Assembly: GCA_025059995.1 (NCBI GenBank)
Contig: JANXCF010000004.1
Span: forward strand, 62,001 to 126,000
Source: Leptospiraceae bacterium
GTDB lineage: Bacteria > Spirochaetota > Leptospiria > Leptospirales > Leptonemataceae
Direction: 5' to 3'
DNA: 64,000 nucleotides
A model generated the notes under the pieces. The model ran no database searches. It was not told the origin of the DNA and saw nothing but the letters and a program-made list of their open reading frames with translations. The translations under genes and the position numbers were made by a program. Shown in pieces: positions 1-64,000 of the stretch. The first letter of the stretch is position 1; every line of letters starts with the position of its first letter.

Positions 1-606
1 CCATGTGCCCTCTAGCCCACAGATTTGAATGAAGTTTTTTAAGATTTGTTTTCCTTCGATGGTGTGGCTGACTTCAGGATGGAATTGAACGCCAAATCGA
101 TTTCGAACCAAATCCTCAACAACGGCAAATCTACAATTTGTCGTAGAAGCAGTTAAATGAAAACCCTCAGGGATTTTTATCACCTCATCGCTATGGCTCA
201 TCCAAACCAACGAATTTTCAGAAACATTTTTTAAGATTTTGGTTTCTTTTGATACTTGTTTAAGTTCTGCTTTACCATATTCTTTGTATTGAGCTCTTTG
301 AACTTCTCCCCCCAAGTTGTGCATCATGTATTGATGACCATAGCAAATTCCAAGAATGGGAATATTGAGTTCAAAAATCTTGTTATCAATCTTAGGAGAA
401 TGATCATCATAAACAGATTCTGGTCCTCCTGAAAGAATGATTCCTTTGTGAACATCGGGTCTGAAGTATTCAAAAAAATTTTCTGGAAGGAAAATTTCAC
501 TATAAGCACCTAAACGTCGAATCTTTGAGGCGATCAAATGGGCGTATTGCCCACCGAAATCAATCACAGCAATGGAACCTTGAGTTTGATATTTTTGCGA
601 TGACAT
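1..606 (-). CDS. guaA: GMP synthase (glutamine-hydrolysing), amidotransferase part, 3' end outside the window
   Basis: The first 202 codons are present and the gene runs off the left edge. The translation is a class I glutamine amidotransferase domain. It has a GGP oxyanion-side motif near residue 61, the catalytic nucleophile in GICYGHQ (Cys88), and the His176/Glu178 pair in HPEV. In the family this domain frees ammonia from glutamine for amination of XMP to GMP by the C-terminal synthase domain, which is not visible here. The ATG (604-606) lies one base after the ribBA stop, so the two genes are probably co-transcribed and translationally coupled. A stand-alone amidotransferase subunit cannot be excluded without the rest of the gene. 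Confidence 0.9.
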   Translation of the reverse strand, partial: MSSQKYQTQGSIAVIDFGGQYAHLIASKIRRLGAYSEIFLPENFFEYFRPDVHKGIILSGGPESVYDDHSPKIDNKIFELNIPILGICYGHQYMMHNLGGEVQRAQYKEYGKAELKQVSKETKILKNVSENSLVWMSHSDEVIKIPEGFHLTASTTNCRFAVVEDLVRNRFGVQFHPEVSHTIEGKQILKNFIQICGLEGTW

Positions 607-607
607 G

Positions 608-1819
608 TCATAAATCCAACAAATGTCCTAATTTCAGTTTTTTTGTTTCTAAATAAAATCGGTTTTCTTCTTCTGGTGGGATAATCAGTGGAACCCTTTC
701 TACGATTTTTAATCCATGTCCTTCCAAACCAATGATTTTTCTTGGATTATTTGTCATGAGTCGTATGGTAGATAATCCAAAGTGACGTAGGATTTGAGCT
801 CCAATGCCATAATCCCGCAAATCCGGTTTAAAACCTAATCGTTCATTGGCTTCGACAGTATCATATCCTTCATCTTGTAATCGATATGCTTTGAGTTTGT
901 TGATTAAACCAATACCTCTACCCTCTTGCCTCATGTATACCAAAACTCCTCTTTTTTCTTTAGAAATCAATGTTAATGCTGCATGTAGTTGTTGTCCACA
1001 ATCACATCTTCTTGAGTGAAAGATATCCCCAGTAAGACACTCACTATGAACTCGAACTAAAACATTGCTTTGATTTTTAACATTCCCCATGACCAAAGCT
1101 AAATGAATTTTATCGTCAATTGTGGTTGAAAAAGCATAGATTTGGAATTCCCCGTAGTCAGTAGGTAACTTTGCTGAAACTTCTAAATGAATCAACGTAT
1201 CAGTCTTTAAGCGGAGACGTATTAAATCCTCAATCTTATAAATATTTAAGTTATGCTTTTTTGCAAAAGTAATGAGTTGAGGAAGCCTTGCCATGGTTCC
1301 ATCATCATTCATGATTTCGCAGATCACAGCAACAGGTTTCAAGCCCGCAAGTTTGCATAAGTCAACTGATGCTTCTGTGTGTCCAGCTCTTCGTATGACT
1401 CCTCCAGGAACCGCCTCTAAGGGAAAAATATGCCCGGGTTTGACTAAATCCTCTGGTTTTGCATTATCATCGATGAGAACTTGTACGGTTCTTGCTCGAT
1501 CATAAGCAGAAATCCCTGTTGTAATTCCTTTCGCTGCATCAACAGAAACAGTAAAAGCTGTGCGATATATGTCATTGTTTTGTTTTACCATTCGTTCTAA
1601 TTGTAGTTTTTTGATCCTTTCACTTTCCATTGGAACACAGATCAAACCTCTTCCGTAAGTTGCCATAAAGTTGATCACTTCTGGTGTAGCAAACTCCCCC
1701 GCAACAACGAGATCCCCTTCATTCTCTCGATCCTCTGAGTCAACGAGAATGATCATCTTTCCTTGTTTTAGCTCTTCAATCGCATTTTCAATGGGCGGGA
1801 ATTCATAATCTTCGAGCAT
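608..1819 (-). CDS. ribBA: Bifunctional 3,4-dihydroxy-2-butanone-4-phosphate synthase / GTP cyclohydrolase II
   Basis: This 403-aa protein carries both entry enzymes of riboflavin synthesis. Residues 1-205 are the DHBP synthase domain, with [10 protein letters not shown] at 27-36 and RAGHTEAS around His147. Residues 207-403 are GTP cyclohydrolase II, with the zinc cysteines Cys261, Cys272 and Cys274 and the RQEGRGIG motif near 300. The length is typical of RibBA fusions. It is upstream of guaA with one base between them, so both GTP-consuming and GTP-producing steps may share a transcript. I saw no FMN riboswitch in the 90 bases upstream. Confidence 0.95.
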
Positions 1820-1887
1820 ACATAATTCAATCTTTTTTTTTTATCTTTCCAATCAAATCTTTTTAAAACATACTTTAAAAATAGCGA

Positions 1888-1899
1888 TATAACGTTATA
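1888..1899. promoter_or_regulatory. 12-bp perfect palindrome next to a Shine-Dalgarno
   Basis: TATAACGTTATA is its own reverse complement and ends one base before the GGGAGGA ribosome-binding stretch of the gene at 1911. It sits in the 91-bp divergent gap between ribBA and that gene. It could be an operator, or part of it could act as a -10 box, but no -35 box was convincing. Palindromes of this size arise by chance in AT-rich DNA, so confidence is low. Confidence 0.25.
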
Positions 1900-1910
1900 G
1901 GGAGGATAGT

Positions 1911-2246
1911 ATGAAACTTCTCATAGGTATGAGGAATTGGGAATGGAAATTCGTGGATGAATTGATACGACGTTCTCAATTTGATGAATTCCTTTGGAAT
2001 AATTGGTTTTTATGGAATTACCATTTAGAAAATAACCCCAAAGACCTAATCAACTTTTTGACCTTAAGGAATATGATTCAAAAAGATTTGATTTTGAAAA
2101 AAATAGAAATACAAGACATCGTTTATGATTTTATAAGAGTTAGTGCTTATAGAATTAATGTCAGACCTTCGGAGATTATACATTTTTTTGTTTATATACA
2201 ACTCATAAAACCTACTGGAGAGCCATCTTTACAATTTGCTGCTTAG
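1911..2246 (+). CDS. Hypothetical protein, 111 aa
   Basis: I do not recognise this protein. It is rich in Trp, Phe, Ile and Asn, has no signal peptide and no clear membrane segment, and ends in a predicted amphipathic region. The ATG is preceded at a good distance by a strong ribosome-binding site (GGGAGGA at 1900-1906), which is the main argument that it is a real gene. It is divergent from ribBA and 72 bp upstream of the MBOAT gene on the same strand, so it may share a transcript with it. Confidence 0.6.
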   Translation: MKLLIGMRNWEWKFVDELIRRSQFDEFLWNNWFLWNYHLENNPKDLINFLTLRNMIQKDLILKKIEIQDIVYDFIRVSAYRINVRPSEIIHFFVYIQLIKPTGEPSLQFAA

Positions 2247-2318
2247 CTTTTGGATTTCAACACTCTGATTTATCTTTATCTTGACCTTTTGCTTGATTGA
2301 AATTTCGTTGTTTCATCA

Positions 2319-3842
2319 ATGATTTTTAACTCTAATACGTATCTTTATTTTTTTGTATTTGTTCTTATTGTTTATTGGACTTTGCTATTTGTGAAATCTA
2401 ATGTTCGCTGGCAGAACCTATTTTTGTTGGTAGCCTCGTATTTCTTCTATGGTTGGTGGGATTGGATCTATTTAAGCTTGATTTTTATTAGCACATTATT
2501 GGATTATTCTGTATCAAATCTTTTAGGTAAAACAGAAGATCCAAAAAAAAGAAAACTACTATTATCTATTTCCATTTTTGGAAATTTATTGATTTTATTT
2601 ACATTCAAATACTTTAATTTCTTCATCACAAACTTTGTTGAGATTTTGAATACTCTTTATAACTTAACGAGATTAGACATTTTTCTCGTCGAAAAGAATA
2701 AACTTTTACTCAATGTGATTTTGCCAGTAGGGATTAGCTTTTATACTTTCCAAACCATGTCCTACACAATTGATGTTTATCGAAAGATCATTAAACCCGA
2801 AAAGGATTTCATTCATTTTTCTTTGTTTGTTTGTTTTTTTCCCCAACTCGTTGCTGGACCTATTGAGAGAGCTCAGGATCTTCTACCTCAAATCAGAAAC
2901 AAAAGGAGTGTCCCTTTTGATCAAATCATGAAAGGGATTTGGTATTTGCTATATGGATATTTTCTGAAAGTTGGCGTTGCGGATCATTTGAGTGCTCAAG
3001 TCAATAAGGTATTTTTGGATAACTCTTTTTTGTATTTTAACAATCCTGAACTGGCAAAAGGGAATGGTAGTGCCCATATTCTATTAGGAGGGATGGCATT
3101 TGCCTTTCAAGTTTATTGTGATTTTGCCGGATATTCGAATATCGCAAAGGGTTCAGCAAAACTTTTGGGTTTTGAACTCAGTGAAAATTTTAACTGCCCT
3201 GAGTATTCCCGAAACCCCATTGAGCTCTATAACCGTTGGCACATCACTTTGAACCGCTGGTTTACGGATTATGTTTATATACCCCTTGGTGGGAATCGCT
3301 TAGGAGAGTGGTATCAGTATCGGAATATTATGATTGTATTTTTTATTTCAGGATTATGGCATGGTGCAAACTGGACCTACATTAACTGGGGACTCATGAA
3401 TGGTCTTTATGCAATATTTTATGTATATTATCGCAAACATTGGAAGGAAAAAGTTTCGAATATAAAGGTCATACGTTTCCTCCCAGATTTCATAAAAACC
3501 TTTCTTTCTATTTTGATTACTTTTATATTTTTTGGATTTGCAGCAATCTCTTTTCGAGCGTATGATTTTCAACACTCTTGGATACTATATTCTGATTTTT
3601 TTACTAATTGGGATATTTGGGAAAAACACAATCAACTTCCTGATTTTGGAACCTACTTATGGGAGATTTTAAAAATAATTCTTCCAGTTTTGATATTGGA
3701 TTATTTTCGTTGGAAAACCAACAACCCGGAATGGATTTTTGAAAAAAAACTTCGATTTCAACTAATCGTTTTTATATTTCTCTATTTCACTATTATCCTC
3801 AATGGGGTTTTTGGAAAAGATGTCATTTACTTCGCCTTTTAA
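2319..3842 (+). CDS. MBOAT-family O-acyltransferase (AlgI/DltB-like)
   Basis: This 507-aa polytopic membrane protein carries the two signatures of membrane-bound O-acyltransferases related to AlgI. One is RWHITLNRWF followed by YIPLGGNR, with His308. The other is the catalytic motif WHGANWT, with His348. About ten hydrophobic segments are visible. Family members move acyl groups, usually acetyl, across the membrane onto exported polysaccharides or other envelope polymers. The substrate cannot be read from the sequence. The next gene overlaps its 3' end by 23 bp and encodes a GDSR/DxxH protein of the kind often paired with MBOATs, so the two probably form one transfer system. Confidence 0.92.
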   Translation: MIFNSNTYLYFFVFVLIVYWTLLFVKSNVRWQNLFLLVASYFFYGWWDWIYLSLIFISTLLDYSVSNLLGKTEDPKKRKLLLSISIFGNLLILFTFKYFNFFITNFVEILNTLYNLTRLDIFLVEKNKLLLNVILPVGISFYTFQTMSYTIDVYRKIIKPEKDFIHFSLFVCFFPQLVAGPIERAQDLLPQIRNKRSVPFDQIMKGIWYLLYGYFLKVGVADHLSAQVNKVFLDNSFLYFNNPELAKGNGSAHILLGGMAFAFQVYCDFAGYSNIAKGSAKLLGFELSENFNCPEYSRNPIELYNRWHITLNRWFTDYVYIPLGGNRLGEWYQYRNIMIVFFISGLWHGANWTYINWGLMNGLYAIFYVYYRKHWKEKVSNIKVIRFLPDFIKTFLSILITFIFFGFAAISFRAYDFQHSWILYSDFFTNWDIWEKHNQLPDFGTYLWEILKIILPVLILDYFRWKTNNPEWIFEKKLRFQLIVFIFLYFTIILNGVFGKDVIYFAF

Positions 3843-5076
3843 AAAGTTATTCTTTTGGTTTGTTGTTTTCATTGTTTTGATCGAAATTCTTGTGAGAGTT
3901 TTTCCAGTTTACTATTTTGAAAAACCAGAAAAGTTTCTTATCACTTATATTCGTGAAAAAATCGAAAGAGGGAAAAACGAATACGACATCATAATCTTGG
4001 GTGATTCAAGAAGCATGTCATTTAATCCATCGAATTTCCGTAATATTTATAATTTCTCTTTGCCCGCCATGGGCACAAGGTATTATAAATACTTTATGAA
4101 AAAATATCTACATTACAATAAAAAACCAAAAGCTGTCATCTTTGCGGGTTCTCCAACTTTAGTCCATAGTGGTAAAGGGAATCCTTTGGTCGATCAACGT
4201 TTGGTGAATTTTGTTTATCCTGATATGCCTTTGAAAGAATATATCTACGTAAGGACGATAAAGCGAGTCTTAAACCTCAAGCAAGAATTCATGAGTCCAC
4301 AACCAAAATATAACGAAGAGTTTTGGTGGGAGTTTTTTTCCCATCGATTTTTGTTTTTATTCAGCACGTGGGAAATCTCAGAAATTTATCGAGGACCTGA
4401 GTGGTTTTTTATTGTGTCTCAAAGCATACCGTTAAACTATCACACTTTTAAATATCGTGATGCAATTTTGAATCTATTTAAGCTTGAGACTTATCTTTTT
4501 CAAAAGAATGAGTATGGAACTCCTAACTGTAGCTGTAATCGAATCTATGAAACCGAATGCCAACCACCAAAGTCAGGACTACAAGATAACCTGATCATGA
4601 AAAGAAACATCGAAAAACATCATGGGTTTTACAATATCTCTGACCGAATATCCAAAGACAAAATATTACAATGGCAGGCTCAGGTCCAAATCATGAAAGA
4701 ACGTCAAATCAATGTTGCAAATTCTGAACCACCAATGGATTTTTCATATACAAAAGAATTCCTTGAGTTTCTTAATCAAAATCAAATTTTGTATATATAC
4801 CTTACCGCTCCGTTTCCTAAGTATTTCCAAAACGGAAAGTATTTAAAAAAATTTTATCAAGAGTTTGAAGCGTTCCTTAAAGATTATCCCCATGCAAAAA
4901 TATATTATCTCAAGAATCAGTTTTTGGACGAAAATTTATTTTCTGATCAGGTTCATCTGCTTTGTGAAGGCGCTCAATTGATTAACGAAGAACTACAAAA
5001 CGAAACTCTCCCAGAGATTGTGAAGTTTATCGAAAAAAGATACGTAGAACTCTACTCAAATCAAAATCAACACTAA
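3820..5076 (+). CDS. DUF1574-like / SGNH-type protein paired with the MBOAT acyltransferase
   Basis: The protein has an N-terminal membrane anchor (about residues 8-25) followed by a soluble domain. The domain contains a block I-like GDSR motif (Asp62-Ser63) and a C-terminal DQVHL motif (Asp376, His379), the layout of SGNH-fold acyl-transferring proteins such as AlgJ/AlgX and the DUF1574 group of Leptospira. The start at 3820 is preferred because GGAAAAG precedes it; an in-frame ATG at 3802 has no ribosome-binding site. Translation is coupled to the MBOAT gene through the overlap. It likely works outside the membrane, accepting the acyl group from the MBOAT protein; this role is inference. 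Confidence 0.8.
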   Translation: MSFTSPFKKLFFWFVVFIVLIEILVRVFPVYYFEKPEKFLITYIREKIERGKNEYDIIILGDSRSMSFNPSNFRNIYNFSLPAMGTRYYKYFMKKYLHYNKKPKAVIFAGSPTLVHSGKGNPLVDQRLVNFVYPDMPLKEYIYVRTIKRVLNLKQEFMSPQPKYNEEFWWEFFSHRFLFLFSTWEISEIYRGPEWFFIVSQSIPLNYHTFKYRDAILNLFKLETYLFQKNEYGTPNCSCNRIYETECQPPKSGLQDNLIMKRNIEKHHGFYNISDRISKDKILQWQAQVQIMKERQINVANSEPPMDFSYTKEFLEFLNQNQILYIYLTAPFPKYFQNGKYLKKFYQEFEAFLKDYPHAKIYYLKNQFLDENLFSDQVHLLCEGAQLINEELQNETLPEIVKFIEKRYVELYSNQNQH

Positions 5077-6219
5077 AGCTAAAGAAACCAACGCCATTAC
5101 ACTCCCAAAAAGAAAAACCCAATCTAAAGAAACATAATTCCAAAAGATTCCTCCTATCAAAGAAGCAAAGAAAAGTCCTACACCATAAAGAAAAGATTGA
5201 TAACCCAAAACGCTTGCTTTCCAGTCTCCAGCTATATCCGTTAAATATGCTTTTTCAACACCCTCCGTTAACCCCTTGTAGACACCATAAAAGAACATGC
5301 TAATGAAAAACTCTTCTTTGGATTGGATTTTGGAGATAAAAAAATAAGTTATTGAAAATATACCGTATCCAAGAGCGATTACATATTTTCTTTGGATTTT
5401 GTCGGAGAGTTTGCCAGCTGGATAAGCAAGAAATCCATAGCTAAGATTAAAGACCAAATATCCCAACAAAATTTCATTTAACTGTATTGACAAATGATGA
5501 GCCTTGATGAAGAGAAATTGATCTGAAGAATTACCCAAAGCAAAAAGAAAATTAACTATTAAAAAGAGTTTTATTTTTTTTTGCGTTTTTATATATGAAA
5601 AGCTCTGCTTAATGAAATCAAAAAAAGAATGTTGGTTGGATTTTTGAATTTTTTCTTTGATAGAAAATAAAATTAAAAAACCCAAAACAGCAGGTATCAA
5701 ACTAAAAATAAATAAAGCTTGGATGACTTCTTTTTTGGCATTATCGTTTGTTTCATGGAAAAAAAACGTCAAAACAAAATATGCGATAAGAACACCTATG
5801 AATGCTCCTAATGTATCCAAAAAGCGATGAATTCCGAAAGCTCTACCTCGATTTTCATCAGAAATAGATTCTGAAATCAGTGCATCACGGGGAGAATTTC
5901 GAATACCCTTTCCAAATCGTTCAAATAATCGACCCATGCTAAAAATAATTTGACTTTGAAATAACCAAAGGATTTTCCCTATAATAGAAAAACCATACCC
6001 TAAAACCAAAAGTAGTTTCCTTTTTTTTGTATAATCAGAGAGAAAACCTGAAATAATCCGAAAACCAAAAGAAAAACTTTCTGCTAAACCTTCAATAAAT
6101 CCAATTACAACGGGAAGAGTTCCTATCAAAGAAAGATAAATCCCAATAAAAGGAAAGACCATTTCTGTGCTAATGTCTGTGAAAAAACTTACAAATCCTA
6201 ATTTCCAAACTTGATTCAT
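5056..6219 (-). CDS. Major facilitator superfamily transporter
   Basis: This 387-aa protein has about twelve hydrophobic segments. It has MFS-like loop motifs: a short basic loop (SDYTKKRK) after helix 2, RFGKGIRNSPRDALI after helix 4, and a second GKLSDKIQRK loop in the C-terminal half. The RxGKGxRxxPRDALI motif is typical of an MFS subgroup of unknown substrate found in many bacteria. It lies 26 bp downstream of the plsC-like gene on the same strand and may be the last gene of the nuo transcript. Its 3' end overlaps the convergent DUF1574-like gene by 21 bp. Confidence 0.85.
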   Translation of the reverse strand: MNQVWKLGFVSFFTDISTEMVFPFIGIYLSLIGTLPVVIGFIEGLAESFSFGFRIISGFLSDYTKKRKLLLVLGYGFSIIGKILWLFQSQIIFSMGRLFERFGKGIRNSPRDALISESISDENRGRAFGIHRFLDTLGAFIGVLIAYFVLTFFFHETNDNAKKEVIQALFIFSLIPAVLGFLILFSIKEKIQKSNQHSFFDFIKQSFSYIKTQKKIKLFLIVNFLFALGNSSDQFLFIKAHHLSIQLNEILLGYLVFNLSYGFLAYPAGKLSDKIQRKYVIALGYGIFSITYFFISKIQSKEEFFISMFFYGVYKGLTEGVEKAYLTDIAGDWKASVLGYQSFLYGVGLFFASLIGGIFWNYVSLDWVFLFGSVMALVSLALVLILI

Positions 6220-6245
6220 GACTTTATTTTTGAATAATTTATGAA

Positions 6246-7046
6246 TTAGGTTTTAGCAGTGGAATGTTGATGAACTTTATTAGTTATTATGTTCTTGTAG
6301 TTCTCAAAATATTCATCTTCGAGTTCTTTGATTACCTGACCAACCTGCATAGCTAATTCTTTTTCTGCAACTAATCTTTTTTCTGAACTGGTTTTTGGTT
6401 CAATCAATCTATAAGATAAATAAAACACAGATCCTTTTGGAGGAAAATTAGTGAAGTGTTCCTGTTTATCTCCACGTAGATAAACGCATAAGACTTTTGT
6501 TCCCGGCAAATCCAGAAGGATTCTTCCTACTCCGTATGTTATGTTTTCTATGTCAAATCTACCTTTTCGGCTTCTTCCTCCTTCTGGGAAAATAATGAAC
6601 GGTTCATATTGAGAAAGAATATATTTTGTCTGATTTAGAATTAATTCATGATGTTCTGGGGATCCTTTACGATCCAAGGGAATGCACTTTGAAAGAAAAA
6701 GAAATAAGTTGATCCAAAAATTTCGAAAAAAGACCTCCCTTGCTGGAACATTCCAAGGAAACCTTCGGAATAGAAATAAATATGTCCAATAGTCTCCAAA
6801 AGCATATTGTAAAATAACAGAATCAATCATAGTCAAATGATTAGAGCAAATCAAAATCCTTTGTTTTTCTTTAAATAGACTTTGGAAAAATTCTTTATGT
6901 TGTTTGTGATTAAGGACCTTATATTTATAGACAAATTTGATAAGAATTAGAATTACAACACCATAGATTAAAAAGGCAATATTCCCCAAAATTCTTTGTA
7001 AAAAGATTTTCAGTTTGATAGGGAAGCTCAATTCATATGGCTTCAT
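6246..7046 (-). CDS. 1-acyl-sn-glycerol-3-phosphate acyltransferase family protein (PlsC-like)
   Basis: The 266-aa protein has a membrane segment near residues 22-40 and the acyltransferase motif HX4D (His70 to Asp75). It also has the substrate-binding motif FPEGGRSR around residues 153-160. Together these define the PlsC family, which acylates lysophosphatidic acid or related lipids at the inner face of the membrane. It starts 3 bp after the nuoN stop (TGA-GTC-ATG), so it is almost certainly on the nuo transcript. The exact acceptor is not determined; a role in lipid A or ornithine-lipid acylation is possible. Confidence 0.85.
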   Translation of the reverse strand: MKPYELSFPIKLKIFLQRILGNIAFLIYGVVILILIKFVYKYKVLNHKQHKEFFQSLFKEKQRILICSNHLTMIDSVILQYAFGDYWTYLFLFRRFPWNVPAREVFFRNFWINLFLFLSKCIPLDRKGSPEHHELILNQTKYILSQYEPFIIFPEGGRSRKGRFDIENITYGVGRILLDLPGTKVLCVYLRGDKQEHFTNFPPKGSVFYLSYRLIEPKTSSEKRLVAEKELAMQVGQVIKELEDEYFENYKNIITNKVHQHSTAKT

Positions 7047-7049
7047 GAC

Positions 7050-8474
7050 TCAGTAAAAAAATGGGACAAATCCTAAAACCACGGTTCCAATCACGCTTAA
7101 AGCCACTCCCCATTTCAATGTCGGAAGCATCGGATTTAATTCAATTGATTCTTCTTTTTTCATAAACATATAGACAACAACTCGAAGGTAATAATAAGCA
7201 GAAAGAAAACTATTGATGATTCCTACAACCACTAAAAAGATATAACCTTCCTGAAGAGCTAATCGAAAAACGTAGTATTTTCCAAAAAAACCCGCTGTTG
7301 GTGGAAAACCAATCAATGAAAACATAAAAACTGCCATGGCTATAGACAACCAAGGGTGATCTTTGGCAAACCCGGTGAAATCTTGTATGTTCGTGTATTT
7401 CTCTTCTTTTCTGGATAAGTATCCTAAAAGTCCAAAGGAACCAGCAGTCATGAAAGTATAAGCAAATAAATAAAAACCCACAGAAAAATAGATATCACTC
7501 AGATTTGCTTTTTGAAGGGTAATAATTGCCAACAAAACATAACCAGCGTGAGCAATGCTGGAGTATGCGAGCATTCTTTTTACATTCTCTTGGTTAAAAG
7601 CCAATACATTCCCCACAATCATGGTAGCTAATGATAACAAAGGAAGTATTTGATTCCAATCGCCTTCCATCAGAAATGATTCTCCTAATATTCTAATCAT
7701 GCTAGCAAAAGCTGCAATTTTAATACCAGTAGAAAGAAAGGCACTGATAGGGGCAGAAGCTCCTTCATAAACATCGGGTGCATAGGCATGGAATGGCACT
7801 AAAGCAATCTTGAAGGACAAACCTATCAGAATAAAAACAATTCCAATTAAAAACAAATATATGGAATGGGATTTTTGTGGAAGTTGAAATTTGATGTGTT
7901 CAAAAAATGTTGTTCCAGAAATACCATATACAAAAGCTATTCCCATTAAAATAAAACCAGTTGAAAATACACCTGGCAAATAATATTTTATGGCTGCTTC
8001 AATGGAAATTTCTTTGGTTCTGATATAAGCGGTCAAGATATAACCACCGATAGACATCAACTCCAATCCAACGAAAAATGTCAAAAATTCATCAGCAACA
8101 ATGAGATTGATCATCCCCGATACAACTACTAAAACAATGGCATAATACTCCCCAGTAGATGCTCTTTGTTCTTTAAGATACTGCTCTGAAAATAAAACCG
8201 TAAGTAAACCCGAGAATAGTGAACCCAAAATAAAGATATGGGTTGAAATAGCAATTTTTGCTGTTTCATGGAATAGTAAAATCTCAACAGAAAATTTTTT
8301 ATGTTGGATATAATTATAAACCTCAATCACTATTGCCGTAAGTAGGATCAAAACAGAAAACGAAGGGATAATTTTTCTTCCATTTTCATGAAAAAACATT
8401 TCGATAAGAAGAATCAAAAGTGAACCAAACACTATAATCCACAAGGGAAGTAGATAAATGAATTCATTTGACAT
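7050..8474 (-). CDS. nuoN: NADH-quinone oxidoreductase subunit N
   Basis: This 474-aa protein is one of three antiporter-like membrane subunits of complex I that pump protons. It has about fourteen hydrophobic helices. It carries the Mrp-like core, with a conserved Glu in the GLELMSIGGY stretch and the lysine-bearing helix SFKIALVPFHAYAPDVYEGA. The ATG follows GGAG at a good distance. It sits at the end of the nuo cluster, 4 bp after nuoM, and is followed at once by the PlsC-like gene. Confidence 0.95.
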   Translation of the reverse strand: MSNEFIYLLPLWIIVFGSLLILLIEMFFHENGRKIIPSFSVLILLTAIVIEVYNYIQHKKFSVEILLFHETAKIAISTHIFILGSLFSGLLTVLFSEQYLKEQRASTGEYYAIVLVVVSGMINLIVADEFLTFFVGLELMSIGGYILTAYIRTKEISIEAAIKYYLPGVFSTGFILMGIAFVYGISGTTFFEHIKFQLPQKSHSIYLFLIGIVFILIGLSFKIALVPFHAYAPDVYEGASAPISAFLSTGIKIAAFASMIRILGESFLMEGDWNQILPLLSLATMIVGNVLAFNQENVKRMLAYSSIAHAGYVLLAIITLQKANLSDIYFSVGFYLFAYTFMTAGSFGLLGYLSRKEEKYTNIQDFTGFAKDHPWLSIAMAVFMFSLIGFPPTAGFFGKYYVFRLALQEGYIFLVVVGIINSFLSAYYYLRVVVYMFMKKEESIELNPMLPTLKWGVALSVIGTVVLGFVPFFY

Positions 8475-8478
8475 ATGG

Positions 8479-9939
8479 TTACTCCTTATTCACTTTTTGT
8501 AGATGTTCTAAGTGTTGTTTAACAGATGCTTCAATCGATTGGAAAAATGGCTTCGGAAAAAGTCCTAAATAAAACATCAAAATTACCATAGGAATTAACG
8601 TAAGCATTTCTCTTAAGTTCATGTCTTTTAAATGTTTTTTTACTTCTTCATTCCGTGATTCACCGTAAAATACTTTTCCATAAGCCTTCAAAAGATACCA
8701 TGCTCCCAAAACAACACCACTCACAGCAACAATTGTTAAAACAGGATAAACTTTGTAAGAAGAAACCAGAATAGTAAATTCTCCCACAAAACCATTAAGT
8801 CCAGGTAGCCCCACCGATGAAAGAGTAGATATCATAAAAAAAACTGCATATAAGGGTATCCACTTAGCAGCACCACCATAATCAGCAATGAACCTTGTAT
8901 GGGTATGTTCATAAATCATACCCACAAGAAAAAACAAAGCTCCCGTGGATAATGCATGATTAATCATTTGAAGGATACTTCCTTGAATACCACTTACTGT
9001 GAAAGAAAAGATCCCCAAAACAATAAACCCCATGTGAGAAACAGAAGAATAAGCAATCAACCGCTTGATATCAGGTTGAACCGCAGCGGCAAAGGCACCA
9101 TGAACGATACCAATGACCGCTATGATAGCCAATAAATTTGCAAAATAAAGAGATGCTTCGGGAAAGAGTGGTAGATTGTATCGTATGAGACCAAAAGTGC
9201 CAAGCTTTAGTAAAATCCCTGCAAGTATGACAGAACCACCTGCTGGTGCTTCTGTGTGAGCATCCGGTAACCATGTATGAACGGGGGCTACAGGAACTTT
9301 AATCAAAAACGCAGCAGCGAATAACCAAAACAAATAAGCTTGCTCTGTAAAACTAAGTTTGATTTGTAAAAGTTTTTCGTAATCAAAGGTATTGTAAGCT
9401 ACAATAAAATAAATGATACCAATCAACATCAAAAGTGAACCTACCATGGTAAAAAGCACAAATTTTACCGTAGCATAAATGCGATCTTTACCACCCCATA
9501 ACCCAATGATAAAAAACATCGGAATGAGCATCAACTCCCAAAAGATATAAAACAAAAATAAATCCAAAGAAACGAAAGCCCCTATAATGGATGATTCTAA
9601 AATCATCAAAGAAATATAGTAACCTTGAAATTTATCTTTTATACTATCATAAGCCCCTGTAATCACTAAGGGAAATAAAAAAGTGGTCAATAAAACCATC
9701 CAAAGGGAGATGGAATCAATACCCACTTTGTAATAAAAACTAAAATTCGGAACTAATAAAACACTTTCAACGAACTGAAATTCTGTTTTTTGAAAATCGA
9801 ATTGCTGAAGTAGATAAACAGATACGAAAAAGTTTGCTAAAGCAAACCCAAAGCTTATCACCCCTAATGCTTTTCTATCTTTAAATACCAACAAAAAAGG
9901 AATGCTCAAGATGGGTATGAGGATCAGTAATGTTATCAC
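8479..9939 (-). CDS. nuoM: NADH-quinone oxidoreductase subunit M
   Basis: This 486-aa antiporter-like subunit of complex I has the family landmarks FWELMLIPMFFIIGLWGG (with the conserved Glu) and KVPVAPVHTWLPDAHTEAP. Translation starts at a GTG behind GAGGTGA. It lies between nuoL and nuoN in the usual order, with 13 bp and 4 bp spacing. It is expected to form a proton channel in the membrane arm. Confidence 0.96.
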   Translation of the reverse strand: MITLLILIPILSIPFLLVFKDRKALGVISFGFALANFFVSVYLLQQFDFQKTEFQFVESVLLVPNFSFYYKVGIDSISLWMVLLTTFLFPLVITGAYDSIKDKFQGYYISLMILESSIIGAFVSLDLFLFYIFWELMLIPMFFIIGLWGGKDRIYATVKFVLFTMVGSLLMLIGIIYFIVAYNTFDYEKLLQIKLSFTEQAYLFWLFAAAFLIKVPVAPVHTWLPDAHTEAPAGGSVILAGILLKLGTFGLIRYNLPLFPEASLYFANLLAIIAVIGIVHGAFAAAVQPDIKRLIAYSSVSHMGFIVLGIFSFTVSGIQGSILQMINHALSTGALFFLVGMIYEHTHTRFIADYGGAAKWIPLYAVFFMISTLSSVGLPGLNGFVGEFTILVSSYKVYPVLTIVAVSGVVLGAWYLLKAYGKVFYGESRNEEVKKHLKDMNLREMLTLIPMVILMFYLGLFPKPFFQSIEASVKQHLEHLQKVNKE

Positions 9940-9952
9940 AACTCACCTCGTA

Positions 9953-11941
9953 TCAATTCTGTATTAATAATAAATACAACAAAAGGACAAAACCCAAATA
10001 CATAAGCACTACGTAAGTTTGAACTTTACCATTATGAAGAATCTTCAAAAATCTTCCTAAACTATAAATTACATTTCCCACATTATTTACAAAACCATCA
10101 ATGATGAGCATATCAACAGTTCTAAAAGAAACAAAATTAGCAAAACCCCTTATGGGCTTTAAAATAAGAGCTTCGTAAATCTCATCAACGAAATATTTAT
10201 TATTAAGAAAATATCGAATTTGTGGGAATCTATGAACAAAAGCTTCTGAAACTTTTTCCTTCCAGAGAAATACATAGAATGCGAATAAAATTCCAACAAC
10301 TGCCACCAAAACAGAAAGAATCATCAAAGGGATTTCCCATTCATGTGGAACATGATGTCCTTGTTTAATAACCACTACTGGAGATAAAAATTCTTCGATA
10401 TAATTGTGCCCACCCAAAGCATGAGGAACTCCCAAAAAGCCAGCAATCACAGAAAAAAAAGCTAACACAATTAGGGGTATATACATGATGGGATATTCTT
10501 TGATTTCGTGGTCGTGCTTATGTTCATGCTCTTCGCGATGTGGGTGAAAGTGTGGCTTGCTACCTCTATATTCTCCAAAAAAGGTAAAAACTACTAAGCG
10601 AGTCATATAAAAGGCTGTCAAGAAAGCTGTGATAATCCCAATTGTAAAATAAAAATTCGGAAGCCAAGGAACGAGAGGATTTTCAATGGAAATGGCTTTC
10701 CAAAGGATTTCGTCTTTACTGAAAAATCCCGATAGTGGAGGAATACCTGCAATTGCCAGCCATGCAATCAGAAAGGTCCAACCAGTTATGGGTATTTTTT
10801 TCAATAGTCCCCCCATTTTGCGAATGTCTTGTTCATGATGTAGTGCATGAATTACTGATCCAGCTCCCAAAAACAATAAAGCTTTAAAAAATGCATGAGT
10901 CATTACATGAAAGATACCTGCATTATGTGCACCTACTCCTACTCCCAAAAACATAAATCCTAATTGTGAAACCGTGGAATAAGCTAATATCTTTTTGATG
11001 TCATACTGAGCGATGGCAATGGTGGCAGAAAATAATGCTGTGAGTATTCCTGTTGTTGCAACAACAGTAGATGCTAATGGAGACAATTCATAAAGAAAAC
11101 TCATTCTGGCAACTAAATAAACCCCAGCTGTAACCATAGTTGCAGCATGGATTAATGCAGACACAGGAGTAGGACCGGCCATAGCATCAGGCAACCAAAC
11201 ATACAAAGGAATTTGAGCAGATTTTCCTGTTGCACCAATGAATAACGCTATACCCACAAGAGTAGCGATTGAAGACAAAATTTCTTTTTTCTGAAGAAGT
11301 TCCGTGAAGGTTACGGTTCCAACTACGTTATATAAAATAAAGACTCCTACTAAATAACCTGCATCTCCGATCCGGTTTGTGATGAAGGCTTTCTTCCCTG
11401 CTTCAGCTTTTTCTTCATCCGAGTACCAAAAAGAAATCAATAAATAAGAACAAAGTCCAACCCCCTCCCATCCAATAAACAAAACAACTAAGTTATCACC
11501 GAGAACTAAAGTAAGCATTGAAAATAAAAACAAATTCAAATAAGAAAAATACTTAATGAATCCTTCATCCTCATGCATGTATCCAACAGAATAGATGTGA
11601 ATGACGGTTGCAACGAAGGTAATGAATAATAACATCACTGCAGTTAATGCATCAAATTGTAAAGAAAATGAGATTTGGTAATCACCCGCAAAAATCCAAT
11701 CCCACAATTTGTGTTTTAGGATTGAGCCCTCAGGATGCTTGATGAGCTCAAAAAAGGCAAAAACACTCAAAATAAACGTCAAACCTGATGCAACTATCGC
11801 AATTAGTGAACTAAGGGTTTTTGGTTTTTCTTCTTTATGAATGTTTGATATGTGTAATATGCCATTTATCAATGAACCCAATAAAGGAGGTAATAAAATC
11901 CAACCCAACAATGAATATTCTATTATGTTTAGTTCTGTCAT
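9953..11941 (-). CDS. nuoL: NADH-quinone oxidoreductase subunit L
   Basis: This 662-aa protein is the distal antiporter-like subunit of complex I. The core has GWEGVGLCSYLLISFWY and SAQIPLYVWLPDAMAGPTPVSALIHAATMVTAG-type helices. The C-terminal extension after about residue 500 matches the long lateral helix that clamps the membrane arm. A histidine- and charge-rich loop lies near residues 467-487, between two helices. This loop might bind metal but is also typical of variable NuoL loops. The gene lies 14 bp after nuoK. Confidence 0.96.
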   Translation of the reverse strand: MTELNIIEYSLLGWILLPPLLGSLINGILHISNIHKEEKPKTLSSLIAIVASGLTFILSVFAFFELIKHPEGSILKHKLWDWIFAGDYQISFSLQFDALTAVMLLFITFVATVIHIYSVGYMHEDEGFIKYFSYLNLFLFSMLTLVLGDNLVVLFIGWEGVGLCSYLLISFWYSDEEKAEAGKKAFITNRIGDAGYLVGVFILYNVVGTVTFTELLQKKEILSSIATLVGIALFIGATGKSAQIPLYVWLPDAMAGPTPVSALIHAATMVTAGVYLVARMSFLYELSPLASTVVATTGILTALFSATIAIAQYDIKKILAYSTVSQLGFMFLGVGVGAHNAGIFHVMTHAFFKALLFLGAGSVIHALHHEQDIRKMGGLLKKIPITGWTFLIAWLAIAGIPPLSGFFSKDEILWKAISIENPLVPWLPNFYFTIGIITAFLTAFYMTRLVVFTFFGEYRGSKPHFHPHREEHEHKHDHEIKEYPIMYIPLIVLAFFSVIAGFLGVPHALGGHNYIEEFLSPVVVIKQGHHVPHEWEIPLMILSVLVAVVGILFAFYVFLWKEKVSEAFVHRFPQIRYFLNNKYFVDEIYEALILKPIRGFANFVSFRTVDMLIIDGFVNNVGNVIYSLGRFLKILHNGKVQTYVVLMYLGFVLLLYLLLIQN

Positions 11942-11954
11942 AATCTTGATTCCT

Positions 11955-12257
11955 TCATCCTTTTAGTTTTGATAATATATCGATATTGATTTCTTCTTTG
12001 TGACGATATAGAGCAATCACCAAGGCAAGCCCTACACTAACTTCAGCAGCTGCTATCGCTATCATGAATAAGACAAATATTTGCCCTGTAAGATCAGCAT
12101 TCATTCTTGAGAAAGCAATTAATGCCAAATTTGCTGAATTCAATAAAAGTTCAACCGACATCAGAATGATAAAAATATTTTTCCTCAAAAGAACTCCTAA
12201 GATACCAATCGAAAAAACAATGAGGGAGACTATGATATAATGAAAAGGTGTTACCAC
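11955..12257 (-). CDS. nuoK: NADH-quinone oxidoreductase subunit K
   Basis: This 100-aa protein has three membrane helices. It has the two conserved membrane glutamates of the NuoK family, one in MSVELLLNSANL and one in AAAEVSVGLALV. The start codon is GTG behind GGAGG. An out-of-frame ATG overlaps this GTG but reaches a stop after two codons, so GTG is the real start. It lies 11 bp after nuoJ. Confidence 0.95.
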   Translation of the reverse strand: MVTPFHYIIVSLIVFSIGILGVLLRKNIFIILMSVELLLNSANLALIAFSRMNADLTGQIFVLFMIAIAAAEVSVGLALVIALYRHKEEINIDILSKLKG

Positions 12258-12268
12258 ATCTTCCTCCG

Positions 12269-12772
12269 TTATAACTTTCTTTTGGCTATTACCAGAGCTC
12301 CAATTATGGCAGTCAATAAAAGAATAGATAACATTTCAAAGGGAAAAATAAATTTTGTGAACAAAATGGATGCTACTTCTTTGATGCTTCCAAATCCATC
12401 AGAGATTTCCTTTGTGCGTAAATGAAAGAAATTCGAAAAGGCTAAAACAATAGGAATCAATGAACCACCTAAAATCACAAGACTTAAAGATATTAAAAGT
12501 AGATAATCAGTTTTTAATGGTAACAAATCCTGCATCGTAAGGTTCATAATCATGATTACAAAGATAATCAAAACCAAGATCCCCCCAGCATATACCAAAA
12601 TCTGAATGGCGGCGATGAAACCTGCTGATAACATACCATAAAGTCCGGCTAAAGCCAAAAAGACAATCACAAGATATAGAGCTGATGATATGGGATTAAC
12701 ACGGGTGATTACAAGAAATGAAGATACAATCAATACAACACTCAAAAACGAGAAAAAGAGAATTTCAAACAT
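12269..12772 (-). CDS. nuoJ: NADH-quinone oxidoreductase subunit J
   Basis: This 167-aa protein has five hydrophobic segments. It has the NuoJ signature RVNPISSALYLVI near the N-terminus and the glycine-rich helix YAGGILVLIIFVIMI that holds the pi-bulge near the quinone-linked proton path. The ATG lacks an obvious ribosome-binding site, unlike the other nuo genes. It is separated from nuoI by the only sizeable gap in the operon (98 bp). Confidence 0.93.
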   Translation of the reverse strand: MFEILFFSFLSVVLIVSSFLVITRVNPISSALYLVIVFLALAGLYGMLSAGFIAAIQILVYAGGILVLIIFVIMIMNLTMQDLLPLKTDYLLLISLSLVILGGSLIPIVLAFSNFFHLRTKEISDGFGSIKEVASILFTKFIFPFEMLSILLLTAIIGALVIAKRKL

Positions 12773-12826
12773 ACTACTAAAATTTTCACTAGTTCAAAAA
12801 AATAAAGTAAATTTCATTGCTTGTTT

Positions 12827-12872
12827 AAAAATCATATAGATTTTTTATAAATTTTTTAACTGAATGATTTTT
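12827..12872 (-). promoter_or_regulatory. Inverted repeat in the nuoI-nuoJ gap
   Basis: Nine-base arms (AAAAATCAT and ATGATTTTT) pair perfectly across a 28-base AT-rich loop. The upstream arm overlaps the nuoI stop codon. In the transcript this would be a long-loop hairpin followed by a short U-rich tract. It could be a weak attenuator, an mRNA-processing or stability element, or chance. The gap itself is the only break in an otherwise tightly packed operon. Confidence 0.3.
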
Positions 12873-13446
12873 ACTTCTTAATTCTCGATAAAAACTCATT
12901 ATGGTGTGGTCCATGAGTGATGTCTAAAGGTTTAGGAGGATTATAATTAGGTGCATGAGGAAAATCACTATTGTCATGATCCAATAATTTTTCTTTTGTG
13001 AGAATGAAGTCTTGCCTTGTATAACCCGTGAATGATATGATAGGCATGTCCATCCGGATGGCATCAAGAGGACAAGCTTCCACACAAAGACCACAAAAAA
13101 CACAACGTAAAAGATCAATATCAAATCTTTCTGGATATTTTTCTATATAAGGATCATCGCTTTCAGCTGCTTTGATATGAATGCAAAATGCTGGACAATT
13201 TGTTGCACATAGCATACAAGCTGTGCATCGAGGTGAACCATCTTCTCGTTTCATTAAGCGATGAAGTCCTCTGGTAGCAGCTGGGATAGGTTTGGGTTTT
13301 TCAGGATAAATGACTGTAGGAAGTTTTTCAGGATAAATCAAATTTCTAATCACATGACGTAGTGTGGTATATAGTCCTATCAATACCTCCACTAAGTAGA
13401 ACTGTCGTAGACCTTTGACTTCGGGTCTTTTTACTACTTTTACCAT
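12871..13446 (-). CDS. nuoI: NADH-quinone oxidoreductase subunit I (two 4Fe-4S clusters)
   Basis: The protein (191 aa from this start) carries two ferredoxin motifs, [12 protein letters not shown] and [12 protein letters not shown]. These ligate clusters N6a and N6b that pass electrons from NuoG to NuoB. The ATG at 13444-13446 is chosen because GGAGG sits five bases upstream; a TTG at 13456-13458 would place that site inside the gene. The C-terminal 45 residues beyond the second cluster are His- and Pro-rich. It follows nuoH by 16 bp. Confidence 0.95.
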
Positions 13447-13462
13447 AACCACCTCCAACTTT

Positions 13463-14764
13463 TTATAAAGCTATGACAATTCCTGTTATGATAACGTTTA
13501 GCAAAGAAATAGGAAGCATTAGCTTCCATCCCATGTTCATTAGCTGATCATAACGAAATCGTGGTAGTGTCCATCGAACATGAACATACAACCACAAAAA
13601 TATCGAAGCCTTTGCTAAGATCATAGTTAATTGAAACACAGCCACAATGATTTGAGAAGCTAAGTCATTGTATTCGAGATTCAATACAACAGGAATCAAT
13701 ATTACAAACAAAATTGCTAAAACAAATAGAGCATATGAAATAAAAAAATATTCTTTTTTTCCCAAGGGTTCAGGAAAATGAACACTAATGTATTTTGCTC
13801 TTTTATAGACGAGGAATCCCAAAATCAAGAATGTCAATATCCCCAAAACCAGCATTGCTGTTAAGGTGTATTGAGGATTTGCTCTTAGTTCTTCTGTTGT
13901 AAAGAAAGGAACTTGATAACCTCCTAAAAACAACGTAGCAATCACAATGGAAGCAACGACCATATTAGCATACTCTGCCATGAAAAACAAAGCAAACTTA
14001 AAACTTGAATACTCCGTATGATACCCTGCGACAATTTCTGCTTCTCCTTCCGCTAAATCAAAAGGTGTGCGATTTGTTTCAGCAAAAGCGGCAACAACAA
14101 AAGTGATAAAAGCAATAGGCTGTAAAAACATTCCCCAATTTGGAAGCGGAAAAGTAATCCCAAAAACTTTTAAAAATCCTGATTGTGCTTCTACGATATT
14201 TTGTATTTGAACATCTTGGTAAGTCATCAAAATTGCCACAATTGATAATCCCATTCCCAATTCATAAGAAATCATTTGGGCTGAGGAACGTAATCCTCCT
14301 AGAAGAGAATACTTATTGTTAGAGGACCATGCAGCTAAAATGATACCATAAACACCTAAACCAGTGATAGCAAAAAGAAGTAAAATCCCCGACTGATAAG
14401 TAGCAACTTGAAAACGAAAGACATTCTCCCCAATTGTGATAGGGGCAGCAAAGGGAACCAGCATCAAAGGTATCAAAGCAATGGTCATGGACCAAAAAGG
14501 TGCAAGAAAATAATAAAATCGATAAACATGGTTAGGAATCACATCTTCTTTGAATAGAAGTTTGATTACATCTGCGATATTATGTAAAAAACCAAACAAG
14601 CGAATCCCACCAATATTTGCTCGTATAGGACCAATTCGATCTTGTATGATGGCAGCTCCTTTTCGCTCCAACCATATCATTAATGGTATAAACTGAAGAG
14701 GTATTCCCCAAGCCAACAATGCCACAATAACAATATTAATCACTTCAAAAGTAATAGGATCCAT
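13463..14764 (-). CDS. nuoH: NADH-quinone oxidoreductase subunit H with an extra two-helix insert
   Basis: The protein forms the membrane part of the quinone chamber. Family motifs are [16 protein letters not shown] near the N-terminus, the acidic loop [21 protein letters not shown] at about 228-248, and the C-terminal [11 protein letters not shown]. At 433 aa it is about 100 residues longer than the roughly 325-aa E. coli protein (from memory). The excess lies between LGGYQVPFF (to about 288) and [15 protein letters not shown] (from about 377). It contains two extra hydrophobic segments (about 301-320 and 342-362). The reading frame is continuous and both flanks are conserved, so this looks like a real insert. 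Confidence 0.93.
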
Positions 14765-14767
14765 ACC

Positions 14768-16438
14768 TTACCTCATTTTTGTGAGTTGTGTTTCTGGTAT
14801 CATGAAGATATTGAAATCAACCTTCACTCCTTGAAATGGTTCATTAGCTATTTTAGGTAAACTTAGCTTGATACCAAAATCAGGGATATTCGAAAAACTA
14901 TATTGTTTTAATTCTTCGTATTCGTTTTTAAATTCATTGTATATTTCTGAATTTGATGAGAAGATTCTTGGTATTCTTCCCGCTAAATAGGCTATTTGAG
15001 AAAGTAAAACGGCACTACTAGAGATAAAAGAATTTTCGGGCTCAATCGATGCTTCTGATTTCTGTAATAGTGAAGTGGCATTAATATATGTTCCTTCTAT
15101 TTCAGCGTGACTTCTAACGGGGATTACTAAATCCATGTGTTTGCTGGTTTCGTCCTGAAAAGAGGTAAAATAGATTTTATAAGGCAACGCTTGAATTTTT
15201 TCTATGAGCTCCCTCCAATTCGCCAAGAAACGATAAATGTCGATTTCTACGATGAACAAAAGCTTAATTTGCTCTTTTTCAATTTTAGATTGAAGTTCCT
15301 GCTGATGGACATTCATACCGAAGAATCGTATTCCTTGCTCATTGGGATATTCTTGCGGGAGTTGAAGGAGTTCGTCTTTTTTACCAGTAGCTGGTGGTAT
15401 CAAGGCATACACATTTTCACCAAAGTATTTTTTTGCGATGTAAAGCGTCTCCATTGAAGAGTACGGACCTAAAATCCATCCTATTTCGTTCCAGTGGTAT
15501 GTCTTTAATACATTTTCTAATTCTAACGTTGCTTGTGTTAAATCAATTTCGTTTTGATTCAAAATTGGATTCCACAATCGATTTTCATGATACTTCTTGA
15601 AAGAAAATCTTCCTTTGTCACAAATCCATACTCGATTCAAATGAGGATTTTCTCGAGGCATGAAACGCCAGATTTTATTAAAGTTTTGTTCCATTGTTAT
15701 AGAACACCCACGAGCACATTCAACACAAATGGATTTTGTTTTCTTCAAAAACCAGACACGTTGCTTAAATCGAAATTCTTTTAAAGTAAGAGCTCCTACT
15801 GGACAAATATCTGTGATGTTACCAGAGTAGTCATTGGAAATGGGCTTTCCCGGATAAGTGGAAATCTTTGAGGCATGACCTCTATGAATGATCCCTAACT
15901 CAGATGTTTGTGTTATGTTATCCAAAAATCGAATACAACGTGTGCATAAAATACATCGTTCTTGATCTAGAACAATATGATCCCCAGCATTGATTGCTTT
16001 TCCTTTTTTGAAATATCTCGGAACAATCCTTCGAAAATCATACCTACCAAAATCCATGTAGTTATCCTGTAAAGAACACTCCCCTGCTTTATCACAAATA
16101 GGACAATCCAATGGATGATCCAAAAGTAAAAATTCCAAGGCAGACTTTTGCGCTCTTATAGCATTTTCAGAGTTGGTATAAATAACCATCCCATCTTGAA
16201 CTTTTGTATTACATCCAATGGTTAGCATTCTTCCACGAGGTGTTTCAATTTCTACCATGCATGTTCGACAATTCCCATCAACAGGAAGGTAGCGATGATA
16301 ACAAAACCTCTCTAAAGGGATTTCATAGGCATCACAGGCTTCAACAATGTTCATTCCCTCAAGGACTTCATATTCATTATCGTTGATTTTGATTTTAATT
16401 TTTTTTCTTTCTTGGATGTCGTGGATATTTTGAGTCAT
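14768..16438 (-). CDS. nuoG: NADH-quinone oxidoreductase subunit G, short form with N7 site
   Basis: The N-terminal 220 residues hold the 2Fe-2S site (CYHRYLPVDGNCRTC and a later Cys), the His-Cys3 site (DHPLDCPICDKAGECSLQD), and the CILCTRC plus DICPVGAL site. These are clusters N1b, N5 and N4. A molybdopterin-type 4Fe-4S motif follows with the exact spacing CxxCxxxCx27C (CVECARGC to WICDKGR), matching the off-pathway cluster N7. The rest of the molybdopterin-like domain is much reduced: the protein is 556 aa against about 780-910 in Thermus and E. coli (from memory). ATG follows AGGAG. Confidence 0.94.
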   Translation of the reverse strand: MTQNIHDIQERKKIKIKINDNEYEVLEGMNIVEACDAYEIPLERFCYHRYLPVDGNCRTCMVEIETPRGRMLTIGCNTKVQDGMVIYTNSENAIRAQKSALEFLLLDHPLDCPICDKAGECSLQDNYMDFGRYDFRRIVPRYFKKGKAINAGDHIVLDQERCILCTRCIRFLDNITQTSELGIIHRGHASKISTYPGKPISNDYSGNITDICPVGALTLKEFRFKQRVWFLKKTKSICVECARGCSITMEQNFNKIWRFMPRENPHLNRVWICDKGRFSFKKYHENRLWNPILNQNEIDLTQATLELENVLKTYHWNEIGWILGPYSSMETLYIAKKYFGENVYALIPPATGKKDELLQLPQEYPNEQGIRFFGMNVHQQELQSKIEKEQIKLLFIVEIDIYRFLANWRELIEKIQALPYKIYFTSFQDETSKHMDLVIPVRSHAEIEGTYINATSLLQKSEASIEPENSFISSSAVLLSQIAYLAGRIPRIFSSNSEIYNEFKNEYEELKQYSFSNIPDFGIKLSLPKIANEPFQGVKVDFNIFMIPETQLTKMR

Positions 16439-16447
16439 TCTATGCTC

Positions 16448-17755
16448 CTACGAAGCAATTGGTTCTTTTTGGATGATTTTTTCTGCAACTTTATGAACAG
16501 GTATGGAAATAGGTTTTACGTATTTTTCGAAATCTGAACGAAACTTTGTCACGAAACTTCGAACTGGCATAGCACAAGCAGCAGCCAAAGCACAAATGGT
16601 TTTTCCTTCCATGTTGTCTGATATTTCAATGAGTAGATCCAGTTCTTTCGTTGTTGCCTCCCTGTTTAAGATCCTATCCAATAGCCGATCCAACCATGAC
16701 GTTCCTTCTCTACATGGCGTGCATTGACCACAAGATTCTTCAGAATAAAATCTCGTGAGAGTCTTAAGAGCTTTTACCATATCCGTATGTTCATTCATAA
16801 CGATCATTCCTCCCGTTCCTAAGAAGGTTTTATGTGCCAGCATACTTTCATAAGATAAATAAAGATCCTCGCATTCTTCAGCAGTAAGCACTGGCGTCGA
16901 GGACCCCCCGGGAATCAGGGCTTTAAGTTTTCCACCTTTTACTCCTTTTGGGTATTTCTCCAAAAATTCCAAAAACCTCATCCCAAAAGGAAGTTCCCAA
17001 TAACCAGGTTGGTTCACATGTCCAGATACACCAAAGATATTTGTTCCCGTTGAGTCTTTCGTTCCTATTTTTGCGTAAGCCTCTCCACCATTAAGCACAA
17101 TCCATGGTACACTGGCAATAGTTTTTACGTTATTGACAATCGTTGGACTACGAAAAAGACCTTCTACTGCTGGGAATGGTGGTTTAATTCTGGGTTGACC
17201 TTTTTTCCCTTCGAGGGATTCTATTAAGCCTGTTTCTTCACCACAAATGTAAGCTCCCGCACCTCGATGCAACCATATATCCAAATCATACCCTGAACCT
17301 AAGATATTTTTACCAACATATCCAGCTTTTCTTGCTTCTTCTAGAGCTCTCGATAAAATCTGATATTGTTTTACGTATTCACCTCGAATGTAAATATAAG
17401 CAGTGTGGCTCTTAATGGCATAAGAAGTGTTGATAATCCCTTCAATCAACAAATGGGGATCGTATTCCATGATATAGCGGTCTGTAAAGGTTCCAGGTTC
17501 ACTTTCATCAGCATTTACACAAAGATAGATGGGTTTTTTTGTGTCTTTTGGAATAAAACTCCACTTTAAGCCTGTTGGGAATCCAGCACCTCCCCTTCCT
17601 TTTAGGTTTGATTTTTTTACTTCTTCTACCACATCTTCTGGCTTCATGGAAAAAAGCTTTTCTAACGAGCTGTAAGCTCCATGCTTTAATGCGACCTCTA
17701 ATTGATTTGCATTGGGAATTGAAAATCTTTTTGTAAGAATTAATATGTTTTCCAT
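16448..17755 (-). CDS. nuoF: NADH-quinone oxidoreductase subunit F
   Basis: The 435-aa subunit is the NADH-oxidising flavoprotein of complex I. The FMN/NADH-binding glycine-rich stretch is GRGGAGFPTGLKWSF near residue 53. Further conserved blocks are GAGAYICGEETGLIESLEG and the N3 4Fe-4S ligands in SCGQCTPCREG, with a later Cys in ICALAAACAMP. It lies 10 bp after nuoE and 9 bp before nuoG, so the three genes of the NADH-dehydrogenase module are contiguous. Confidence 0.96.
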   Translation of the reverse strand: MENILILTKRFSIPNANQLEVALKHGAYSSLEKLFSMKPEDVVEEVKKSNLKGRGGAGFPTGLKWSFIPKDTKKPIYLCVNADESEPGTFTDRYIMEYDPHLLIEGIINTSYAIKSHTAYIYIRGEYVKQYQILSRALEEARKAGYVGKNILGSGYDLDIWLHRGAGAYICGEETGLIESLEGKKGQPRIKPPFPAVEGLFRSPTIVNNVKTIASVPWIVLNGGEAYAKIGTKDSTGTNIFGVSGHVNQPGYWELPFGMRFLEFLEKYPKGVKGGKLKALIPGGSSTPVLTAEECEDLYLSYESMLAHKTFLGTGGMIVMNEHTDMVKALKTLTRFYSEESCGQCTPCREGTSWLDRLLDRILNREATTKELDLLIEISDNMEGKTICALAAACAMPVRSFVTKFRSDFEKYVKPISIPVHKVAEKIIQKEPIAS

Positions 17756-17765
17756 AAATACATCC

Positions 17766-18248
17766 TTAGTTATGTTTTTTTAAATCTTGGATTATGGCAT
17801 CAAACTTTTCGACAGTTAAATTTTCATAATAATCATCATTGATTTGCACAACGGGAGCTGTGTGGCATGAACCTAAGCATTCCATTAATTGAAAGCTAAA
17901 GAGTCCGTCTTCACTTGTTTCACCGGGTTTAAGATTGAGTTTTTCTTCGATGTATTTTCGAATTTCTTCTGCTCCAGCCAAATAACAAGATAAGGTTTGA
18001 CATAACTGTAAATGATACCTTCCAGGCTTTTTCTTATGATACATGGTGTAGAATTCTACAACTTCATAAACCCTCACAAACGGAACTCCCACCAACTCAG
18101 CTACATACTCCATAACTTCTTTTGAGATATATCCAAACTCTCTTTGAGCTATCCACAGTGCTGGAAGTAAAGTTGCTTTTCTATCTGGATAATGTGTTGT
18201 AATTTCTTCGTATTCTTTTAGAGCTTCTTCTGAGAATTTTACTGCCAT
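17766..18248 (-). CDS. nuoE: NADH-quinone oxidoreductase subunit E
   Basis: This 160-aa thioredoxin-fold subunit carries the N1a 2Fe-2S ligands in two pairs: CQTLSC (Cys-x4-Cys) and CLGSC (Cys-x3-Cys). The N-terminal helical region (TLLPALWIAQREFGYIS) is typical of the family. The ATG follows AAGGAGA. It lies between nuoD and nuoF. Confidence 0.96.
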   Translation of the reverse strand: MAVKFSEEALKEYEEITTHYPDRKATLLPALWIAQREFGYISKEVMEYVAELVGVPFVRVYEVVEFYTMYHKKKPGRYHLQLCQTLSCYLAGAEEIRKYIEEKLNLKPGETSEDGLFSFQLMECLGSCHTAPVVQINDDYYENLTVEKFDAIIQDLKKHN

Positions 18249-18266
18249 AACTATCTCCTTAACAGC

Positions 18267-19508
18267 TTAGCGATCGAGTTCTCCTGCTATGATGTTGATG
18301 GTTCCCAAAGTTGCGATGGCATCAGCAATCATACCACCTTCTATTAAATCAGGGAAAGCAGCCCAATTCATAAACGAAGGAGGTCTACATTTCACCCGGT
18401 AGGGATACTTTCCTCCATCAGAAATGATATGGAATCCCAACTCACCGTTTGATGACTCAGTGAAATCATAAACTTCACCCATAGGTGGTTGAATACCATG
18501 CATGATGATTTTGAAGTGTTGCATCAACCCTTCAATGTTTCCATATGTATGATGCTTTGGTGGTAGTGCTACTCTTTTGTCATCCGTCATAATAGGTCCT
18601 GGCACTAATCGCTTTAAGGCTTGTTTAATGATTTTTATGGATTCTTTGATCTCATAGATTCGAACGTAGATTCTATCAAAGTTGTCACCTTTGGTTCCTA
18701 TGATTACATCGAAATCATAGGTTTCATAATCATAGTATGGCTCAACTTTTCGTAAATCATAATCAACACCACATGCCCGCAAGGTAGGACCCGTCCAGCC
18801 ATAAGAAATTGCCTCTTCGGCGCTGATTATAGCTACATTTTGAGTTCTATCCAAGAAAATTCGATTTTTTTCCGTCAAACGTTCAATATCACCAACCGCA
18901 TTCAATACTTCATCTAAAACATGTAAAACCTCATCTTCAAATCCTGGATATGTATCTCGTGATAAACCACCAATTCTTATGTAATTGGAAGTAAGCCTTG
19001 CCCCACAGAGTTTTTCTAATATATCATAAATTTTTTCCCTAACATTGAATGAATACCAGAAATTTGTAAGAGCTCCCAAATCCACTAAGTTCGTTCCCAC
19101 ACAAACAAGATGATCGATGATTCGATTCAACTCAGCAGTAATCACTCGAATCACTTTAGCTCTTTCTGGTATGGTAATACCCAACATCTTTTCAACGGCT
19201 TTTGCAAAGCCAATGTTGTTCATAATTGCTGATAGATAATTTAAACGATCTGTATAGGGTATGCATTGCTGGTAGACATGTATCTCGCAGTCTTTCTCAA
19301 AACCTCGATGTAGATACCCCATCTCGGCAACAGCCGCTATGATGGTTTCTCCATCAAGTGCTGTTAGAACCCGTAAGGTTCCGTGCATGGCTGGATGGCT
19401 AGGACCAATATTTACAAATACTAATTCTTTTGGATCAATACCTGTAGTGAATTGTATCCCAGCTGCTTCCTCATCGAAGTCTATGATTTTACCGATTGTT
19501 TTTTCCAT
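18267..19508 (-). CDS. nuoD: NADH-quinone oxidoreductase subunit D
   Basis: The 413-aa protein is the 49-kDa-type subunit next to the quinone site. It has the N-terminal NIGPSHPAMHGTLR loop, whose His is part of the quinone pocket. It also has the hydrogenase-derived helical core (GYLHRGFEK, CIPYTDRLNYLS) and a C-terminus ending in IIAGELDR. It is a separate gene from nuoC here, unlike the nuoCD fusion of E. coli, and the two are only one base apart. Confidence 0.96.
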   Translation of the reverse strand: MEKTIGKIIDFDEEAAGIQFTTGIDPKELVFVNIGPSHPAMHGTLRVLTALDGETIIAAVAEMGYLHRGFEKDCEIHVYQQCIPYTDRLNYLSAIMNNIGFAKAVEKMLGITIPERAKVIRVITAELNRIIDHLVCVGTNLVDLGALTNFWYSFNVREKIYDILEKLCGARLTSNYIRIGGLSRDTYPGFEDEVLHVLDEVLNAVGDIERLTEKNRIFLDRTQNVAIISAEEAISYGWTGPTLRACGVDYDLRKVEPYYDYETYDFDVIIGTKGDNFDRIYVRIYEIKESIKIIKQALKRLVPGPIMTDDKRVALPPKHHTYGNIEGLMQHFKIIMHGIQPPMGEVYDFTESSNGELGFHIISDGGKYPYRVKCRPPSFMNWAAFPDLIEGGMIADAIATLGTINIIAGELDR

Positions 19509-19509
19509 A

Positions 19510-20061
19510 TTATCCTCTTCTGAGTATGATACCTTTTTCTTTTAGTCGTTTTTCCATTTCATCCATTAAATCATCTGGCTCTGATAACCACTGCCTTCGA
19601 TCGATGGGGTAATCTTTTCGTAGTGGATGACCAACAAAATCTTTGTGATTCAAGATACGTTTTAAGTTTGGATGGTTTCGAAATCGAATTCCCATTTGAT
19701 CCCAGGCTTCTCGTTCCAACCAGTTGGCATTTTTGTACAAGTCATGTATACTATCTATCTCTGGATTTTCTTCTGGTAAAAACACTCGAATGGCTACCCT
19801 ATGATTATGGGTTAAAGACTTCATATGGTAAACCAACCCAAAACGCCCAAGTTTCTTTTCAGGATACTTACTGTAATCAATAGAAACCAAATCCACAAGC
19901 ATTTCAAACTTTAAATTTGGATCATCTCGCAAATAACTAATGATATTTCTTATGAATTCTGGCTTGATGATTACGTTTAGATATTGATATTCCTCATAAG
20001 CATCAATGATTTCGCTCAGATGTTTTGTTTTGATATGCTCTAGTAAACTTTGATTATCCAT
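19510..20061 (-). CDS. nuoC: NADH-quinone oxidoreductase subunit C
   Basis: This 183-aa peripheral-arm subunit has the 30-kDa signature EREAWDQMGIRFRNHPNLKR, followed by GHPLRKDYP. It helps hold NuoB and NuoD together in the Q module. The start ATG lies 8 bp after nuoB. Length and order are ordinary for a bacterium with separate nuoC and nuoD. Confidence 0.95.
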   Translation of the reverse strand: MDNQSLLEHIKTKHLSEIIDAYEEYQYLNVIIKPEFIRNIISYLRDDPNLKFEMLVDLVSIDYSKYPEKKLGRFGLVYHMKSLTHNHRVAIRVFLPEENPEIDSIHDLYKNANWLEREAWDQMGIRFRNHPNLKRILNHKDFVGHPLRKDYPIDRRQWLSEPDDLMDEMEKRLKEKGIILRRG

Positions 20062-20069
20062 AATAAATC

Positions 20070-20591
20070 CTAATAATCAAATTTTGGTTCTTTTACTTTG
20101 AATTGAGCCGGTGGTTTTGTTTTTGGATTTTCAATCTTTTCTTGAATTTTCATAACAGCATCTAAGATGGCTTCTGGTCTTGGGGGACAACCTGCAATAT
20201 AAACATCCACAGGAATAATATGATCAATTCCTTGCATGGTGCAGTAGTTATTATAAAACCCACCTGAGGAGGCACAAACCCCCATTGAAATCACCCATTT
20301 CGGTTCTGACATTTGATCATAAATTTGCTTAAGGATTGGTGCCATCTTGTAAGTGATTGTCCCAGCAACTATCAGCAAATCCGATTGTCTTGGTGAAAAA
20401 CGAACCAATTCAGCTCCAAAACGCGATATGTCAAAAACTGATGAAACGACTCCCATAAATTCTATCGCACAACAAGCAGTTCCAAAGGGCATGGGCCATA
20501 AAGAGTTTTTTCTTCCCCATGCTAAGACAGCCTCCCTTCGCGTAGTTATATAAGGTAATTGCTCATTTGGATTGTAAGTTTTTACTCCCAT
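20070..20591 (-). CDS. nuoB: NADH-quinone oxidoreductase subunit B (cluster N2)
   Basis: The protein (173 aa from this start) ligates N2, the last cluster before quinone. It has the tandem cysteines in [11 protein letters not shown], then a Cys in MGVCASSGG and one in [10 protein letters not shown]. The ATG at 20589-20591 is chosen because GAGGAGG lies seven bases upstream. A longer open frame to 20702 only reads through nuoA and would add a 37-residue membrane-like leader that NuoB does not have. The gene overlaps nuoA by 10 bp. Confidence 0.94.
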
Positions 20592-20956
20592 TCTAAACCT
20601 CCTCGTTTTAATAGATAAAACCAACCAAAGAATAAGACAAATATAAAAATAAACATTGTAATGATCCCATAGAGAAATTGATCTTGAAACCATACTGCCC
20701 AAGGAAGAAGAAATAAAACTTCCACATCAAATATCAAAAAAAACATAGCAACAAGATAAAACTTCACATGAAAACGATGTCTTGCATCACCGATGGTTTT
20801 TTTCGTAGGGATACCACATTCGTAAGGAGATAATTTCGAAGGATGGTTGTTCTTAGGACCAAGAAAGTGAGATGCCACTAAAAATACAGCTGGGATCAAG
20901 GTAGCTAAAAAAAGAGTAATAATTAGTGGTAAAGCACTAAGAAAAGTAGAATCCAT
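20582..20956 (-). CDS. nuoA: NADH-quinone oxidoreductase subunit A
   Basis: This 124-aa protein has three membrane helices. It has the conserved loop [14 protein letters not shown] (with the Cys that senses the active/deactive state in homologues) and [16 protein letters not shown], with its Asp-Glu pair in the membrane. It is the first gene of the operon. The ribosome-binding site of nuoB lies inside its last codons. Confidence 0.95.
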
Positions 20957-21019
20957 ATTGATGAATAAGAAAAATTTTAATACAAAAATGACAATTACTT
21001 TTTGGATTGTTTATGAAAT

Positions 21020-21049
21020 TTAATATTTTACTTAAATAAAAACTCTCAA
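21020..21049 (-). promoter_or_regulatory. Candidate promoter for the nuo operon
   Basis: Read on the minus strand, TTGAGA (21044-21049) and TATTAA (21020-21025) are separated by 18 bases. They would start transcription about 55 bases before the nuoA ATG. The region between nuoA and the CHAD gene is strongly AT-rich, so other hexamer pairs can be found and the call is tentative. Confidence 0.3.
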
Positions 21050-21079
21050 ATATTTTTATATTCCTCACATTTTTATTTT

Positions 21080-22051
21080 TCATTCGATTTCTTTTACTTT
21101 AATATTTTCTAAATTACATTCATTTTTGATGATGGAAACATAATCTTCCTGGAGCTCAAGGAATTCTTTTTTTAATTTATAAAGTTTTTTTAATAATTCA
21201 TCTTTTTTTGACTCGATCATACCATAAATTTTTTGTGTTTCTAAAATAAGATCATTTTGTTTGATGAATTGGTTTTCAAATTTTTCTAATTCCTTCTCAA
21301 GAACATAATAATCTACCAATAAGCCTGTTGTATCTTGAAGTTCTTTTAGCTTTTCTATAATATCTTTATATTGAGATTTTTTATAAAATTTCTTAAAAAA
21401 CTCTAAAAAGTATCTTGTTCGTTTTACTTGTCTTCGAAAGTGATGAATTTCATAGATATCATCATGTTCCACATAAAAATAACTATGAGAAAAGAGTTTG
21501 AAGAACTTTGATAATACCAAGTTAGCAATTGAGTTGGTTTTCATATCAGAAAGGTAAAAATTTTTAAAACTTAGATTTTCTTTGAGTTTTTCTATTTCTT
21601 TAAGTAAATCTTCGAATTTATCCGAGTTTAAATATTCATTAAATTCTTCGAATTTTTTTTCTCTTTTTTTCTCTATGTGTTTTTCCCAATCTTTAAGGAA
21701 ATCTAAAATTTCTTTATACTTCTTTGAATTTTCATTTTCTTTTTTTTTGGTTTCATGATATTCATTTCTTAATTCTATCCAATGTCCAATAAGAACATCA
21801 TAATCACGAACCCTTCCTGCTTTTCGAAAAACTTTTCTTAGGCTTTCGATAATACTGATATCAAAACGAATTTCATTTACGAATTCTTCTAAAATTGAGC
21901 GAATTTTTCGGATTCGAACCCGGAATTCATGAATTGTTTCTGGATCAAGTTTTTCTTCTTTGATTTTTTTTTCATGAAAGTTCAAAAACTTTTTTAGCTG
22001 TTTTTTTAGGCGTTTTTCTACGAGTTCTTGAAGATAATTGTTGTTTGTCAT
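21080..22051 (-). CDS. CHAD-domain protein
   Basis: This 323-aa, highly charged helical protein has the conserved elements of CHAD domains. These are HEFRVRIRKIRSILEEF near residue 42, RDYDVLIGHW near 88, and a second-half repeat IHHFRRQVKRTRYFLEFF followed by LQDTTGLLVDY. CHAD domains bind polyphosphate through these conserved His, Arg and Lys residues. There is no attached CYTH phosphatase domain. It stands upstream of nuoA on the same strand, with a 123-bp gap that probably holds the nuo promoter. Confidence 0.85.
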   Translation of the reverse strand: MTNNNYLQELVEKRLKKQLKKFLNFHEKKIKEEKLDPETIHEFRVRIRKIRSILEEFVNEIRFDISIIESLRKVFRKAGRVRDYDVLIGHWIELRNEYHETKKKENENSKKYKEILDFLKDWEKHIEKKREKKFEEFNEYLNSDKFEDLLKEIEKLKENLSFKNFYLSDMKTNSIANLVLSKFFKLFSHSYFYVEHDDIYEIHHFRRQVKRTRYFLEFFKKFYKKSQYKDIIEKLKELQDTTGLLVDYYVLEKELEKFENQFIKQNDLILETQKIYGMIESKKDELLKKLYKLKKEFLELQEDYVSIIKNECNLENIKVKEIE

Positions 22052-22091
22052 AAGAAAAAATTAGTGAAAAACTAAATACTTACAAGTAATT

Positions 22092-22895
22092 TTAAACTTT
22101 ATCATAAAAAAAAGAACACAAAATTACATATAAAATCCCCAATATGATTTGTCCCCAACCCAACGTTTGAATCTTATAGATTTTTTGTATTTTGATCAAT
22201 TGATAAATGATCACATACACAAATAAATAAAAAAGAAAAATAGTAAGAAGTGGTAAATGGATGAAGTAGTAAAAATACAACATCAATGAAACAATCACGG
22301 ATGCAATGAGGATATACCAAAACATGTCAGTTTTTCGGTATTTGATATAATCTATCAATTCTCTGGTCAAAAGAATAGATGTGAGGTTCCGAAATCCTAA
22401 AATCATAAAAATCAATTCGATTTTTGAGGTATCCCACTCAATGGTAGTAGACATCGAAGCTGCGATGAGAACAAACAAAAACGTTCCCGCTATTTCTAAA
22501 AGTAAATGCTGATAAAAACCTTTGATTTCCAGCACCACAAACAACAACCCCAAACCAAACGCTATGAGAACAAATATCCAAAAAGGAAAATGAGAGAATC
22601 GATAAGTAAAATACAAAAGAACAAGATAGAAAATCAAAAACAAAATCAGAAATAAAAAAGCTACATGTTTTCTTAGAAACTTTCTTTTCGAGAAAACGTC
22701 CTGTAAAAAAATTTTTAGGTTTTGTTTTACAAAAGGAAATGTAATTAATAAAATCGCTAAAAAATACTTTCCCACTCCCTCAGAAATAACAAGTCCCAAA
22801 ATCAAACTTTCAATCACAAATCCCCAAATTCCCTTTTCTGGGGGAATGAAAATGGGTTTGTATCGAATTTGCTTGAGTTCTTCAATAAGACTCAT
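22092..22895 (-). CDS. YwiC-like membrane protein
   Basis: The protein is almost entirely hydrophobic with about eight or nine membrane segments. Near its N-terminus it has PPEKGIWGF, which resembles the PxEHGAW motif that opens YwiC-like proteins. The mid-protein EIAGTFLFVLIAASM segment also fits that family. The start at 22895 is preferred because YwiC proteins begin shortly before this motif. The longer open frame to 23084 would overlap the conserved N-terminus of the opposite gene by about 100 bp. Function is unknown; the family call is tentative. Confidence 0.6.
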   Translation of the reverse strand: MSLIEELKQIRYKPIFIPPEKGIWGFVIESLILGLVISEGVGKYFLAILLITFPFVKQNLKIFLQDVFSKRKFLRKHVAFLFLILFLIFYLVLLYFTYRFSHFPFWIFVLIAFGLGLLFVVLEIKGFYQHLLLEIAGTFLFVLIAASMSTTIEWDTSKIELIFMILGFRNLTSILLTRELIDYIKYRKTDMFWYILIASVIVSLMLYFYYFIHLPLLTIFLFYLFVYVIIYQLIKIQKIYKIQTLGWGQIILGILYVILCSFFYDKV

Positions 22896-22986
22896 AGAAA
22901 TTACAACAAATAAAACCAAAATTCCTTCAACTACAATCCAACTTTCTATTGACAAAAAACATAAAAAAACACATCCATTTAAACAA

Positions 22987-24627
22987 ATGTATATCATAGA
23001 AGCTCTATCTAAAAAAGAAACATATCCTTTTTTAAAAACAGAAGTAATGATCAAACAAACCCATGCTTCGTTCATATTCATCACAAAACCTTTTGTTTAT
23101 AAAGTCAAAAAACCAGTAAATTATGGTTTTTTAGATTATTCCACATTAGATAAACGTTTTTTTTACTTATCAGAAGAACTTCGGCTTAACAAAAGATTTT
23201 GTCCAGAGCTCTACATCAACGTTGTTTTACTCCATTATGATCACAATAGCCATAAATTAGAGTTTTTAGACGTATACTCCAAAGAAGAAATAGAAAATCT
23301 CGATAACTTGCAACCCATGCACAAATTCCACGAACTCAAAAATAAATTCCAAAACCAAAAGATTGAGTTTGCGCTCAAGATGTATTATGTCGAAGAGAAA
23401 GACTTTCTTAGGAATCAAGTAATTCATTATCAGAAACTAAACAAGATCACTGAACGTTTGATTGAGATATATCAGACTCTTCCTAGAGCTCCAAAAAATC
23501 CCCAAAAAGAAATTATTTTTCAAAATCTTGATGATTGTTCTTCGTTTGTGAATTACACCATAACTCCTATCGCATTTCGAATCATTAAAAGATTTAATCT
23601 TCTTTATTTTCGAAAATTTTACTCTTTGCTTCGCAAAAGAGAATTAGATGGATGGGTAAAAGAATGCCATGGTGATTTACATATCGAACACATCATAATA
23701 CAAAACGGAAAGGTTTGTATTTTTGACTGTATTGAATTTAATCCTGATTTTCGTTATATTGACATCGCAAGTGATATCGCTTTTTTTTGCATGGATTTAG
23801 AATTCTTAGGATATTATCGTGAGTCATATTATTTTATAAAAAATATTTATAAATTTTTTCATAATTATGAAATCATTCTTCTACAGGATCTATATCGATG
23901 TTATCGTGCTTTTGTAAGAGGAAAAGTTTATACTCTGAAAAGTTTACATAAAGATATAAATCAAACAGAAAAAGAAGAAGCCATATCTTTAGCAAAAAAA
24001 TACTTTCAGCTGAGTTTGAGTTATGCTTTAAAGAACATTCATCCGACCGTATTTGTTTTTATGGGAAGGATTGGTTCAGGAAAGAGCACCTTAGCAAGAA
24101 AGCTCGCAGAGCTACTTGGAACAAGAGTTTTTTCTTCAGATGAGATTCGAAAAGAGTTATTTTACTTAGACAAATTCAAAAGAACTCCTGAAGAAGAAAA
24201 ACAAAAACTATACAATCGACTGATTACTCAGGTTGTTTATAACAAGATGATACGAGATGGTATTGATCAAGCATTGAAAAAAGGCGTTTCTGTTTTAGAT
24301 GCTACTTTTGCTACCCGAAAGCTAAGAAATATGGTTCTTTTTGCTACTTTTGAGGAAAATGTTCAGTGCTGGTTCATAGAAGTTGACACAAAAAAAGAAA
24401 TCATAATCGAACGACTCAAAAAAAGAGAAAATTCCGAAAACGAAATAAGTGATGCGGGAGTGAAAGAATTTTTAGATTTCTACGATCTCTATGAACCACC
24501 CTACGAAATCCCACAAAAACAAAAAATCACCCTCAAACTTCGAAAAGAAAGATCAATTGACAACGTATTTTCTTTTTTACTGAAAAAAATCCTTATTCAT
24601 CGATTTCAATATCGTGAACCCTATTAG
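22987..24627 (+). CDS. Fusion of an aminoglycoside-phosphotransferase-like domain and a P-loop kinase
   Basis: The 546-aa protein has two domains. Residues 1-330 are kinase-fold, with KVKKPVNYGFLDYST near the N-terminus, the catalytic HGDLH (His228, Asp230), and a downstream metal-binding stretch FDCIEFNP. Residues 355-546 form a P-loop kinase with Walker A GRIGSGKST (360-368). This matches the COG2187/COG0645 fusion seen in many bacteria, whose substrate is unknown. The start at 22987 fits family N-termini; an upstream in-frame start at 22846 would run through the opposite gene. The stop codon interlocks with that of arsM. Confidence 0.82.
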   Translation: MYIIEALSKKETYPFLKTEVMIKQTHASFIFITKPFVYKVKKPVNYGFLDYSTLDKRFFYLSEELRLNKRFCPELYINVVLLHYDHNSHKLEFLDVYSKEEIENLDNLQPMHKFHELKNKFQNQKIEFALKMYYVEEKDFLRNQVIHYQKLNKITERLIEIYQTLPRAPKNPQKEIIFQNLDDCSSFVNYTITPIAFRIIKRFNLLYFRKFYSLLRKRELDGWVKECHGDLHIEHIIIQNGKVCIFDCIEFNPDFRYIDIASDIAFFCMDLEFLGYYRESYYFIKNIYKFFHNYEIILLQDLYRCYRAFVRGKVYTLKSLHKDINQTEKEEAISLAKKYFQLSLSYALKNIHPTVFVFMGRIGSGKSTLARKLAELLGTRVFSSDEIRKELFYLDKFKRTPEEEKQKLYNRLITQVVYNKMIRDGIDQALKKGVSVLDATFATRKLRNMVLFATFEENVQCWFIEVDTKKEIIIERLKKRENSENEISDAGVKEFLDFYDLYEPPYEIPQKQKITLKLRKERSIDNVFSFLLKKILIHRFQYREPY

Positions 24628-25667
24628 AGGCTACATCCACAACCAGAACTATTTGTTGTAGTTGTTGTGATTGTGCCACATTCTTTGAATTCACCATAAT
24701 GAGTGCTGAAATCTCCGATAATTTCGAAATAAGGTCGAAATCTGGTAGCACTGAGCATTAAAGTCGTATTACCACAAACACGTTCGGGTTTTCCTTTTTC
24801 AAAAATATGGGTTGCATCTAAAACAAACTTATGAGGTGATTCTGCAATTCCTCCTTTATAGATGGCGATTTGTCCATAATCTTCACATGCATCCTCAAGC
24901 CCTGGAATTTTCCATAAGCGATATGTTATGGAATAAAATTGTATGTTTCCTACCAAATCTTCGATTTCGGGATTACTAAGATTAATAGTATTTTCAGATA
25001 CCACTCTTGGATCCATGAAACCTACTTTACGTGCGAGTCGTATAAAATCTTTTTTATACAAAGCACCACTAAGACATTCATTATATAAAACAGGATGATC
25101 CTTCAAATGGTCGGGGATTCTTCGGTCCGCATAATTATCAGAAAAATAAAACTCTCCACCCGGTTTTAGAATCTTATAGATTGATCTTAGAACTGATTCT
25201 TTGTCGAAAATCAAATTAAATACACAATTGGATATCACTAAATCCAAAGATTCTTCTTCGAAGTAGTCTTCTATGTTTTCAATCAAATCATTGATAAAAG
25301 CTACATTGGGTCTTCTATAACCAAATTTTTCTGTATGGTAATCAATATACTTTTTGGCAATTTCAATTTGACTTTTGGTAATATCAATCCCCCAAACGAA
25401 ACCTTCTTCTCCCACAAGTTTCGAAAGAACATAAACATCTCTTCCTGTTCCACAACCTATATCAAGAACCTTCAAGCCCTTTAGGACTGTAGGAATTGGC
25501 GAACCACAACCATAGTATTTGTTTTTGATTTCTGAAGCAATTAACGGAAGCACATCGCTTACGTATTTAGGATAACTTTCTGTTGTGCAACATGCTTTTG
25601 TTTTGAGATCATTAATGTCTTGGACCTCTTCGCTATAGTATTTCTGGACTGAGGCTATGAAATCCAT
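24624..25667 (-). CDS. arsM: Arsenite S-adenosylmethyltransferase
   Basis: This 347-aa protein has a Rossmann methyltransferase core (VLDIGCGTGRD, residues 66-76). It also has the cysteines that define ArsM: a CC pair at 26-27, Cys53, Cys147 in SNCVFNL and Cys197 in NECLSGAL. In known ArsM enzymes such cysteines bind As(III), which is then methylated with SAM. The C-terminus ends in GCGCSL, a further thiol pair also seen in some family members. ATG follows GGAGAG. No arsR or ars transporter is nearby. The last codons overlap the convergent kinase gene by 4 bp. Confidence 0.9.
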   Translation of the reverse strand: MDFIASVQKYYSEEVQDINDLKTKACCTTESYPKYVSDVLPLIASEIKNKYYGCGSPIPTVLKGLKVLDIGCGTGRDVYVLSKLVGEEGFVWGIDITKSQIEIAKKYIDYHTEKFGYRRPNVAFINDLIENIEDYFEEESLDLVISNCVFNLIFDKESVLRSIYKILKPGGEFYFSDNYADRRIPDHLKDHPVLYNECLSGALYKKDFIRLARKVGFMDPRVVSENTINLSNPEIEDLVGNIQFYSITYRLWKIPGLEDACEDYGQIAIYKGGIAESPHKFVLDATHIFEKGKPERVCGNTTLMLSATRFRPYFEIIGDFSTHYGEFKECGTITTTTTNSSGCGCSL

Positions 25668-25741
25668 TTTCTCTCCTGATACAATACTATGGTATGGTAT
25701 ATTGACAAAAAAAAGAAGTTTGTTTGCATGAAAAGTAAATT

Positions 25742-26353
25742 TTAATTATCTCTTTGTTGGAGTTCTTTGATTTGATCTCGGATTCTTGCAGCTTCTTCGT
25801 AGTTTTCTTCTTCAATAGCTTTTTGCAGTTGTTCTTGTAGTATCTCTAATTTTGATTTTTGTTTTAGAGGATTTTCTTTTTGAGTTACTACATCTTCCTG
25901 AGGTTGAGGTGAAGTTACATCATCATCTTCATTTGTAATGACAACCGCACTTTCTCGAAAGACTTTTTTATGCATATAGATTGGACAACCCAGTCTTATT
26001 GCCAATGCAACAGAGTCAGACGGACGAGCATCAATCTCTAATATCCGATCTTCGAATTGTAGGACGATGGTAGCATAAAAAATACTGCCAATCAAATCAT
26101 TGATAATGACACGCAGTATCCTTGCGCCTAATAAATTCAAAACATTAGACATTAAGTCATGGGTATTAGGCCGAGGGCTTTTAATACCTTGGAGTTCATT
26201 CGAAATTGAATAAGCTTCTAAAGGTCCGATAAAAATGGGAACAGCTTCCTTCGTAGAAAAATGAGCTGGCTTGAAAATCAGAGCAAATCCCACCGTCGTC
26301 ACAGAAATATCGACGATTTTAACTTCAAATATTTCATCATCCCTCATATACAT
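25742..26353 (-). CDS. BFN-domain (DUF151) protein with C-terminal UVR motif
   Basis: The 203-aa protein starts with a bifunctional-nuclease-type domain (about residues 8-135). It has IFIGPLEAYSI, a central LGARILRVIINDL and the conserved DARPSDSVALAIRLGCPIY block. An acidic, Gln-rich linker follows. Residues 165-200 are a UVR motif (LQKAIEEENYEEAARIRDQI), the helical hairpin used by UvrB and UvrC to interact. The same architecture is known in spirochaetes and other phyla; nuclease activity is not established. It is 75 bp upstream of arsM on the same strand. Confidence 0.88.
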   Translation of the reverse strand: MYMRDDEIFEVKIVDISVTTVGFALIFKPAHFSTKEAVPIFIGPLEAYSISNELQGIKSPRPNTHDLMSNVLNLLGARILRVIINDLIGSIFYATIVLQFEDRILEIDARPSDSVALAIRLGCPIYMHKKVFRESAVVITNEDDDVTSPQPQEDVVTQKENPLKQKSKLEILQEQLQKAIEEENYEEAARIRDQIKELQQRDN

Positions 26354-26452
26354 ACAATTTATTTTCTATTGAAGAATTTTCAATAATGTTTTTTTCGAAT
26401 TTAAAAAATACAAAAAAATTATTTCTAAATCAATACAATCAAAATAACGTTC

Positions 26453-26998
26453 CTATTGAGGAATATTACTAACGTATATCAATCTTAAATCATTAAACAA
26501 CGTAATGATGTCAGGGCTACGATAAAATTTCGGTGTATGAATAAAAGGTTTATAGGTATTCTTATCGAAAAAGTAAAGAGTCTCAGAGTATATTTTTTTA
26601 TACAAGTATATTCGATGGATATCTTCTGAAATTGTTGTTCGTATTGCTTGTATTTCTGTTACATAACCTACATCTAGCTCTATGATGGGGAAACCTTCTT
26701 TTTGGTAATGGTTTTCTAACTTCAAAACTTTGTATTTTATATCAACAATTTCTTCTCTGGATATAGGTCGTTCAAAACTAAACAAATGAAAAATCCCATA
26801 TTCTTTATTGGATATGTAATTTGAGGGAATCGCTAACAATGGTCGAATATTCAGCTCAAAGTCAATCTTTCCAAAAAAATTTTGAAATTTTTCTTTGAAT
26901 TTCTCTATTCGAAATTGATTCTCTTCATCATATATAGCAACAATGAATAATCTCGCTAATTTTTCCTTTTCAAAGGGTGGTTTCCATCGCTTATTCAC
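26453..26998 (-). CDS. DUF4416-like protein
   Basis: The order of motifs matches DUF4416: LFIVAIYDEEN at the start, a central FSFERPISREEIVDIKYK, LDVGYVTEIQAIRTT, then HRIYLYKKIYSE and a final YRSPD-IITLFNDLR. Members are about 180 aa, and this one is 181 aa from a GTG at 26996-26998. An earlier TTG at 27034 would add a hydrophobic stretch unlike the family. Neither start has a good ribosome-binding site, so the 5' end is uncertain. Function is unknown. Confidence 0.72.
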   Translation of the reverse strand: MNKRWKPPFEKEKLARLFIVAIYDEENQFRIEKFKEKFQNFFGKIDFELNIRPLLAIPSNYISNKEYGIFHLFSFERPISREEIVDIKYKVLKLENHYQKEGFPIIELDVGYVTEIQAIRTTISEDIHRIYLYKKIYSETLYFFDKNTYKPFIHTPKFYRSPDIITLFNDLRLIYVSNIPQ

Positions 26999-27129
26999 AA
27001 ACAAACAGAAAAAACTTAAAAAAATAATCGTCAAATGGAATTAGAAAAACTCTTACGAACAAAATTGCATGAAGTATTAAATTTAAGAATCATTGATTTT
27101 CATTCTTAATGATTTTTTTAGGTTTAAGA

Positions 27130-28425
27130 ATGACAGAAATCGATTTTTTTAAAGCAAAGCAACAAATCGAAGACGAAATCCAAAAAGAAATCGATAATTC
27201 TGAATTAGAACTTCCTTTGATCACTTTCGAAAAAGGTGAATTCAAGTTAAACTTTTTTGTTCATTACATTAAAAAAGAACATATCTTTGAATGCATAGGT
27301 ATCATAAAAAAATACATAGATAATATACGTATCCATACTTTTGATAGTAATTATATCATCTTTCAATCTTTAGGAAAAAACCTTTACGAAGTTAAGAATT
27401 TTCTTCATGAAATCAAATTCAAATTCGTGTTTTTCAACATCAACCGTGTAGAAATCACAAAAATAGGAAATCTACAACAAGAAGAAATTTATGCTATCAT
27501 CGAGGTATTAAAATATTTTCTCAAAAAAACTCAAAAAATAAATCACATAGAAAAGTTGGTTCAATTAGGAACAAAAATTTACTCTCACATAGAAAATATC
27601 CCAAATGAGGATCGAAAATTCATCACTGCAATTGATGAAGATTGGGAAACTTTAGGTGGGTATCAAGAAATCAAACAAGAAATCCAAGAAACTATTCTTT
27701 TGCCATTACAACATCAAGATGTTTTTTTAAAAGTGAGTGAATTATCACGTGGGAAAAGAACCCCCAACTACCCATCAGCAATCTTATTCGAAGGACCTCC
27801 AGGTGTAGGAAAAACCACGATGGCAAAAATCATAGCATCCGAAGCCAGAATACCAATGGTATATGTGCCAATTGAAAACATTCTTAGTAAGTATTATGGA
27901 GAGTCAGCAAAAAATTTATCAGAAGTTTTTGATCACGCAGAAAAATTCGAAAAAGTCATTCTGTTTTTAGACGAGATTGACTCTTTAGCTACGTCTCGTG
28001 ATCAAGGGATTGTTGAAGCAACTCGAAGATTATTATCAGTTCTACTTCGAAGAATTGATGGATTAGAAAACAATCCAAATATTATTACCATTGGAGCAAC
28101 AAATAGAGCTGGAGATTTGGATCATGCATTACTTTCTCGTTTTGATGTGATCATTCACTTTCCCTTGCCTGATGCTAGTGAGAGATATAAAATCTTTCGA
28201 AAATACATCAAGCACCTCAAAAACGAAGAAGTGATAGAATTAGCAAAAATCAGTCAGGGATTTTCAGGAAGAAATATTAAAGATGTATGTGAAATGGCGG
28301 AACGTAAATGGTCAAGACTGATAATCCACCAAAGAAATGAAGTTTCTCCACCACCTAAAGAAATTTATCAAGAAGTGATTCATCGAAAGCAAAAAGAAAA
28401 AGAACTTTGGGAGGGACTTAAATGA
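27130..28425 (+). CDS. AAA+ ATPase (classical AAA, FtsH/Cdc48-like module)
   Basis: The protein has 431 aa from this start. The N-terminal 170 residues are charged and unrecognised. The AAA module follows, with Walker A GPPGVGKTT (222-230), Walker B LFLDEID (278-284), the second region of homology NRAGDLDHALLSRFD, and a small helical lid with GFSGRNIKD. No protease or membrane segment is attached, so it is likely a stand-alone unfoldase or remodelling ATPase whose target is set by the N-terminal domain. AGG lies seven bases before the ATG at 27130; the in-frame ATG at 27109 is less well placed. Confidence 0.85.
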   Translation: MTEIDFFKAKQQIEDEIQKEIDNSELELPLITFEKGEFKLNFFVHYIKKEHIFECIGIIKKYIDNIRIHTFDSNYIIFQSLGKNLYEVKNFLHEIKFKFVFFNINRVEITKIGNLQQEEIYAIIEVLKYFLKKTQKINHIEKLVQLGTKIYSHIENIPNEDRKFITAIDEDWETLGGYQEIKQEIQETILLPLQHQDVFLKVSELSRGKRTPNYPSAILFEGPPGVGKTTMAKIIASEARIPMVYVPIENILSKYYGESAKNLSEVFDHAEKFEKVILFLDEIDSLATSRDQGIVEATRRLLSVLLRRIDGLENNPNIITIGATNRAGDLDHALLSRFDVIIHFPLPDASERYKIFRKYIKHLKNEEVIELAKISQGFSGRNIKDVCEMAERKWSRLIIHQRNEVSPPPKEIYQEVIHRKQKEKELWEGLK

Positions 28426-28445
28426 ATTTCAAAAATAATTTTTCA

Positions 28446-28517
28446 TCGGGCTGACTGGATTCGAACCAGCGACCGCACGCCCCCCAGACGTGTGCGCTAC
28501 CCCTGCGCTACAGCCCG
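28446..28517 (-). tRNA. tRNA-Pro (anticodon GGG)
   Basis: On the minus strand a full 72-base cloverleaf can be drawn. It has a seven-pair acceptor CGGGCTG/CAGCCCG with discriminator A and a GCGC/GCGC D stem. The anticodon stem has a CTGGGGG loop giving anticodon GGG, and the T arm holds TTCGAAT. The 3' CCA is not encoded, so it must be added by a nucleotidyltransferase. It starts 33 bases after the stop of the 783-aa gene on the same strand and may be co-transcribed with it. Confidence 0.95.
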
Positions 28518-28550
28518 ATTAATCTCAAGTTTTCATAATTAAGTCTTGAG

Positions 28551-30902
28551 TCAATTCGATTTTTGATTGATTAGTTCAAGCCACTTTTCATTATATTTGT
28601 AAATGATATTTTGTGCTTGCAGACGTATTTCTCTACGATGTTCCCTATCCAAAGAAAAAATACTTTGGATGCTTAAATTTTCAAAAAACCATTTGTAGAG
28701 TTCTGGTATTTTTTTATGAATGTGCAACCCACCTGTGAGATTTTCCATGATTAATTGGGAATAATAAATAGCAAATTGGAATTTGATTTCTTCTCTCGAG
28801 AATAATCGAACTCGTTTTAATTCGCTTTCTTTTAAATCTTGAGATTGATAGATTTTGAGTAAAATTTCACGAAAGGTTTTTTTGGTAGTTCTATAGTAGA
28901 GAACATCTTCTGACAGACATTCAAAAACAAACTGTCCCAATGCGAAGAAAAAAGCAGGAACAACATTTTCTCGAATCCCAAGATAAATTCGTTTTAATAG
29001 TTCTGCATTATCTCCACCTATGGGGTAATACAATGTGTGTTTATCTTTATTGTACCAAGCTCCAGTTAAAATATAATGGGTTTCATCAACTCCTACTTCA
29101 CTAAAACTACGTTTTTCACCAATAATTTTGTTTTGAAACTCAGGAAAGTGTGATGATGGTATCTCTTTTATTGGATAACAAGAACCAGGAATGATCATAA
29201 TATACAAATTTTCTAAATTTTCAACTCCTCTTGCTTGTTTGATGATAGCACCTCTTCTGATTTCTCGAGAAGGTAAATCCTTATCAACTAATTGTGCCAG
29301 TTCTAACAGACATTCAACAACAATAGGGGTATTTAACTCAAGTTGAATGATTTCAGGTAAATCTTTTTGGATTTGAATCTGGTTTTTCCAAAGTTTAAGA
29401 ACAGGATTGAGTGTTAGAATCCCGTGTTTTTCGGTGTGCAAAAGGGAATAATCATTTGATGCCATTCGAATGGGTTTTAGTCTTTCCTGAATGATTTTTT
29501 TACAAAAATCTAAGATTTCTCTTTCTTGAAAGGGATTTCCAACTGTAAAATGATTTGGGATTTCATAGTGATTTCTATATTTTGGATTAGGTATAAACAA
29601 CTTCACTTCATTAAAAAGATTATTTTTGTAAAACTGGTAAATCTCGCTATTGATTTTGGAAAATTCTCGGATTTGATCCAAGATCTTTCTTTTTAAAGGG
29701 GATACTTCATATGAGTTATTAAAAACTTCTTCTTTGACTGAAGAAAAGAATTTAAAAAAATCATCTAAAGCTCGAATTTGATTTTCTTGGTGTTTTTGAA
29801 TGAAAAATTCTATTAGTTGATTGTGAAGTAAATCTAAGAATTCTGTTAATTTATAAATGGTATTAATCTTCTCTTGGATTAATTCTTCTTCTCTTGAGGT
29901 AGTAGCAAATTCCAGCACTTTTTCTTTTTCTAAAAATACAAAGTCTTTAGGTGAGTTTCGAGATTCATTGTATATTTTTTTTAATCTTTTGAGTTTTTCT
30001 TTGTTGATTTGAGCTTCTAGATAGTAGATTTTTCTCATGAATCTTTCAACTTCATTAGGAAATTGGGTATATTCGTTCAGAATATATAAGATTTTATATT
30101 TTGAGTCTATAAGTTGATTTTTTATTAAGAATTCAATGATTGCTTTTCTTTCAAAATATCCTAAAATATAGTTTTTTGTTTGCATTAATTGATATTGTAT
30201 ATTAGCAATCATTTTGTTTTGGATCAAAACGTTGGCATTTATTAATTTGGTTCTTAGAAATTCATTTAAGGTACCTTTTAAAAACTGAAAAAATTGCAAT
30301 TTATGTAATTCTTGAATTGATTCTCTAAGGTTTTCATATTGTTTCAACTTTTCTTCTTGTAATTTCCAAAAAGGTTCATAAGGTGATAGATAATCAATCA
30401 AATCTTTGGTTAAATCTTGTAGATATTCAGACAAATAAAAGATTCGCTTTCTTCTTTCATATTTTAATGATATTCGATATTCTTGGATGATCTTTTGTTG
30501 AATGTTATACGGAACATTTGACCATTCAGGATTCTCTGGAACTCCTAAATCTAAAAAGATTGAAGGTTTTATAAAATCTTTTATAAAGATGTTTTTATCA
30601 TTTAAAGAAAGGCTTCTTGCAATCATGATATCAATATATCTATACCAAAGATGATGGAATCTAAGGGAACATTCTTTTGAAAAATTTATCACTTTTTTAT
30701 CTAGGTCATGTTCATTTGATTTCCAATCGATGGGAACCAAAGGTTCTTGGAAAATTCCCCAGGAGTGAGAAAAGATATATTCTTCTTTGAATTCAATCGT
30801 CTTAAACTTTACTTTTCTTGGAACAAAGTATAAGCGTCCATCAATATCTTTGTGCAATCCAGCTTGCTTGTCTTCTTCAACGGCATCTAAAACTTCTTTC
30901 AT
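28551..30902 (-). CDS. Unknown 783-aa cytoplasmic protein
   Basis: I do not recognise a family. No signal peptide or membrane helix is visible. Residues 170-400 are rich in Lys, Glu, Leu and Ile and likely helical or coiled. The C-terminal third is more globular, with GSCYP, GEKRSFSEVGVDETHYILTG and LGIRENVVPAFFFALGQ, and is the best place to look for an enzyme fold. Its ATG overlaps the stop of the upstream HD-GYP-like gene (ATGA), so the two are made together and probably act together. Confidence 0.8.
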   Translation of the reverse strand: MKEVLDAVEEDKQAGLHKDIDGRLYFVPRKVKFKTIEFKEEYIFSHSWGIFQEPLVPIDWKSNEHDLDKKVINFSKECSLRFHHLWYRYIDIMIARSLSLNDKNIFIKDFIKPSIFLDLGVPENPEWSNVPYNIQQKIIQEYRISLKYERRKRIFYLSEYLQDLTKDLIDYLSPYEPFWKLQEEKLKQYENLRESIQELHKLQFFQFLKGTLNEFLRTKLINANVLIQNKMIANIQYQLMQTKNYILGYFERKAIIEFLIKNQLIDSKYKILYILNEYTQFPNEVERFMRKIYYLEAQINKEKLKRLKKIYNESRNSPKDFVFLEKEKVLEFATTSREEELIQEKINTIYKLTEFLDLLHNQLIEFFIQKHQENQIRALDDFFKFFSSVKEEVFNNSYEVSPLKRKILDQIREFSKINSEIYQFYKNNLFNEVKLFIPNPKYRNHYEIPNHFTVGNPFQEREILDFCKKIIQERLKPIRMASNDYSLLHTEKHGILTLNPVLKLWKNQIQIQKDLPEIIQLELNTPIVVECLLELAQLVDKDLPSREIRRGAIIKQARGVENLENLYIMIIPGSCYPIKEIPSSHFPEFQNKIIGEKRSFSEVGVDETHYILTGAWYNKDKHTLYYPIGGDNAELLKRIYLGIRENVVPAFFFALGQFVFECLSEDVLYYRTTKKTFREILLKIYQSQDLKESELKRVRLFSREEIKFQFAIYYSQLIMENLTGGLHIHKKIPELYKWFFENLSIQSIFSLDREHRREIRLQAQNIIYKYNEKWLELINQKSN

Positions 30903-32386
30903 ATTGGTGGCTTTCCATTTCCTGTGGATATTTCTCTTCGAGTCTTTCTTCCTTTAATTAGTTGAAATAGAGATTCATACAAGTCTGGATCGTAATCAGG
31001 ATTAACAATATATACTATTCTTCGGGTATCGTCCTGTAGGAGCTCAAAATGAGCGAAACGCCTATCCAATATAGCTGTCGAAAAATCAAAACCAGCAAAA
31101 TGTAACTTCGGAACTTTTTTTACTATAGGATTAATTGTTGCAAGTCGATCAATTCCAGGTCTACTGATATATCGATTGGTTGTAGTTATGATACCTGCCT
31201 CAAAGTAAGTTTTACCGCTTGCTGTAGTATTAGCCATCACAACGAAATCTCCTTCACGAAAGGCTTTTTTGTTATCAGTTAAGCTAACAGAAGTATAATC
31301 TAAAAACTCACGAAGTAAACGCTCTGGATATGTAAAATAAGAATTATTTACAATCATTTGGATAGCTCGTATTGGAGTAAAAGCCTTCCTCCAAGGAACA
31401 TCTGATGTTAATGAAGCAAACTCAGAAGAAACCGCTAAGATTGCAGCATCTTCATCATAAGGTATGTCTTCTGACAAAAATTTTAATTGAATTCTTATAT
31501 CATCTAATAGTGGTTTTTTGTTCAAATCAAACTTAAATCTCTCGTAAATCTTTTTTAATTCTTGAACTAAAAAAGATTTTGAAGGATAGTTATTAGTTCC
31601 AGGATCATACCTCATAGGTCTATGGTGATAAAGGATATTTCTTTTCACTTGATGACTAATACTTTGCTCATGAGCTATCAAAATATAAGATAATAATGGA
31701 TGAGTTCGTAAATAGTTCATATCTTTTTCACTTAAAGTAGAATCCTTTGGAATTACCATTTTTTGATAACCAACATCACACAAAAGAGCACTCATCATTA
31801 AGTGATTTACTCTTTGATAGAAAGTTCCATCATCTCTATAACCTTGTGCACTAACACCTCGAGTTTTCATTGCCATCGCAACAACGACTCTCTTAGTAGC
31901 GAGTTCTATTTCATACTCATTTTTGCTATCTGTCAAAAGTTCAATAATATTGATTAATCCATTTAAATAATCAGGATTACTTTCGAAATCCTTAAAGACC
32001 TGAGTTAACTTTTCACTTGTTCTTCGAACTTGGATTGAAGTAATAGCTGTTTTTCGCAGACTAGCAAGTATTTGTTTTGTTTCTAAAGTTAAGTCTCTTG
32101 CTGTTTTTTCTGTTAATAACTTTGTGTCTGTAAAACCTTCTGGGATCTCTCGAGTTTCCTTTTTTAATCCAAGAGTTTCACTATCATCAACATCATAGTA
32201 TAACTTCCCTTGCTGGGTATACCGAAATAATCTTTCAATTTCTACATCAGTTGCATCTTTTTTCTTGTAAATTATGATTTGTCCTTCTTTGTTGTAAAAA
32301 TGAACGGGAATTTCTTTCGTCTCTAAGATTTGCTGCATGATCTCGGGGGTAAAAGAAAATAATTTATATTCTTTTTTTTGTTCCAT
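30899..32386 (-). CDS. Divergent HD-GYP-like domain protein
   Basis: The 495-aa protein has a central region laid out like an HD-GYP domain: LLCDVGYQKMVIPKDSTLSEKD, then RTHPLLSYILIAHE, then ILYHHRPMRYDPGTNNYPS. The HD dyad reads Cys-Asp and the GYP loop is replaced, so several usual metal ligands are missing. The N-terminal 100 residues and the C-terminal 120 residues (FVVMANTTASGKTYFEAG onwards) are not recognised. It may be a non-catalytic c-di-GMP sensor or scaffold, which is inference. It overlaps the unknown 783-aa gene by 4 bp. The 246-bp gap upstream is AT-rich and contains no supportable gene. Confidence 0.7.
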   Translation of the reverse strand: MEQKKEYKLFSFTPEIMQQILETKEIPVHFYNKEGQIIIYKKKDATDVEIERLFRYTQQGKLYYDVDDSETLGLKKETREIPEGFTDTKLLTEKTARDLTLETKQILASLRKTAITSIQVRRTSEKLTQVFKDFESNPDYLNGLINIIELLTDSKNEYEIELATKRVVVAMAMKTRGVSAQGYRDDGTFYQRVNHLMMSALLCDVGYQKMVIPKDSTLSEKDMNYLRTHPLLSYILIAHEQSISHQVKRNILYHHRPMRYDPGTNNYPSKSFLVQELKKIYERFKFDLNKKPLLDDIRIQLKFLSEDIPYDEDAAILAVSSEFASLTSDVPWRKAFTPIRAIQMIVNNSYFTYPERLLREFLDYTSVSLTDNKKAFREGDFVVMANTTASGKTYFEAGIITTTNRYISRPGIDRLATINPIVKKVPKLHFAGFDFSTAILDRRFAHFELLQDDTRRIVYIVNPDYDPDLYESLFQLIKGRKTRREISTGNGKPPI

Positions 32387-32632
32387 ATATAAGCCTTACA
32401 TAAAATTTCATTATATTATCCTTTATCATCGTTTAATTTATTTACGTAAAAAATTTTTATTTCATACATGTAGATATAAACTTTTAGAATTCATTTATCA
32501 AATTATCAAAAAAACAAAAAGTAAAAAAATAACATTCAAAATCAATAAAAATTAATACATTAATGTTTTAGTCATGGAGATTGAACTTGACGTAAAAAAG
32601 TAATCGTTAGAACTCTCTTTAAATAATCTGAG

Positions 32633-34687
32633 ATGATAGGAAATTTTTTTTGGTTAATTTCCTTTTTTAAACATTATCGAATTCCATTAACTATTGGGTT
32701 GATCTTAGCCTTTTTTGTTTCTATCCTCAACGGGATTAGTTTGACTTTGTTTATCCCCTTGTTTGATGCTCTCGGTTCAAAATCACAGGAGTTTTATTTT
32801 CCCATAAGTGAAAAAGAAAGAAACCTACTTGAAAAAACAATAAGGATTTATCATGATGAAAACAACTCTAAAACATTTACGAATCAAAACGAAAAAGACG
32901 CAATCAGTAAAGGAACTCTACTTTCAAATGTGAAAAAAATAGATAAGGAACTATCGAAAGAATATTTATACTATCTAAATAAATTGTCTGATCATCATTG
33001 GAGCAAATTTACTCCCATCGAAATAATTCAACTTCAGTTAATAGTTAGAACCAAACTAAATATCAATATGATGGGTTTTAGTGCATTGAAGATTGTAATA
33101 CTGAGCTCTATCTTGATTTTTATTCTTTACATTCTAAAGTTATTGCTCCATTTACTTTCGATACGTTTCATTGCTGGTTCTGGATATAAAGTCATTCGAG
33201 ACATAAGGAAAATAATATACCAAAAACTTCACGAACTTCCCTTGCATTATTTTTACAAAGAAAAATCAGGTATATTGCTTAGTCGTTTAGTAAACGACAT
33301 TGAGTTTTTAACACCAATAATATCAAGTAATATAAGAGATACCATAACCAATATCTTCTACTTGATTACTCACCTCTTTTTACTCATTTATTTAAATTAT
33401 AAGTTTTTCTTAATTTCTATTCTCTCTTTTCCATTTATTCTATTTCCCATGATGTTAGTTCTAAAAAAAATTGGAAAATCAACAGAAAGAAGTCAAAATC
33501 TATTAGCAGAACTTTCATCAATTATGCAAGAATTTATAAATGGGATCAAAACAATTCGCTATTTCTCATTAGAAGATAGAGTCCTAGAACAGTTGAAACA
33601 AAAAAACCATAGGTTTACTTGGAGGAGTTTTAAGGAAATTTACTATTTAAAAATGGGACCGAACATCATTGAACTTACATCAACATTATATACTTTGTTT
33701 TTGATAGGATTGGGGATATATTACATAGATCATCAAAATTTCACTACGGGTGAGTTTTTTGCCTTTTTATTAACTACGTTATTCATAATTCGACCGATAA
33801 TCCAATTCTCCAGCATGATAGGGAAGCTCCAACAAGCTTCAACTATAATTCAAAGAATCAAAGAATTTCTTAGTATCCTTCCAGAAATCAAAGATCCCCT
33901 CAATCCAAAGATTAAAAAGCCCTTAAAGCATTATATCAGATTTGAAAATGTTTCTTTCCAATACCCAGGAACAGAACAGAAAGTTCTAGAAAATATCAAC
34001 TTTGAAGTCAAAGTAGGTCAAACTGTGGCAATTGTTGGAGAAAGTGGAAGTGGAAAATCCACCTTGATGGATTTGTTAGCTAGATTTTTTGATCCTACAG
34101 AAGGTAGAATACTATTCGATGGTATCGATATTCGAGAATTTCGTATAAAAGATCATCGTAGTCGATTTGGCATAGTTCAACAAGATACGTTTTTGTTTTA
34201 CGGAACCATTAAAGAAAATATTGCTTATGGTTCTCCTAATTTTTCCCTAAAAGAAATAGAAAAATCAGCAAGACTTGCGTACGTTCATGATTTCATTCAA
34301 TCTTTACCAGAAGGTTATGACACAGTGATTGGCGAGAGAGGTATCAATCTTTCAGGTGGTCAAAAACAAAGAATCGCTATCGCACGTGCCATTTATTACA
34401 ACCCAGAGATCTTAATTTTTGATGAAGCTACTTCAGCATTAGACCCTAAAAGTGAAAGGTTATTTCAAAGAGCATTAGAAAGACTTTTTAAAAACAGAAC
34501 GACTTTTATTATAGCTCACCGACTATCTACGATTGAAAAAGCCGATGTTATCATAGTTCTAAACAAAGGAAAAATCATCGATATGGGAACTCATGAAGAC
34601 CTGATGAATAAAACAGGTTTATATTCTAAGCTTCAAGAAATCAGCAGAGAAATACTTGTCACTTCTGAAATCAGAAAGGAGAATTAA
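32633..34687 (+). CDS. ABC exporter, MsbA-like, permease and ATPase fused
   Basis: In this 684-aa half-transporter the ATPase domain has Walker A GESGSGKST (469-477), signature LSGGQ (573-577) and FDEATSALD. The membrane part has six helices. It carries an unusual charged insert of about 85 residues (roughly 48-135) between helices 1 and 2, which would lie outside the membrane. The general type exports lipids or peptides and works as a homodimer. The response-regulator gene follows with no spacer at all (TAA then ATG), suggesting coupled expression. Confidence 0.88.
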   Translation: MIGNFFWLISFFKHYRIPLTIGLILAFFVSILNGISLTLFIPLFDALGSKSQEFYFPISEKERNLLEKTIRIYHDENNSKTFTNQNEKDAISKGTLLSNVKKIDKELSKEYLYYLNKLSDHHWSKFTPIEIIQLQLIVRTKLNINMMGFSALKIVILSSILIFILYILKLLLHLLSIRFIAGSGYKVIRDIRKIIYQKLHELPLHYFYKEKSGILLSRLVNDIEFLTPIISSNIRDTITNIFYLITHLFLLIYLNYKFFLISILSFPFILFPMMLVLKKIGKSTERSQNLLAELSSIMQEFINGIKTIRYFSLEDRVLEQLKQKNHRFTWRSFKEIYYLKMGPNIIELTSTLYTLFLIGLGIYYIDHQNFTTGEFFAFLLTTLFIIRPIIQFSSMIGKLQQASTIIQRIKEFLSILPEIKDPLNPKIKKPLKHYIRFENVSFQYPGTEQKVLENINFEVKVGQTVAIVGESGSGKSTLMDLLARFFDPTEGRILFDGIDIREFRIKDHRSRFGIVQQDTFLFYGTIKENIAYGSPNFSLKEIEKSARLAYVHDFIQSLPEGYDTVIGERGINLSGGQKQRIAIARAIYYNPEILIFDEATSALDPKSERLFQRALERLFKNRTTFIIAHRLSTIEKADVIIVLNKGKIIDMGTHEDLMNKTGLYSKLQEISREILVTSEIRKEN

Positions 34688-35101
34688 ATGAAAAAAACAA
34701 TTTTACTTGTTGATGATAACGATAAATATGCAAAGCTAATCCAAGAATATTTTGAACAAAGGGGTTATCGTTTAGAAAGAGCATACTCAGGTAAAGATGG
34801 TTTAAATAAACTACAAAATTTCGACATAGATTATTTTGACATGATTATCACCGATATCACGATGGAAAGTCAATTAGCAGGTTTGAATTTCCTTAAAGAA
34901 GCAAGAAAATTAGGTTTCACAGGGAAAATTATTATAGCCAGCACTGGACTTAATTACTCGATTGTTCTTTACCTAGCTCCAATTTTTTTAAATTCTTTGA
35001 AAGTTGATTATCTCATACCCAAAGATTCCATTTTGAAAAAAGACTTTAAGTTTTATGAAAACAAAATTTTTCCCACTCAAAAAAGTAAAATTGAGTTTTA
35101 A
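34688..35101 (+). CDS. Single-domain response regulator
   Basis: This 137-aa CheY-like receiver has the acidic pair Asp10-Asp11, phosphoacceptor Asp56 in MIITDIT, a Ser/Thr in IASTG, and the conserved Lys in LIPKDS. The region between the phosphoacceptor and the switch residue is longer than usual (SQLAGLNFLKEARKLGF). No output domain is present. It starts directly at the stop of the ABC exporter gene. No histidine kinase lies next to it. Confidence 0.85.
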   Translation: MKKTILLVDDNDKYAKLIQEYFEQRGYRLERAYSGKDGLNKLQNFDIDYFDMIITDITMESQLAGLNFLKEARKLGFTGKIIIASTGLNYSIVLYLAPIFLNSLKVDYLIPKDSILKKDFKFYENKIFPTQKSKIEF

Positions 35102-35174
35102 ATAAAAACAAAAAAAGTAGTTGAAAAAAATAAAGTAATTTTATATTAGTGATGAAAACTTCAGCACAAGAATT

Positions 35175-36284
35175 ATGTTTTCATTTCATTACAATCATAT
35201 AGGTTCTATCGTTAGGTTTTTAACTTTAACAGCTATAGTTTTTACATTTTCTTATTGTGCCACTGCGGTTTCTATCAAATTTCCTCAGTTTCCTGAAGGA
35301 ACAAAAGGACAGAAATTACGCTCTGTATTAGATGGAAAGAAAAAAGTAGCGGTAATAGCAAAGGAACCTCCACCAGCCATACGAAGAAGTTTTGATCGTT
35401 TAGGTTTAGCTTCTGAGCTTAATGAAACAATGAGAGCAGCAATGAAAACTAAACTCCAACAATACGGATATTATACTGTTCTTGATATTGATAGCAGAAA
35501 CGAAAGATATCAAGAATTAGCAAGAACGCAAACAGGTATTACTCAAGCACAAAAGCGTTTAGGATTGGAATTAGAAGTGGATCACCTTATATTTGTGAAC
35601 ATGACAGCCATTCCAAGGGTTGAATGCAAAGTGGAATTAATCACGGACGCAGTAGCTGCCGCAGCAGTAGCATTACAACTCGCATTGGCGGCTAGTGGGG
35701 TTGAAGTAAAAATAGACAATACAACAACGTCTCGTCCAACAGGTGTGCTTTACTTAACCGTATTTCTGGAAGGAACTATTGTAAATGTAGAAACAGGTAA
35801 ATCTATTAGTCATTCTGTTCAAAAGCCAGTAAGGTTAGCAAATCAAGCGGGTAATATTCAATGTCCTTCGGAATTAGTTGCTTTTAATCAAGCTCTTGAT
35901 TTAGCAACAACTGAGATAGCAAATGTATTATCACCACAAATCATTACATTAGATATACCACTTGAAAGTAAAGATAATGTAAAAATAGGTGACAAAAAAA
36001 TGATTAATCAATTGCTTGTTGATGGAATCCGCTGGATTGAAGCAGGAGATGTAGAACAAGCCATCAAATCATGGGAGGAAGCTTTAACCTACTCTGGTGG
36101 AACATCTAAGTCAGCTCTCTGGAACATTGCCATTGCCCATTGGTATAGCGGTAATATGGAAGAAGCACAAAAATATTTCGACCTTACTTTGAAAATTGGA
36201 GGACCTAACTTTTTTAACTCAGAAAAGCGTAGGATTTATGCTATTTTCAAACAAGAGAAAAGACGCATAGAAGAAGAGGGCTAA
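35175..36284 (+). CDS. Lipoprotein with TPR-like C-terminus
   Basis: This 369-aa protein has a hydrophobic leader ending in FTFSYC, a loose lipobox of the spirochaetal kind with Cys near residue 28. The middle (about 60-240) resembles the alternating strand/helix pattern of CsgG/LpoB-type periplasmic domains (KVAVIAKEPPP, LQQYGYYTVLDID, VDHLIFVNM), but this is a weak impression. The last 90 residues form two TPR-like helical pairs (AGDVEQAIKSWEEAL, SGNMEEAQKYFDLTL). It is predicted to face the periplasm or the cell surface. Its stop interlocks with that of the next, convergent gene. Confidence 0.75.
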   Translation: MFSFHYNHIGSIVRFLTLTAIVFTFSYCATAVSIKFPQFPEGTKGQKLRSVLDGKKKVAVIAKEPPPAIRRSFDRLGLASELNETMRAAMKTKLQQYGYYTVLDIDSRNERYQELARTQTGITQAQKRLGLELEVDHLIFVNMTAIPRVECKVELITDAVAAAAVALQLALAASGVEVKIDNTTTSRPTGVLYLTVFLEGTIVNVETGKSISHSVQKPVRLANQAGNIQCPSELVAFNQALDLATTEIANVLSPQIITLDIPLESKDNVKIGDKKMINQLLVDGIRWIEAGDVEQAIKSWEEALTYSGGTSKSALWNIAIAHWYSGNMEEAQKYFDLTLKIGGPNFFNSEKRRIYAIFKQEKRRIEEEG

Positions 36285-36715
36285 TTCATTTTTCTTAGAA
36301 TAAAGTTATCACTATAAATCTCGCATGTTTTGATAGGGTAGCAGATTTCTTGAATTACATTACTTTTGCCATTGATGTAATGATCATAAAAAGAAGCAAT
36401 AGAACCATTAGGCAATGCCATACAAAAGAAGTTCTGATCAAAATCAAAATGATAAATAGAACCATACAAAATGGGACTTATACCATCACGAAAATGTACG
36501 AGAAAAGTCATTTTGTAATGTTGTATCAATTCCTCCTCTGAGTAAGCTAATTTTACTTCATTGATTTTTAATCCTTTGATTTCTGCACATTGCATTGGTA
36601 TTTGGTTTTTATAAACTTTCACAACACCAAACTGATGAACCTTTTCTTTAAAAAAGAACGTGCAATAATTTATGAAAAATAAAACAAAAAAAATCATCCC
36701 GAAAGAGTTCTTCAT
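36281..36715 (-). CDS. Small hypothetical lipoprotein
   Basis: The protein has 144 aa from the ATG at 36713-36715. It starts with MKNSFGM and a hydrophobic leader ending in FINYC, a probable lipobox with Cys near residue 17. The rest is soluble and unrecognised. The open frame extends ten codons further upstream, but the chosen start gives a normal leader. It is convergent with the TPR lipoprotein (4-bp overlap) and divergent from the dGTPase gene. Confidence 0.6.
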   Translation of the reverse strand: MKNSFGMIFFVLFFINYCTFFFKEKVHQFGVVKVYKNQIPMQCAEIKGLKINEVKLAYSEEELIQHYKMTFLVHFRDGISPILYGSIYHFDFDQNFFCMALPNGSIASFYDHYINGKSNVIQEICYPIKTCEIYSDNFILRKMN

Positions 36716-36817
36716 AACGATAAATTTTTCTTTTTGAAAGAGCAATCAAGAGAAAACAATCATATTATTAAATTGTTGATTAAAAAAATAAATTTTGTTT
36801 TCATAGATAAAAAAGCT

Positions 36818-37969
36818 ATGAAGATTGAAGAATTTGAAGATCAATTTCTTGCACCTTATGCGTTAAAAAATACACTTCACGAAGGTCGATTTTATCAAGA
36901 ACAAGAGGATCCTTACAGAACCAATTTTCAAAGAGACAGAGACAGAATCATTCATTCGAAGGCTTTTCGTAGACTTGGCTATAAAACCCAAGTTTTTGTC
37001 AACAACAAAGGCGATAGCTTTCGGACAAGGTTGACACATAGTATAGAAGTAAGCCAATTATCAAGATCCATTTCGGGAATGCTGAAACTAAATAAAGATT
37101 ATGCTGAAGCAATTGCTTTAGCTCATGATATAGGTCATCCTCCATTCGGTCATCAAGGTGAATCTATATTAGATAAAATCATGGAAAATCACAATGGCTT
37201 CGAACATAACAAACAAAATCTAAGAATTGTGACAGTTCTCGAAGATCGATATCCTTACTGTCGAGGTCTTAATTTATCCAAAGCAACCATCAAAGGTCTG
37301 ATGAAATATAATAAAATCTATGAAGAAGATACTCATCTAAAAGAACTTTTTGAAGAAAAGAAAAATCAATTTCCACCTTTGGAATGGGTAATCGTCGATA
37401 CTTGTGATCGGATTGCTTACCTACATCATGATTTAGAAGATGGTATCGACTCAGGATATTTAATCTTGGACCAAGTTCTGGAATTGGAATACTGGAAAAA
37501 CATTTATCATTACTTAGAAAAAGAATGGAATACAAAGTTCACAAAGGCAAGAACTTCATATAAAGTGAGAATGATGATAAGACATTCATTGAATCTTTTC
37601 ATTAGGGATTTCGTCGAAACTTCAAAAAAAAACTTAGACTCCCTGCAATTAGGATCTATTCAAGATGTGTATTCCTTGCAGAAAAAACAAAATCCCGTTA
37701 GAAACTCAGATGAATTTCGACATATTTCTGATACGATTTTTGAATTTTTAAAGAAAAATCTTTATTATCACCCAGAGATTGCTTTGATGGAAAGAAAAGC
37801 TGAAAAAATCCTAAAACTACTTTTTGAGGAATTTTTAAATCATCCCAAAATGCTTCCAATTCAGTATCAAGAAAAAATTCTCGAATTCGGTATTCATCGA
37901 GTTGTATGCGATTACATCTCTGGGATGACAGACCGATACGCCATCAAGTTATACAAAGAACTTCGATAA
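36818..37969 (+). CDS. dgt: dGTPase-like deoxynucleotide triphosphohydrolase (HD family)
   Basis: The protein has 383 aa from this start. It has the N-terminal family motif DRDRIIHSKAFRRLGYKTQVF, the first HD histidine in TRLTHSIEVSQLSR and the metal-binding HDIGHPPFGHQGE (His103-Asp104). Together these place it in the dGTP triphosphohydrolase family, which cleaves dNTPs to nucleosides plus triphosphate. The start at 36818 gives a normal family N-terminus; 28 codons of open frame lie upstream. It belongs to the shorter family members, so the symbol is indicative only. Confidence 0.85.
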   Translation: MKIEEFEDQFLAPYALKNTLHEGRFYQEQEDPYRTNFQRDRDRIIHSKAFRRLGYKTQVFVNNKGDSFRTRLTHSIEVSQLSRSISGMLKLNKDYAEAIALAHDIGHPPFGHQGESILDKIMENHNGFEHNKQNLRIVTVLEDRYPYCRGLNLSKATIKGLMKYNKIYEEDTHLKELFEEKKNQFPPLEWVIVDTCDRIAYLHHDLEDGIDSGYLILDQVLELEYWKNIYHYLEKEWNTKFTKARTSYKVRMMIRHSLNLFIRDFVETSKKNLDSLQLGSIQDVYSLQKKQNPVRNSDEFRHISDTIFEFLKKNLYYHPEIALMERKAEKILKLLFEEFLNHPKMLPIQYQEKILEFGIHRVVCDYISGMTDRYAIKLYKELR

Positions 37970-37971
37970 AA

Positions 37972-38559
37972 TCAATTTTTTACAATCAAAGCAATTGCTT
38001 GTTCGGCAAATAAATTGGGAAACCAACGAACCTCTCCATGTTTATCAAAAAAAGCTTCTTTGATAATTTTAAATTTACGTTCCTGACAAAAATCATGAAA
38101 ATCTTTAATTGAAAAAGAATGAATATTTGGTGTCTTATACCAAGGAAGTGGCATAGATGGAGTTATGGGGGTTCTTCCCAAAAACATCAATTGATATCGT
38201 ATAAACCAGTGGGCAAAGTTACTATAAGCGATGATGAGATTTTTCCCAACTCGAAATACCTCATCTAAGATTTTGTTAGGATCTTTGAGCTCCTGAATGG
38301 TTCCTAAAAGTAAAATAAAATCAAAAGACAAATCATCATATTGATCTAAACCATCCATGATATCACCTTGATGCACGACAAGACCTTTTTGGATGCACAA
38401 AGATACATATTCGGGGTTGATTTCCACACCTTCGCCAATAACGTTTTTTTCAACAATCAGCTCTTTCAGAAAGGTACCATCTCCGGTTCCTAAATCCAAA
38501 ACCTTTGATTTTTCGGGTATCCATTCTTTTACTCTTTTGTAGAGGGATTCATAGAGCAT
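37972..38559 (-). CDS. metW: MetW-like methyltransferase-fold protein
   Basis: The 195-aa protein begins MLYESLYKRVKEWIPE and has a SAM-binding glycine motif LDLGTGDGTFLKEL, then GVEINPEY and VHQGDIMDGL. These are the usual marks of MetW, which associates with MetX in methionine synthesis. The start at 38557-38559 overlaps the end of metX by 11 bp; a longer open frame would overlap by 68 bp and add a leader absent in the family. It is the last gene of metY-metX-metW. Confidence 0.9.
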   Translation of the reverse strand: MLYESLYKRVKEWIPEKSKVLDLGTGDGTFLKELIVEKNVIGEGVEINPEYVSLCIQKGLVVHQGDIMDGLDQYDDLSFDFILLLGTIQELKDPNKILDEVFRVGKNLIIAYSNFAHWFIRYQLMFLGRTPITPSMPLPWYKTPNIHSFSIKDFHDFCQERKFKIIKEAFFDKHGEVRWFPNLFAEQAIALIVKN

Positions 38560-39709
38560 GAAGGGTTTCTCCCATCTTAGAGTATAGATTAAATTCCAAA
38601 TCCAAAAAGGAAGCAATAACAGTGGATAATTCTTTATTTGGGATCAAAAAGGAATCATGTCCATAGTTTGTGTTTAAGTTCATATAGGTTACGGATTTGT
38701 TTGCTCTTTTTAAAAGACGAACAATTTGTTTGGATTGTTCTGGTGGATATAACCAATCAGAGTCAAAACTAATCACTAAAAATTTGCTTTTGATTTTATC
38801 TAAGGCATCTTCGGGGTTTTCAATTCCCTGAAACCAATCAAACATATCCAATGCTTTAGTGATATAAAGATAAGAATTTGGATCAAAACGCTTCACAAAA
38901 CTTTCACCTTGATAATGTAAATAACTTTCAACCGAAAAAAACACAGGAAATATATCCGTTGGCAGAGGATTACGTTGGATTTTCCTACCGAATTTTTTTT
39001 CCATGATTTCTGCGCTTAGATACGTAATATGACCTATCATTCTGGCTACGGCTAATCCATGCTCAGGTCTTTTGTCAGGCGTATAATTACCTTGATTCCA
39101 ATTGGGATCTGACATGATTGCTTGACGTCCTACTTCATTAAATGCTATCTGCATGGCATTATGCGCCATGCAAGTTGCAATCGGAATGCAAAGGTGAACT
39201 AGATCAGGATAATGGAGAGCCCATGTTAAAGCCTGCATTCCTCCCATAGAACCACCAATAACAGCAAATAATTTTTGTATCCCCAAATAATCCAACAATA
39301 AAGCCTGAGCTTTTACCATATCTTGAATGGTAATGGGGGGGAAACTCATGTTATAAGGCTGATTTGTCTCAGGATTGATGGACGTTGGACCCGTAGAACC
39401 ATTACATCCACCTATGACGTTGGAACAAATTACATAGAATTTGTTGGTATCAATTGCCTTTCCCGGACCAACATAATCTTCCCACCATCCCACTGCTCCT
39501 GTTTGCTCATCCATTCCTGCAACTAGGGCATTTCCAGAAAGAGCATGGGCTACTAAAATCACATTGTTTTTCGACTCATTCAATGTTCCCAAAGTTAAAT
39601 AGTTAATATCAACGTAAGGGAAGGTATGACCAAAATAAGTTGTAAAACCTGGAAGTCTTACTGTCTTTGTTGAAACAAAACCAATATCTGATGAATATTT
39701 CTTTGGCAT
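38549..39709 (-). CDS. metX: Homoserine O-acetyltransferase
   Basis: This 386-aa alpha/beta hydrolase has the family blocks HALSGNALVAG, WWEDYVGPGKAIDTNKF and SNVIGGCNGSTGP. The nucleophile is Ser154 in GGSMGG, with Asp318 and His351 completing the triad. It makes O-acetylhomoserine from homoserine and acetyl-CoA, although a succinyl-using variant cannot be excluded by eye. It lies one base after metY, whose product uses O-acetylhomoserine directly. Confidence 0.93.
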   Translation of the reverse strand: MPKKYSSDIGFVSTKTVRLPGFTTYFGHTFPYVDINYLTLGTLNESKNNVILVAHALSGNALVAGMDEQTGAVGWWEDYVGPGKAIDTNKFYVICSNVIGGCNGSTGPTSINPETNQPYNMSFPPITIQDMVKAQALLLDYLGIQKLFAVIGGSMGGMQALTWALHYPDLVHLCIPIATCMAHNAMQIAFNEVGRQAIMSDPNWNQGNYTPDKRPEHGLAVARMIGHITYLSAEIMEKKFGRKIQRNPLPTDIFPVFFSVESYLHYQGESFVKRFDPNSYLYITKALDMFDWFQGIENPEDALDKIKSKFLVISFDSDWLYPPEQSKQIVRLLKRANKSVTYMNLNTNYGHDSFLIPNKELSTVIASFLDLEFNLYSKMGETLHAL

Positions 39710-39710
39710 T

Positions 39711-41550
<1,840 letters not shown>

Positions 41551-41919
41551 AACCTAAATCTTTTAATAAACTGATGATCTCAACAACTTGACCATGTTTT
41601 GTGTTTTGGTCTGCATTGATTAAAATCACTGACTGTTTTTTTTCTTGTTCACTCTTTTGGAAAAAAAAACCTTCTAATTCAGTTTTGTTTATGAGTCTGT
41701 TTTTATAATAAATATTTCCATTTTGATCAATTGCTATGATTTCTGTATAAGACTTCAAAGTAGTATCACTTGTGCCCTTCGGTAATCGAATCTGATAAGA
41801 AGTGAGATAAATATTGGGTATAGATATCATAAAAATGATTAGCAAAACTAAGATAACATCTGTAAAGGGAGTGATGTTGATAGTACTTATGTATTCTTTC
41901 GGTTTTTGGATTCCGTTAC

Positions 41920-42537
41920 TCATCGTTTTTGTTTTAATAAGCTAAAAATATAATCTATATCAGATATAATATCATCAACTTTTTTTCTAAACAAATTATA
42001 ACCAAAAGATGATGGTATAGCAACAAGTAATCCCAAAGCCGTAGCCACTAATGCTTCTGCGATCCCTTTATTAATTTCTTGGATATTCGCATCACCCAAA
42101 TTCGCAAACGAACGAATAATTCCCAACACGGTTCCTAATAAACCAATAAAAGGACTAAGGTTTCCAAGTGTGGCTAGGTAAATCAAATATCTTTCCAAGT
42201 ATTTGTAATCTTGATAGATAAGTTGCTTTTTTAATTCTTCTACATCCATTGACAAAGAATTCGAAGATTTAAGATACTCTTCTATATGATTAAAAACAGA
42301 AAACCAATTTTTTAGATAAGGAATTTTTTCATAAGTTAATAGCGTAGAAATTTCATTATGTGTCTTAGAAATGTCAATTTTATTTTCTTGAAGTTTCCTT
42401 TTGATTAGATTTGTAAAATTTTGATAGCTTTTGTAGAACAAGTATCTCTCGATCATAATGATAATAACCACCAAAAAAAGAAACATCAAAAACCATACAA
42501 CTGGACCGCCTTGAATAAAATAAAATTTCCAATCCAT
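41920..42537 (-). CDS. ExbB/TolQ/MotA-family proton channel protein
   Basis: This 205-aa protein has three membrane helices in the ExbB arrangement. The conserved block is LATLGNLSPFIGLLGTVLGIIRSF, then GIAEALVATALGLLVAIPS. It forms a proton-driven motor with ExbD. The next gene upstream is a BFD-like ferredoxin 57 bp away, then the FecR/ECF cassette, so a link to iron uptake or another TonB-type process is possible but not shown. Confidence 0.9.
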   Translation of the reverse strand: MDWKFYFIQGGPVVWFLMFLFLVVIIIMIERYLFYKSYQNFTNLIKRKLQENKIDISKTHNEISTLLTYEKIPYLKNWFSVFNHIEEYLKSSNSLSMDVEELKKQLIYQDYKYLERYLIYLATLGNLSPFIGLLGTVLGIIRSFANLGDANIQEINKGIAEALVATALGLLVAIPSSFGYNLFRKKVDDIISDIDYIFSLLKQKR

Positions 42538-42594
42538 ATAAAGAACAACTGAATCAATTTAAAAAAAATTTTAACTTTCATAATGTAAATGAAA

Positions 42595-42807
42595 TTATGA
42601 ATTTGTAGCTGACTTAAATTGCTCTAAAAAGTGTTTTATTTCGTCTTCACAAGTTCCACAACCTGTGGAACATTTTGTGTATTTTTGTAATTCTTCGAAG
42701 TTTAGGATTTGATATCTTCGTATTGCGTCAATTAAATCTTCTCTAGTTAAACCTAAGCATATACAAATTCTTGTAGGTCTGAAAATTGAAGGGTTTATAT
42801 TTTCCAC
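42595..42807 (-). CDS. BFD-like [2Fe-2S] protein
   Basis: This 70-aa protein has the bacterioferritin-associated ferredoxin cysteine pattern: CIC (Cys15, Cys17), 32 residues, then CGTC (Cys50, Cys53), with an extra Cys46 in CSTGCGTC. Such domains bind a 2Fe-2S cluster. In Bfd they pass electrons to release iron from bacterioferritin; similar modules sit in nitrite reductase and other enzymes. No bacterioferritin gene is nearby. It lies just after the terminator of the FecR gene, so it should have its own promoter. Confidence 0.82.
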   Translation of the reverse strand: MENINPSIFRPTRICICLGLTREDLIDAIRRYQILNFEELQKYTKCSTGCGTCEDEIKHFLEQFKSATNS

Positions 42808-42815
42808 TATCCAAA

Positions 42816-42841
42816 AAAATAGCGCTCGATGGCGCTATTTT
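42816..42841 (-). terminator. Rho-independent terminator of the FecR lipoprotein gene
   Basis: A perfect ten-pair stem (AAAATAGCGC/GCGCTATTTT) with a six-base loop begins within the stop codon of the FecR gene. On the minus strand it ends in a run of seven T. It is one of the few clear intrinsic terminators in the window. It closes the sigma/anti-sigma/FecR cassette and separates it from the BFD, ExbB and ExbD genes. Confidence 0.85.
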
Positions 42842-43970
42842 ATTTAAATTCTTGTGACTCTACTTCCTCTTTTTTGACTCTGATGATACCTTTAGCCGTA
42901 TGGATAACCAGAATATCATCGGTTTGAGCAATCACAGCTCCTGTGATTTTTCTTCCATCATGCAAGGTAATGATTTCTAATTTGTTGTAATGTCTTTGAA
43001 TTTCTTTTTCAGTTTTTAATTCTTTTTTTGATGCTTCCTCTTCAATTTTCTTAAGTATTTCTTCTTGCTTTAGTTTCATTTCTTGTTCTTTCTGTTGAAG
43101 GATTTTATCTACATCTTTTCCTTGTTCTACTTGAGAAAATTCTTCAGTATTTAATCTTACTAATGTTTCTTTTTCTATCAATAATTCTTGAGAAGGTTCA
43201 AATGCTTTTACTTCAGCAACTTTCTGAGGTTCCACTTTTGCAAGTTCTTGAACTTCTTTTTCTTTTAAGACTACTTCAATATTTTCTGCTTTTTCAACTT
43301 TTTCATTAACTTTTACGATTTTTCTTTCAATTTCAGGATTGAGACGACCTGCTTGATTTTTTTCAATCACAATCTCATTTTCTTCAAGTCTTTTCAGAGC
43401 CGCAAGTTCTGATTTCTTTTGGATCTCATCTGCAGAAGCTTTTTCTAAAGCTAAGATTCGAGGCTTTAGTGCAACTTTTCCTTCAACAACTTGAACAGAA
43501 CTTGTTTTTTCAAATGGATCAACTTCAACGACAAAAACTGTTCCACGAACACCCGCAATAGCTGTCGGTGTAGCAATTTTGAATCCTTCTTTATCAGAAG
43601 AACGTTTGACACTCGCTATCACACTTCCATGATCCACTACCAATTTGTTATCTCCACCTGCTTGAGTTGCCAAAGAGGCAATGGATATTTCAGTCATTTC
43701 TTTTATTCTAATTACAGAACCTGTTTTCATTTGAAGATCAATCTTTCCATTTTCAGTTCTAATGATGTCATTTTCATACACTAACATTCCTACTTTTGCT
43801 GGAAGAACGGTTTCATTGCCTTTTGTGTCTTTGCGGATCACTTTGACTTCGCCTGTTGAGTATGTAATAAGCATTGTAATTTTTTCTTTTTGTTTATCAG
43901 ATGCTTGCTTACAATATCCTAAATAAACAAGCATCATGAAAATTTGTAATATAGTTATAGCTTTCTTCAT
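42840..43970 (-). CDS. FecR-domain lipoprotein
   Basis: The protein has 376 aa from the ATG at 43968-43970, which follows GGAGG. The leader ends in YLGYC, so it is a probable lipoprotein. Residues 30-150 form a FecR domain (VIRKDTKGNE, NDIIRTENGKIDLQMKTGSVIRI, TPTAIAGVRGTVFVVEV). The middle is a long Glu/Lys-rich helical region (about 170-320). The last 50 residues (LHDGRKITGAVIAQTDDILVIHT) resemble the C-terminus of the upstream anti-sigma protein. It is the last gene of the cassette. Confidence 0.85.
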   Translation of the reverse strand: MKKAITILQIFMMLVYLGYCKQASDKQKEKITMLITYSTGEVKVIRKDTKGNETVLPAKVGMLVYENDIIRTENGKIDLQMKTGSVIRIKEMTEISIASLATQAGGDNKLVVDHGSVIASVKRSSDKEGFKIATPTAIAGVRGTVFVVEVDPFEKTSSVQVVEGKVALKPRILALEKASADEIQKKSELAALKRLEENEIVIEKNQAGRLNPEIERKIVKVNEKVEKAENIEVVLKEKEVQELAKVEPQKVAEVKAFEPSQELLIEKETLVRLNTEEFSQVEQGKDVDKILQQKEQEMKLKQEEILKKIEEEASKKELKTEKEIQRHYNKLEIITLHDGRKITGAVIAQTDDILVIHTAKGIIRVKKEEVESQEFK

Positions 43971-43995
43971 TTTATTACCTCCTATGAGTGCAATT

Positions 43996-45072
43996 TCATT
44001 GAGTATGTTCATAAATGATTTCTTTAATCTTGTCCAATTCGATTACTTTTACACCATCTGTTGTGTGAAGGATAACAATATCACCATGTTGAGACACTAT
44101 GATACCTTCTACAATTCGATCGTCTATTAGTTTTATCTTCTCTAAAGTTCTATTGTAGAGAGTCTCTATTTCTTTTTTGTCTTTTATATTAGGAATTTTT
44201 GATAAACTTTCCCAAATTTCATCGTTATTGTAGATTTCAGCTTGCTTACTCATTTCACTAAAAATAACAACTAACTCTGAATTTTTTGAAACTTTTTTTT
44301 GAAATTCTTCTCTTTTTGATTCGAATAAAATTTGTTCGTGTTTATCTAGCTTATCCAAGTATTGTATTTCTTTAGTGTTAGGATCATGCTTTAGAATTTC
44401 TACTGTTCCCTCCACCACTTCAACGAGAAGATCTTTTTCATTTTCAACATAAAAAAAAGTGCCAACAACACGAACCAAAAAAGAACTTGCTTCTACAAGT
44501 AATGGCACATCTATGCCCTTTTTAACCATATAGACAGCCCTACCGAAATTTTGCTTTATGTGCCAAACTTGATTTTGAAGATTAATTTGTAAGGAAGAAT
44601 TAGAAAGTACCCTTATTTGAAAACGATCTTCAAACATTATATCGACAAAGCTATCATCACTTGTTTGTATCAAATCTTCGATTTCTATTAAATTACCAAT
44701 AAAGACTTTTTGTTCACTTTTGTTTTTTTTCTTAATCCATACATCACCATTTATATTTATGATAATTCCACTAATTGCAGTCTGATTATATCCTTTTTTC
44801 TCTTTATATTTCTCTAACATGAATGTAGTAAGGTTCTTGGGCTTCCAAATATATGTATTATATAGAAAGAATCCAATTATGAAAATGAATAATATTGAAG
44901 CTATAATAGCATAAGTATTGATACTAAACTGACTGAATGAATATTCCTCTTTTTCGGATAAAATTTGAAAAAAATATTCTTCCTTAAAAGGTGGAGGTGA
45001 TATAGAAGGTTCTAATTTCAAAAGTTCAATTATTTTCTTTTGAGTTTCATTTTGTTTTAAATCCTTATGCAT
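43996..45072 (-). CDS. FecR-like anti-sigma factor, membrane-spanning
   Basis: The 358-aa protein has a short cytoplasmic N-terminus (about 48 residues), one membrane helix (about 50-72) and a periplasmic FecR domain (QTSDDSFVDIMFEDRFQIRV, ASSFLVRVVGTFFYVEN). A C-terminal module resembles the end of the next gene. Being next to an ECF sigma gene it probably holds that sigma factor at the membrane. The N-terminus lacks a zinc-binding anti-sigma motif. It starts 60 bp after the sigma gene. Confidence 0.83.
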   Translation of the reverse strand: MHKDLKQNETQKKIIELLKLEPSISPPPFKEEYFFQILSEKEEYSFSQFSINTYAIIASILFIFIIGFFLYNTYIWKPKNLTTFMLEKYKEKKGYNQTAISGIIININGDVWIKKKNKSEQKVFIGNLIEIEDLIQTSDDSFVDIMFEDRFQIRVLSNSSLQINLQNQVWHIKQNFGRAVYMVKKGIDVPLLVEASSFLVRVVGTFFYVENEKDLLVEVVEGTVEILKHDPNTKEIQYLDKLDKHEQILFESKREEFQKKVSKNSELVVIFSEMSKQAEIYNNDEIWESLSKIPNIKDKKEIETLYNRTLEKIKLIDDRIVEGIIVSQHGDIVILHTTDGVKVIELDKIKEIIYEHTQ

Positions 45073-45132
45073 AAACTTTATTTTATTTTCTTTATTATTA
45101 AAACAAACTATTTGCTCTTTTTTGCATGAATT

Positions 45133-45681
45133 CTATAAAATCTTTTCTTTCTTTGCAATCTCTTTGAGTTTTTTTTCGATCTTTTCAATCCTTCTTGATA
45201 TCGTAGATATGCTTGTTTTTTCTAACTCGGCAATTTCTTCGAGTTTGAGGTTCGAATGATATCTCAGTAAAATCAAAATTCTTTCTTCGATAGAAAGGAA
45301 ACTTAGGAGTTTTTGAACCTTTTTTTCATTCTCTTGTAACTCAGAATTGGAAAAAGCTTCTTGACTTAACTTTTCTTCCATCTCTGATTTCATAAGGGTT
45401 TTATTTTGAAAGTCAATGAAAAAGATTCTTTTTGACTTTCGATAGTGATTAATTAGTAAGTTTTTGGCTGTTTGAAATAGATAAAAACGTACTTTTTCTT
45501 CATCAATTAGTGCTTTATTTGAGAATACTTTAAGGAAATTCACAAAAGTATCTTGTAAAATATCACACGATAATGGATAATCTTGAGTAGAACGATAGAT
45601 AAAATTAATGATTTCTTGAGAATATTTTTCATAGTAAATCTTTATCTTCTGTATTTTTTGTTCTAAAGTAAGTTCCCTCAT
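45133..45681 (-). CDS. ECF-type RNA polymerase sigma factor
   Basis: This 182-aa protein has sigma region 2 (IINFIYRSTQDYPLSCDILQ and FYLFQTAKNLLINHYRK) and region 4 (LSIEERILILLRYHSNLKLEEIA plus a helix-turn-helix SISTISRRIEKIEKKL), with no region 1 or 3. This is the ECF layout. It is followed by a membrane-spanning FecR-like protein, so it probably controls an envelope-sensing regulon, likely including its own cassette. Confidence 0.9.
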   Translation of the reverse strand: MRELTLEQKIQKIKIYYEKYSQEIINFIYRSTQDYPLSCDILQDTFVNFLKVFSNKALIDEEKVRFYLFQTAKNLLINHYRKSKRIFFIDFQNKTLMKSEMEEKLSQEAFSNSELQENEKKVQKLLSFLSIEERILILLRYHSNLKLEEIAELEKTSISTISRRIEKIEKKLKEIAKKEKIL

Positions 45682-45770
45682 AAAAAATTATTTTTGCAAT
45701 ATTTTACAATTGTTTTTTGTCTATTTTTTCTTTTAGAAATCTTTTCTGGTTTTCAAGATATAACATATTG

Positions 45771-47039
45771 ATGAGGTATTTATCCATCTTATTTTTTTTG
45801 TTAAATCCTTTACAAACTATAGACTTTACTTACGGAAATTTGTTTACTTTTAATGATCAAATAGAAAATAAAAATCATCAAAAAAGTCAGATTGATCATT
45901 TTTTCACATTAAAAAATTCTATTTTTGGTTTCCATCTTTTTACAGGAATTTTTTGGGAAAACCAGAAAAAGTTCATTTGGAATTATGACTTATCATTTCC
46001 AATAAAGGACTTTCGCATCTATTTTATGGGTGGGATAATTTACTTAAATCCCTTGTGGAATGCAACCACCTTTCTTACGTCCCAGTATTCGAACAGAAAG
46101 AACTTTCCTATAAAGCGAAGACTTAAGTTTCATCAGATTGGCTTAGAGCTTTTTCAAAACTTACCCATCATCGGATTTGCTTATTTTGAAGATGAAGGAA
46201 AAGCACTCTATATTCAAAAAGAAAATCATATTTTCCTTTATGACTTTGAGAAAAAACGATGGCTTCTCTTCTCTAAAAAACAATTTCAAAATTGGTTCTA
46301 CTTGATAAATACCAACGGAGAAAATAATGAGGTATCAGGATACGTTAGTTTAAATTATAAAAACTCAAACAAAAAGGCAGATTTTTTCCTAATGAGGAAA
46401 ATAACGTGGGATCGCTATGATTATTTTTCAGATACTTATAAAAACAAAAAGACTTCTAATACCCAATCCTTTTTGAGTGAAGTAAAATTGAATTATCTTA
46501 ATCTCTTTACTTCTATTTACTTGTTTCAAAAGAGTCATTACATGTTTTTACAAAATGACTTGGCATTCTCAATGGGAAAGTTCGATATCATTAATCTATT
46601 TGTCGGCATCAACATTTATAGCCAAGATATAGAAAAAAAACTAAGAAAACAAAAAACCAGTTTTTTCTTTGAGCCTATTTTTCCTATAAACGATGGCTTT
46701 TGGATCAGTATGAAGTGGGTCTTTTTCCCAAAAAGCTTGAATTATATCCCAAAAGTTTCCATTCAACAAAACAAGCATTATTTTTCAATGGGAATTATCT
46801 ACCATCATGGAAGCTATAAGGATTTAAATGAAAGATTTTATTTTCTATCCATCGAAACCTCTGATGAGCAAAAAGATGTTATTTTTTTTGATCGTTGTTA
46901 TTTGGGAGCTTTAGTTGAATACCAATATCAATCCAAAAATTTTACGATTGATTTTCATTACATTTACTATAAAAAAATTTTACAGTCCAGCTTGAAAGAA
47001 AAACAATCATTGGAAACAAGCATTCGTATGTTTTTTTAG
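45771..47039 (+). CDS. Probable outer-membrane beta-barrel protein
   Basis: The protein has 422 aa from this start. A hydrophobic leader (MRYLSILFFLLNP) is followed by many alternating, Tyr/Phe-rich strands and a C-terminal RMFF that could serve as a beta-signal. No named family is recognised. The open frame extends 18 codons upstream, but the chosen ATG gives a normal signal peptide. It is divergent from the ECF sigma gene (89-bp gap), so it may be a target of that sigma factor; this is inference. Confidence 0.65.
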   Translation: MRYLSILFFLLNPLQTIDFTYGNLFTFNDQIENKNHQKSQIDHFFTLKNSIFGFHLFTGIFWENQKKFIWNYDLSFPIKDFRIYFMGGIIYLNPLWNATTFLTSQYSNRKNFPIKRRLKFHQIGLELFQNLPIIGFAYFEDEGKALYIQKENHIFLYDFEKKRWLLFSKKQFQNWFYLINTNGENNEVSGYVSLNYKNSNKKADFFLMRKITWDRYDYFSDTYKNKKTSNTQSFLSEVKLNYLNLFTSIYLFQKSHYMFLQNDLAFSMGKFDIINLFVGINIYSQDIEKKLRKQKTSFFFEPIFPINDGFWISMKWVFFPKSLNYIPKVSIQQNKHYFSMGIIYHHGSYKDLNERFYFLSIETSDEQKDVIFFDRCYLGALVEYQYQSKNFTIDFHYIYYKKILQSSLKEKQSLETSIRMFF

Positions 47040-47801
47040 CTATAATTTCTTGATTTGAATCAAATGGATAACAAAACTAATAATTCCTGAGAAAACGTAA
47101 ATCAAAATCAAAATAAATAAAACCGATGCAGATATATTTGTGCCAAATTTAATATGTATAAACATCATAATCATAAAAAAAGAAACCAAAAATAAAATAG
47201 CACGAAAACGAGTGAATCTGCGAAAGATAGAAACTTGAATTTTCGAATACTTCAAGGTGCTTACCATCAGGTAAGATAATAAAAAGAATATCACAATAAA
47301 AACAATATTAGGGATAGGAACCTCTAATTCATAGGTCATCAAAGGTATCAGGGCGATAACAAGTCCCGCAATAGGTGAAGGAAGTCCATCGAAACTATCT
47401 TCACTATGATGAACATTAAATCTTGCAAGACGAAAAGCTGCTGAAGCTGGATAAATCCCGGCAAGTAAAATCCCCAAAGGAATCGAGAATGATTGAAATC
47501 CAACATGCATGTCTTGAAAAAAAATACTATAAAATAACACAGCAGGTGCAACCCCAAATGTGGTTAAATCGGCTAAACTATCCAACTGAGCTCCAATTTC
47601 AGAAGAAGCTCGTAACAACCTTGCGAAAAAACCATCCATCCCATCTAAAAGTGCTGCAAGAATTATCAAGAATCCCGCCACTTTCAATAACTCAGGGTTA
47701 TGGTGATATGTTAGAGTTATTAAAATTGCATAAAAACCTAATAGTAAATTACCAAACGTAAAAAGATTGGGAATCCACTTGAAATGAAAAAAAGACTTCA
47801 T
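47040..47801 (-). CDS. pssA: CDP-diacylglycerol-serine O-phosphatidyltransferase
   Basis: The protein has 253 aa from this start. It is a CDP-alcohol phosphatidyltransferase with the catalytic pattern DGxxGxxAR-x8-G-x3-D-x3-D, read as DGMDGFFARLL to GAQLDSLAD. The N-terminus MKSFFHFKWIPNLFTFGNLLLG is typical of PssA, which makes phosphatidylserine for phosphatidylethanolamine. About seven membrane helices follow. The ATG at 47799-47801 is preferred over 25 further codons of open frame. It is divergent from the chemotaxis operon. Confidence 0.88.
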   Translation of the reverse strand: MKSFFHFKWIPNLFTFGNLLLGFYAILITLTYHHNPELLKVAGFLIILAALLDGMDGFFARLLRASSEIGAQLDSLADLTTFGVAPAVLFYSIFFQDMHVGFQSFSIPLGILLAGIYPASAAFRLARFNVHHSEDSFDGLPSPIAGLVIALIPLMTYELEVPIPNIVFIVIFFLLSYLMVSTLKYSKIQVSIFRRFTRFRAILFLVSFFMIMMFIHIKFGTNISASVLFILILIYVFSGIISFVIHLIQIKKL

Positions 47802-47904
47802 ATACTCGTTGTGAATATTTTTTATTATATTTAAAAGCAATAATTTTTTAATTATTTGACTTAAGGAATAAACCACAATGTTTTGAATTACGATATTGAT
47901 AAAA

Positions 47905-48189
47905 ATGAGTAGTTTTTTTTATGGAAATAACAAATATGTTATAAGTTTTAATGATGAAGATTTGACAAAGAGAGAAATCCAAGATATACTCAAAGAGTGC
48001 GAATTGCAGGAAGGAATCAGCATCATCCTTAATTTTATAGATGCAAGTGACATAAAAATCAAGAATTTGTTTTCTTTGATTTTATTCATAAAAGAAGCAA
48101 AACAAAGAAATATCAAAATTAAACTAAATATAGATGAAAAATTAAAAAGCTTATTAGAAAAAACAAGTTTGATTTATAAAATAACATGA
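47905..48189 (+). CDS. STAS-like protein at the head of the chemotaxis operon
   Basis: This 94-aa protein has the size and alternating strand-helix pattern of a STAS domain (IILNFIDASDIKIKNLFSLILFIKEAKQRNIKIKLN). The usual phosphorylatable Ser is not obvious; DASDIK occupies that place. An in-frame TTG at 47896 lies upstream, but the ATG at 47905 is simpler. Its stop overlaps the cheA ATG (ATGA), so it is coupled to CheA and may regulate or localise it. The family call is tentative. Confidence 0.65.
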   Translation: MSSFFYGNNKYVISFNDEDLTKREIQDILKECELQEGISIILNFIDASDIKIKNLFSLILFIKEAKQRNIKIKLNIDEKLKSLLEKTSLIYKIT

Positions 48190-50666
48190 GCAATTTAATT
48201 CAAAATTTCATTCAAGAATCATTAGATTTATTATTCATAGCAGAAAATAACCTTTTGGTGTTGGAAAGAGATTATATTAATTTTTCAATGGAGGAGCTTC
48301 CGAAAGAAAAAAAAGAATTAGTTCATAGTCTCTTCCGAGCCATTCACACTATTAAAGGAAATTCAGGTCTATTTGACTTAGAGAAAGTAAAAAATTTAAC
48401 ACATGTATTTGAAAATATCTTAACAAAGATTCGAAATAACGAAATCCGTATCACAAGGGAATTTATTGACGTTTCTCTTTTAGCTATCGACAGAATTCGA
48501 TCTATGATCGAAAATCTTACTAACGAAAAAGAAACTTATATTGATGATATAATCGAACAATTAGAAAAGATTCAATCACAAGCGTTAAAAACAAACCAAG
48601 AAATCAAAAGAAATACTGAAGTTTCTTTCGAATCAATATATCTGAACCATTATGAAAGGATATACAATATTCTCTTGGACTTGCAAAGAAAATTCAAAGA
48701 AAATGAGTTTTATTTTTGTATTATTAATCTACCTGAGGATGAACTTTTGTCAAACTATCATAAAGTCATAGAAACTTTTGAAAATAAATACAAAATTCTC
48801 TTTCATGATTTTATAGAATTCCAAAATCATATATACCCTTTTTGGATAGTCAACAAACCAGAAAATATTCCTTACAAAATTTTATATCAAAAGCAGACCA
48901 TCATCCAAGATTCTCGTTCTGATGAAAAACGGAATAAAGAAGTGGAAAAACCCTATTATGAAACCACATTCATGGAAACTGAAGCATTCTTAAAAGTTCC
49001 TGCAAATTTAATTGAAGAATTAATAAACTTAGCAGGAGAATCCATTATTGCAAGGAATGAGCTACTTCAAAGACTTTCCACTTCCTATAAAGAACACCGA
49101 GAGTTATGGAGCTCAGGCAAGAAAGTAAGTCTGTTAATCTCGCAAATTCAAGAAAAATTAATGAAACTTAGACTACAAGAGTTAAACGTTTTGTTTGAAA
49201 GGATTCCTAGGATAGCAAGAGAACTATCCAAAGAAACTCAAAAAGAAATAGATTTAGAAATTGATGGTGGTAAGATCGAATTAGATAAAACTTTAATTGA
49301 TGCCATACGAGATCCTATTGTTCATATCATCAGAAATGCCGTAGATCATGGCATCGAAACACAAGAAGAAAGAATCAGAAAAGGAAAACCACCAAAAGGA
49401 AAAATCACCATAAAGGCTTTCTTTCGAGGAGGAAATGTCATCATTACCGTTCAAGATGATGGAAGAGGAATTGATCCTCAAAAAATAGTAAAAAAGGCAA
49501 TAGAAAAAAATATTATTACCCCTTCTGATGCAGAAAAGTTTACGAAAAAAGAGATTATTGATCTTATTTTTTTGCCTGGATTTAGCACAGCTGACAAAAT
49601 CACAGAACGTTCGGGACGTGGTGTTGGCATGGATGTGGTTAAGAATTCCCTTCGTTCCATCAAAGGCTTTGTTGATATTGAAACAGAGATAGATCAAGGA
49701 ACCACAATCATATTAACCATACCTCAAACCTTATCAATTATAACATGCTTAGTAATCCAAATCTATGATCGAAAATACGCTATCCCTCAAAACCAGATTA
49801 GAGAAATCATAAAAATCGATCATAAATACTTAACTAATTTGCATGGTAGTCTTGTGTATGAATTGCGAAATTATATCATACCCGTGATCGATCCTTACTT
49901 TATAGTTCGATCTAATTATGAAAACAAACATATAGAACACAAATCAAATTTCGAATATTTGATTTTTTTAGAAACAGATCAACATATTTATGGTTTATTA
50001 ACCAGCGATATCTTGAGCCCAGAAGAACTGATGATAAAACCTTTAGGCGAGGAGTTCAACGAAATTCCTTTTTATTCAGGAGGAACTATTTTAGGAGATG
50101 GTGATACCATTTTGGTTTTAGATGTTTTAGGGATTGCAAAGAGTTTTCATATCCAATCAAATCGAAAAGAAATTGAACTAAGTCTCCAAGAGCAAGCTAG
50201 AAAACAAACACAAACTAAAAAATATTTGATTTTTGAATCCGAAGGTTATTATTATGGTATATCCATAGAAAATAAACCGAGAGTTGTTGAAGTGCCTATC
50301 AAAGAGATTGAAACGTTATTAAATTTCCATGCTTTTAAATACCAAAATCACCTCACTCCTTTATTAGACGTAAACAAGATCTTGAATGTTGAAACCAAAA
50401 TGATGATGTTTGATAGGAAATCGATTTATGCAATTATATTAAGAAATCAAAATGAGGAATATATTTCCTTACAAGCAACGACCATATTGAACATCACAGA
50501 TGAATTTGATAGTATTACGAAAGAAATTGAAAAAGAGACAATTATTGATAGCTATGCCATCCATAATGGTCAAACTTTAATTCTCCTGGATGTTGATAGG
50601 ATTTTCTTGCATTGGAAAAATTCAAAATTGCAATTAAATAAAGCAAACCATAAAATGAATTCATAG
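48186..50666 (+). CDS. cheA: Chemotaxis histidine kinase CheA with two CheW-like C-terminal domains
   Basis: The 826-aa kinase begins with an Hpt domain (phosphoacceptor His54 in AIHTIKGNSG). A possible P2-like region spans about 150-235. Dimerisation and catalytic domains follow, with N box IIRNAVDHG (381-389), DDGRGID (424-430) and GRGVGMD (477-483). Two CheW-like segments come after: one from about 518 (CLVIQIYDRKYAIP), one from about 678 (YLIFESEGYYYGI). It phosphorylates CheY and CheB in response to receptor arrays. No receptor gene is in the window. Confidence 0.93.
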   Translation: MSNLIQNFIQESLDLLFIAENNLLVLERDYINFSMEELPKEKKELVHSLFRAIHTIKGNSGLFDLEKVKNLTHVFENILTKIRNNEIRITREFIDVSLLAIDRIRSMIENLTNEKETYIDDIIEQLEKIQSQALKTNQEIKRNTEVSFESIYLNHYERIYNILLDLQRKFKENEFYFCIINLPEDELLSNYHKVIETFENKYKILFHDFIEFQNHIYPFWIVNKPENIPYKILYQKQTIIQDSRSDEKRNKEVEKPYYETTFMETEAFLKVPANLIEELINLAGESIIARNELLQRLSTSYKEHRELWSSGKKVSLLISQIQEKLMKLRLQELNVLFERIPRIARELSKETQKEIDLEIDGGKIELDKTLIDAIRDPIVHIIRNAVDHGIETQEERIRKGKPPKGKITIKAFFRGGNVIITVQDDGRGIDPQKIVKKAIEKNIITPSDAEKFTKKEIIDLIFLPGFSTADKITERSGRGVGMDVVKNSLRSIKGFVDIETEIDQGTTIILTIPQTLSIITCLVIQIYDRKYAIPQNQIREIIKIDHKYLTNLHGSLVYELRNYIIPVIDPYFIVRSNYENKHIEHKSNFEYLIFLETDQHIYGLLTSDILSPEELMIKPLGEEFNEIPFYSGGTILGDGDTILVLDVLGIAKSFHIQSNRKEIELSLQEQARKQTQTKKYLIFESEGYYYGISIENKPRVVEVPIKEIETLLNFHAFKYQNHLTPLLDVNKILNVETKMMMFDRKSIYAIILRNQNEEYISLQATTILNITDEFDSITKEIEKETIIDSYAIHNGQTLILLDVDRIFLHWKNSKLQLNKANHKMNS

Positions 50667-50670
50667 ACTC

Positions 50671-51087
50671 ATGCAAATCTTAATCTTTTATTTGAATCAA
50701 AGAAAATATGGGATTGAACTTCAATATTGTAAAGAAATTGATTTATTAGAAAAGTTCACTATACTGCATTATGATAGCCAAAACTTCAAATCCTATATCG
50801 AAGGGATTACGAACCTTAGAGGTGAAATCATAACCTTAATCAACTTAAAAAAGTTATTTCAGCTTGAAGAGACAAGTATTAAAGAAGGAAATCTGATTAT
50901 TCGTTTAACCGTCAAAAAAGCGAAAGTATCGATACTTGTAGATGAAGTTTTTGACATCATATCAATAGATAATAAATCAAAAGATTACTCCAAGGGGCAC
51001 ATCAACCCTAACTTAATACCCTATATAGATTATACGATTTTATATAATCATGAACCCATATTAGTTATCAACGTAATGGGGCTATAG
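50671..51087 (+). CDS. cheW: CheW coupling protein
   Basis: This 138-aa protein has the CheW fold pattern: ILIFYLNQRKYGIELQY, the conserved GITNLRGEIITLINL loop and VSILVDEVFDII. It links CheA to receptors. It begins 4 bp after cheA and ends directly against cheB (stop then ATG without a spacer). Confidence 0.92.
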   Translation: MQILIFYLNQRKYGIELQYCKEIDLLEKFTILHYDSQNFKSYIEGITNLRGEIITLINLKKLFQLEETSIKEGNLIIRLTVKKAKVSILVDEVFDIISIDNKSKDYSKGHINPNLIPYIDYTILYNHEPILVINVMGL

Positions 51088-52161
51088 ATGAGCAACAAAA
51101 TAAAAATCATGATTGTCGAAGATTCTCTTACGATGAGAAATTTTTTATTTCAAGCATTCTCTGATATACAAAACATTGAAATCATATCTTATGCTTCAAA
51201 TGGTAAATTAGCTATACCGAGGATAAAGTTTTATCAGCCTGATTTTGTGATCTTAGATTATGAAATGCCTTTAATGGACGGAATAGAAACCATAAAAGAA
51301 ATCAAAAAGCAAAATATCGAAACCAACATAATCATGTTTAGTGCTTATACATACGAAGGAGCTGAAGTCACCTTAGAAGCTCTAAAAGAAGGAGCTATCG
51401 ATTTCGTTTCCAAACCAAATTTCAAAGCACATCCACAAGAAATCGTTGATTATATCAAAAAAAACTTAATTCAAAAGATCATTGAACTATCGATTGAAAA
51501 AAAAAGAGAACAAAAAGAACAAAAACAAGAACAAAAAAAAGAAACAAAACTCTTAGATAAAGAAATTCTTATAAACAGATTTTCTTTTGATTTAAGTAAA
51601 ATAGAAATTGTTGGAATAGGTATCTCAACTGGTGGTCCGATTGTATTACATGAAATTGTCAAAAACCTACCTAGAATAAAAAAAATAATTGTTATAGTCC
51701 AGCACATGCCACCTCTTTTTACTTTAAAATTAGCTGAATCCCTGAATAAAATTTCAAAAAATAAGGTCTTAGAGGCACAAGATCAAATGATATTAGAAGA
51801 AGGTTGTATATACATAGCACCAGGTGGCTTTCATTTAGGAATAGATAAGAACAATGACGATTATATAGCAAGGCTTTATGATGATCCACCGATTAATAAT
51901 TGCAAACCCTCTGTAGATTTTCTTTTCGACTCATTATCAAAATTTGGCAATAAAGCTGTTGGTATCATTATGACAGGAATGGGAATAGATGGTTATGAAG
52001 GCATAAAAAAGATGTATCGTGCTGGTTGCTATACCATTGCCCAAAGTCCCGAAAGTTGTGTTGTCTACGGGATGCCAAAAAAACCAATTGAAGAAAATCT
52101 AGTTTATGAAATCTTATCTCCAATTGAGATATCTAACTTTTTGAAAAAAACAATTTGCTAA
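51088..52161 (+). CDS. cheB: Receptor methylesterase / response regulator CheB
   Basis: This 357-aa protein has a receiver domain with phosphoacceptor Asp57 (FVILDYEMPLMDG). A Lys/Glu/Gln-rich linker spans about 132-152. The esterase domain holds the catalytic Ser in GISTGGP, His in VVQHMPP, and Asp in MTGMGIDGYEG. It removes methyl groups from, or deamidates, chemoreceptors. Confidence 0.93.
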   Translation: MSNKIKIMIVEDSLTMRNFLFQAFSDIQNIEIISYASNGKLAIPRIKFYQPDFVILDYEMPLMDGIETIKEIKKQNIETNIIMFSAYTYEGAEVTLEALKEGAIDFVSKPNFKAHPQEIVDYIKKNLIQKIIELSIEKKREQKEQKQEQKKETKLLDKEILINRFSFDLSKIEIVGIGISTGGPIVLHEIVKNLPRIKKIIVIVQHMPPLFTLKLAESLNKISKNKVLEAQDQMILEEGCIYIAPGGFHLGIDKNNDDYIARLYDDPPINNCKPSVDFLFDSLSKFGNKAVGIIMTGMGIDGYEGIKKMYRAGCYTIAQSPESCVVYGMPKKPIEENLVYEILSPIEISNFLKKTIC

Positions 52162-52163
52162 AC

Positions 52164-53009
52164 ATGGAATATAAAAAACTTTTCGATATCATCCAAAACC
52201 TCACGGGGGTTTATCTGACAGAAGAAAAGAAATATTTATTAGACTCTAGATTAAATCAATTGATGAAAGATTACAATTTAAAATCTTACGATGAAGTAGC
52301 CCTAAAATTAATAACAAAAGATGATTTAGAATTTTATCATAAAGTGGTCGATCGAATTACTACTCACGAAACGAGATTCTTTCGAGATGAAAGCATTTTT
52401 GATGCTTTTGTTAAACAAATCATACCAGAATGGATGGAAAAGCATGGAAATACAAAAACTCAAATAAAAAAACCATTAAAAATATGGTCAGCTGGTTGTT
52501 CTTATGGACAAGAACCTTACTCTATTTCCATTTCTCTTCTGGAGCATCATCCCTATCTTTTTCCTTATACCGAAATCTTGGCTACGGATATAAGTAAAGA
52601 TGTTATTGAACGTGCAAAAAAAGGAGTCTTTACAGATTTTGAAGTTCAAAGAGGTGTTCCTGAGTTCATTAAACAAAAGTATTTCGTAGCTATCAATGAA
52701 AAGGAATTCAAAATCAAAGATGAAGTAAAAAGGAACATCCAATTTCAAGTTCATAATTTGATTCAAGATCCCTATCCATCAGGTTTTGATATTATTTTCT
52801 TTAGGAATGTTTTGATTTATTTTGATATGGAGCAAAGAAAAATCATCATAGACAAAATGATACAATCACTTCGTAATCAAGAGGGTACATTGATTTTGGG
52901 TTCTTCTGAAAATTTATTGAATTTAGCAGATAATTACATTATACGTGAATTTGGGATCGCTAGGTATTATGAATTTAGTAAATCAGTTACATTTTTTAAA
53001 AAATTTTAA
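52164..53009 (+). CDS. cheR: Receptor methyltransferase CheR
   Basis: The protein has 281 aa from the ATG at 52164, two bases after the cheB stop. It has the CheR N-terminal helix bundle, TTHETRFFRD, the SAM-binding WSAGCSYGQEPYS and DIIFFRNVLIYFD. It methylates chemoreceptor glutamates. A TTG three codons upstream would overlap cheB and is not needed. Confidence 0.93.
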   Translation: MEYKKLFDIIQNLTGVYLTEEKKYLLDSRLNQLMKDYNLKSYDEVALKLITKDDLEFYHKVVDRITTHETRFFRDESIFDAFVKQIIPEWMEKHGNTKTQIKKPLKIWSAGCSYGQEPYSISISLLEHHPYLFPYTEILATDISKDVIERAKKGVFTDFEVQRGVPEFIKQKYFVAINEKEFKIKDEVKRNIQFQVHNLIQDPYPSGFDIIFFRNVLIYFDMEQRKIIIDKMIQSLRNQEGTLILGSSENLLNLADNYIIREFGIARYYEFSKSVTFFKKF

Positions 53010-53023
53010 CAATAGGAGGTATT

Positions 53024-53383
53024 ATGGCTCACATTTTGGCTGTTGACGACTCCCAAACCATGAGAGACTTAGTAAAAGAAACCCTTGAGTCCGTTGGTTA
53101 CCAAGTGACAGTGGCTGAAAACGGCTTAGATGGATTGGAAAAATTCAAAAAAAATAAATATGATTTAGTGATAGCGGATATAAACATGCCAGTGATGGAT
53201 GGAATTACAATGATAAAAGAAATTCGAAAAATTGATAAGTTCATCCCTATTATTACTTTAACAACAGAATCAGAAGAAACAAAAAAACAAGAAGGAAGAG
53301 CCGCTGGAGCTGATGGTTGGATTGTCAAACCTTTTAAACCAGCTCAATTCTTAGATATTATAAAGCAAATTTTAGAGGGTTAA
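53024..53383 (+). CDS. cheY: Chemotaxis response regulator CheY
   Basis: This 119-aa receiver has Asp8-Asp9, phosphoacceptor Asp52 in VIADINMPVMDG, a Thr in TLTTES and Lys102 in IVKPF. The pattern AGADGWIVKPF is typical of CheY partners of CheA. The ATG follows a strong AGGAGG, the best ribosome-binding site in the operon, which fits a protein needed in high copy. Confidence 0.93.
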   Translation: MAHILAVDDSQTMRDLVKETLESVGYQVTVAENGLDGLEKFKKNKYDLVIADINMPVMDGITMIKEIRKIDKFIPIITLTTESEETKKQEGRAAGADGWIVKPFKPAQFLDIIKQILEG

Positions 53384-54622
53384 GTGAAAAAAAAAGGATT
53401 TAAAATTTTATTAATACATGAAAACTTTGAACAATTAAGGGAAATCAAAAGTTTTTTAAAAGAAAATAAATACAAGGTTTACGCTTGCACAACTTCCCAA
53501 TTCGCTCTTTTGATTCAAAATAAAATTCATCCAGAAATAATCATAACTTCTCTAAAGGCAAAAGGATTGTTAAAAAACAAAGATCTATTCTATACCTTGA
53601 TTGATACTAATTATACACCAATCATGATTTTATTAGTAGAGAATGAGGAAGAATTTCGACTTACGTTAGAACTTCCCAAAGAAAAAATTTTTGAAATTCT
53701 TTATCTATCCAACAACATAAAAGAAATAATGATAACAACTCTTGAGGCAGCAAAACGATATATAAAAGAAAAAAATAACTTGTATAAATATTTAAAAGAA
53801 TTTGAGTTCCAATGGGCAAAGCAAATCGAATGGTATATCTGGAAGGAATACCATAGAACAATCTATCAAACAAATTTCTCTAAGAAATTGATTGAAAACA
53901 TACGAAACTCTATGCTTCAAGGTTTGGGCATTGGAAGTTTGATCTCTTATATGGAACTGATTGAAATAAAAAAAAAAGAAGTGCATAATGAAGAAATAGC
54001 CATACCTAAACATTTGTACTCAAAATTAAAAGAAAATGTAAATAAACTAGAAATTTGGTTCAAAAAATTAGAAAACATCATTCATTATTTTAATAAAACG
54101 TTTCCAATTGAAAAAATATCATGCGATCAATTTCAAGAAATTTTACTTCAAAGTATACATGAATTAGAGTCTTTTAGAAAAATCAAAAACCAAAAATTCT
54201 GTATTGGAAATCTCTACTATCAAGGAGAAATCACTTCAAACCATCAAGCTTTATTAGTAATTTTCAAAGAAATTTTTATTAATGCTTTAAAATATTCCCC
54301 AGAAAATTCATTCATCGATATCATATTAATTGATAATAAAGAAAATATTTTATTTGGTGTCGTTAATGACATCCTTGAATTCATGGGTGGTATTAGTGGA
54401 ATTCCTGAGGAGTACGAAACTCAAGTTTTCGAACCGATGATGCGATTAAATCATTTTTACGATGAAAGATTCCTTGAAGAAGAATTTACATTAGGTATTG
54501 GTTTAACGATTGTAAAGTTGTATTTAAAGTATTTTGATGGGCATATTTATTTGAAGGAAATTATTGATCATAATCGAGATTCCAAAAAAAGAATTTTGTG
54601 TGGAGTCACCCTTGTAAAATGA
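53384..54622 (+). CDS. Atypical histidine-kinase-like protein with degenerate receiver
   Basis: This 412-aa protein starts with GTG directly at the cheY stop. Residues 1-120 resemble a receiver, but the phosphoacceptor place reads IIITSLKAKG, so Asp is absent. Residues 130-250 are helical; QGLGIGSLISYMELIEI lies where an H box would be and has no phosphoacceptor His. The ATPase domain has an N box (FINALKYSP, Asn300), a modified G1 (GGISGIPEEYETQVFEPM) and TLGIGLTIVK. It may bind CheA or CheY partners rather than act as a standard sensor kinase. Confidence 0.75.
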   Translation: MKKKGFKILLIHENFEQLREIKSFLKENKYKVYACTTSQFALLIQNKIHPEIIITSLKAKGLLKNKDLFYTLIDTNYTPIMILLVENEEEFRLTLELPKEKIFEILYLSNNIKEIMITTLEAAKRYIKEKNNLYKYLKEFEFQWAKQIEWYIWKEYHRTIYQTNFSKKLIENIRNSMLQGLGIGSLISYMELIEIKKKEVHNEEIAIPKHLYSKLKENVNKLEIWFKKLENIIHYFNKTFPIEKISCDQFQEILLQSIHELESFRKIKNQKFCIGNLYYQGEITSNHQALLVIFKEIFINALKYSPENSFIDIILIDNKENILFGVVNDILEFMGGISGIPEEYETQVFEPMMRLNHFYDERFLEEEFTLGIGLTIVKLYLKYFDGHIYLKEIIDHNRDSKKRILCGVTLVK

Positions 54623-55638
54623 GTATTATAAAAAAGAGAAAACATTATACTTTTGAAAATACCAAGCTCTATCGTTTATTGTGTGGAGTAGCAGATCAGA
54701 ATCTTTTAGAACTTGAAAAATTACTAGATGTAGAATTAATACCTCGTGGTGATTCTTTTATAATACAATCAACCGATGAAACAAAAATTAAAAAAACAAT
54801 AGCCTTCTTTGGAACTCTTGAGGCTTATTTACATAATCGAGAGATTGAAACTTTTGATGCAAAATATTTATTTAATTTATTCCAGAATAATCATTTCAAC
54901 AACGAGTCGAATCAAGATAACTTCGATGATTCCAGTACTAAAACCTTTATTGAACAAGAAAAATTTTTTATAACTCACAGAGGAAAACCAATATTTGCAA
55001 AAACCATCAATCAACAAGAATACATAAAATCCTTACTTCAAAACCCCATCACAATCGCCATAGGACCTGCAGGAACGGGGAAAACCTTTCTTGGTGTTGT
55101 TGTAGCAAGTAAACTCCTTCTGAAAGGTGATATTGAACGTATCATCATCACAAGACCTGCAGTAGAAGCAGGAGAAAGCTTAGGGTATCTTCCTGGGGAT
55201 ATCATTCAAAAAGTCGATCCTTATTTACGCCCCATATATGATTCTTTATATGAATCCCTTGGAACCGAAAAGACAACTCAGTTCATCCAATCAAACCGAA
55301 TTGAAGTTGCTCCTTTAGCCTACATGCGAGGAAGAACTTTGAATGACTCAATGATCATACTAGACGAAGCACAAAATTGCACATTATCCCAACTAAAAAT
55401 GTTTTTAACACGGATAGGAAAAAACTCCAAAATGTGTATTAGTGGAGATATCACACAAAGTGATCTAAAGCCTGGTCAATCAGGCTTAGCAAAGCTTTTA
55501 GAAATCCTAAAACCCATTCCAGAGGTAAAAGTAATTGAATTCAACAAAAATGACATAGTTAGAAATCCCATTGTAGAAAAAATCATCCATGCCTTCGAAA
55601 CCTACGAAAAAAAAGAAAAAAACAAAAATCCAACATAG
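54619..55638 (+). CDS. PhoH-like ATPase
   Basis: The protein has 339 aa from the ATG that overlaps the upstream stop (ATGA). It has an N-terminal KH-like segment and then the PhoH domain, with Walker A GPAGTGKT (149-156), RPAVEAGESLGYLPGD, and Walker B-like ILDEAQNCT. It is an RNA-linked ATPase of the ancient PhoH family, commonly next to ybeY as here. It overlaps ybeY by 50 bp. An in-frame ATG at 54598 is less likely. Confidence 0.92.
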   Translation: MSIIKKRKHYTFENTKLYRLLCGVADQNLLELEKLLDVELIPRGDSFIIQSTDETKIKKTIAFFGTLEAYLHNREIETFDAKYLFNLFQNNHFNNESNQDNFDDSSTKTFIEQEKFFITHRGKPIFAKTINQQEYIKSLLQNPITIAIGPAGTGKTFLGVVVASKLLLKGDIERIIITRPAVEAGESLGYLPGDIIQKVDPYLRPIYDSLYESLGTEKTTQFIQSNRIEVAPLAYMRGRTLNDSMIILDEAQNCTLSQLKMFLTRIGKNSKMCISGDITQSDLKPGQSGLAKLLEILKPIPEVKVIEFNKNDIVRNPIVEKIIHAFETYEKKEKNKNPT

Positions 55639-56128
55639 AATTGATATCTCTATAAACCCAAAATGTCCGATTAAAAATTTAAAAAATTTTATCAAAGTCA
55701 TCCTCAAACATTCTTTAGAATACATACAAGAAACAGAGAGCATAAAAGGACCTTTTGAAATCTCTATCACGGTTACCGATAACCAAGAAATCCAAAAACT
55801 GAATCTTACTTATCGAAAGAAAGATGATCCAACGGACGTTTTGAGTTTTTCCCAATTAGAAGGAGAATTCATTCCTAACCATGATTACACCATCCTTGGT
55901 GATATTGTAATTTCTTTCGAAAAAGCCATTGAACAATCCAAAGAACTACAACATTCCTTTTATTACGAAATTCAACGTTTATTAGTTCATGGTTTATATC
56001 ATTTGCTTCAATATGATCACGAAAGAAGCAAAGAGGACGAAGAGCTCATGAACCAAAAAGAAAGAGAACTTATGACACATTTACTCAATATAAGCGAAAT
56101 CAAAAAATATATACATGTGAGTGATTGA
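55589..56128 (+). CDS. ybeY: Endoribonuclease YbeY
   Basis: The 179-aa protein has the zinc motif HGLYHLLQYDH (His134, His138, His144) and the upstream block RKKDDPTDVLSF. YbeY takes part in 16S rRNA maturation and ribosome quality control. It has a Lys-rich N-terminus that overlaps phoH by 50 bp in another frame; a later start cannot be ruled out, but no better ribosome-binding site was seen. Confidence 0.93.
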   Translation: MPSKPTKKKKKTKIQHRIDISINPKCPIKNLKNFIKVILKHSLEYIQETESIKGPFEISITVTDNQEIQKLNLTYRKKDDPTDVLSFSQLEGEFIPNHDYTILGDIVISFEKAIEQSKELQHSFYYEIQRLLVHGLYHLLQYDHERSKEDEELMNQKERELMTHLLNISEIKKYIHVSD

Positions 56129-56168
56129 TTTTGATTGCCATTGATTACCGAAAAATTCTTGTGACTAT

Positions 56169-56798
56169 ATGGAACCTTTGATAAAACACAAAGGGATTGT
56201 AGTTCCTTTGGATAGATCAAATGTAGACACGGATCAAATTATTCCTAAGCAATTTTTGAAAAAAATTGATCGGGTTGGTTTTGGGAAGCATCTCTTTCAT
56301 GATTGGAGATTTCTGGATGCTGAGGGTAATATCCCTAATCCTGATTTTGTTTTGAATCAAGCTAGGTATCAAGGTGCTACGATACTCCTCACAAGAGAAA
56401 ACTTTGGCTGCGGAAGTAGTCGTGAACATGCTCCTTGGGCTTTGTTGGATTACGGTTTCCGAGTTTTGATAGCTCCAAGTTTTGCTGATATTTTTTATAA
56501 TAATTGCTTCAAAAATGGTATGTTACCGATTACTCTGCCTAATGATCAGATTCAAGAACTCTTTGATTATGTTGAAGATCATATAGGTGCACAATTGGAA
56601 GTTGATCTACCGGAACAGAAAATCACTACTGACAATGGAAGAGTTTATAGGTTCGATATCGATCCTTTTCGAAAGGAATCACTCATAAATGGTTGGGATG
56701 ACATTGGGTTAACCTTAGAGCATTTAAGTGAAATTGAAAGATTCGAAAAAGAGTACGAAAGGAAGTTTGACTTTCTTTTTTCAGGACTCAAAGATTGA
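56169..56798 (+). CDS. leuD: 3-isopropylmalate dehydratase small subunit
   Basis: This 209-aa protein has the LeuD signatures [19 protein letters not shown], the [18 protein letters not shown] loop and [17 protein letters not shown]. With LeuC it isomerises isopropylmalate in leucine synthesis. leuC is not in the window, so the subunits are encoded apart or leuC lies elsewhere. It is 40 bp after ybeY on the same strand, and its stop overlaps the TTG of the next gene. Confidence 0.93.
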
Positions 56799-57115
56799 AA
56801 AAAATCACTTTTATATTTTTACTCTTATTGACTTTTTGTTCAAAAGCAAGAGAAGAACTCTTGTTCGGTGTTTTTGTATCAAAACAAAATGGTTCATGGA
56901 AATTCCATTCCACCGCAAAAGCTTCTGAGACTGCTATACAAAAAAGAGACAAAACTATGAAAGAAATTAGTTGTCTTGAAGCCGCACGATTACAATTAGA
57001 GGTAGAATTACAGAAGAAAATCTACGATGGAATCACAATTGAAATTGAACGTGTTGAGTTCTTCCATGATGGAAAAATTTGCCGTATTTCAGCACATTCC
57101 ACTAAAAAGCATTAG
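56795..57115 (+). CDS. Small hypothetical lipoprotein with TTG start
   Basis: This 106-aa protein has the leader [15 protein letters not shown] and Cys at 15, a plausible lipobox. The only start that gives this leader is a TTG overlapping the leuD stop (TTGA), which suggests coupled translation. The mature part is charged and unrecognised. It overlaps the next gene by about 50 bp. Confidence 0.6.
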
Positions 57116-57905
57116 TTTAGTTTTGATATTTCTTCAGTGCTTGACGGCAACTGGTCCGAGCTTTGAAACTTATAAAAACGTCGGTGAATTAAAAGATATC
57201 TTTCCGAAAATCTCTGACAAAAAAGACACTATTTCGATATTTTTTCCTGTTTACTTTTATCCCAATAAAAACCCTTTTACTGGTGAGTTAGTATTTTTAG
57301 AAAAAACCTATGTTGATACCTTTCAAAATCAGCGTGTTAGAGCTTCCCATTTGTTATTCCAATTACGTATCATAAGTGAGAACGTTCATGGACACCTAAG
57401 ACTAAAAACTTATCAAGGAACAGTTTTTATTCATCCCTCGAAGCAATGGCTGGATCTGCAAAGTGATGAATGTTATGTGTTAGGAAAACGCAATTTCAAA
57501 GACAGATGGTATGTGATTGATGGATGGGAGTGTGATCACTTGATTTTTCAGCTGAGTTTACATGAAGATCAAATCCAATGGAAAATGCCTCAAGAACACC
57601 AAGACTCTCGAACACAATGGACCAAATGGTTTCTAGCTTCTACCCTTCGAGTTCTTCCTGAGTTTTATACTTCCGAATGGTATGGGAAATGGATCTACGA
57701 AAAAGAAGAAGATTGGATTTTTTTTGGGTATGAAGCCAATCGACATCTGAAAAAAGACGAAGGGGTTATTTTACTTCCTTATCAGGTTTTCTTAAAAGTT
57801 GAAAATGTATTAGAAGATTTTGTATTTACGAAAAAACCTTTGAATTTAACCATCAAAGAACCAACATTCATCATAAAAACATCGACAAGAAGAACTATTC
57901 CTTAA
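57066..57905 (+). CDS. Hypothetical lipoprotein
   Basis: The protein has 279 aa from this start. After a short basic stretch comes [11 protein letters not shown], a likely lipobox. The mature protein is Trp- and Tyr-rich with a mixed strand pattern and two internal Cys (SDECYVLG, GWECDHL) that may pair. No family is recognised. ATG-ATG occurs at 57066 and 57069; either could start. It is convergent with the Kazal-like gene (11-bp overlap). Confidence 0.6.
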   Translation: MMEKFAVFQHIPLKSISLVLIFLQCLTATGPSFETYKNVGELKDIFPKISDKKDTISIFFPVYFYPNKNPFTGELVFLEKTYVDTFQNQRVRASHLLFQLRIISENVHGHLRLKTYQGTVFIHPSKQWLDLQSDECYVLGKRNFKDRWYVIDGWECDHLIFQLSLHEDQIQWKMPQEHQDSRTQWTKWFLASTLRVLPEFYTSEWYGKWIYEKEEDWIFFGYEANRHLKKDEGVILLPYQVFLKVENVLEDFVFTKKPLNLTIKEPTFIIKTSTRRTIP

Positions 57906-58143
57906 CTGGGCAAGGGCACTCACCATCACATAGTATTTTTACTCTTTTACAAATCGCCAAACAGCTATTATAATACGTTCCTTCGGTTGTGCAGACTCTA
58001 CCAGTATCTAAATCCAAACACTCACCACAACCCTCAAAATTTTGATGAATCAAAGGTATGGGTTTTTCTTTTCTTGGGGATTCTGTTCTACAAAATAAAA
58101 CAAAAGAAAAAAGAATAAGTGTGAATAAAAAAAACCTATTCAT
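57895..58143 (-). CDS. Kazal-like lipoprotein
   Basis: The protein has 82 aa from the ATG at 58141-58143. The leader ends in FVLFC, a probable lipobox. The mature part has a Kazal-type cysteine pattern: GCGEC, then VCTTEGTYYNSC, then AICKRVKILCDGECPC, close to the VCGxDGxTYxNxC core of Kazal domains. Kazal domains usually inhibit serine proteases. It is coupled to the DUF1574-like gene through an ATGA overlap. Calling it an inhibitor is inference. Confidence 0.72.
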   Translation of the reverse strand: MNRFFLFTLILFSFVLFCRTESPRKEKPIPLIHQNFEGCGECLDLDTGRVCTTEGTYYNSCLAICKRVKILCDGECPCPVKE

Positions 58144-59216
58144 TTTAACACAACTCTCATGATTGCATCCGTATAAGCTGGATAACAATAAGCTGAAATA
58201 TGACTTGCATCAAAGAAGTATTCACAATCCAAGGGAGACTCAAAATTTAAATCCAACCATTGAACGTTATATCGATTTGCTAATTCTTTCATCTTGGGTG
58301 TCCAAACTTCATAAACTGTTTTTTTTATCGTAATCCCTTGGGTCTTTTCTAAAGCTATTAACTCTTTTTGTTTTTTATACCGGAGCTCTCTACTCACTGG
58401 TGGCCAAAGAAAAATAATTTTGGGTATTTGTAATTTCTTTGCTAGAATGAGACTTTTTTCCAAAAAAACGAATGCATTTGGATCAAAGACAAAAGGAGTA
58501 AAAAAATCCTGCCATATGGAATTGGCATTTTTTTGTAAATCTTCTTGAGTGACGTTCGGGATTTCAGCATGCAAGTAAGGAATACTTCCTTGATACTTTT
58601 CTAATAAATCATGAGTCCTTAAAATCACATTTACAAAATACAACATTTTTTCTTCATGAAGCCGCTCTCCGATGATCCTGAGTTTTGGTTTAAAACGATA
58701 ACTTACAAATAATTTTTTTCCGATGTAGTTAGTGATTTCATTAACATCATATAAATAAAAATTGCGAAGAATAAAATCGAAAGATAAACCAAATACCATG
58801 ACCTCATCCGTCAAAACCAAGGGTTTTTCATTCATAGCCTGAGGAGTTAGTGCGAAAATAAGAGCTTCTGGTTGAACTTTTTTCTCATAAAACTTCTCCA
58901 AAAGATATAAATAGTAATCCTGCTTCCCACCAGGAACAGAAAAGTTATAGAAAATCCAGTTTGGATATTTAGACTTCACATAACGATTATCAAATGCCAT
59001 GGTTCGAGAATTTCCCAAAACCACCAAAACATTACTTCTTTTATCTTGATTTAGATAATCCTTCAATTCTATGAGTAATGTTTCTTTTTGATCAAAATTA
59101 ACAAAAGAAATCGTAGTCAAATAATATAAAGGAAAATTCCCAAGAATGAAAACCTTATCCAACAAAAAAGCACCAAGAAAAATCACAAAAGGAAAATAGA
59201 ATTCTTTGTTTTTCAT
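58140..59216 (-). CDS. DUF1574-like / SGNH-type envelope protein
   Basis: This 358-aa protein has an N-terminal membrane anchor and a soluble domain with LGNSRTMAFD (block I, Asn in place of the usual Asp) and DASHISAYCYPAYTD (Asp-x-x-His) near the end. The layout matches the protein at 3820-5076, which pairs with an MBOAT, but no MBOAT is adjacent here. The Asn change next to the Ser leaves the nucleophile in place. It lies 15 bp after hflX and overlaps the Kazal-like gene by 4 bp. Confidence 0.75.
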   Translation of the reverse strand: MKNKEFYFPFVIFLGAFLLDKVFILGNFPLYYLTTISFVNFDQKETLLIELKDYLNQDKRSNVLVVLGNSRTMAFDNRYVKSKYPNWIFYNFSVPGGKQDYYLYLLEKFYEKKVQPEALIFALTPQAMNEKPLVLTDEVMVFGLSFDFILRNFYLYDVNEITNYIGKKLFVSYRFKPKLRIIGERLHEEKMLYFVNVILRTHDLLEKYQGSIPYLHAEIPNVTQEDLQKNANSIWQDFFTPFVFDPNAFVFLEKSLILAKKLQIPKIIFLWPPVSRELRYKKQKELIALEKTQGITIKKTVYEVWTPKMKELANRYNVQWLDLNFESPLDCEYFFDASHISAYCYPAYTDAIMRVVLK

Positions 59217-59231
59217 GAAGAAAATTTAATA

Positions 59232-60866
59232 TCAATACATCTCTACTTTTGAGTAAAATAATTGTAGTTCTATTCTTTTTAGGAGTTGTTCTAATCCAAT
59301 CTTTTTCAAAGCACTGATTGGAACTATATTTTTGGAATTTTGTAGTTCATTTTGTTCAGCAGGAGATAACAAATCAATCTTATTCATTACAAGAATTTGT
59401 GGAATTCTCATAAGACCTAAGTTTTCTAAAATTGTATTTACATCCCGAATCTTTTGTTCTCTCAAAGGATCGCTTGCATCAACACAATGAATCAACAAAT
59501 CCGAAAACTGTAATTCTTCTAAGGTTGCTTCAAAGGCTCTCTGCAACTCTGGTGGTAAATCGTAAATAAATCCTACCGTATCGGCAATAATGATTTCCCT
59601 TTCCTCAGGAAAGCGAATTCGTCTCGTCGTAGGATCTAAAGTAGCAAAAAGTAAATTTTCGGCAAAAACCTGAGAATTCGTCAAAGAATTGAGTAAGGTA
59701 GATTTTCCTGAGTTTGTATAACCCACAATTGAAACTAAAGGAATCCCAACTTCTTTTCTTACTTTTCGGTTGACTTCTCTTCTTTGTTTGATACGTTTTA
59801 GTTCTTGTTCTAAGCGATGGATTCGTTCTTCTACTCTACGTCTTCCGATTTCTAGTTTTGTCTCACCTGGTCCTCGTCCCCCAATGCCACCCGTCAATCG
59901 AGACATGTTATCATCTTTTTCACTGAGTCTTCCCTTTAGATAACGAAGTTGAGCTAATTCCACTTGAAGTTTACCATCCCTACTTTTTGCATGCTTTGCA
60001 AAGATGTCTAGAATCAATTGGGTTCGGTCGATGATTTTTAAACCAGTTTCCCTTGAAATTTTGATGGCTTGAGCCGGGGTAAGTTCTTTATCAAAAATTA
60101 ACATTTCGGCATTCCGCTGAACGGCTAAAAAAGTGATTTCTTTTAGTTTTCCACTTCCTATAACCGTGCTACTTTCGATTTTATCACGATTTTGGATCAC
60201 AACTTCCACCGGCATAACTCCCGCTGTTCTACACAATTCTTTTAGTTCTGCCATGGAATGATCTGGACTTCTCTTTTTTCGATTTTCTAATGTGTAAACT
60301 CCCACTAATATTGCTCGGGGGATGTTGCCTGCCTCTTTGGTTTTTTGTAAATTTCGATTGAATTCAGCATCAATTAACTCAACAAGTTCTTTGAATTTGT
60401 ATTTTTGTTGCCCAGGTTTTTCGGTTTCTAAGATTTCGTAATATCTTTCTGACTCAGGAGCTAACCTAGCAGAATAAAACTTATCAGGAAGTCCCAGTCG
60501 GTCTATCGTGATGGCGGTTATGGTATCAAACCTCAGTAAGGTCAAATCGTATAAGTCTTCTTCCGTGAGTGGTTCTTTTTTTAGATGGGTGTGAATCAGT
60601 CGTAGTTCCCTCAATCTTGCTGAGCGCTCTCTTTCCAATTCAGGTATTACAATTCGTTTGTCATCTCCAACGATAACGTGATGAATCTTTCCTTTCCGAT
60701 CAACTAATATCCCTATTTGTCGGAAGAGCTGTTGAGACAATATTGTGAGTTCTTTTGCGATGTCGTTTGATACAATTACGTCTTCATCAATCTTTTTTCG
60801 TGTGAGTCTTCTAAGTTGACTGAGTTCTTTGTGACTCAGCCCTTCTAAATTACCCGTAAGTTGGAT
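59232..60866 (-). CDS. hflX: GTPase HflX, with probable ATC start
   Basis: The protein has 544 aa from the ATC at 60864-60866. It is a ribosome-associated GTPase with the HflX linker GGIGGRGPGETKLE, Walker A GYTNSGKST, DTVGFIYDLPPELQ and NKIDLL. The N-terminus (GNLEGLSHKELSQLRRL) matches long HflX proteins but lies upstream of the first standard start, a TTG at 60738-60740. The only ribosome-binding site is a perfect AGGAGG (60873-60878), six bases before ATC. An in-frame TGA at 60897-60899 excludes any ATG. A TTG start would lose 42 conserved residues. Confidence 0.85.
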   Translation of the reverse strand: MQLTGNLEGLSHKELSQLRRLTRKKIDEDVIVSNDIAKELTILSQQLFRQIGILVDRKGKIHHVIVGDDKRIVIPELERERSARLRELRLIHTHLKKEPLTEEDLYDLTLLRFDTITAITIDRLGLPDKFYSARLAPESERYYEILETEKPGQQKYKFKELVELIDAEFNRNLQKTKEAGNIPRAILVGVYTLENRKKRSPDHSMAELKELCRTAGVMPVEVVIQNRDKIESSTVIGSGKLKEITFLAVQRNAEMLIFDKELTPAQAIKISRETGLKIIDRTQLILDIFAKHAKSRDGKLQVELAQLRYLKGRLSEKDDNMSRLTGGIGGRGPGETKLEIGRRRVEERIHRLEQELKRIKQRREVNRKVRKEVGIPLVSIVGYTNSGKSTLLNSLTNSQVFAENLLFATLDPTTRRIRFPEEREIIIADTVGFIYDLPPELQRAFEATLEELQFSDLLIHCVDASDPLREQKIRDVNTILENLGLMRIPQILVMNKIDLLSPAEQNELQNSKNIVPISALKKIGLEQLLKRIELQLFYSKVEMY

Positions 60867-60935
60867 ACGTTTCCTCCTGATGGTTTGATTTTGATTTCAT
60901 ATTATTCTTAATTTTATGAAAGTCAATTCGGTTTT

Positions 60936-63900
60936 TTAAAAATTAAATCCAATAGAAAATCTACCCTGCCATCTCGAAAAAGGCAAAGTCTTTACGCCAT
61001 CATAAGGACTTGCCCATTCAACCTTCATGATAGCTCCTGGAACTGGTAGAAGAAACCATAAAAAATTTAGCCATTGCAAACCCACCCCAATCGAAGCTTT
61101 TAGGTCATAAGTTCTTCCCTTTTTGAAAGCTTGAAATTTGCGATAATCATCAAAGGCAGAACCCAAATCCAAAAACAAAGAACCTCGAATCAAGCCCAAA
61201 TTCCAACGAAAGGGAAAACCAAAAGAAGCTCCCTCAAGAAAAGTAAAACGATATTCCAGATTCATCAAAAAAGCATACTGACCCTCAAACTTTTGAAAAT
61301 CATAACCTCGAATGGTTGCATACCCACCAATCCGATATGGAAAGTTTTTTGCCTCTTTACCTGTTAACATCCCCACAAAAAATCGATAAGCAAACAAAGA
61401 AAAATTCCTAAACAAATGATAATAACGAAACTCAAAGAAGGTTTGATAAACTTCTCGATAGTAGTTATTTCGGTTGATTGGGTATTCATAACCAACCACT
61501 AATGCATATCCATCCAAAGGACCGAAAATCGTATATTTGGCATTATCATAGGCATAAAACCAACGCAAAAACAAGTGATTTTTAAAGACATCTTCATTGG
61601 GACGTTGTTCAGGCAGTCTTGGTAAATAGATTTGCTCTAATCTCCCTAAATCCAATTGGATTCCAGCAGAGCTATATCCATGAAGATAATACCGAAAACC
61701 ACTATATATCCCAGAATTGATGTTTGTAAGAAGCCTTTGGAAAGGATTGTACAAAATGTTATTTAGACTCAAATCCAAAGGATTCAATACCACAAAGACT
61801 CCACTATAACTATATAATCCAGTCTGCCATTCAAGCCGGTTCCAACGATGGGTATATTGAATTTCTCCGTTTAAAATCACTGGTCTTGACTGATACGTAA
61901 TGAAGGCATCTAACTGATGCCTCTTTTGTAAATCTGCCATACTACCAAAACCAAGAAAGACCACATTGCTGTTTCCTCTGTTATCAAAAGCTCCACTGAC
62001 AGCTATAAAGGGAAAAAAATTTCGATAAAAAGTGTATTCATAGGGCTTGATGTTTGGTTCCTCAAAAACAACTGTTTGTTTTTGAGGTAGAAAGTTTTTT
62101 TCTTTTTTTTGGAGAAAGGTGATTTCCTCAAAATAATTTGTCTTATTATAACCATAGATTTCGTGAGCTTCTTCTTTTCGTTTGCTGTCTTTTATTAAGT
62201 AGATTTCGGGGATCCCCTCTTCTACTACGGTATAAATCAATTTCGATTCCGAATCTTCTTTGGTAGTTTGATAAAAATCAAAATATTGAATGTCCCTTGA
62301 GTGCTCTTTGATTTTGTAGTGTTTTTTTTGTTCTACGTCATAGAAAAACAACTGAAACTTTTGGTTTTTTTTGGCTATATAATAAATCCCTTTTTTGGTA
62401 CTTCCACGAATGTTGATGGTTCCACTCTGGATAGATTTGATTTCTTCTTCCAAGAAAAACAAAGTTTTTATTTCTTTTGTTTTTAGGTTTATGGACTTAA
62501 CGTGGAAAATTGATTTTTCTTTTTTTACAAAATAAACTTCATCTTCTTGAAAACTCAAAACAGGAGAGTACTCATATTCAAAATCATTCGTTAGCTTTTC
62601 CATCTGCTTTGATTGTAAATCCAAAAGATAAACATCTGAAAAGCCTCGAAGTGAACCTGTAAAAACGATTTTATCTTTTTGGTTTTTCGAAAGAAAGGGT
62701 TCCCAAAAAGTATCAAATGGTAAGTAATAAACACTTTCTATTTTTTCTTTTAGATAATCATACTTGATGATAGCCATTTTTGAGCGGCTTCTCGTGGGTA
62801 TGTAAATAAATCTTTCATCTAAATTCAATCGAGTAGTTAATGGCTGCCATTCTTCAAAATTTTCATCTCTTAGGTAAGAAATAATTATCTTTTTCTTTGG
62901 TGGAAGCTCTGAATATCCGACGAATTCTTTGAGTTCTTGTATTACGACAACGGGATAAATCTTATCAAACGTAATATAAGCAATATATCGTCCATCAGAA
63001 GATAAAGAAGGTTTGAAATAAAAAGGATTATCAAAACGAGATAAACTCCAATAACGAAAAGTGAGTCGTCCTTCAATGTCTTTGGAGAAAGAAACATCTT
63101 TTCGATAAAGCTCATAAACGAATTCCTTCCAAAGAATGTTAAAATCAAAAAAATCCATTTGAAAAGTTAAATAGAAGCTTTTTTGTAAATTCTTCGTCAT
63201 GAGCATATTCTTAAAAAGAAGAATGATATGATCCTTTGACCATTTTTTATCGATGAAATACATCACGGACTGACCTATTTTATAATAGCTATAATCAATT
63301 TCTGAGTCAATAAGTGAATACAAGTCAGGCAGTCGGTTGGAGATCACCAAATCTCGCAGAAATTCATCCATCCCTCCTTCTGTCCCAATACTTAAATATT
63401 CTGACATCCCTTCAGTAAACCAAGAAGGTATGGGAAAATCATTTGATTCCATCAAGTTTAACACTATGTCAAACTGAAAAGAATGCACTAATTCATGTCG
63501 TAGTGTATGGAAAGTTTCTTCTTCGTTTCCGTTGTAGGGAAGAACCACTCGCTCAAAGTAGGGTTCTGTATACCCGGCAACTCCCTCTGGCAAATAAAAT
63601 TCGATTATGTGGCTCGATTGAAAATCCCGAAATGAAGGATATAAAAAAATGATCACCTGATGAGTCAAGTTATGGCGAAATAACAACGAATACTCAGCAA
63701 CAGTTTGATTAGCCACATGAAATGCCTTAAGTCCTAATAAACTATAATTTTCAGGAAAATATAGTATTACATAAGAAGATTCTAATTTCCGCCAGTTCGA
63801 TGATTCATCGGAGAGAATTTTGTTTTGAGAATACAAAAAAGAATTTCCCAATACGAAATAAAGAAAATACGTAGTTAAATTAAAGAATGAAATCCAAAAC

Positions 63901-63956
63901 TTCTTTTTTATGATGAAAAAATACACAAAGGTTTTTTTGTATGTCTTCTTATTCAT
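60936..63956 (-). CDS. Gluzincin peptidase / beta-propeller / Omp85-like barrel fusion
   Basis: This protein of about 1006 aa has a signal peptide. A peptidase MA-like domain carries HELVH (His154, Glu155, His158) and WFTEGMSEYL, the zinc site of gluzincins. Residues about 310-640 show TolB/WD40-like strand repeats (PTRSRSKMAIIKYD, FTGSLRGFSDVYLLDL, YEYSPVLSFQEDEVYFV). From about 655 there is a beta-barrel with GGYATIRGYDFQ, the Omp85 RGY motif, and a C-terminal Phe. It is predicted to sit in the outer membrane. The start at 63956 gives the best leader; an ATG at 63986 is possible. Confidence 0.82.
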   Translation of the reverse strand: MNKKTYKKTFVYFFIIKKKFWISFFNLTTYFLYFVLGNSFLYSQNKILSDESSNWRKLESSYVILYFPENYSLLGLKAFHVANQTVAEYSLLFRHNLTHQVIIFLYPSFRDFQSSHIIEFYLPEGVAGYTEPYFERVVLPYNGNEEETFHTLRHELVHSFQFDIVLNLMESNDFPIPSWFTEGMSEYLSIGTEGGMDEFLRDLVISNRLPDLYSLIDSEIDYSYYKIGQSVMYFIDKKWSKDHIILLFKNMLMTKNLQKSFYLTFQMDFFDFNILWKEFVYELYRKDVSFSKDIEGRLTFRYWSLSRFDNPFYFKPSLSSDGRYIAYITFDKIYPVVVIQELKEFVGYSELPPKKKIIISYLRDENFEEWQPLTTRLNLDERFIYIPTRSRSKMAIIKYDYLKEKIESVYYLPFDTFWEPFLSKNQKDKIVFTGSLRGFSDVYLLDLQSKQMEKLTNDFEYEYSPVLSFQEDEVYFVKKEKSIFHVKSINLKTKEIKTLFFLEEEIKSIQSGTINIRGSTKKGIYYIAKKNQKFQLFFYDVEQKKHYKIKEHSRDIQYFDFYQTTKEDSESKLIYTVVEEGIPEIYLIKDSKRKEEAHEIYGYNKTNYFEEITFLQKKEKNFLPQKQTVVFEEPNIKPYEYTFYRNFFPFIAVSGAFDNRGNSNVVFLGFGSMADLQKRHQLDAFITYQSRPVILNGEIQYTHRWNRLEWQTGLYSYSGVFVVLNPLDLSLNNILYNPFQRLLTNINSGIYSGFRYYLHGYSSAGIQLDLGRLEQIYLPRLPEQRPNEDVFKNHLFLRWFYAYDNAKYTIFGPLDGYALVVGYEYPINRNNYYREVYQTFFEFRYYHLFRNFSLFAYRFFVGMLTGKEAKNFPYRIGGYATIRGYDFQKFEGQYAFLMNLEYRFTFLEGASFGFPFRWNLGLIRGSLFLDLGSAFDDYRKFQAFKKGRTYDLKASIGVGLQWLNFLWFLLPVPGAIMKVEWASPYDGVKTLPFSRWQGRFSIGFNF

Positions 63957-64000
63957 TTTAGTTTCTTCATTTGGAATATTCCTCATCAACTATCAAATCA

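Follow-up and report, generated by a model that had tools for sequence, protein, structure and literature searches.

Conserved AUH start codons (AUA, AUC or AUU) are already known as a kind from infC, pcnB, ccpN and cvfC1, and one has been inferred for lepA. The infC gene starts with AUU in Escherichia coli (PMC1780047, PMC13009471) and with AUA in Staphylococcus aureus (PMC13009471), in association with autocontrol. IF3 discriminates against AUH codons, and E. coli infC exploits this for its autocontrol (cited in PMC13009471 and PMC1780047). Starts of ccpN (AUA; S. aureus and Bacillus subtilis), a metabolic repressor, and of cvfC1 (AUU; staphylococci), a small protein of unknown function, were shown by ribosome profiling and reporters (PMC13009471). 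In Staphylococcus, AUH starts are paired with strong Shine-Dalgarno (SD) sequences; S. aureus AUU and AUA starts with strong SDs gave about 10-30% of AUG expression (PMC13009471). The inferred AUU start of lepA, encoding a ribosome GTPase, is confined to isolated cases, one of them in a spirochaete. HflX, likewise a ribosome GTPase, splits 70S ribosomes, and its E. coli transcript is elevated in heat shock; IF3 blocks subunit reassociation (PMC9067457). In Bacillales, a link between hflX expression and the state of the ribosome was proposed through uORFC-6-1, a leader peptide with RNA structure (PMC8632094).

Here we analyse hflX of a member of Leptospirales, for which an AUC start is proposed. 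Similarly to infC, this is a ribosome-related gene with an AUH start and an SD at usable spacing. Unlike in infC, the product is not IF3 but a splitting GTPase, so that control would act in trans; moreover, infC of the genomes studied starts with ATG or TTG, unlike that of E. coli and S. aureus. Conserved AUH codon and strong SD are shared with ccpN and cvfC1, the hflX start being supported here by sequence comparison rather than from ribosome profiling and reporters. In contrast to hflX, lepA has canonical starts in these genomes. Instead of the leader peptide and RNA structure of Bacillales, hflX of Leptospirales would combine a short leader with an AUH start codon. In the literature covered, which was partial and comprised titles and abstracts for Leptospira, no AUH start is described for hflX.

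The hflX locus

The gene lies on the reverse strand of the window, i.e. the whole stretch of 64,000 nucleotides analysed. Its product is assigned to HflX GTPases by curated model TIGR03156 (GTP_HflX; 441.4 bits, cut-off 216.75) and is homologous along its entire length to those of 25 genes of Leptospirales. The reading frame is open between an in-frame TGA (60897-60899) and the stop codon (59232-59234). Its first canonical start codon is TTG at 60738-60740, and the 52 codons between TGA and TTG contain no ATG, GTG or TTG. The proposed start codon, ATC at 60864-60866, occupies the first conserved position of the family and is preceded by an AGGAGG SD (60873-60878) with a 6-nt spacer. The coding sequence from ATC (59232-60866) comprises 544 codons and the stop; initiation at TTG would cost the ATC and 41 further codons (60741-60863).

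All these positions, as well as those of a 16-codon frame discussed below, had been given correctly in an initial sequence-only reading, as confirmed by direct reading. That the codons upstream of TTG encode the HflX N-terminus, as also claimed there, agrees with conservation of the 42 codons from ATC to TTG among relatives. The 52-codon open stretch is by itself unremarkable; it is its conservation across relatives that appears remarkable. Among window ORFs of at least 120 codons whose best SD-scored candidate start is AUH, the set covered by this comparison, hflX alone has its first canonical codon beyond codon 11.

Start codons of hflX across Leptospirales

The alignment comprised 26 long hflX genes whose 5' ends are complete, from 16 genera and both families of the order. 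Codons were placed on the HflX protein alignment and columns were counted relative to glycine of the conserved GN motif. Conservation sets in with the column five codons before this glycine, which contains ATC in eight genes, ATA in six, ATT in four and ATG in five. In the remaining three of the 26, the start-like codon is shifted downstream by one codon, being ATC in the window, ATT in L009 and TTG in L008. Conservation of amino acids is absent upstream of the start column and present downstream of it. The start column is also the only Ile-rich column that mixes Ile and Met without Val; others contain Ile alone or additionally Leu, Val or other residues. Ile and Met codons mixed in this way are what a start codon would be expected to produce.

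By column assignment, 20 of the 26 genes, in both families, have an AUH start. In 14 of these, from 10 genera and including that of the window, no ATG, GTG or TTG occurs between the upstream in-frame stop and GN (L005, L010, L011, L013, L014, L018, L020, L021, L023, L025, L026, L027, L029 and L030). Alternatives are almost nil in L020, where two codons separate stop from ATC (TAA-AAG-ACT-ATC), and in L023 and L025, where three do (TGA-GGA-GTT-ACT-ATC); three codons lie between stop and ATC in L026 as well. The other six AUH genes (L009, L017, L019, L022, L024, L028) are ambiguous, having a usable canonical codon upstream or at -4. Comparison of start regions in related genomes, suggested as a check by the sequence-only reading, thus finds AUC, AUA or AUU in most sampled members of the order. 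The same reading had presented the ATC start as very rare; the start itself stands, its isolation does not, AUH being an order-wide pattern.

Within the genus of the window, the start codon is unstable (ATG, ATG, TTG, ATC), L006 and L007 having their ATG at the codon that precedes the position of ATC in the window. Canonical codons at or beside this position in the same genus might suggest that, in the window alone, ATG was turned into ATC by a base-calling or assembly error. Against this, 13 other genes from nine other genera have AUH without canonical alternative. Because independent genomes show AUA, AUC and AUU at one column, sequencing error is untenable as a general explanation, and for the window alone we regard it as improbable.

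Shine-Dalgarno sequences

Pairing of the window SD with the anti-SD gives a best duplex of -10.3 kcal/mol, and none of the 50 internal Ile codons of hflX has an equally strong one. The median SD score of the 20 AUH genes is -5.9, while four of the five AUG genes are almost devoid of SD; SDs are stronger at AUH than at AUG starts (Mann-Whitney p=0.005, uncorrected for relatedness). AUH relatives mostly have their SD at start-compatible spacing, and L017 has none at its ATA. A base error in the window is further opposed by its strong SD at standard spacing, shared with other AUH genes but not with the ATG-bearing L006 and L007.

In L006 and L007, a strong AGGAGG is located about 20 nt upstream of ATG, beyond standard spacing. 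It is perhaps a remnant of an earlier start arrangement.

Conservation and modelled structure of the N-terminus

Across the first 40 codons, dN is well below dS in pairs where both could be estimated, including the window paired with L006 of the same genus. In an AlphaFold2 model of the window protein, built with a 26-sequence alignment, block pLDDT is 86-94 for residues 1-70. The modelled N-terminal domain has a strand (residues 2-5) directly after AUC and helices at 12-23 and 34-47. In its core, the model matches structures of HflX in complex with ribosomal large subunits, and the best PDB folds are those of HflX.

These data bear on the possibility that translation starts from TTG at 60738 and that what lies upstream is a remnant no longer translated. 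TTG is indeed a standard start codon. Nevertheless, its SD score is only -0.2, the N-terminus preceding it is under purifying selection, and in relatives the N-terminal position is occupied by ATG, TTG or AUH. TTG is residue 43 and falls inside helix 34-47 of a confidently modelled domain; initiation there would therefore remove the first strand and the first helix, together with part of the next helix. We consider this alternative very improbable and reject TTG as the main start on account of SD score, selection and position within the helix.

The start at ATC behind AGGAGG, as proposed in the sequence-only reading, is supported by the 25 related genes, SD placement, N-terminal selection and the structure model. 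It is thus highly probable that translation of hflX in the window starts at AUC 60864-60866.

Leader and the 16-codon frame

A consensus scan detected a promoter-like sequence TTGACT-16-TAATAT (60899-60926, reverse strand; 9/12 matches). It predicts an mRNA start near 60892 and a leader of about 26 nt, being a consensus match only and not functional evidence. No Rfam elements were found near hflX. TTGAC-type promoter-like sequences were also noticed by eye near the hflX start in L020, L021 and L029, which suggests that hflX mRNAs may have short leaders in several relatives.

The start of hflX is overlapped by a 16-codon frame on the same strand (60850-60900; ATG at 60898-60900, TAA at 60850-60852), probably not functional. 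Its ATG and the -10 element of the promoter-like site overlap, and the transcript with its predicted start near 60892 would begin downstream of this ATG. The element ATGAAATCAAAA is kept only in L007 of the same genus, in the same frame relation and without a nearby stop; it was not seen in other genera. We wondered if the ATG of this frame could be the true start, followed by +1 frameshift (e.g. at GGG-TAA-T) into hflX. Such a shift would preserve the G of GN, and the frame relation in L007 fits it. It is, however, extremely improbable and was rejected: the frame is not common to other relatives, its counterpart in L007 lacks the nearby stop, AGGAGG is far from the shift site and the likely mRNA start lies past the ATG. 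Reinitiation after the 16-codon frame, suspected in the sequence-only reading, is a weak idea and was likewise dismissed, since the frame is not general among relatives and the best promoter-like site starts mRNA beyond its ATG. A role of this frame in either process is hence unlikely.

Distribution outside Leptospirales

Searched with an N-domain profile, 393 spirochaete genomes contain the long HflX form only in the window's order. A contig scan for relatives retrieved only Leptospiraceae/Leptospirales and unplaced MAGs labelled as spirochaete or "bacterium"; it is from the named ones that the order is taken to be Leptospirales. The same profile found no match among viral contigs and, among plasmids, matched only Fusobacterium, whose hflX has an annotated ATG start.

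Further, we examined 60 additional start regions. Of these, 59 belong to spirochaetes outside the order, and the last belongs to a short hflX within it (L203). A canonical codon is present in nearly all, the exceptions being G059 (L197) and G062 (L221); in G329 (L219), the sole canonical codon is GTG within the conserved part. Short hflX genes of these genomes from other spirochaete lineages (L197 and L149 of G059, L221, L219) thus seem to be without a properly placed canonical start and have ATC, ATA or ATT preceded by an SD, and AUH starts of hflX may also arise sporadically elsewhere. Two hflX genes each were observed in G026, G027 and G031, one long and one short in the former two.

Evolution and gene specificity

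On a maximum-likelihood tree, parsimony requires three switches between AUH and canonical starts, and ATA, ATC and ATT were exchanged for one another at least eight times. Since AUH starts are present in both families and most genera, the distribution is most simply explained if the AUH start of hflX is old in the order. Third-base changes to G account for about two of some ten, which is not clearly fewer than chance, so these numbers give no sign of active AUG avoidance. It is nonetheless notable that AUG, normally favoured as start codon (PMC5622118), has not taken over in hflX.

In these genomes, the three control genes infC, frr (leaving out L264 on a truncated contig) and lepA have canonical starts, which makes AUH specific to hflX among the genes tested. 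Starts of infC in the order are ATG and several TTG (e.g. L053, L056, L063, L065).

In other spirochaete classes, infC often has SD-preceded ATA or ATT (L104, L105, L106, L107, L109, L110, L112, L115). In the window's class it has ATG, and in its order ATG or TTG. The AUH start of infC seems to be lost where hflX has one.

Proposed role of the AUC start

We propose that full-length long-form hflX would be initiated at AUC, positioned by the strong SD and read by fMet-tRNA. The AUC of the window would continue an old AUH start, for which AUG or UUG was substituted on few occasions. Since AUH codons are rejected by IF3, basal translation of hflX would be low. It would rise, possibly also upon stress, when there is little IF3 for the 30S subunits present or initiation fidelity is down. 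In this way, the start codon of hflX would link a factor that splits ribosomes to the condition of the initiation machinery.

By analogy with infC, we give IF3-responsive regulation of hflX through the AUC start somewhat less than an even chance. The main alternative, a serious possibility although also short of even, is that the AUH start is real but serves as a fixed low-expression device, IF3 level not being a physiological regulator. AUH starts were weak in every reporter context tested (PMC13009471) and some lineages use AUG or UUG instead, both in line with a fixed device. On the other hand, few changes to canonical codons over deep divergence and SD compensation suggest that the codon is maintained, and E. 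coli HflX belongs to the stress factors (PMC9067457). Regulation through IF3 could go further: we tentatively suggest that Leptospirales place an IF3-sensing start on hflX while infC is canonical, so that the splitting stress factor, and not IF3, reads IF3 availability.

Gene finders restricted to ATG, GTG and TTG would truncate or misplace HflX in many Leptospirales genomes. Very few bacterial genes are known to have conserved AUH starts, and hflX would add an order-wide case. If true, start-codon control of the IF3 type would extend past infC to a ribosome-splitting factor, and the order-wide AUH start of hflX suggests that initiation fidelity and ribosome rescue are directly linked.
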